A stretch of 24,554 nt of DNA from a virus. Of the stretch, positions 1 through 24,554 are shown in pieces; the first letter of the stretch is position 1, and each line of letters begins with the position of its first letter. The stretch is from IMG/VR virus record IMGVR_UViG_3300034685_000238, positions 1 to 24,554 of that record. One strand, 5' to 3'. The position numbers and the translations under genes were made by a program. The notes beneath the pieces are model-generated. The model ran no database searches, was not told where the DNA came from, and saw nothing but the letters and a program-made list of their open reading frames with translations.

Positions 1-47
1 TCATATTGTTTTTTCATATCATATCATATCATATTGTTTTTTCATAT
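1..47. repeat. AT-rich short direct repeat
   Basis: A 19-bp unit (TCATATTGTTTTTTCATAT) occurs exactly at 1-19 and again at 29-47, linked by tandem TCATA units. This is seen directly. The tract is low complexity and no function can be assigned; the unit may continue to the left of the window. Confidence 0.6.
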
Positions 48-400
48 TGATTTTCATCATCATATGTTTCATTCCATATTTAACCAGGAACAAGTCAATA
101 ATAATAACCATCCCCAAAATAATTAGAATAGACATAGACATCTAAGTTGGTTACATACTTACTTCTAATTATAACATTAATACTGACATTATTTCTGTTT
201 ATTATTATTCTTATTATTCTTTTGTTAACCTTTTTATTTTTTTTCTTTCAGGTTTTGTGGAATGGGCTGAGTCCCGCATCTTCCCAGAATATTTTACCAC
301 AGTAGTGGATTTAGTATAACAGTTTGATGCTTGAATCATTGATGTTGCAGTATTATCTTGCTATTTAGAAAAGTCTAATATTATCAATAACTTATATGGT
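48..400. other. Non-coding AT-rich region with a polypyrimidine tract
   Basis: No gene with a plausible start and ribosome binding site is visible on either strand. Plus-strand bases 231-250 are a pyrimidine run ending in CAG. They are followed by a short frame (251-319, ending in TAA) that reads GFVEWAESRIFPEYFTTVVDLV. The frame is formally open back to 146 but has no start codon. The higher GC content of 251-310 and the preceding tract resemble a eukaryotic 3' splice site plus terminal exon. They could also be the remnant of a phage gene, since the minus-strand broken gene at 533-815 encodes a similar FIEWA string. Confidence 0.4.
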
Positions 401-526
401 ATTTAGGCGGTTAAACAATTGTGTATATTTTATGCAGTTATTAAATATTTATACAACTGCTTTGATTAATTTAAAAATCCTTATTTAATAATAATTTATG
501 AGCTAATAATCAATAACCGCCCAAAT
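401..526. repeat. Imperfect inverted repeat with nested palindrome
   Basis: The outer arms ATTTAGGCGGTTA (401-413) and TAACCGCCCAAAT (514-526) are inverted copies with one mismatch. Between them GCAGTT (434-439) and AACTGC (455-460) flank the perfect palindrome TAAATATTTA (442-451). The structure lies just downstream of the broken minus-strand gene ending at 533. It could be a large terminator-like hairpin, a small non-autonomous element, or a protein-binding cruciform. No open frame of note lies inside. Confidence 0.5.
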
Positions 527-532
527 GTTTTT

Positions 533-815
533 TTACAATAATATTATTTTTTGTATACTGAAAGTGGACACAAAAACAGCTTTACTTTTTAAAACTGCGT
601 AGTCCTCATCATAGTCTAATATTGAATAATTATGCCCCAATAAGTAGTTTATGGGTGAGGGGGCATCATATAAACCATAAACAAGAAAGTCTTTGGTTAA
701 AGCCCATTCGATAAATAGGTGGCAATCGAAATTAATAGTTAATATGTTGGGTGGTGAAACCTCTGTTACTATGTTTTTAATTGTTGCGATTTATGGATTT
801 TGTATATTTTTGCAT
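533..815 (-). pseudogene. Frame-broken small protein gene
   Basis: On the minus strand, an ATG at 815-813 about 10 bases after an AAAGG ribosome binding site starts MQKYTKSINRNN and then hits a stop. Shifting by one base opens a frame of about 80 codons that ends at 533-535. It includes TEVSPPNILTINFDCHLFIE and, further on, GLYDAPSPINYLLGHNYSIL. The second frame has protein-like composition but no ATG, GTG or TTG near its beginning. Either the gene is decayed or a one-base indel (real, or a consensus error) lies between about 779 and 790. It sits beyond the terminator at 902-939, so it would need its own promoter; none matching the local promoter family was found. I do not recognise the protein. 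Confidence 0.45.
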
Positions 816-901
816 ATAAAAATATACCTTTAAAAGCCGATATTTTGAGTTATAAAGAATTGTTTTTACCTTATAATATCAACCTATTTGTGCGAATTAA
901 A

Positions 902-939
902 AAGCTTGTATAAGGCTTATTTTAACCTTATACAAGCTT
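902..939. terminator. Strong, probably bidirectional terminator
   Basis: A perfect 14-bp stem (AAGCTTGTATAAGG at 902-915, its complement at 926-939) encloses a 10-base loop. On the minus strand it is followed by a run of five T; on the plus strand by ATTTTT. It lies 5 bases after the stop of the small gene at 944-1089 and would end transcription of the ArdA operon side. Confidence 0.85.
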
Positions 940-943
940 ATTT

Positions 944-1089
944 TTAGTTGAACGATAATTGCCTTACGACATAGACGTCAAGACCTTCGTCATAATATAC
1001 GTCGTAGTATTCAGGGAACTTATCAAGTATTTTTTTTATCTTTTTATTATTATTTTTATTCTTGCCATTTCTTTTAAATTCTTTTTCAT
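944..1089 (-). pseudogene. Small acidic-tailed protein, frameshifted at its fifth base run
   Basis: An AGGAGG ribosome binding site lies 5 bases before ATG at 1089-1087, but that frame gives only 17 codons (MKKNLKEMARIKIIIKR). The frame one base back is open from the start to TAA at 944-946. It reads as a lysine/asparagine-rich N-terminus followed by ILDKFPEYYDVYYDEGLDVY and VVRQLSFN. Adding one A to the run after the ATG (ATGAAAAAG to ATGAAAAAAG) would restore a 49-residue protein starting MKKEFKRNGKNK. The gene has its own promoter (1118-1145) and terminator (902-939), so it looks like a real transcription unit. The frame break may be a sequencing or assembly indel, genuine decay, or slippage. 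The product is not recognised. Confidence 0.55.
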
Positions 1090-1117
1090 ATTAGCCTCCT
1101 TTTTTATTGTTAATACT

Positions 1118-1145
1118 ATAATATAGCTTTTTTTATATTAGTCAA
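1118..1145 (-). promoter_or_regulatory. Promoter for the small frameshifted gene
   Basis: Reading on the minus strand, -35 TTGACT (1145-1140) and -10 TATTAT (1123-1118) are separated by exactly 16 bases. The -35 overlaps the stop codon of the gene ending at 1138. It is followed by an AGGAGG ribosome binding site and ATG at 1089. Confidence 0.6.
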
Positions 1146-1644
1146 CAAGCTCATTAAGCTCTTCGTCTATATTTGGAAGCTCTGTTTCTCCATTTAAATT
1201 ATACTTTATTGTCTTGAGAGGCTCTGCTCCGTAGAGTCTTCCTGTAGCCTTTTCTTCCACTATTATTTCAGGAAGGTTTGTTGATACCAATCCATATTCA
1301 CTAACGCCGAGCGCCCCATTCGGACTATTCCATATTTCGTATTTTAGTGTGATTGAATTACTATCCAACTCAGTAATAACCTTGAACGTAGAGTCGCCTC
1401 TGTAGCCACACTTCCTTCCAACATTAAAGACATTCCAATCTTTTTCGGGAACTAAAACATAGTTCCCTTTTGCAGTTTTAACTATTTTGGCATCTTTAAT
1501 TGGGAACTTTATGTTGTTGTGTCCGTCTACATCAAGCTTCCCAATTAGTTTCTTATTAACCCAGAGTCTGAAGCTATTTCTACCGTGTCTCTCACTACCG
1601 AAGTCAGCCTTAAAAAAATCCCCTATTTGTTCTACCTTTGACAT
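1138..1644 (-). CDS. Hypothetical protein, last gene of the ArdA operon
   Basis: A 168-residue soluble protein of unknown function. The start ATG at 1644 follows GAGAGGTG at good distance. It has no signal peptide or membrane segment. The N-terminal third (residues 1-60) is lysine-rich; the centre alternates hydrophobic and polar residues as in a beta-rich fold (KVITELDSNSITLKYEIWN); the last 15 residues are acidic (PNIDEELNELVD). It lies 15 bases downstream of the 168-residue gene at 1660-2166 and is probably co-transcribed from the promoter ahead of ardA. By position it may be an anti-defence or host-takeover protein, but nothing in the sequence shows that directly. Confidence 0.75.
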   Translation of the reverse strand: MSKVEQIGDFFKADFGSERHGRNSFRLWVNKKLIGKLDVDGHNNIKFPIKDAKIVKTAKGNYVLVPEKDWNVFNVGRKCGYRGDSTFKVITELDSNSITLKYEIWNSPNGALGVSEYGLVSTNLPEIIVEEKATGRLYGAEPLKTIKYNLNGETELPNIDEELNELVD

Positions 1645-1659
1645 AATAACACCTCTCTT

Positions 1660-2166
1660 TTATATTCCCATTATAAACGTTACTTCAATATCTGTTTCAA
1701 AGTCTTCCACCCATAAAGGCTCTTGTTGTAGCAAGAACCTAATTGTGTGCTCTGCTAAAATATCTTTATTCTCATCTTCCCAAATCTCATCATAAGAATA
1801 AAGACTTAAATAACCATCTCTGCTTGTTGTTACTTGCTTGAGATATTCGTCATAACCCTCTATTTGTTTTGCTTGCTCTATGAGCTTGCTTAGGTCATCT
1901 TCACTTATATCAGCAAATATTTCGTCGGTAGAATAATTGTAAGCATTTGGACAAATTAAAGATTCATACTTGATATTTATCCCATATCTGTCGTTAAACT
2001 CATCCAACCATTGCTTACAATATTCTTCCTGTAATCTTCTCCAAGATTTATCAGAGGCTCGCTCAAGAGCCTCTTCGCCATAAATAATACTTACATAATT
2101 TTCTATTATACTATCGTGTATGCTTTCGTAAAATCCGCCGAATGGGACGATTATTTTGTAGCTCAT
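1660..2166 (-). CDS. Hypothetical acidic protein in the ArdA operon
   Basis: A 168-residue protein of unknown function. The start ATG at 2166 lies 4 bases after AGGAGG and overlaps the stop of the upstream 72-residue gene (ATGA), so the two are translationally coupled. It opens with VPFGGFYESIHDSIIENYVS, a segment I associate with small phage and plasmid proteins of unknown function, though I cannot name a family. It is rich in Asp, Glu, Trp and Tyr and clearly acidic overall, and has no membrane segment. Acidity and co-transcription with ardA suggest, as inference only, a DNA mimic or another antirestriction function. Confidence 0.75.
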   Translation of the reverse strand: MSYKIIVPFGGFYESIHDSIIENYVSIIYGEEALERASDKSWRRLQEEYCKQWLDEFNDRYGINIKYESLICPNAYNYSTDEIFADISEDDLSKLIEQAKQIEGYDEYLKQVTTSRDGYLSLYSYDEIWEDENKDILAEHTIRFLLQQEPLWVEDFETDIEVTFIMGI

Positions 2167-2381
2167 AAAGCCTCCTCTTCTACTCTTTCTATACTGTTTA
2201 ATTTTACATTGGTGAAACGGCTTTCCAACTCACTTTCTTCAGTTGGGACATATCCGCCAATTTCACCCTCCATTATTTCTTGGATTATTCCTGCAAGCTC
2301 GTTACTACTATCAGCCTCTATTATATAGGTGAAGTCCCATATTTTTTCCTCTTTAACTTCCACTCTAATTTGATATTTCAT
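2163..2381 (-). CDS. Small acidic hypothetical protein
   Basis: A 72-residue protein starting MKYQIRVEVKEEK, with a GGAGG ribosome binding site 5 bases before the ATG at 2381. Residues 1-25 look like two beta strands, followed by a helix (SNELAGIIQEIMEGE) and an acidic C-terminus (ERVEEEAL). It sits 12 bases after ardA and overlaps the next gene by 4 bases (ATGA). Function is unknown; size, acidity and operon position are typical of accessory phage early genes. Confidence 0.7.
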   Translation of the reverse strand: MKYQIRVEVKEEKIWDFTYIIEADSSNELAGIIQEIMEGEIGGYVPTEESELESRFTNVKLNSIERVEEEAL

Positions 2382-2393
2382 AATAACCTCCTA

Positions 2394-2885
2394 TTATCCA
2401 TTATAGAAAAATACGCCTTCTGACGTTTCATAGTAGTCGTCGTAAGATAGGTCATTACCTAACTTTTCAAAGTCTATATAATACTTCAGACTTTCACTCA
2501 CTTTTCCATAAATCCCTTCGTCAACAAGCTCTTCGGCTACTTCTGCCAAAGACATTCCTTCGTAAAAAATTACATCAATAATTTTACCAAAGGCATCTTC
2601 AACGTCCTCTCCTCTATGCTCAACCAGAAAGTTAAATTTTGCCCTGTCTTCCTCATCAAGCTCTAAATAGCCCCAAAGATGTTTCGATACCCCAGACTCG
2701 TTCCAAGCCCAATCAGGAACGTTATCGGCGTCTTGAAACATAAATTCGGGGTCTTTCTCGTCAGCGTGCAATTCTCTACACGCTTCCATAAATTCCTCGT
2801 AGCTATCATAGTCTTCTAAGTCAAGCCACTCTCCCTGCAAACTTCCTTCACTATACTTGCGGTATGTTGATACGTAAATTCTCAT
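2394..2885 (-). CDS. ardA: ArdA-type antirestriction protein
   Basis: A predicted DNA-mimic protein that inhibits type I restriction-modification enzymes; ArdA dimers imitate bent B-DNA through surface carboxylates. Recognised from MRIYVSTYRKYSEGSLQGEW at the N-terminus, CRELHADEKDPEFMFQD near residues 37-53, and the C-terminal helical part with EGMSLAEVAEELVDEGIYGK and SLKYYIDFEKLGNDL. Length (163 residues) is normal for the family, and Asp/Glu are very abundant. The ATG at 2885 is chosen because GAGGTG sits 5 bases upstream; an in-frame ATG 12 bases earlier (2897) overlaps that ribosome binding site and is unlikely. First gene of a four-gene operon with its own promoter (2931-2958). Confidence 0.93.
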   Translation of the reverse strand: MRIYVSTYRKYSEGSLQGEWLDLEDYDSYEEFMEACRELHADEKDPEFMFQDADNVPDWAWNESGVSKHLWGYLELDEEDRAKFNFLVEHRGEDVEDAFGKIIDVIFYEGMSLAEVAEELVDEGIYGKVSESLKYYIDFEKLGNDLSYDDYYETSEGVFFYNG

Positions 2886-2907
2886 AAAGCACCTCAATCG
2901 TTTTATT

Positions 2908-2958
2908 TAACTTTTTCAAGTTATAATTCTAATATATACAAGCAGAATACGAAATCAA
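2908..2958 (-). promoter_or_regulatory. ardA promoter plus 5' UTR stem-loop
   Basis: On the minus strand: -35 TTGATT (2958-2953), 16-base spacer, -10 TATATT (2936-2931). Just past the expected start point, a hairpin TAACTT-GAAA-AAGTTA (2923-2908) has a 6-bp stem and a GNRA tetraloop. The ardA ribosome binding site follows. The block from -35 to the RBS is nearly the same as those at 3484-3534 and 4167-4217. Confidence 0.75.
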
Positions 2959-2998
2959 GTGCTTGATAAACTTTTTTACATAACTTACAAGTTGTAAA

Positions 2999-3022
2999 AA
3001 TAGGGGCATAATTGCCCCTATT
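2999..3022 (-). terminator. Terminator overlapping the stop of the 147-residue gene
   Basis: A perfect 10-bp stem AATAGGGGCA / TGCCCCTATT with a 4-base loop is followed on the minus strand by TTTTTAC. The TAG stop codon of the gene at 3018-3461 lies inside the stem. Confidence 0.85.
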
Positions 3023-3461
3023 CTATTGGAGTTATATTCAAAGTCACATCACCTAAATCGCTTTCAATATCTATGCGATACTTCTTGCGAGGCTTCATAT
3101 CGTTTATTTGCAGATTTTCTTCTAATAGCAGATAAGACCCGCTTTCCCTCAGGTAATAATAAAACCTATACTCACCATAGGTTTGACGATTAATCGTAAC
3201 TGTATCAATTATTTGAATAGCGTCATAGATAAAATCACTCTTAAAATACATAACTGTTTTGTTGAATAATTCCCACATAGGCTCTAATATTGCGGCATAT
3301 CTGTGATAGTTGATTTTTATTTTTGTTACTTTGTAGTGCCAAGTGGCATAGTTGAGCAACAAATCCTCATCCTGAATTCCTTTCTTCATAGCCTCGACTA
3401 TCTCAGAGTGCGTTTTCCCGTTACTAAGTGGTATGTTACTAATCGCTTCTAATAATTTCAT
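3018..3461 (-). CDS. Hypothetical protein, monocistronic cassette
   Basis: A 147-residue protein of unknown function, start ATG at 3461 after GAGAGGTG. The N-terminal part (residues 1-40) is helical (NGKTHSEIVEAMKKGIQDED). The middle is rich in Tyr and aromatic residues (ATWHYKVTKIKINYHRY; YGEYRFYYYLRESGSYLLLE), suggesting a small beta-rich domain. There is no signal peptide or membrane segment. It has its own promoter (3507-3534) and a terminator at its stop, so it is expressed alone. The upstream control block is a near copy of that of ardA, which suggests the same timing and probably a related role in early host takeover. No family was recognised. Confidence 0.75.
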   Translation of the reverse strand: MKLLEAISNIPLSNGKTHSEIVEAMKKGIQDEDLLLNYATWHYKVTKIKINYHRYAAILEPMWELFNKTVMYFKSDFIYDAIQIIDTVTINRQTYGEYRFYYYLRESGSYLLLEENLQINDMKPRKKYRIDIESDLGDVTLNITPIE

Positions 3462-3483
3462 AAAGCACCTCTCTAATTTTATT

Positions 3484-3534
3484 TAACTTTTTCAAGTTAT
3501 AATTCTAATATATACAAGCAGAATACGAAATCAA
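3484..3534 (-). promoter_or_regulatory. Promoter plus 5' UTR stem-loop for the 147-residue gene
   Basis: -35 TTGATT (3534-3529), 16-base spacer, -10 TATATT (3512-3507), then hairpin TAACTT-GAAA-AAGTTA (3499-3484) and GAGAGGTG. Sequence from -35 to hairpin is identical to the ardA promoter block. Confidence 0.75.
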
Positions 3535-3585
3535 GTTATTGATTGACTATAAAAACACTTTTATTCATAGTGATTTAAGTAAAAA

Positions 3586-3609
3586 AATAAGGGGCATAAG
3601 CCCCCTATT
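3586..3609 (-). terminator. Terminator overlapping the stop of the 178-residue gene
   Basis: The stem AATAGGGGGC / GCCCCTTATT (one G-T pair) with loop TTAT is followed by a T7 run on the minus strand. The TAA stop at 3608-3610 falls at the base of the stem. Confidence 0.85.
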
Positions 3610-4144
3610 ATATATAAGCCAAATCTTCATCTGTTAAGGGAAGAAGATACTCTAACTGGTTTTGCAAATATTCAAAATCAATATCTGTGAAAGTTCTTCT
3701 TGCCCACTCCATTATTTGTGGGATTTCCTTATCTCTATCAAATATGTCGTAGCTCCCATAAGAATTGCTTTCGTAGTCAATACCGTTGATACTCAGTTCA
3801 AATATCAACGGCAAATCCCATAAATAGTTGTGTATTACCCTTTTTAACTCTTCAATATCAGGCTTTATCCCAATAATCTTTTCATACTCTTTTAAATTAA
3901 TAAGAATTTTTACTCTGTCACCTTGACCATAACCGTAAGAGTAGAATCTGTAATATTCAGCGTCTTCACAATATTCACCATCTAAATTCCCCCAACAAGT
4001 ATAAATATAAGCCCCTTCATAAACTTTGGAGAAATTCTCCTCAAAGTTCATTCTCGCGTCCCAAGTAGACCTGTAGCAATTGATTTCAATACCAACGCCC
4101 CTACTGTTGCAATCATAATTGTTAATTCTTCCCTTACTAAACAT
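3608..4144 (-). CDS. Hypothetical tyrosine-rich protein, monocistronic cassette
   Basis: A 178-residue protein of unknown function, start ATG at 4144 after GAGAGGTG. It is strongly aromatic and acidic (EYCEDAEYYRFYSYGYGQGD; YESNSYGSYDIFDRDKEIP) with five Cys. The C-terminus is helical (FEYLQNQLEYLLPLTDEDLAYI). No membrane segment. Own promoter (4190-4217) and terminator (3586-3609). Like its neighbour at 3018 it shares the ardA-type control block, so it belongs to the same set of early cassettes. No catalytic motif could be identified. High acidity is compatible with a mimic of nucleic acid, which is inference only. Confidence 0.75.
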   Translation of the reverse strand: MFSKGRINNYDCNSRGVGIEINCYRSTWDARMNFEENFSKVYEGAYIYTCWGNLDGEYCEDAEYYRFYSYGYGQGDRVKILINLKEYEKIIGIKPDIEELKRVIHNYLWDLPLIFELSINGIDYESNSYGSYDIFDRDKEIPQIMEWARRTFTDIDFEYLQNQLEYLLPLTDEDLAYI

Positions 4145-4166
4145 AAAGCACCTCTCTAATTTTATT

Positions 4167-4217
4167 TAACTTTTTCAAGTTATAACTCAAATATATTAAC
4201 TCAGAATACTAAATCAA
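4167..4217 (-). promoter_or_regulatory. Promoter plus 5' UTR stem-loop for the 178-residue gene
   Basis: -35 TTGATT (4217-4212), 16-base spacer, -10 TATATT (4195-4190), then hairpin TAACTT-GAAA-AAGTTA (4182-4167). Third copy of the ardA-type block, with several substitutions in the spacer but unchanged hexamers and hairpin. Confidence 0.75.
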
Positions 4218-4337
4218 GTGATTTATTGATTAATTGACGACTTTTCTTCATAACGAAGCCACAGAAGGCTCTCTGACGCAAGATAGGTCTTTTAATATAT
4301 ATTTACTTTAAATTAAAATTACAATTGAATGTGGGAC

Positions 4338-4388
4338 GAGTCTTGCCCCCTCAGAGGTATTGTTTTTACTTGCAAGAGGACAAGACTC
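4338..4388. other. Structured non-coding segment downstream of the 44-residue gene
   Basis: Arms GAGTCTTG (4338-4345) and CAAGACTC (4381-4388) form a perfect 8-bp stem that can be extended by CCTC/GAGG after a bulge. No T run follows on the minus strand, so it is not a classical terminator. The surrounding 4230-4394 holds no convincing gene. Possible roles are mRNA 3'-end protection or a small RNA; nothing in the sequence decides this. Confidence 0.4.
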
Positions 4389-4394
4389 AAGAGA

Positions 4395-4529
4395 CTACTT
4401 ATCATAGAAAATATCTTTGATAATTGCTATTGCTACATAAGAGAATATTAGTTTCTCATATCCGATTGTCTCCCCGATTTTAGCAAAGCCTAACAGGAAG
4501 ACAATTCCCCAAAATAGCACCGCAATCAT
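4395..4529 (-). CDS. Small membrane protein (44 residues)
   Basis: Too short for a usual gene caller, but with clear signals. ATG at 4529, product MIAVLFWGIVFLLGFAKIGE followed by a second hydrophobic segment (LIFSYVAIAIIKDIFYDK); stop TAG at 4395-4397. Residues 2-17 form a membrane helix and 27-41 a second amphipathic or membrane helix. Translation is coupled to a six-codon leader (4526-4546) that carries the strong GGAGGTG site; the gene itself has only AAGG nearby. It has its own promoter at 4577-4604. Small phage membrane proteins of this kind often act in superinfection exclusion or membrane modification; the actual role is unknown. Confidence 0.6.
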   Translation of the reverse strand: MIAVLFWGIVFLLGFAKIGETIGYEKLIFSYVAIAIIKDIFYDK

Positions 4530-4546
4530 AAGCTAACCTTTTCCAT
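4526..4546 (-). CDS. Six-codon leader peptide MEKVSL
   Basis: ATG at 4546 lies 5 bases after GGAGG and reads MEKVSL, then TGA overlaps the ATG of the 44-residue gene (ATGA). The strong ribosome binding site serves this mini-ORF, so the membrane protein is probably made by translational coupling. It could be incidental, but the spacing and overlap are typical of coupled leaders. Confidence 0.4.
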   Translation of the reverse strand: MEKVSL

Positions 4547-4576
4547 AATCACCTCCTACAATTACTTTATATTATT

Positions 4577-4604
4577 ATAATACGCCCGCATACGCCGTTT
4601 TCAA
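4577..4604 (-). promoter_or_regulatory. Promoter for the 44-residue membrane protein
   Basis: -35 TTGAAA (4604-4599), 16-base GC-richer spacer, -10 TATTAT (4582-4577). The -35 overlaps the TGA stop of the 5' nuclease gene (4601-4603). Confidence 0.6.
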
Positions 4605-5536
4605 TTCTTTTTGGGATTATCCGAATAAAAAGCTTGAGGTATGAATTCCATTTCTTTCCCCTTAAAGGCATTAATATTTAAACTCTTAAAATACTTGTTC
4701 ATACCGTCAATCCAATCGTTAAGAGTTTTTGTTTGATTAAGCGGACAGGTTGGAGCTAACCTCTCTTCTTCATAAAATATCTTCATTAAATTTTCGTTAG
4801 GCAAATATATCAGATTATAATTTCTATAGAAGTTAGCTTTTAATCTCTCATCTTTTTCTAACAGCTTAAAAAACTTATCTTCATTGAGTAAGTATTCCTC
4901 AATTCTCTTTTTGGTAAGCGCTGTTTGCCTCTTCCCTACAGAAACAAAAGTGTCGTCGTCAGATAAAAAATTTGGTATTCCATCTATTTTATCCCCAGTT
5001 AAGATTTGCTCAAATAAGAACTGTTTAGGTCTATCACAAATGATATACTCATTCTTTGAAGGATTATATAAAGTAACATTAGGGAATCTTAGCAGTTGTT
5101 TAAAGTCTTTATCTCCAGAAAAAATAAAGACTCTATTATCAGCACTATACTTAGCAGTTATACAAGCAATAATATCGTCAGCCTCAAATCCGTATTCCTT
5201 AACTATATTATAAGGAAAATAGTCATTTAAAGCTTGTTGCAATTCGTCAAGGCTATTATGTAAGTCTTCGATTGAAAACCTATCGTCAGTTGATTTTGGC
5301 TTCCTTAAAGCTTTATAATAAGGAAAGACATCTTTTCTCCAAGAGTGACTATCATTAGCTATAAATAGATAGTCTAATTCAAAATCTTTAACCAACCTTC
5401 TGATAGTGTTAAGCATAAAATACTTGTGCATATTCATCTTTTCTTCTTCACTCTTAACTTCAGGACTTGCCGAAATCATCCCAAAGAATGAAGAATATCC
5501 AATTTGGCTGAAATCCAATACTCCGTAGTTTTTCAT
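4601..5536 (-). CDS. T4 RNase H-like 5'-3' exonuclease / flap nuclease
   Basis: A predicted FEN-1/T4 RNase H family nuclease that removes RNA primers and 5' flaps from lagging-strand fragments. Acidic metal ligands are seen in family order: D8 (GVLDFS), D62 (IANDSHSWR, with the helical-arch Arg/Lys region after it), E118/D120/D121 (GFEADDIIA), D142/D144 (FSGDKDFKQLL) and D182/D185 (TGDKIDGIPN, the helix-hairpin-helix region). Length is 311 residues, close to T4 RNase H. ATG at 5536 is preferred because GAGGTG lies 5 bases upstream; an alternative start 12 codons earlier (5572) overlaps the promoter hairpin. Own promoter at 5583-5610. It would work with the ligase at 10283-11572 and the DnaE-type polymerase. 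Confidence 0.9.
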   Translation of the reverse strand: MKNYGVLDFSQIGYSSFFGMISASPEVKSEEEKMNMHKYFMLNTIRRLVKDFELDYLFIANDSHSWRKDVFPYYKALRKPKSTDDRFSIEDLHNSLDELQQALNDYFPYNIVKEYGFEADDIIACITAKYSADNRVFIFSGDKDFKQLLRFPNVTLYNPSKNEYIICDRPKQFLFEQILTGDKIDGIPNFLSDDDTFVSVGKRQTALTKKRIEEYLLNEDKFFKLLEKDERLKANFYRNYNLIYLPNENLMKIFYEEERLAPTCPLNQTKTLNDWIDGMNKYFKSLNINAFKGKEMEFIPQAFYSDNPKKN

Positions 5537-5559
5537 AACGCACCTCGCTATTATATTAT

Positions 5560-5610
5560 TAGCTTTTTTCAAGCTATTTAGTAATATAGTCTTACAGAAC
5601 TTAAAATCAA
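5560..5610 (-). promoter_or_regulatory. 5' nuclease promoter plus 5' UTR stem-loop
   Basis: -35 TTGATT (5610-5605), 16-base spacer, -10 TATATT (5588-5583), hairpin TAGCTT-GAAAA-AAGCTA (5576-5560). Compared with the ardA hairpin (TAACTT/AAGTTA), an A-T pair is replaced by G-C on both sides. This compensatory change supports a real RNA stem. Confidence 0.75.
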
Positions 5611-5773
5611 GCGGTTAATTTATTATGTAGATATTTATCTATTGAGCTATGGCAAATAATTATGTTTGATACTGTATGCAGAAATTAACATAGTCCCATA
5701 TAAATATACTCAGCCTTATGTTTTTATATGAAAAAGATGTTTTCTACTGTTCACATTATTTTTCAGCGTGATA
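5611..5773. other. Non-coding AT-rich gap, left part
   Basis: No gene is supported on either strand. It contains one inverted copy (about 5677-5686) of the TTCTGCATA core found twice at 5774-5821. Otherwise only AT-rich sequence is seen. Confidence 0.5.
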
Positions 5774-5821
5774 ATTCTGCATAAAGCATAATTATTAATA
5801 TTCTGCATAAGGCATAGTTAT
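5774..5821. repeat. Tandem 22-bp iteron-like repeats
   Basis: Two copies of a 22-bp unit (ATTCTGCATA(A)-type) at 5774-5795 and 5800-5821 differ at two positions and have a 26-bp period. The second copy, with the bases after it, forms the inverted repeat TGCATAA-N7-TTATGCA. The 26-bp phasing places the copies roughly on similar helix faces, as in protein-binding iterons. Confidence 0.7.
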
Positions 5822-5833
5822 GCACGGGAAATA

Positions 5834-5918
5834 GCAGTTAATGCCCACTTCAGTAGGCATATTTTTCTGGATTTGCTTGTGGAAGGCAGTTAATGCCCAC
5901 TTCAGTAGGCATATTTTT
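5834..5918. repeat. Pair of exact 33-bp direct repeats with hairpins
   Basis: A 33-bp sequence beginning GCAGTTAATGCCCACTTCAG is present exactly at 5834-5866 and 5886-5918, separated by 19 unrelated bases. Each copy contains ATGCC-N10-GGCAT followed on the plus strand by ATTTTT, so each could act as a weak plus-strand terminator or as a structured RNA unit. On the minus strand each copy would encode the short string MPTEVGINC from an ATG without a clear ribosome binding site. Confidence 0.8.
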
Positions 5919-5941
5919 ATAAAAAAAATTTTTTTAAAAAA

Positions 5942-5970
5942 GGTGGCGGATATTTTTGTTGTCCGCCACC
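5942..5970 (-). terminator. Main terminator of the replication operon
   Basis: A perfect 9-bp GC-rich stem GGTGGCGGA / TCCGCCACC with an 11-base loop is followed on the minus strand by TTTTTT and further AT-only sequence. It lies 25 bases after the phoH stop and separates the long replication block from the short cassettes to its left. Confidence 0.9.
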
Positions 5971-5995
5971 ATAAAGGGGGGTATAATAGAAAAAG

Positions 5996-7312
5996 TTAAA
6001 GGAATTTGATAGCCTGGTCTGCTAATCTACTTCTTTCTGTTCTTGTCATATTCAAAGCACAAACGTTGGGTAAGTGTCCCATTCTCCCCATAACGTAAAC
6101 AAGCCCGTTGTTATCGGCATCTAAGTAAATGTTGTCTATTTGTTGTGTATCACCAAGCAAAACAAGTTTAGAGTTTTCTCCTATTCTTGAAACAATAGTT
6201 TTTATTTCTCGTGTAGAAAGATTTTGTGATTCATCAATTATTATATATCTCTTTGGGATGCTTCTACCTCTTATATAAGTTAAAGCATCTATTTCAATAA
6301 GTCCAGAGTCAAATAAATATTGATAATTTCTGCTACCCCTATTTTTAGAGCTTTCAAATAAATATTCTAAATTATCATAAAACGGTTGTAGCCAGCTTTT
6401 CAGCTTTTCTTCCTTATCCCCTTTTAAATACCCAATATCACGTCCAAAGGGCACTATTGACTTATAAACAAGCATTTTATTATAAACCCTTTGGTCTAAA
6501 AGGAAGAGTCCTACTGCTAAGCTTAAAAGAGTTTTTCCAGAGCCTGCAACTCCATTACACACAACAAGGTCTATTTGGTCATCAAATAAGGCATCAACTA
6601 AAAACCTTTGCTCTATATTTTTAGGGTATATTCCATAAATATCGTCTATATCTATAAGTAATTCTACTTCATCAAGGACATCATTATATCTTCCAATAGC
6701 GGAGTGTTTTGGAGAGCCTTCTGCCATAAAATACTTTAAATTAGTTTTAGACATCTTATTTTTTATCTTTTTTAAAGCCTTTTCATCAGGAGTGTTTGAA
6801 TAAAGTGAATTTATTTGTTCGTCTGTTAATTTAATTTCGCAATAAGATTTATCATACTCACTTGTATCTATTTTGGAGTTTTCGTAAGCTTCGGCTCTTA
6901 TCCCTAAAGCGTCCGCCTTTACTCTTAAATTAATATCATTAGTGACAAGTATAATTTCTTGGTCTTTATATTCTTTACTTGTCATAAGCATTCTTGTAAT
7001 TCCAAGAATATAATTATCATTGCTACTATTAAGATTGACAAACTTAAACTCAATATTATCTGTTATTACTTTTAATATTCCCCCGTGCTCATTTCTTATT
7101 ACGCCACTTTTAAGGCTTCCCCCACTTCTTAATTCATCAAGAATTTTGCTTGCTGTGCGCGCGTTCTTCCCAATACTGTCTTGGAACTTTTTGATATTAT
7201 CCAACTCCTCTAAAACAACAAGTGGAATTAATAATATATGTTCATCAAAGTTGAGAATACAAGCAGGGTCATAAAGTATTACATTTGTATCAAGCACATA
7301 AACTTTAGGCAT
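5996..7312 (-). CDS. phoH: PIN-PhoH fusion protein (PhoH2/YlaK-like)
   Basis: A predicted ATP-dependent RNA-acting protein: a PIN-type ribonuclease domain followed by a PhoH ATPase. The PIN domain spans about residues 1-145, with D8 (VLDTNVILYDP), E35/E36 (VVLEELDNI), D99 and D126 (LVTNDINLR). After a linker of about 80 residues, the PhoH domain (about 228-438) has Walker A at 254-261 (GVAGSGKT, K260), Walker B at D360/E361 (RYIIIDESQN) and LVLLGDTQQID as motif III. Length (438) fits full PhoH2 proteins rather than the shorter single-domain PhoH of many phages. The start overlaps the end of the upstream gene by 8 bases. In phages the exact role is unknown; RNA helicase/RNase activity is known for cellular PhoH2. 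Confidence 0.92.
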   Translation of the reverse strand: MPKVYVLDTNVILYDPACILNFDEHILLIPLVVLEELDNIKKFQDSIGKNARTASKILDELRSGGSLKSGVIRNEHGGILKVITDNIEFKFVNLNSSNDNYILGITRMLMTSKEYKDQEIILVTNDINLRVKADALGIRAEAYENSKIDTSEYDKSYCEIKLTDEQINSLYSNTPDEKALKKIKNKMSKTNLKYFMAEGSPKHSAIGRYNDVLDEVELLIDIDDIYGIYPKNIEQRFLVDALFDDQIDLVVCNGVAGSGKTLLSLAVGLFLLDQRVYNKMLVYKSIVPFGRDIGYLKGDKEEKLKSWLQPFYDNLEYLFESSKNRGSRNYQYLFDSGLIEIDALTYIRGRSIPKRYIIIDESQNLSTREIKTIVSRIGENSKLVLLGDTQQIDNIYLDADNNGLVYVMGRMGHLPNVCALNMTRTERSRLADQAIKFL

Positions 7313-7685
7313 TAACCACCTCTTTTAAAATAAGCATTTCATTAATTTTAACTCCTCTTTCTTTTGCTAAAGCTTTTAAATAGTCGGCAGTACTGTTTTT
7401 TAATTCAAAATCCTTTGAAGTCACACTTTTATAATATTTTTTAAGTCTATCTAAATTTAAATCCGCCTTGTAAACAGATAGCATAGTTAAAACATCTTCA
7501 AGTATTGCAATATATTCTTTTAAATAATCTATTTCATTACTCTTTGTGTAAGCGTCTTTTTTGTGGCTGTATAGGTCTATAAAGTGTGTTGCTATCCTTT
7601 CAATATAAGTTATAATACCACGTGGGCGGTCGTCAGTAACAAGACCGCCCTTTTTAACCATTACAAAAAAATCTATATCTGACAT
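7305..7685 (-). CDS. Hypothetical protein upstream of phoH
   Basis: A 126-residue soluble protein, start ATG at 7685 after GAGGTG. Predicted mostly helical, with a central segment IDYLKEYIAILEDVLTMLSV and lysine-rich surroundings (LKKYYKSVTSKDFELK). It overlaps phoH by 8 bases, implying translational coupling and possibly a joint function. No motif or family was recognised. Confidence 0.7.
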   Translation of the reverse strand: MSDIDFFVMVKKGGLVTDDRPRGIITYIERIATHFIDLYSHKKDAYTKSNEIDYLKEYIAILEDVLTMLSVYKADLNLDRLKKYYKSVTSKDFELKNSTADYLKALAKERGVKINEMLILKEVVNA

Positions 7686-7688
7686 AAT

Positions 7689-7916
7689 TCACCTCGCAAT
7701 ATCTGCGTCAATATCTTTATCATAAATATTCTCAAGCCCATAATTATCTTTTGCCCATCCGTGCCCTTTAAATATAAAGTTACAGCCAAAAACTTTAGTC
7801 AATTCTTTACCACACTTTGGACATTTATAAGGCTCGCCTTCTTTCACTTTGTCATAACTACCTGCTTTAAATGTTCTTACTCGGCAAGACTTGCACTCAT
7901 ATTCATAAGTTGGCAT
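7689..7916 (-). CDS. FmdB-like zinc ribbon protein
   Basis: A 75-residue small zinc-ribbon protein. MPTYEYECKSCRVRTF at the N-terminus and PYKCPKCGKELTKVFG form two CxxC knuckles that would bind one zinc ion, the hallmark of FmdB/Zn-ribbon (zf-RRPP type) regulators. The C-terminus mentions GHGWAKDNYG, also common in this family. The ATG at 7916 is chosen over an in-frame upstream start because GGGGGTG lies 3-4 bases before it and MPTYEYEC is the conserved family start. It overlaps the DUF3310 gene by 14 bases. Its target is unknown; a DNA- or protein-binding regulatory role is inferred. Confidence 0.8.
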   Translation of the reverse strand: MPTYEYECKSCRVRTFKAGSYDKVKEGEPYKCPKCGKELTKVFGCNFIFKGHGWAKDNYGLENIYDKDIDADIAR

Positions 7917-8280
7917 CGTCACCCCCTTTAGTCTTAACACTATTCAAAAAGCCTATATACATTTGTGCGTATTGTATTATTTTCCGCATATCTTCTATAC
8001 GCCCATCAATACCGCCTTTGTTGCGCCAGATATACTTGTTGATAAGCCATTTCATAGCGCCTTCCATTTCTTCGGGTGTAAAGTTTTGTTCACACATTTG
8101 GGCAGGCTGTAAATTTAACTTTTGATAGTGTGTTCCACCTATTTGGTAAAACAAGGCATCACTAAGCGTTTTAAAATCTTCCTTGTCATTTTGGGTTTTG
8201 CACTCCCCTATTTTCTTTACTTCCGCTTTCAATTCTTCATACAGTTTAAATTTTTCCATATAATCCTCGAAATTATTCAT
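7903..8280 (-). CDS. DUF3310-family phage protein
   Basis: A 125-residue protein with the DUF3310 pattern: GGTHYQKLNLQPAQMCEQNF, then EGAMKWLINKYIWRNKGGID, then EDMRKIIQYAQMYI. This family is widespread in phages, often near nucleotide-metabolism genes, and has no established biochemical role. Two starts are plausible: ATG at 8280, overlapping the previous stop, and ATG at 8259 preceded by GAGG at ideal spacing. The conserved domain is intact with either. It lies between the 89-residue unknown and the zinc ribbon gene, overlapping both. Confidence 0.8.
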   Translation of the reverse strand: MNNFEDYMEKFKLYEELKAEVKKIGECKTQNDKEDFKTLSDALFYQIGGTHYQKLNLQPAQMCEQNFTPEEMEGAMKWLINKYIWRNKGGIDGRIEDMRKIIQYAQMYIGFLNSVKTKGGDDANL

Positions 8281-8542
8281 CAACGCCCCCTACGAAACCA
8301 ATTGCAGCCTCTCTTTGTATGTCTCCCATCTTTTTTAAATAAGAGTTCCATTGGTCTTTAAATACGAATAAATCGGCTTTGGAGTCCCTATCGCTATTGT
8401 AAAATAATACCCTATTTTCTCTTAGTCCTTCGCTAAAAGAGACGGTAAGCACTAAGGCTTTACCGTCCCTCTTAACTTCGAGGATACAAGACAAAGGGAT
8501 AGTGGTATTATTTTTATCATTAAAAGTATAAACAACTCTCAT
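8273..8542 (-). CDS. Hypothetical protein
   Basis: An 89-residue protein of unknown function. Residues 1-60 look like a series of beta strands (MRVVYTFND; CILEVKRDGKALVLTVSF; ENRVLFYN), followed by a helical part with KDQWNSYLKKMG. GTAGG precedes ATG at 8542. It overlaps the DUF3310 gene by 8 bases when the longer start of that gene is used. No family recognised. Confidence 0.65.
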   Translation of the reverse strand: MRVVYTFNDKNNTTIPLSCILEVKRDGKALVLTVSFSEGLRENRVLFYNSDRDSKADLFVFKDQWNSYLKKMGDIQREAAIGFVGGVDE

Positions 8543-8546
8543 AAGC

Positions 8547-8747
8547 CTACTCTTCTTTTTTAGGCTTTATAATTGTGGTAACTAAAGCATTAATAAAAGA
8601 AAGTCCCACTACCGAAAGAAGCATAATAATAAGATACACAAAAAATGGGGTAAATACTTGTAGCCAAGTGTAACTATTATTCACCACTTTTTGATACGCC
8701 AATAAACAAGTTAAAAACAAAACTAAATTTTCTAAAATATATGTCAT
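8547..8747 (-). CDS. Small two-helix membrane protein
   Basis: A 66-residue protein starting MTYILENLVLFLTCLLAYQK, with membrane helices at about residues 6-18 and 32-55 (FFVYLIIMLLSVVGLSFINA) and a positively charged tail IKPKKEE. By the positive-inside rule the C-terminus is likely cytoplasmic. The ATG at 8747 has GAGGGGAG upstream; the alternative at 8762 overlaps the previous gene and would absorb that site. Holin-like size is noted, but its place among replication genes argues for another membrane role. Confidence 0.65.
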   Translation of the reverse strand: MTYILENLVLFLTCLLAYQKVVNNSYTWLQVFTPFFVYLIIMLLSVVGLSFINALVTTIIKPKKEE

Positions 8748-8761
8748 ACTCCCCTCACACA

Positions 8762-8962
8762 TTAATATTCTATATAGTCCATAAGTGTATATTCGTCTTT
8801 AATTGTTATTTCCTCTTTATTAACGATATACCCAGCCCCGTTAAGCAAATCTACAAATTTATCAAGCAATTTAACCCAGCTAACTATCTCTTTTGGAGTT
8901 TCGTAGGTTAAATACTTTTCAGAGCCGTCTTCATCTATTGTTTCAAGAATTATTCTAACCAT
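8762..8962 (-). CDS. Small hypothetical protein
   Basis: A 66-residue acidic protein (MVRIILETIDEDGSEKYLTY and on to KDEYTLMDYIEY). The ribosome binding site is weak (TAGG about 9 bases before the ATG at 8962), so it may be translated by coupling from the dUTPase gene 9 bases upstream. Predicted beta hairpin then helix (PKEIVSWVKLLDKFVDLLNG). No family recognised. Confidence 0.6.
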   Translation of the reverse strand: MVRIILETIDEDGSEKYLTYETPKEIVSWVKLLDKFVDLLNGAGYIVNKEEITIKDEYTLMDYIEY

Positions 8963-8971
8963 AGCAACTAC

Positions 8972-9409
8972 CTACCCAACCTTAACTCCAGTACTTCCAT
9001 ATCCGCCTCCGCCCCTATTTGTGTCAGTTAATTCATTAACCTCTTTAATATCAACGTAAACAACAGGGCAAATAACGGCTTGTGCTATCCTATCCCCTTT
9101 ATTTATTTTAAAAGGATAATCCCCTAAATTATAAACTATAACGCCAACTTCCCCCCTATAATTTGAGTCAATAGTTGCAGGGGAATTTGTCAAAGTAATT
9201 CCGTGCCTTAAAGCTAACCCAGAACGTGGTCTAATTTGCATTTCGTATCCATAAGGAATTTCAAAAGCCAATCCTGTTTTAATAAGAGTTTGTGATTTCG
9301 GTTGTAACTCACAGTATTCTAAAGATACCAAATCAAAACCACTATCCCCATCAAAATTATAGCTTGGTACTATTGCATCGTCCCTTAACTTTTTTACCTT
9401 TAACTCCAT
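8972..9409 (-). CDS. dut: Trimeric dUTPase
   Basis: dUTP diphosphatase, converting dUTP to dUMP and pyrophosphate, which keeps uracil out of phage DNA and supplies dUMP for dTMP synthesis. All five motifs are present: DSGFDL (22-27), PRSGLA (61-66), the catalytic region ATIDSNYRGE with D81, KGDRIAQ (104-110) and the P-loop-like RGGGGYGSTG (132-141). The 145-residue length is standard for a trimer-forming enzyme. ATG at 9409 is chosen because of GGAGG 5 bases upstream; a start 11 codons earlier is possible but has no RBS. Relevant to the uracil-glycosylase-like domain fused to the polymerase. Confidence 0.96.
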   Translation of the reverse strand: MELKVKKLRDDAIVPSYNFDGDSGFDLVSLEYCELQPKSQTLIKTGLAFEIPYGYEMQIRPRSGLALRHGITLTNSPATIDSNYRGEVGVIVYNLGDYPFKINKGDRIAQAVICPVVYVDIKEVNELTDTNRGGGGYGSTGVKVG

Positions 9410-9442
9410 AATTCCTCCTATTTTATTAATAACGGTTGGCAA

Positions 9443-9619
9443 TTAGTCCGCCAACACTTCAAACCACTTGTTTAACACTTTTAAACACAACCCGCTAATC
9501 CAATTAAAAAATTTAGATAAATATTCGCTTACTTGCCCTATAACAAATAAGATAAACAAAGCTACTAAAGCAGGGATAAAAATAACAACCCCAAACAAAA
9601 CTCTTAACAACGCTCTCAT
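9443..9619 (-). CDS. Small membrane protein (58 residues)
   Basis: Just under common length cut-offs but well supported: GGAGAGAGC precedes ATG at 9619 and a consensus-like promoter is present. The product starts MRALLRVLFGVVIFIPALVA and continues LFILFVIGQVSEYL, giving one long or two short membrane helices in residues 4-30. An amphipathic C-terminal half follows (KFFNWISGLCLKVLNKWFEV). The stop at 9443 is 34 bases before the dUTPase start. N-terminal arginines suggest a cytoplasmic N-terminus. Function unknown. Confidence 0.65.
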   Translation of the reverse strand: MRALLRVLFGVVIFIPALVALFILFVIGQVSEYLSKFFNWISGLCLKVLNKWFEVLAD

Positions 9620-9667
9620 AAGCTCTCTCCTTTTTTTTATTTTAAATCACCAATCAATCAATTACTT

Positions 9668-9695
9668 AATTTAAGAAGTATATAAAAAAAATCAA
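9668..9695 (-). promoter_or_regulatory. Promoter for the 58-residue gene and dUTPase block
   Basis: -35 TTGATT (9695-9690), 16-base spacer, -10 TAAATT (9673-9668). The -35 overlaps the TGA stop of the RuvC-like gene (9692-9694), the same arrangement as at 4577-4604. Confidence 0.55.
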
Positions 9696-10228
9696 GTAGT
9701 TTTTGCAAATTTTTTCATAAGATTAATCAAATTCCCGTTACGCAAAGCTTTGTAAGCCCCTATTGCGTCAGCAACGTGCTCAAAATACGTTTTAGGAATT
9801 TTAAAATCAACATCAGGATACTCTATTCTTACAGAATCCATCATTTGCTCTTTTGTTGCACTTCTAATTCCTGTCATAGCAAGCTTTACTTCTGTTGGTG
9901 TGCACCACTCAGTCGGAACATTTTTAAGCGCACAAACACTTGCTACAATTGCCGTTGCCATATTCATTTGAGCCATTGCCATTGCAGATTGAGCGCCACC
10001 TGTTGGAAGCTCACCAACCACACCGTAAATTTGATACTTATCAATAATGTCAGCCAATTGTATTGCCAAACTTCCTGACCTTATTGCATAATCGTCACTT
10101 CGCTTAATGGTTTTGCCCTTAGACTTTTGAGTTACAATAACTCCATAGTCTAATATTTCCCCGTCAGGACTAAATACAGCCCAACCAGTATTGGCGAAAC
10201 CGACATCAAGAGCCAAAATATTTTCCAT
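9692..10228 (-). CDS. ruvC: RuvC-like Holliday junction resolvase
   Basis: A predicted RNase H-fold endonuclease that cuts four-way junctions formed during recombination-dependent replication. The four acidic or His active-site positions can be placed: D8 in ILALDVGFANTGWAV, E73 in VVGELPTGG, and H151 plus D154 in HVADAIGAYKAL. Length is 178 residues, close to bacterial RuvC. The region SAMAMAQMNMATAIV after E73 matches the typical helix. AAGGAG lies before ATG at 10228. It follows the ligase gene by 54 bases and lies in the same transcription direction as recA and sbcCD. Confidence 0.88.
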   Translation of the reverse strand: MENILALDVGFANTGWAVFSPDGEILDYGVIVTQKSKGKTIKRSDDYAIRSGSLAIQLADIIDKYQIYGVVGELPTGGAQSAMAMAQMNMATAIVASVCALKNVPTEWCTPTEVKLAMTGIRSATKEQMMDSVRIEYPDVDFKIPKTYFEHVADAIGAYKALRNGNLINLMKKFAKTT

Positions 10229-10282
10229 AAAAATCTCCTTATAAATTTATTGGTTTTCTCACATACGTTCATAAAAAATACC

Positions 10283-11572
10283 TCAGTTCTGACTTACGGC
10301 AAATTCCCTGTCCAATTTAAGTTTATTAAACACAGGAAATCGTAGGCTATATTGACCATTTGTTTCTGTTATTTCTTGATATTTAATTTCGGCAAGTTGC
10401 CCTATTAAAGAGTTCTTAACTTGCCAAAATTCATCTCTTTGTGCATCATTAAACCCACTTCCCACTTCACTTTCAATTTCAACAAGTTTATCTTTTAATT
10501 TAGCCACCCCTTTGACTTTCACCCCACCAAGCTTTCCACAATATTTCCCAGAGCCTTCAAATACGTCTACTATTTTAAAATCGCTTTCATTAAATAATTT
10601 AACTTTTAACAAGTTATCACTACGTTTGAAATCATAGGCTTTTTTAGGATTTCTAAGCATAATGCCCTCATAACCTCGTTCAACACAGTGTGATAGATAA
10701 GTCTCAATTGCGAGGGACAATGGCTTGTTTAGTTGAACGTATTCGACACGCTCAATACATTCTGGAAGATTACACACTTTAAACATAGATATTAAATTTT
10801 TAATCATTAGTTCCGCAGTATAATTACTTTTAATATTTTGCTCTGGCAATATTGCGAATATAACGTATTTAATCTTTTGCTTTAAGGTTGCATCATAATC
10901 TTTTGAAGTTAATACAATACTTTGAATTTCACTAAAACTTAGCTCATCAGAATACAATTCTCCGTCAAAAAAGGTAATTCCAATTTGCTTATAAATTTCT
11001 GTCAAAGGTTGGGATATATGCTCAAGCCCAACAAAAGGCTTCCCCTGCCTTGAGTATAAAACTATCTTATCACCCTCTAAAACTCCAACACACCTAAGCC
11101 CATCAAGTTTTGGACTTGCATACCAATAATCAACCTTATAATTTTTATTTTTATCATATGTATTAGCCAATTGCACATCAAATGTTGGGATTAAATTGGG
11201 AATGGCTTTATTAACAATTTTATCCCCAATATTACAACTTAATTTTTTGCGCAATATCATAGAGATAGCTTCTTGTGACTTTTTATTGTGCAACTCTAAA
11301 ACTTCCTTAACAAGTTTAATAGCATCATTGCCAGTAATTTCTCTATCAATTAGTGCATTGTAAAAGCGCAATAAACTTTCAAAGTCATCATAATAATCTC
11401 TCGTCCCAACCTTCTCTATTTTTGGCAATTTATTAATATAAAACTGTATTTTTGGAGATAGGGCGTAATAAAGCGATTTTTCAATGATAAAGTTATCTTT
11501 ATACTCTTTTAATATTTCTATTTTTTCATTAGTACTATTAGTAGCTTGCAATCTTTCAATTACATCATACAT
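10283..11572 (-). CDS. ATP-dependent DNA ligase
   Basis: Joins nicks in duplex DNA via an enzyme-adenylate intermediate. Nucleotidyltransferase motifs: motif I SPKLDGLR with the adenylated lysine K155, motif III FFDGELY (E205), motif IV YEGIMLRNP (E302) and motif V LLKVK (K323, K325). An N-terminal helical region (1-140, DNA-binding-like) and a C-terminal OB region (about 330-429, FKIVDVFEGSGKYCGKLGGV) complete the T4/T7-like layout. Length 429 is between T7 (359) and T4 (487) ligases. GGAGG is 8 bases before ATG at 11572. Probable partner of the 5' nuclease in lagging-strand maturation. Confidence 0.94.
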   Translation of the reverse strand: MYDVIERLQATNSTNEKIEILKEYKDNFIIEKSLYYALSPKIQFYINKLPKIEKVGTRDYYDDFESLLRFYNALIDREITGNDAIKLVKEVLELHNKKSQEAISMILRKKLSCNIGDKIVNKAIPNLIPTFDVQLANTYDKNKNYKVDYWYASPKLDGLRCVGVLEGDKIVLYSRQGKPFVGLEHISQPLTEIYKQIGITFFDGELYSDELSFSEIQSIVLTSKDYDATLKQKIKYVIFAILPEQNIKSNYTAELMIKNLISMFKVCNLPECIERVEYVQLNKPLSLAIETYLSHCVERGYEGIMLRNPKKAYDFKRSDNLLKVKLFNESDFKIVDVFEGSGKYCGKLGGVKVKGVAKLKDKLVEIESEVGSGFNDAQRDEFWQVKNSLIGQLAEIKYQEITETNGQYSLRFPVFNKLKLDREFAVSQN

Positions 11573-11575
11573 ATA

Positions 11576-11893
11576 TTAGTCCTCCCTTGTATCTTTTGTG
11601 CCTATTCTAACTCTTGGTCTTTTAACTTCTTTATTCAAAGGAACAGACTCCTCGTATAATTGCATTATAAAGTCTAAAACAAAATTGTGGGGTATTTCAC
11701 TCTTATCAGGGGTAAAGGGGTAAACCCTAAATACGTCTGCCATATAAGCTACATCGTGCCTATCGTGCACAATTTCCCTTTCAACATAAATATCAACTAT
11801 CTCCTCGCCTTTTTCTACTGCAAACTCCATTCTAACTATACTCCAAAGCTCTCCGTTGAAATCTTTAAATTTAGGGAAAATTATTTTGCTCAT
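11576..11893 (-). CDS. Hypothetical protein between sbcC and ligase
   Basis: A 105-residue protein starting MSKIIFPKFKDFNGELWS; ATG at 11893 has AGAGG 6 bases upstream and is preferred to a TTG two codons earlier. The sequence is mixed alpha/beta, with VDIYVEREIVHDRHDVAYMA centrally and a basic C-terminus (KEVKRPRVRIGTKDTRED). It starts 9 bases after the sbcC stop, so probably shares its mRNA. No family recognised. Confidence 0.7.
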   Translation of the reverse strand: MSKIIFPKFKDFNGELWSIVRMEFAVEKGEEIVDIYVEREIVHDRHDVAYMADVFRVYPFTPDKSEIPHNFVLDFIMQLYEESVPLNKEVKRPRVRIGTKDTRED

Positions 11894-11902
11894 AATCAAC
11901 CT

Positions 11903-13876
11903 CTATACGTGAATTTCGGTAAATCCATTTCTCTTGACAAACACTATTTCGTTATCTGCCAATTCTTGGATGTCAGCAACGTGTGATATAATAAACACAT
12001 TGCTTATATCTTTGGCAAACTCACGCAACAATTCTATTGCCCTCTCGCTACTTCCAGCATCCAAACTCTCAAGTGGCTCATCAAGAAAGATAAAATTAAC
12101 GCTTGCGCTTGTTAAACTTCTTATTAGCTTATTAAAGCCTAAAGCTATCGCTAAATTTACCTTTTGTTGCTCACCGCTTGAATTTCCCTTTATTTCCTTA
12201 CTACCTATAAGATTGTTTACTATTATCTCGAATTTGTCCCTATATTCCCCGCTTTTAAGCCTCTTAGTTGTGCTTATTTCAACGGTAATATCGTCAAGTA
12301 TACTTAAATATTCGTTTACAATTTTATTAAGCTCAGGGGTGATATTATTAAGCAACATAACCCTCAAACCTTGCCCGCCGAAAATTCTTTCAAGTTGCTT
12401 CAAAGTGACAATATCATCATCAAGCTTATTAATATTCTCATTCAAAACAGTAAGCTTCTTTTTAATATCGTTCAGTTTACTTAACTCATCGTTAATTTGT
12501 TTTTCATATTCTTCAACTTTCCCATATTGCTCGTTTTGCCTATATTTGACATAATTCTCTTTCATCTTTAAAAGGCTTTGCAACTCACTCAAAGTCTTTC
12601 TAAGAGTAAACAACAACCCTTCACCGTGAGCCAAGTGTGATTGTACTGCTTCTAAAATCTTCTCTGATTGGGAGATTTTACTCTTCTCCTTTTCTACAAT
12701 ATTTTCAGCTACCTTCTTTTCTTGCTCTAACTTTTCAACTGTTTCCATTTTGGAATTAATTGACTTTTTCTTGTGTTCAGCAAGTTGATTTATATAGTCC
12801 TTTGTAAACTCTCTGGCACAAGCTTCGCAAGACTTCCCAATAAGCGACTCTATATTTTGGAGTGTTGCTACTTCGTCTTTAATTTCTTTAAGCTTGCTTT
12901 GATAATTGCTTTGCTTAATGCCCACTTCTACAAGCATCTTTTGTAACTTCTCTCTTTCTGCCTTATATTGCGCTTCTACTTCTCTTTTGGCATCATTCAA
13001 TTTATTTAACTTGGCTTCCACTTGTTTAATAGTATTTGTTAAACTATCAATAGAAGTAAAGTCTGGAAGTTGCTCGTCTTTAAGCATAATATCTATAACG
13101 TCTTGTTTTAACTTGCCCCTTGTTTGTTTAAGCTTTTCAATTTCCGCATCTATTTCGGCAATCTTAGCTTGCCTCTCTTCATCATTTTTCTTTAGTTGTT
13201 CAGCTATATTCAGGGCATTATTTTTTAAGATTTCAATTTTCTCTTCTATATGCTTTTGCTTAATATCTTCCATATCTCTTTCTCCTTTAATCCTCTCTAA
13301 TTCTAACATTTCTTTTTTCAATTCCTCTTTAATCAAGTTAGCATAATCTCTCAAAAACCCCAAATCTAAAGCCTCTTCAAAAACCTCTTTCAACTCTTTG
13401 TCTGTCATCATTGTAAAAGGCTTGAGGTCAGCCTTGCCAAAAAAGGTCAACTTACTAAAAGTATTAGCTCCAAACCCTAAAATAGACTCTAAAAGCTCCT
13501 GTGTTTTTGCAATAGTGCCAAGTGTAATATCCTTACCTTCACATAATAATTGAAGGCTATTCCCTTTATTTTTATCTGCCCTCGTTCTTATTACCTTATA
13601 AGTCTTGTCTTTATGCGTAAATTCTACTTCCACAATACAATTAGCTTTCTCTTTATCATTTACAACTCCATCAGCGCTTAAACCTCTTTTTGTTTGTCCA
13701 AATAGTCCATAAAAAATCACCTCATAAAGAGAAGATTTCCCAGCGCCGTTGCTAAGACTAACAGAACTATCATCATTAATACCACGAACACCTATCACCC
13801 CACCATTAATCGGCATATTATATTCCAAATTTTTAAAACACATAAAGTTTTGGGCTTTGATTTTAGTTATTTGCAT
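11903..13876 (-). CDS. sbcC: SbcC/Rad50-like recombination ATPase (gp46 type)
   Basis: ATPase subunit of the SbcCD/Mre11-Rad50 nuclease that processes DNA ends and hairpins; in T4 the homologues gp46/gp47 drive recombination-dependent replication and host DNA breakdown. Walker A is LSNGAGKSS (K47), preceded by a short insertion. Residues 185-345 and 360-500 form long coiled coils around a zinc hook CEAC (C350, C353). The C-terminal lobe has the signature NSSGEQQK (565-572), Walker B FIFLDEP (D599, E600) and the H-loop ISHVADI. Length is 657, short like phage versions. ATG at 13876 follows GAGGAG at 7 bases; an upstream TTG (13891) is less likely. Overlaps sbcD by 14 bases. Confidence 0.95.
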   Translation of the reverse strand: MQITKIKAQNFMCFKNLEYNMPINGGVIGVRGINDDSSVSLSNGAGKSSLYEVIFYGLFGQTKRGLSADGVVNDKEKANCIVEVEFTHKDKTYKVIRTRADKNKGNSLQLLCEGKDITLGTIAKTQELLESILGFGANTFSKLTFFGKADLKPFTMMTDKELKEVFEEALDLGFLRDYANLIKEELKKEMLELERIKGERDMEDIKQKHIEEKIEILKNNALNIAEQLKKNDEERQAKIAEIDAEIEKLKQTRGKLKQDVIDIMLKDEQLPDFTSIDSLTNTIKQVEAKLNKLNDAKREVEAQYKAEREKLQKMLVEVGIKQSNYQSKLKEIKDEVATLQNIESLIGKSCEACAREFTKDYINQLAEHKKKSINSKMETVEKLEQEKKVAENIVEKEKSKISQSEKILEAVQSHLAHGEGLLFTLRKTLSELQSLLKMKENYVKYRQNEQYGKVEEYEKQINDELSKLNDIKKKLTVLNENINKLDDDIVTLKQLERIFGGQGLRVMLLNNITPELNKIVNEYLSILDDITVEISTTKRLKSGEYRDKFEIIVNNLIGSKEIKGNSSGEQQKVNLAIALGFNKLIRSLTSASVNFIFLDEPLESLDAGSSERAIELLREFAKDISNVFIISHVADIQELADNEIVFVKRNGFTEIHV

Positions 13877-14903
13877 TTTTAAGCTCCTCAAATCTCTTCA
13901 TTATCTTCTCTTTGTTGGCGTGTAGCTCTGGAATTGTTTTGATATAAGCCTTAATCATCTCTTCAATAGTATCAAGTTCAACCCCCTTGTTTTGCACAGT
14001 AGTGTTCATTCTAACAACCTTAGTTCTACAGCCTATTGCTCCGCCGTCGAGGATTGCCTTTTTAAGCTTTTCTGCCTTGCCAATATCTTTATCACTCAAT
14101 ATTAATTCTATAATTTTCCCTTCCACATTAGTCTTTTTAATTCCATTAACGTCTACACTTATAAATTCAGGATAATCTAACTTATAGAATTGCGCCTCAC
14201 CGTCTAAGTCATTATTAATATCAACAACCCAACAGCCTCTATCTACTCCTTTATCCCCAAAAGTATGTTGAATTGGAGCGCCTACTTGAACAACTTTGCC
14301 TTTGCTCATAGGGTTGTGATAGTGTCCACTAAAAACCCAACCATTAAAATCTTTAGTTAAAAATTTAATATCAATTGTTGTATCAGGTATTCCGCCAAAC
14401 TTTAAATCGTCTATCCCTTGATGTATTGCAAGTATATCAGCACCCTTTTTAATTTCGTTGCAAACTTTCTTAAACTCTTTAATTTCGTGAATATAAGGGA
14501 TAAACCCACACTTTAAACCACCAAAATCGGCTATTGTAGGCTCAGTGTAAACACTAACATTATCTAACTCCCCAAGCGCAAAAATAGCACTTGATTTAGA
14601 AAAACTATAAGTTTCTAAGTCGTGATTACCACTAATAATAGCAACCTCAAAACCAAACTTGTCAACGGCAGTTTTAACAACTTCTATCATATAGTTTAAA
14701 ACAGAAGGCTTAATATTTCCCCTTGTTTGGAATATATCTCCACATATAATTAAGTGTTTACAGCCAAGTTTGTTCCCTATTTGGAACGCCTGTAAACACG
14801 CATTCCCAACGTCAAGTAAGCGACTATTTTGCCCATCAACAATAGTCGCAAAATCTTTGTAGTTGTGTGCGTGCAAATCAGACAAAAGTAGTATTTTAGC
14901 CAT
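13863..14903 (-). CDS. sbcD: SbcD/Mre11-like nuclease (gp47 type)
   Basis: Metallophosphoesterase nuclease subunit paired with SbcC. All phosphoesterase motifs are visible: LLSDLHAHN (D9, H11), IICGDIFQTRG (D56), ISGNHDLE (N93, H94, D95), LAIHQG (H161) and FSGHYHNP (H194, H196). The C-terminal region (about 250-346) is the capping/SbcC-binding part. Length is 346. The ATG at 14903 gives the family start MAKILLLSDLH; the longer frame upstream overlaps the previous gene. It overlaps sbcC by 14 bases, as expected for co-translated complex subunits. Confidence 0.95.
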   Translation of the reverse strand: MAKILLLSDLHAHNYKDFATIVDGQNSRLLDVGNACLQAFQIGNKLGCKHLIICGDIFQTRGNIKPSVLNYMIEVVKTAVDKFGFEVAIISGNHDLETYSFSKSSAIFALGELDNVSVYTEPTIADFGGLKCGFIPYIHEIKEFKKVCNEIKKGADILAIHQGIDDLKFGGIPDTTIDIKFLTKDFNGWVFSGHYHNPMSKGKVVQVGAPIQHTFGDKGVDRGCWVVDINNDLDGEAQFYKLDYPEFISVDVNGIKKTNVEGKIIELILSDKDIGKAEKLKKAILDGGAIGCRTKVVRMNTTVQNKGVELDTIEEMIKAYIKTIPELHANKEKIMKRFEELKNANN

Positions 14904-14904
14904 A

Positions 14905-15291
14905 TCAAGCCCCCAGTGCAATTCTGCAAGCTTCAATAACTCTTATATAGTTATTGGTAGTGTTGAAAGCGCTCAAAGGTAAAAACCTTTGCAAACCATA
15001 CCCAAAATCTAAAAATATCTTGCTCTCTAAAAAGCTATCAATTGTGGTATAATAAGCCTTCTTCTCCTTAGCATCATTTATCACTATCAGCTTGACGCCT
15101 AAACTATCTAAATCTCTTAAAACATCATTATTAATTCCCCACATTGCCTTACCTTGTTTGATAGCTTGAGAGAGGGAGCTCAAGCCCCCTCTATACATAT
15201 GTTTCTTGGCGTCTCTATGAGAAACGTAAATTGTGTTATCGTAAATTTCCCCAAAATTTTTCCCGTCGTGAATATACGTTTCTTTTTTCAT
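14905..15291 (-). CDS. Hypothetical protein upstream of sbcD
   Basis: A 128-residue soluble protein, unrecognised. Features: KKETYIHDGKNFGEIYDNTI then VSHRDAKKHMYRGG, a central GVKLIVINDAKEKKAYYTTI and a C-terminal DFGYGLQRFLPLSAF. The ATG at 15291 uses AGAGG 8 bases upstream, and this ribosome binding site lies at the very edge of the non-coding mobile-like element (15296-15490). The stop is one base before sbcD, so it is probably in the same operon. The basic N-terminal half with His and Arg would suit nucleic-acid binding, which is only a guess. Confidence 0.75.
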   Translation of the reverse strand: MKKETYIHDGKNFGEIYDNTIYVSHRDAKKHMYRGGLSSLSQAIKQGKAMWGINNDVLRDLDSLGVKLIVINDAKEKKAYYTTIDSFLESKIFLDFGYGLQRFLPLSAFNTTNNYIRVIEACRIALGA

Positions 15292-15295
15292 TTAA

Positions 15296-15490
15296 CAACC
15301 TCTGTGAACTACCACCGCTTATAGAAGCGGATGGCTTCTTGGTCAAGACTTCCTACGAAGTCAGATTACCCAAGCTCAAAAGGTCGTTCCGACCTCGAAT
15401 AATTTTTTATTTTTTGCATACTATAACTTGGTTTTCGTATAGTATGCAATTCATCTCCCACCTAAGAGGATGGAAGACTTCTTGCTGGTG
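15296..15490 (+). mobile_element. IS200/IS605-type non-coding element with omega-RNA-like folds
   Basis: About 195 bases between recA and the next gene with no minus-strand gene but a dense series of plus-strand hairpins. They are CCACCGCTT/GAAGCGGATGG (15312-15334), GACTTC-CTAC-GAAGTC enclosed by CTTGG/CCAAG, AGGTCG-TTC-CGACCT, a perfect 10-bp palindrome GCATACTATA (15416-15447) and CCACCT-AAG-AGGATGG (15458-15473). From memory, hairpins followed by GGCTTCTTGG or GACTTCTTGC are typical of the ends and guide-type RNAs of IS200/IS605 elements (TnpB/IscB). No transposase or TnpB/IscB gene is present, so this would be a non-autonomous remnant or stand-alone RNA. The plus-strand reading frame through it is not a gene. 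Confidence 0.55.
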
Positions 15491-16462
15491 TTAGGTTAAA
15501 AAATACTCGTTAAGGAATTTGTTATAAACTTCTTCGTCTTCCTTCATTAAGTTGGTAAGTTCCTTAACTCTATATTTTTTACCGTCAAACTCTACATAGC
15601 CCCTTGTGTCCCCAAGCAAGCCTCTATTTTTGACATCTTCTATATGTGACAATTGTAAGTCTATACCTTCCGCAAAATTAGTGAGATATTCGCAAGCCCC
15701 GAATGGCTCAAAAACCTTATTTTTAATAACTTGAGCAGTTACCATCTCACCAATTATCTTGTCGCCCTCTTTAACTTTTTGAGTCTTAGAAAGCTTTATT
15801 CTTGTTGAAGCATAGAACTTTAAAGCGTTCCCGCCTGTTGTCTTTTCTTTGCTACCAAACATAACCCCAACATTATCCCTTGTTTGATTTAGAAATATTA
15901 AGGTAATATTTGTCTTGCTAACCAACGGAGCTAATTTTTGCAAAGATGTTGACATAACCATAGGCAAACTAATCTTTGTTCTCATATTTTCATCGCCAAA
16001 ATCGGTATCTAAAGCCTCTTTTGTTGGCATAGAAGCCACACTATCTATAACAACAGTAATATACTTCTCGCTATCTACTTCCCTAACAGCTTTTGCTATT
16101 GCTTCTATCATAGCAAAGCCACTTTCGGCAGTATCTGGTTGCTTATAAATCCAACTCTCTTTGTCATCTGTTAAGCCAAGCTTTTTAGCCCTACTAAGAC
16201 TAAAAGCGTGCTCATAATCAAGAAAAACAGCTATACCGCCACGCCTTTGAGTTTCAATAAGCGCCATAGTAGCAAGAAGTGTTTTACCGCTACTTTCTGC
16301 TCCAAAAACTTCGGTTATCCTTCCAACAGGAAAACCACCATTATATTTGCCACTAATAATTTTATTCAGAGGGAGAAATCCAGTAGACAAGTAGTCAGAC
16401 ACATCTTGATTACAATCATTCCCGCCAATTTGCTTATAAATTTTATCTATTATTGAGCTCAT
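15491..16462 (-). CDS. recA: RecA recombinase
   Basis: Strand-exchange ATPase, here a bacterial-type RecA rather than a UvsX-like protein. Walker A is GAESSGKT (54-61), the catalytic Glu is E84 in LDYEHAF, Walker B is ITVVIDS (D140), and the L2/DNA-binding region reads NVGVMFGSKEKTTGGNALKF. Length is 323, shorter than cellular RecA (about 350); the usual acidic C-terminal tail is missing and the protein ends FLNEYFLT. ATG at 16462 is preferred over TTG at 16465, with GAGGTG upstream. The stop codon directly abuts the IS200/IS605-like element, so the last codons may have been changed by its insertion. Confidence 0.95.
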   Translation of the reverse strand: MSSIIDKIYKQIGGNDCNQDVSDYLSTGFLPLNKIISGKYNGGFPVGRITEVFGAESSGKTLLATMALIETQRRGGIAVFLDYEHAFSLSRAKKLGLTDDKESWIYKQPDTAESGFAMIEAIAKAVREVDSEKYITVVIDSVASMPTKEALDTDFGDENMRTKISLPMVMSTSLQKLAPLVSKTNITLIFLNQTRDNVGVMFGSKEKTTGGNALKFYASTRIKLSKTQKVKEGDKIIGEMVTAQVIKNKVFEPFGACEYLTNFAEGIDLQLSHIEDVKNRGLLGDTRGYVEFDGKKYRVKELTNLMKEDEEVYNKFLNEYFLT

Positions 16463-16481
16463 CAATTCACCTCAAGAAAAG

Positions 16482-16501
16482 GGGCAGGCTTTCGCCTACC
16501 C
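16482..16501 (-). terminator. Hairpin between the SSB-like gene and recA
   Basis: The stem GGGTAGGC / GCCTGCCC with GAAA tetraloop is followed by CTTTTCTTG on the minus strand. The TAG stop of the upstream gene is inside the stem. The T run is interrupted, so partial read-through into recA is likely: it may act as an attenuator or mRNA-stability element. Confidence 0.65.
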
Positions 16502-17479
16502 TTGTAATATTTTAGAAATTGTAGCTTTAAGGTCTATTATTTCACTATCCCTGCCAGAGCTCTTTTGTTCAAAAATTGAATTGGGAATATCGTCTTCATC
16601 TTCTACTTGAGGGACTACCTCAATAACTCCAACATTTAACCTTTCAGTAAATTTAGCTCTCGGTGGCAATTCTTCTTTTACTACTTTTGGAGTTTCAGGA
16701 ATTGCCTCTACCTCTACGTCATCACTTTCAACGCTCCCAATTGAGCCAAAGGAATTGTTCATAAGTTCAACCTTATTTCTAATCTCCCTAACCATCTCTT
16801 TAAGAGCATTAATTTCTTCTCTTCCAAGCTTTTCGCCACGCTTATAAACAGGCCTATAGAATACGTTAGCGCCAGCATCAAAAGCCTCGCTACTCACTTC
16901 AGTAACAAAAAAGAAAGTGGCAAAATTATTAAGCTTACCATCAATAACAACTTGAAAAGCCTTTTTCAAATAATCATAAGTCGGCATCCAAGCGTTACCC
17001 TTTGCATAATAAACACAATCTTTCCACTCCCTCTTGCCATCAACTTCTATTTCAGCCAAGCAGAACAAAACTATATTAGCCTTACATTTATCTCTATTAT
17101 CAGCATTAAAAATTGGACAAGTCTTTCCGCATTCGTATCCGTAGTAATTTCCACGTGGCTTTACAGGGTCGCCGTAGTCAAATAATTTTGAAATACAATT
17201 TTTTGCCGAGTCCTTATCGCTATAATAAGCATATTGATTTTTCCTATCTAAAATAATAATTCTTTTAACTTCATATCCTGCTTCGGCTACTTTATTCTCA
17301 TTCCATTTTTCACCAATTACCCAAGTCCCTTTTTTAAACTTAGGATTTTTTTCGTGGTTGACTATTTTCAGTCTATTCAGAGTAGGTCTTTCATTAACAC
17401 TTACTAACCCCTCTTCTTTTACTTCTTCCATAAGTTCCAACAAATCTTGGTATTCTTCTTTGATTGCAATATTACTCAT
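16496..17479 (-). CDS. Candidate ssDNA-binding protein with Cys cluster
   Basis: A 327-residue protein. Residues 45-215 form one domain with KFKKGTWVIGEKWN, a cysteine cluster C117-x3-C121-x10-C132-x7-C140 (YECGKTCPIFNADNRDKC), and aromatic-rich strands (WMPTYDYLKKAFQ; FATFFFVTEV). Residues 215-240 are helical and 245-327 look disordered and acidic, as in the tails by which gp32-like proteins recruit partners. The layout (OB-like core with zinc ligands plus acidic tail) and position just upstream of recA and next to a UvsY-sized protein suggest a T4 gp32-like ssDNA-binding protein. I did not recognise a diagnostic motif, so this is a position-supported hypothesis. AGAAG-type site before ATG at 17479. 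Confidence 0.5.
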   Translation of the reverse strand: MSNIAIKEEYQDLLELMEEVKEEGLVSVNERPTLNRLKIVNHEKNPKFKKGTWVIGEKWNENKVAEAGYEVKRIIILDRKNQYAYYSDKDSAKNCISKLFDYGDPVKPRGNYYGYECGKTCPIFNADNRDKCKANIVLFCLAEIEVDGKREWKDCVYYAKGNAWMPTYDYLKKAFQVVIDGKLNNFATFFFVTEVSSEAFDAGANVFYRPVYKRGEKLGREEINALKEMVREIRNKVELMNNSFGSIGSVESDDVEVEAIPETPKVVKEELPPRAKFTERLNVGVIEVVPQVEDEDDIPNSIFEQKSSGRDSEIIDLKATISKILQG

Positions 17480-17508
17480 AATTCTTCTCCTTTTCTTATT
17501 TTTTTGTT

Positions 17509-17913
17509 TTACTGCTCATTAAGGGCAACTAATTGTGAGTACTCATTAATTTGCTTCTTACTTAGTTGGATAAGTATTTGCGACTTTTGAAACATACTCT
17601 CTCGCAAACTCTTAAAAACTTCTCTCTGAGCTTTAAGCTCAAGAAGTTTACGCCTCATATTGCCGTATTCAGGGTCAAGATTAATTTCCCTTGTTACAAC
17701 AGACTCAGTAAATTTCTTTCCCTCATTTTCAAAATTCTCTCTAATAATCTTGTCTAACTTTGCAGAATACACCTCCATATCGTTTTTATATTTCTCATAT
17801 TTCAATTCAGCCTCTATCGCCTTTTGAGCAATAAAGGCATAATTCGCAGGTTGCATAATAAGCTCCCCGTCTAAATCGTTTGGGTCAATTTGTAATATTT
17901 TTTCGTAATCCAT
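17509..17913 (-). CDS. Coiled-coil protein, candidate recombination mediator
   Basis: A 134-residue, mostly helical protein: MDYEKILQIDPNDLDGELIM then QKAIEAELKYEKYKNDMEVY and a long C-terminal coiled coil (RKLLELKAQREVFKSLRESM). The opening and the helix pattern resemble a family seen next to phage ssDNA-binding proteins, and the length is close to T4 UvsY (137). Together with the SSB-like gene and recA downstream it fits a RecA-loading mediator, but this rests on context and shape. Own promoter (17953-17980) and GAGAGGTG site before ATG at 17913. Confidence 0.5.
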   Translation of the reverse strand: MDYEKILQIDPNDLDGELIMQPANYAFIAQKAIEAELKYEKYKNDMEVYSAKLDKIIRENFENEGKKFTESVVTREINLDPEYGNMRRKLLELKAQREVFKSLRESMFQKSQILIQLSKKQINEYSQLVALNEQ

Positions 17914-17932
17914 AAAGCACCTCTCTACATTA

Positions 17933-17980
17933 TCAATCGCTTGATTGACTTTATTATAAAAAAAATTACTTGATTGTTAA
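17933..17980 (-). promoter_or_regulatory. Promoter plus 5' UTR stem-loop for the SSB/recA block
   Basis: -35 TTAACA (17980-17975), 16-base spacer, perfect -10 TATAAT (17958-17953), then hairpin TCAATC-AAGC-GATTGA (17948-17933) and GAGAGGTG. The -35 overlaps the end of the 73-residue gene. Confidence 0.65.
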
Positions 17981-18187
17981 ATCTCTTACAACTTCCCCGC
18001 TTACTTTCACAAGTTCTTTATTTGAAGACTCTATAAGAGCCAGAGTCTTGTCAACTTGCGAATTTATCTGTTTTAGAGTTTTTTCAAGATTGTATAGGCT
18101 TTTAGTGTTTTTAATTGTCAATTCGGCATTTATATAGGTTGCCAAACCTATTAAGACTAACGCTCCAATAATATTTAAATTTTTCAT
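17966..18187 (-). CDS. Small membrane-anchored coiled-coil protein
   Basis: A 73-residue protein with an N-terminal hydrophobic segment (residues 5-20, IIGALVLIGLATYINA), either a membrane anchor or a signal peptide with possible cleavage near INA-EL, followed by a helical, coiled-coil-like tail (LYNLEKTLKQINSQVDKTLA). The arrangement resembles small spanin- or Rz-like or membrane-tether proteins, but no family is recognised and the location is not lytic. It has its own strong promoter and GAGAGG site. Confidence 0.6.
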   Translation of the reverse strand: MKNLNIIGALVLIGLATYINAELTIKNTKSLYNLEKTLKQINSQVDKTLALIESSNKELVKVSGEVVRDLTIK

Positions 18188-18224
18188 ATAAACCTCTCTT
18201 TCCTTTCTTGTTTAACTACTTACT

Positions 18225-18252
18225 AAAATAAGCGTTTGGTTGATTTTGTCAA
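18225..18252 (-). promoter_or_regulatory. Promoter for the 73-residue gene
   Basis: Consensus -35 TTGACA (18252-18247), 16-base spacer, -10 TATTTT (18230-18225), located right after the dnaE stop. Confidence 0.65.
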
Positions 18253-18262
18253 CAAAAAATTT

Positions 18263-21200
18263 TTAAATATTGTAAATTTCTTTTATAATTTGCATAGTTT
18301 TATTAAAGCTTTCTTCTATTTCCCCGCCCCTATAAGAAGCAAATTGGGGACTCCAAGAAAACAACACATAAGCGTCAAAAGTTTTATTATAAATAATTTT
18401 CTCAACAAGATTTGACATCTTATCCTTTTGGTGCAAATCGGCTATAATATCGCTACAAAAATTCACAATTAATTTAGGTCTTATTATTGCAATCTCCTTT
18501 AATAAAACCTCTTTACACAAAGCTTGATAGTCTTTTGGCATCTCCTCTTTGTAATTGTAAAAGCAATGTTTTAATAAACTTGTATAATATATTTGCGATT
18601 TTTTAATCCCAATATTATCAAGCGCCTTCAATAGATATTTAGTCCCATCATAACTAAAGTGTTCAGTTTCTGACTTTGGTGCGTTATTTATAAACATTAA
18701 GCCACTATAATTAGCTCCAAGATATGGGTTAAGAAACGGCAATCCATCATCTTGAAAATACTTTGCCACACCGCTTAAAGTAACGCCAAGCTCCTTGACA
18801 TCAAATCTTTGTAGCTCAAGTTTAAGTGTCGGCGTTTCATTAAAAAACGGCAAAAGCTCAGTCAACCTTTTGTGACTTCCATAGCCTTCCCCTAAGCGCA
18901 TAAAAGCCCCAGCATCAACTAAAGCTTGTTGCTTTGCTTTATTAACTTTGACTTTATTAATTCTATTCAAAAAATCTCCAAGACTTAAAAAGCTTCCACC
19001 CTTATTGCGCTCATCTATTATTGCTTCAACAGTAGAATCGCCAAAACCCTTAATTACACTAAATGGCGGGATAAGCGCCTTCTTTTCATAGTCAATAACA
19101 AACTCTTTTGTAGACCTATTTATATCTGGCAACTCTATTTCAATTCCAAGCTTTTTAGCTTCTTTTGCATATTTTTCCACATTATCACTATTCTCTATAG
19201 CTGTAGTGAGCAACGCACACATATATTCAAGCGGGAAGTAATATTTAAAGAACATACAATAATAGCTTATATAAGAGTATCCAACTGCGTGAGCCTTATT
19301 AAAAGAGTAGGACGCAAACTTAGCCATCTTCTCAAAGATTTGAGAAGCAACATTTTCGTCAATTCCTCTTTCTACACAGCCAGATATAAAGTCGCCCTTA
19401 TGCTTGTTAAACTCATCTTCGCCCAATTTCTTCCCTATAATCTTTCTCATCTTATCGGCGTGAGCCCAGCTAAATCCGCCAAGTTCAACAAATATCCTCA
19501 TAATCTGCTCTTGATATACCATTACCGAATTTGTTTCTTCGAGTATCGGCTTTAATTGTGGGACATCATAGTGTGGATATTCGTCGCCTCTTTGCACTTT
19601 CACGTAAAAATCAGTTTGCCCAGAAGAAAAACTTCCAGGTCTTATTAGGGCTGTTGCGTCAGTAATTAGGTTAAAATTATCCGCACTTAAAGCTCTAAGC
19701 AAACTCCTCATTGTATCGCCTTCAAATTGGAAGATACCAACTGTAGCGCCGTGCTTAGAAAGTGCATAAGGCTTTTCGTCTTCTATATCAATTTTAGATA
19801 TATCTATTTCCTTATTATGCCTCTTTTTAACAAGCTCTTTTGCCTTATTTAACGTTGTAAGCGTTGTTAGCCCCAATACGTCTATTTTAAGTAATCCCAC
19901 GTATTCGGCAACGTTCTTATCCCAATTTACAACAAATATTTCCCCTCCATTACTCCCTCTTCTTTCAAGATAGCCGACATTATTAATAGGTTGGCTTGAT
20001 ATAACAATTCCTGCTGCGTGCACCCCAACTTGTCTAATAGTCCCTATTAACTTTTTTATCTGCTCTATAACTTGCGGATATTTTTTACCAAAAGCAATTA
20101 AATCAGGAACTTCGTCAAAACTATTAATGCCCTCTATTTGCTTACTTAAAATATTTACTTGCTGAATATTAACCCCAAACACCCTACATACATCCCTAAA
20201 AGCGTTCTTTGGAAGTAAATACCCAAACGTTGATATATGTGCTACGTTTTGCTCCCCATACTTTCTTTTGATATAGTCAAAAACTTCGTGCCTTCTATTA
20301 TCTTGAAAATCTATATCAATATCTGGCAAGTCTATACGCTCTGGGTTCATAAATCTCTCAAAATATAAACTATGTTTAATTGGGTCTATTTGCGTGATAT
20401 TAAGAAGATAAGCAACCAAAGAGCCACCAGCCGAGCCTCTTGCTGCGCCAACCTCAATACCTTGTGCCTTAGCCCAATTCACAATATCAGCAACTATTAA
20501 GAAATACCTTAAAACTCCAAGTCTATTAATAACTTCAATTTCATAAAGCAATTGTTTTTGATATTTAGCCAAATCATCTTCTTTTACAATTGAAGCAAGT
20601 TTATTAAACCCTTCTGATATTAAAGCCGTAAAAACCTCTTTATCATCCCTATCAGGATAAGGACTTGGTAAATCAACAGTAAAATTTGGGAACTCAACAT
20701 TACACTTATCAGCAATCTCAAAAGGGGTTATTAAAGCCTCTTCAATCTTTTTCTTTGGGATATACCCAAGCTCTTTGAAAGCCTTAGCCATCTCCTCAAT
20801 ATCTTTAATATACATTTGGTCGGAATTAAATTTCCATCTTGTAGGGTCGTCTAAAGTTTTGCCACTTTGTATTGCCAATAAAATATCGTGAGTATAAGCG
20901 TCATCTTTTCTAACGTAGTGGTAGTCATTTGTCCCAATAAGTTTTACTCCAAGCTTAGAATTTATTTCTAAAGCTCTCTCATTAACAAGTCTTTGTAAAT
21001 CTAAGTTTTGGTCTAAGTCTACATCTATTTCTCCCTCAAAAAGTGAAAAGGGCATAATTTCAACATAAAAGTCTTCCCCGTAAGTGTGTCGTAATTTGCT
21101 TGCAATTTCCATATAGTCGTTTCTCGCTAAAATCCCAGAAGAGCAAGCGGTAGAAATAACACAATTCTCAAACTTAAATATATCATCTATTGTAATTCTT

Positions 21201-21529
21201 GGACGCCTATAAAATTGCTGATTTGCCTTAGACAGCATTTTATAAATAGACTTTACCCCATCATAATTTTTAGCAAGCACAATAAGGTGATACCTTTTCT
21301 CACTTTTTGATGGAACTTCGTCATCTACAACATAAAACTCAACGCCAAAGAGTGGCTTAATGCCATTCTCTTTGGCTATTCTGTCAAATTCTATTGCACA
21401 ACTAATTGAGGCGTGGTCGGTAATTGCTATTGCAGGAGCACCTATTTCTTTTGCCCTTGCAACTATATCTCCAACCTTACCAAGTCCGTCTAAAACGGAG
21501 TAGTGAGAATGTCCGTGCAAGTGTATCAT
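18263..21529 (-). CDS. dnaE: DNA polymerase III alpha (DnaE type) with C-terminal UDG-like domain
   Basis: Replicative C-family polymerase, 1088 residues. The PHP domain (1-220) keeps metal ligands (HLHGHSHYS; TDHAS; GTNDYHYV), so it may be an active proofreading exonuclease. Palm: GAARGSAGGS (361-370), catalytic D403 and D405 in LPDIDIDF and D550 in LLKIDVLGL. Fingers and tandem helix-hairpin-helix run to about 880. The usual OB and tau-binding tail is absent. Instead residues about 940-1088 match the uracil-DNA glycosylase fold: GLMFINNAPKSETE at motif A, YYTSLLKHC with C989 and C1005 spaced like the last two Fe-S cysteines of family 4, IIRPKLIVNF, and SWSPQFASYRGG at the position of the HPSP loop. 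The motif-A acidic residue and the catalytic His seem replaced. Its start follows the upstream stop by one base with a weak site. Confidence 0.93.
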   Translation of the reverse strand: MIHLHGHSHYSVLDGLGKVGDIVARAKEIGAPAIAITDHASISCAIEFDRIAKENGIKPLFGVEFYVVDDEVPSKSEKRYHLIVLAKNYDGVKSIYKMLSKANQQFYRRPRITIDDIFKFENCVISTACSSGILARNDYMEIASKLRHTYGEDFYVEIMPFSLFEGEIDVDLDQNLDLQRLVNERALEINSKLGVKLIGTNDYHYVRKDDAYTHDILLAIQSGKTLDDPTRWKFNSDQMYIKDIEEMAKAFKELGYIPKKKIEEALITPFEIADKCNVEFPNFTVDLPSPYPDRDDKEVFTALISEGFNKLASIVKEDDLAKYQKQLLYEIEVINRLGVLRYFLIVADIVNWAKAQGIEVGAARGSAGGSLVAYLLNITQIDPIKHSLYFERFMNPERIDLPDIDIDFQDNRRHEVFDYIKRKYGEQNVAHISTFGYLLPKNAFRDVCRVFGVNIQQVNILSKQIEGINSFDEVPDLIAFGKKYPQVIEQIKKLIGTIRQVGVHAAGIVISSQPINNVGYLERRGSNGGEIFVVNWDKNVAEYVGLLKIDVLGLTTLTTLNKAKELVKKRHNKEIDISKIDIEDEKPYALSKHGATVGIFQFEGDTMRSLLRALSADNFNLITDATALIRPGSFSSGQTDFYVKVQRGDEYPHYDVPQLKPILEETNSVMVYQEQIMRIFVELGGFSWAHADKMRKIIGKKLGEDEFNKHKGDFISGCVERGIDENVASQIFEKMAKFASYSFNKAHAVGYSYISYYCMFFKYYFPLEYMCALLTTAIENSDNVEKYAKEAKKLGIEIELPDINRSTKEFVIDYEKKALIPPFSVIKGFGDSTVEAIIDERNKGGSFLSLGDFLNRINKVKVNKAKQQALVDAGAFMRLGEGYGSHKRLTELLPFFNETPTLKLELQRFDVKELGVTLSGVAKYFQDDGLPFLNPYLGANYSGLMFINNAPKSETEHFSYDGTKYLLKALDNIGIKKSQIYYTSLLKHCFYNYKEEMPKDYQALCKEVLLKEIAIIRPKLIVNFCSDIIADLHQKDKMSNLVEKIIYNKTFDAYVLFSWSPQFASYRGGEIEESFNKTMQIIKEIYNI

Positions 21530-21530
21530 A

Positions 21531-22229
21531 TTACACCAACCACTCTAATAAAACGCTTCTTTTTTCTCTTTTAATATATCCAGCAAGCTCAAGGGCAATT
21601 CCTATATTGCCGTTGATTTTGCTTGCAAGCTTCTTGTCAGTATAGAAATTGTAAACTATACTTTTAATACTTAAAGCGTCACTTCTGCCACTTGACCATC
21701 TTACGGGACGTCTATCTAAAATATCCATTAACACCTCTTTTGCATACTCTATAGCCTCGTCCCTTTGAGATATTGGGACTAATCTCGACCAGTCAATAGC
21801 TTTTAACACCTTATCAAAAGTCCAAACGGGACGCCCATCTTTATTAATTGGCTCGCTCCCAACAACACAATTAATAAGTTTATCATTAGGAATAAACGGG
21901 TCAGCACTCTCACTACTCGGAGCTTTTACTACCTTTTTTGGCTTAACCGCTTTTGGCTCATCTTCAACTTCTTCTTCAACAGTAGTATTATTTACAATAT
22001 TATCTTCACTTACAGCTTTAACTATTGGCTCTTCCTTTTTTATTCCCAACATTGAGAGGTCAAGCTCTTCATCCTCGTTGCTACTCACTACACTTAACCT
22101 TTCGTCTTCATCTTCTTCACCTAATATTGAACTTAAATTAACAACTTCATCACTTTCGCCTTCGGCAAATATCCTACTAATAATATTCTTTACATTTCCT
22201 ACTTCCTCTTTAAACTCTTCTCTTTTCAT
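21531..22229 (-). CDS. Hypothetical protein with acidic disordered N-terminus
   Basis: A 232-residue protein in two parts. Residues 1-115 are low-complexity and strongly acidic (GEEDEDERLSVVSSNEDEEL, later VEEEVEDEPKAVKPKKVVKA), predicted disordered. Residues 115-232 form a folded, mainly helical domain (WTFDKVLKAIDWSRLVPISQ; AKEVLMDILDRRPVRWSSGR) ending in KREKRSVLLEWLV. It overlaps the sigma-like gene by 4 bases (ATGA) and ends one base before dnaE, so it is translationally linked to both. Possible roles include a polymerase accessory, helicase loader or transcription factor; there is no motif to choose among them. Confidence 0.75.
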   Translation of the reverse strand: MKREEFKEEVGNVKNIISRIFAEGESDEVVNLSSILGEEDEDERLSVVSSNEDEELDLSMLGIKKEEPIVKAVSEDNIVNNTTVEEEVEDEPKAVKPKKVVKAPSSESADPFIPNDKLINCVVGSEPINKDGRPVWTFDKVLKAIDWSRLVPISQRDEAIEYAKEVLMDILDRRPVRWSSGRSDALSIKSIVYNFYTDKKLASKINGNIGIALELAGYIKREKRSVLLEWLV

Positions 22230-22756
22230 ATTACACCTCCATATCTTTTTTTAATCTTTGCTCTTATTAAACTCAAAGTCCGAAAAAAATTAGACCTTGA
22301 CATATTTTTATCTTCCTCATCAAACAAATATTTTTGCAAAACTTTTTTCTCTTTTTCACTTAAATTTTTTTCTATATCGCTTAAAACGTCTACACTATCA
22401 AAAGGGTTATAAACGTTACTACCGCCCTTATTTGCGCTTATAAACTCTTTTTGTTTAGTCTTTTCGCTATTGTGCTTTCGCAATAAGTCAATCGTTCTTG
22501 AATAAAAAGACTTTGCTAAATAAGCCTCTAAAGCCCCAAGCTTATTGTCTCCCCCATATTCAATTTCCTTTCCGCTATTTACCATATCCACGTAAACCAA
22601 ATAAAGCTCAGAAATTAAATCCTCATACTCAAGATTTATATAACCGTTCTTTTTAGAATACTTTTTAGCATACTTTACAATCAAGGGATAGACGAACGCC
22701 TCAAATGGGACGCCATCTATCCTAAACTTTTGCACTTCAGCAATTAGTGTTTCCAT
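22226..22756 (-). CDS. Sigma-70-like RNA polymerase sigma factor
   Basis: A 176-residue protein resembling short phage or ECF-type sigma factors. Residues about 25-100 correspond to region 2 (YINLEYEDLISELYLVYVDM then AYLAKSFYSRTIDLLRKHNS, the -10 recognition helix). Residues 130-176 look like region 4, a helix-turn-helix (LSEKEKKVLQKYLFDEE; SRSNFFRTLSLIRAKIKKRY). A loop with YNPFDSVDVLSDIEK links them. It would direct host RNA polymerase to later phage promoters. The ATG at 22756 after GGAGG is preferred over a TTG one codon earlier. Similarity is by pattern only and region 4 is short. Confidence 0.65.
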   Translation of the reverse strand: METLIAEVQKFRIDGVPFEAFVYPLIVKYAKKYSKKNGYINLEYEDLISELYLVYVDMVNSGKEIEYGGDNKLGALEAYLAKSFYSRTIDLLRKHNSEKTKQKEFISANKGGSNVYNPFDSVDVLSDIEKNLSEKEKKVLQKYLFDEEDKNMSRSNFFRTLSLIRAKIKKRYGGVI

Positions 22757-22780
22757 CAAATTATCCTCCCCAAAATAATT

Positions 22781-23974
22781 TTAAAAGGCATTTTTATTTC
22801 CAAAGGCATTTATAAATTCTTTAGTGCTTTTTTCTTCATCACAATTATCTCCCTCTATTGTCCCACTCTCGCCATCTTTGCCAACTTCTTCTTGGTAAAT
22901 TGACGGCTTATCAGAACCAAAAACTCTTTGCACAAATTCTTTAATAACACTTGTATCACCATCATTTAACTTGTTGAAAAAAGCGTAAGTAAAAGCGCTA
23001 TCCAAATCTCCATTAAATAAATTGGCTTTATCAACAATATTTAACAAAGTTCTTGTTGATATAGTCGCAAATAATTCTCCCTTTTTATGGGCATTCCTAA
23101 TCAATCCAGCCAAATCTAATATTCTATCAATATCTTTATCACTCAATATCCCTTTATTTTTGCTAAGTATTTTTCTTTCAACAGCCTTTGATTGATAATT
23201 AAACTTAACAACCATAGTAAATCTATCAAGTTGTGCAAAATTTTGTGGCATAGTTCCTTGATACAATCCAGTATCGTCGCCAAGCCCAGCAGTATTTGAA
23301 GTTGCAAAAATCCTAAAATCAGGGTGAGGATAAATAACTTCATTAGTATCACTTAAATTTAAAGGCTTGCCTTCCAAAACCGCTTGCAAAACCATAGCAA
23401 CCCCAGCAGGAGCACAATCCCACTCGTCTATAAGTAAAATCGCCCCCTCAGACATAGCCTTTGGAATTACCCCGTATTGATACTTCATCTCTTTCTCTTG
23501 AACAGTCCATTGTCCAATTAATTCGGACTTGGTAATTTCGTTGTCAAAGTTAATTCTATAAAACCCATAATTAAGTCTTGAGGCTATTTGCTCTATAATA
23601 GTGGATTTTCCACTACCAGTAGAACCAACAAGCAACACCTTCTCGGAAGGATTTTTAATTGCATACATAAGTAAATTTAAAGTATCCCCGCTAAAAACAT
23701 AATTATCGTCAATAACGGGAGTAGTTTTTGCAGGCTTCTCAAAAATTGGGACTTCCAAGTTTGTATCACCAGCCCCAAAAATCTTCCTAACGGTATCAAA
23801 AGTTTTCTTTCTATTGTCAGCCAACAATTTATTTGCCTTTATTTCGTTCATAATTAAAGACAAATCGTTACCATATTTACCCAAATACCTTTCAACCCCA
23901 ATACAATCTTTCTCTAAATGTTTGGTAATATCCAAAGCTTCAAAACCACACTCTTTGCACCTTACTTTTGACAT
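22781..23974 (-). CDS. cobS: CobS-like AAA+ ATPase (MoxR/VWA-associated)
   Basis: A 397-residue AAA+ ATPase of the CobS/MoxR group. An N-terminal zinc finger (C6, C9, H19, C24 in RCKECGFEALDITKHLEKDC) precedes the ATPase: Walker A GSTGSGKS (117-124), Walker B LLIDEWD (D183, E184), sensor 1 FATSNTAG (N227) and an Arg finger near R251 (QLDRF). The C-terminus from 365 is acidic and disordered. In bacteria CobS works with CobT to insert cobalt in cobalamin synthesis, but no CobN is here, and phage CobS/CobT pairs are more likely remodelling chaperones. It sits 92 bases downstream of its VWA partner, with its own promoter and AGGAG site. Confidence 0.88.
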   Translation of the reverse strand: MSKVRCKECGFEALDITKHLEKDCIGVERYLGKYGNDLSLIMNEIKANKLLADNRKKTFDTVRKIFGAGDTNLEVPIFEKPAKTTPVIDDNYVFSGDTLNLLMYAIKNPSEKVLLVGSTGSGKSTIIEQIASRLNYGFYRINFDNEITKSELIGQWTVQEKEMKYQYGVIPKAMSEGAILLIDEWDCAPAGVAMVLQAVLEGKPLNLSDTNEVIYPHPDFRIFATSNTAGLGDDTGLYQGTMPQNFAQLDRFTMVVKFNYQSKAVERKILSKNKGILSDKDIDRILDLAGLIRNAHKKGELFATISTRTLLNIVDKANLFNGDLDSAFTYAFFNKLNDGDTSVIKEFVQRVFGSDKPSIYQEEVGKDGESGTIEGDNCDEEKSTKEFINAFGNKNAF

Positions 23975-24013
23975 AAAATCTTCTCCTTATCTTTTTTTTA
24001 TTTTGCTACAATA

Positions 24014-24061
24014 TCAATTACTTGATTTAACTAATATATAAAAAATATATACAATTTCAAG
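24014..24061 (-). promoter_or_regulatory. cobS promoter plus 5' UTR stem-loop
   Basis: -35 TTGAAA (24061-24056), 16-base spacer, -10 TATATT (24039-24034), then hairpin ATCAA-GTAA-TTGAT (24027-24014), which has a GNRA-type loop. Lies right after the stop of the VWA gene. Confidence 0.6.
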
Positions 24062-24065
24062 TCTT

Positions 24066-24554
24066 TTATAAAGTTTTTTCCATAAGCTCTAAAAGTTGTT
24101 TTGGGAATTGAGAAACATCTCTTATAATTGTATAGTTTTTATAAAAATTCATAACGTTTTTACTCTCGTAGCCAATCCCAAATATATCTACCTTTCCTGC
24201 TTGCTCTATACTTTCAATAACCTTTTTAGTGTGTATTACTGTTTTTTCACTATCCCCCGCACTAACTACTGGAACTCCGTCACTCAAAACAAACAAAAAC
24301 TTTCTTTGAGCAGATTGCTTTAGCAGTCTACTATGGGCATATTCAATAGACTCCCCATCTACGTTACAACAACAATATTGTGAAAATTTAGAATTTGCGG
24401 CATAAGCAAGCCTCTTTTGCACTTTTGCATTATACATATCTTTAAAAGACTTAAACTCCCATAAAAGCAAGTGACTTTGCCTTGAGAACTCTCTACAATT
24501 TAAAAAATTCTTTGTGTATAAGAAATCCATAAATTTTTTGCGCAAAGCTTCAAA
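24066..24554 (-). CDS. cobT: CobT-like VWA-domain protein (3' part, runs off the window)
   Basis: The frame is open through the last base of the window, so only the C-terminal 162 residues are seen. They match the end of a CobT-type von Willebrand factor A domain: NVDGESIEYAHSRLLKQ, FLFVLSDGVPV (the strand with the conserved SDG), SEKTVIHTKKVIESIEQAGKVD and IFGIGYES. The MIDAS DxSxS segment would lie upstream, outside the window. Internal ATG or TTG codons near 24530-24545 are not real starts. It precedes the CobS-like gene, the usual pairing of a VWA adaptor with an AAA+ ring. Confidence 0.85.
   Translation of the reverse strand, partial: FEALRKKFMDFLYTKNFLNCREFSRQSHLLLWEFKSFKDMYNAKVQKRLAYAANSKFSQYCCCNVDGESIEYAHSRLLKQSAQRKFLFVLSDGVPVVSAGDSEKTVIHTKKVIESIEQAGKVDIFGIGYESKNVMNFYKNYTIIRDVSQFPKQLLELMEKTL

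Follow-up and report, generated by a model that had tools for sequence, protein, structure and literature searches.

The polymerase gene and its neighborhood

The window analyzed here is the whole 24,554-nucleotide stretch of the IMG/VR virus record IMGVR_UViG_3300034685_000238. On its minus strand lies an open reading frame of 1,088 amino acids, whose frame and residues match the description in an earlier note on this DNA (table 1). Pfam confirms the core of a C-family DNA polymerase, with PHP, Pol3, fingers, and helix-hairpin-helix (HhH) domains each above the cut-off (PF02811, PF07733, PF17657, and PF14579), and sequence searches match alpha subunits in the PDB with E values down to 6e-168. 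Matches of the polymerase in genome contigs are all DnaE proteins, at 34–38% identity. Residues D403, D405, and D550 of Pol3 are in columns that are invariant among relatives with a uracil-DNA glycosylase (UDG)-like tail. In the PHP domain, HxH and TDH-type metal ligands are present (HLHGHSHYS and ITDH), and judging from these residues the domain may still be an active PHP nuclease. The same ligands are gone from most UDG-tailed relatives (MHAILAARSNFS).

Table 1. Features of the polymerase gene and of genes near it in the window
Feature	Position	Strand	Basis or remark
dnaE-like C-family DNA polymerase, 1088 aa, UDG-like domain at C-terminus	18263..21529	-	Pfam, PDB matches
PHP domain, residues about 1-280	20690..21529	-	PF02811; model aligns to PHP structures, 1-281
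Pol3 core (309-553) and fingers (556-722)	19364..20605	-	PF07733, PF17657
Tandem helix-hairpin-helix, residues 795-881	18887..19147	-	PF14579
Linker, residues 882-907	18809..18886	-	Alignment with relatives
UDG-like domain, residues 908-1088, family-4 UDG fold	18266..18808	-	PF03167, Foldseek, VIA-align, full-length model
Degenerate motif A, INNAPK, residues 947-952	18674..18691	-	Alignment
IYYTSLLKHC, residues 980-989	18563..18592	-	Alignment
Degenerate motif B, SWSPQFASYR, residues 1058-1067	18329..18358	-	Alignment
CobT-like vWA gene (incomplete, window edge) and CobS/MoxR-like AAA ATPase	22781..24554	-	Upstream of dnaE
Conserved downstream companion gene, 134 aa	17509..17913	-	PHROG 2058/1069; two genes downstream of dnaE

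Genes in this part of the window are ordered CobT, CobS, sigma-like, a 232-aa gene, dnaE, genes of 73, 134, and 327 aa, and RecA, followed by a 128-aa gene, SbcD, SbcC, ligase, RuvC, dUTPase, PhoH, and a 5'-3' exonuclease. Rhizobium phage RHph_N1_10 has the same order (CobT, CobS, sigma-70, three hypotheticals, dnaE, SSB, exonuclease, RecA, and two DNA repair exonuclease subunits). Homologs of CobS, RecA, and the 134-aa gene are close to UDG-tailed dnaE in most relatives, and those of the 134-aa gene are located just downstream of it in nine other phages or plasmids. Judged by eye, the 134-aa product resembles a UvsY-type recombination mediator. The polymerase is part of an old replication module found in phages of roughly 100–120 kb, several of which are phage-plasmids. 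The CobT/CobS-like pair upstream of dnaE is common to SSU5, nickie, BUCTxx99, and Rhizobium phages. Elsewhere in the window, positions 2394–2897 of the minus strand encode an ArdA antirestriction protein (PF07275, E 1e-23).

The phage encodes a dUTPase, as claimed previously (8972–9442), as do 9 of the 15 records that carry this polymerase. Across the same 15 records, neither a PF02768 beta clamp nor a second UDG was detected; phage 0305phi8-36, which has an OB-tailed DnaE, does have a PF02768 beta clamp. No base-modification gene was seen among the window genes scanned.

Fold of the C-terminal tail

The tail of the polymerase is a UDG-superfamily domain of family-4 type and occupies the usual place of the OB and C-terminal domains (CTD) of DnaE. 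The earlier note had proposed a UDG-like tail and suggested structure prediction against the UDG families, as well as a search for DnaE proteins with the same tail. PF03167 (UDG) exceeds its gathering cut-off of 24.3 bits at residues 942–1077, scoring 26.8 bits when the whole protein is searched and 31.5 bits (E 2e-7) with the tail alone. Both PF03167 and the family-4 model TIGR00758 match 12 of 12 aligned homologous tails at the E-value limit used. The window tail is nearest TIGR00758 within NCBIfam, at a score well under the cut-off of that model. Among solved structures, a profile built from these 12 tails picks up the S. tokodaii family-4 UDG (E 1e-17), followed by those of Tth and T. maritima and by UdgX.

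Structure prediction matches the family-4 fold and not an ordinary OB/tau-binding domain of DnaE. The tail was modeled with AF2 from 15 alignment rows (mean pLDDT 71.6); the model aligns in VIA-align with 4zbx at a Z of 18.1 over 175 residues (rmsd 2.8) and with 1ui0 at 16.9, whereas MUG/TDG structures score well below, at 10–12. Foldseek likewise ranks family-4 UDGs at the top (E 2e-8 to 1l9g). In a model of the full-length protein (mean pLDDT 82.4), residues 1–885 correspond to E. coli alpha (2hnh; Z 43), where the alignment ends, and residues 908–1088 correspond to a family-4 UDG (Z 15–17). The UDG domain therefore starts near residue 908 and replaces the OB domain and CTD. The region proposed earlier, about 940–1088, was correct as to the domain but is too small at its start. 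Neither the Pfam scan nor the alignment of the full-length model reveals an OB or tau-binding domain in the window polymerase, in agreement with the earlier view that this tail is missing, and a tail of the DnaE1/DnaE3 type is ruled out by Pfam and by the match to UDG from residue 908. Phage DnaEs commonly have an OB tail there instead, as judged by eye.

Relative to family-4 UDGs (Tth 1ui0, S. tokodaii 4zbx, and T. maritima 1vk2), the window domain has the fold over 171–177 residues (Z 16–18) and keeps the Y, T, and K of the YxTxxxK segment and several prolines, but it lacks the motif-A Glu, the uracil-binding Asn, the motif-B His, and the set of Fe-S cysteines.

The linker between HhH and UDG was considered as the place of an internal clamp-binding motif. 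A conserved QxELLPGL-like stretch is present there in 19 of 25 relatives, compared with a chance expectation of 0.009 per 35 aa, a count that is inflated by relatedness, and the window linker reads RLTELLPFF, without the Gln. The motif is thus a weak lead only. In our own reading the site is presumably an ordinary helix after the GAF motif, and not the E. coli clamp motif.

Active-site residues, distribution, and origin

Active sites were compared in an alignment of 26 DnaE-fused domains and references with about 20% identity. The residue positions given in the earlier note for INNAPK (947–952), YYTSLLKHC (981–989), C989 and C1005, and SWSPQ (1058–1062) are accurate, and the replacement that it read for the motif-A acid and the catalytic His is seen in the alignment as N949 and S1060. 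The family-4 Gly-Glu of motif A has become N948-N949 in the window (NNAPK, not GE[AG]PG). At the Glu position, 24 of the 26 fused domains have Asp; the other two, those of the window and of its nearest relative among them, L004, have Asn. The uracil-binding Asn of family 4 (N80 of Tth) is S984 in the window and A, G, S, or T across the 26 fused domains, never Asn. The motif-B His is S1060, with P1061 retained; across the fused domains this position is N (15), S (6), A (4), or G (1), never His. Residues T983 and K987 are invariant within the fused family. In family 4 and UdgX, the Asn and His hydrogen-bond uracil, and the Glu activates the water or nucleophile (PMC10359453).

Free UDG-like proteins of phages mostly keep these residues. 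GE[AG]PG and the Asn are intact in six of seven compared (including L011, L042, L181, L182, and L185) and in the PolA-fused L183, and the motif-B His is visible wherever the alignment covers motif B (e.g., L183 and the free L011, L181, and L182). The exception is the free protein L035 of 0305phi8-36, with degenerate motifs (D and Q). Because free UDGs and L183 keep the motifs in the same alignment, the residue loss is not an alignment artifact. The alignment indicates that the catalytic Asn and His have been lost family-wide and that the pocket is more decayed on the window branch, a deduction made at about 20% identity and with pocket loops 950–960 and 987–995 of the window modeled at pLDDT <50. 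In the other fused domains a catalytic Asp is possible, given the D of motif A in 24 of 26.

Three other readings of the pocket do not fit. C989 and C1005 are indeed 16 residues apart, but the hint of an Fe-S cluster drawn from them earlier fails. The tail lacks the four-Cys set of family 4, with no N-terminal CxxC; C989 is one residue off the family-4 register, the first Cys is in no other fused domain, and in L004 the two positions are occupied by V and Y. On these grounds, no cluster is expected in the window tail. Features of UdgX (GEQPG and the R-loop KRRIH) are not found, the window having NNAPK and, after K987, HCFYNYKEEM. A MUG/TDG-type Asn in motif A was also rejected. In MUG/TDG the Asn adjoins the Pro, whereas the window Asn is two residues before Pro, and A950 holds the adjoining place.

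The suggested search for DnaEs with the same tail finds them in phages and in about 900 plasmids of PLSDB. The nearest relatives of the window are L003 (99%) and L004 (49%). The architecture is found in SSU5-type, Rhizobium, Pseudomonas, Stenotrophomonas, and Acinetobacter phages or phage-plasmids. With an SSU5-type query, the same kind of tail is found in 31 phage records (phages of Rhizobium, Klebsiella, Pseudomonas, Escherichia, Salmonella, and Stenotrophomonas among them) and matching tails in 913 PLSDB plasmids, the carriers being phage-plasmids of Klebsiella, Escherichia, Acinetobacter, and others. Among the 80 loci kept from the genome-contig matches, a tail profile detects no UDG tail and only one free UDG (L148). 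In an Acinetobacter baumannii plasmid (L178:438-4681), a NUMOD4 gene splits the polymerase gene, and the C-terminal half is labeled "uracil-DNA glycosylase family protein."

The fusion is not newly seen here, and the parallel fusion that the earlier note suggested is not a new one. Timinskas et al. (2013) described Yersinia pestis and Salmonella DnaE proteins (DnaEX) with PF03167 replacing the OB domain and CTD (PMC3919608), and the architecture is common in phage-plasmids. The window shares the PHP-Pol3-HhH-UDG order, and SSU5-type DnaE carries the same tail. The window domain differs from DnaEX-UDG tails in being about 20% identical, in having motif-A Asn rather than Asp, and in having four residues fewer after motif A.

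Phage family-A PolA polymerases with UDG regions do exist, as the earlier note stated. They are encoded by a Lysinibacillus Spounavirinae phage (L184), PMBT14 (L043), a Manatee Spring myovirus (L183), PaBG (PMC7412058), and phiLo, of which the polymerase 9qhs matches the tail model over residues 34–205 (Z 11.6). These SPO1-type and other PolA-UDGs resemble the window in having a UDG-superfamily domain on a phage replicative polymerase. They differ in that the core is family A rather than C, the UDG is N-terminal (residues 26–180 in L043, L183, and L184), and the motif-B His, lost in the window, is retained in the three inspected (L043, L183, and L184). According to its PDB title, 9qhs is a family-A polymerase of a phage "with modified template"; no paper describing phiLo or 9qhs was found in the literature searched. 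PolA-UDG genes in L043 and L183 are near genes for thymidylate synthase, dCMP deaminase, or pyrimidine hydroxymethylase-like proteins. PolA-fused UDG domains may be linked with modified pyrimidines.

In a core-only tree, built without the tail and including long branches of OB-tailed phage DnaEs, UDG-tailed DnaEs form two strongly supported groups that fall next to each other, but without support. When these long branches are omitted, a branch with SH-aLRT 99.9 separates the UDG-tailed DnaEs from the rest, in a quick search with no bootstrap. The UDG part of the window scores 64 bits against other DnaE-UDGs and 35 bits against free family-4 UDGs. Together, the branch and the closer match to DnaE-UDGs suggest that a single fusion event is the better reading, with the long branches keeping it short of proof. 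The fusion may have drawn on a free UDG gene. Free UDG-like proteins are encoded in phages with OB-tailed DnaE (L011:1-486, L035:1670-2293, and L042:1926-2483), with family-4 motifs intact in L011 and L042 and degenerate in L035. Purifying selection maintains the UDG domain in relatives; dN/dS in the UDG part of five pairs is 0.01, 0.10, 0.32, 0.22, and 0.24, where one pair has a saturated dS of 3.3, and the polymerase core is in the same range. The window and L003 have too few differences for such an estimate.

Role of the tail in the replicase

We consider it probable that the tail of the window DnaE is a non-catalytic fold of family-4 UDG type that replaced the OB domain and CTD and is now a module for binding DNA or a partner. 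A family-4-type UDG has replaced the OB and tau-binding C-terminus. The residues for holding uracil and activating water (Asn, His, and Glu) are gone, and uracil excision would have been lost along with them. The DNA-binding face of the UDG, which formerly scanned DNA, would tether the polymerase to the single-stranded template or to the duplex behind. Alternatively, this face or another surface of the UDG would take over from the OB domain by docking a replication partner. It is this role in place of OB that we infer, whereas the fold and the architecture were computed. One point against it is that a host clamp could be the source of processivity, leaving the tail for another role.

The precedent is vaccinia D4/A20, in which a UDG acts as processivity factor, according to three reports (PMC3946371, PMC10253040, and PMC1936997). 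By analogy, the tail may resemble D4, the processivity subunit of the E9 polymerase, but within the polymerase chain and without catalysis. D4 is likewise a UDG fold in a replicase with a catalysis-independent role (PMC1936997 and PMC3946371). It differs in being a separate subunit of another UDG family that retains uracil excision and serves a B-family polymerase.

More tentatively, and with low probability, the glycosylase-stripped UDG fold would be a built-in element for template reading or processivity of a C-family replicase and would let the phage polymerase work without its own clamp. Since the motif-A acid is lost too on the window branch, the pocket there may read a different base or none.

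It is rather improbable that the tail serves to dock one of the phage replication proteins, such as SSB, a helicase, or the product of the downstream gene, without contact to DNA of its own. Binding of tau and the clamp usually resides in this part of DnaE, and the gene order that links dnaE to the downstream gene, SSB, RecA, and SbcCD is conserved, but the downstream gene product resembles a recombination mediator more.

We give slightly less credence to a read-ahead sensor, which would bind template uracil or a modified template base without excising it and stall or license the polymerase. The tail sits on a replicative polymerase, the phage encodes a dUTPase, and the match to 9qhs is to a structure whose title names a modified template. 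However, the uracil-binding Asn and His are absent, the window genes scanned lack a visible base-modification gene, and only 9 of the 15 records have a dUTPase. With all three key pocket residues lost, a family-4-type pocket is unlikely to sense dU.

Other UDG families (MUG/TDG) function with different motif residues. Least probable, nevertheless, is an active DNA glycosylase with altered chemistry or substrate (e.g., a modified or damaged base) that couples repair to replication: the UDG fold is kept, 24 of the 26 fused domains retain an acid (D) in motif A, and MsmUdgX E52N/H109S excises uracil, about 75-fold more weakly than H109S (PMC10359453), but the window has lost all three positions (N949, S984, and S1060), Asn and His are lost in 26 of 26 fused domains, and the MUG/TDG Asn place next to Pro is A950.

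The DnaE-UDG architecture and phage PolA-UDG are already published (PMC3919608; PMC7412058; 9qhs). The domain swap received one sentence in 2013 (PMC3919608), and no follow-up of that remark was found in the papers searched. What may be new is that catalytic residues are lost throughout the family, along with the signal of a single origin, the greater pocket decay on the window branch, and the lack of a phage clamp; in the literature searched, no paper stating any of these was found.

A non-catalytic, DNA- or partner-binding tail would have consequences for annotation and for replication. The family-wide loss of pocket residues predicts no glycosylase activity. In present annotation, split versions are labeled "uracil-DNA glycosylase," and the PHROG model of the UDG half (phrog_4335) has no assigned function. 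If the UDG fold replaces OB, it raises the question of how the replicase would stay on DNA without a phage clamp, and the fold of a repair enzyme would have been recruited as a DNA-binding module of a polymerase, as in poxviruses.
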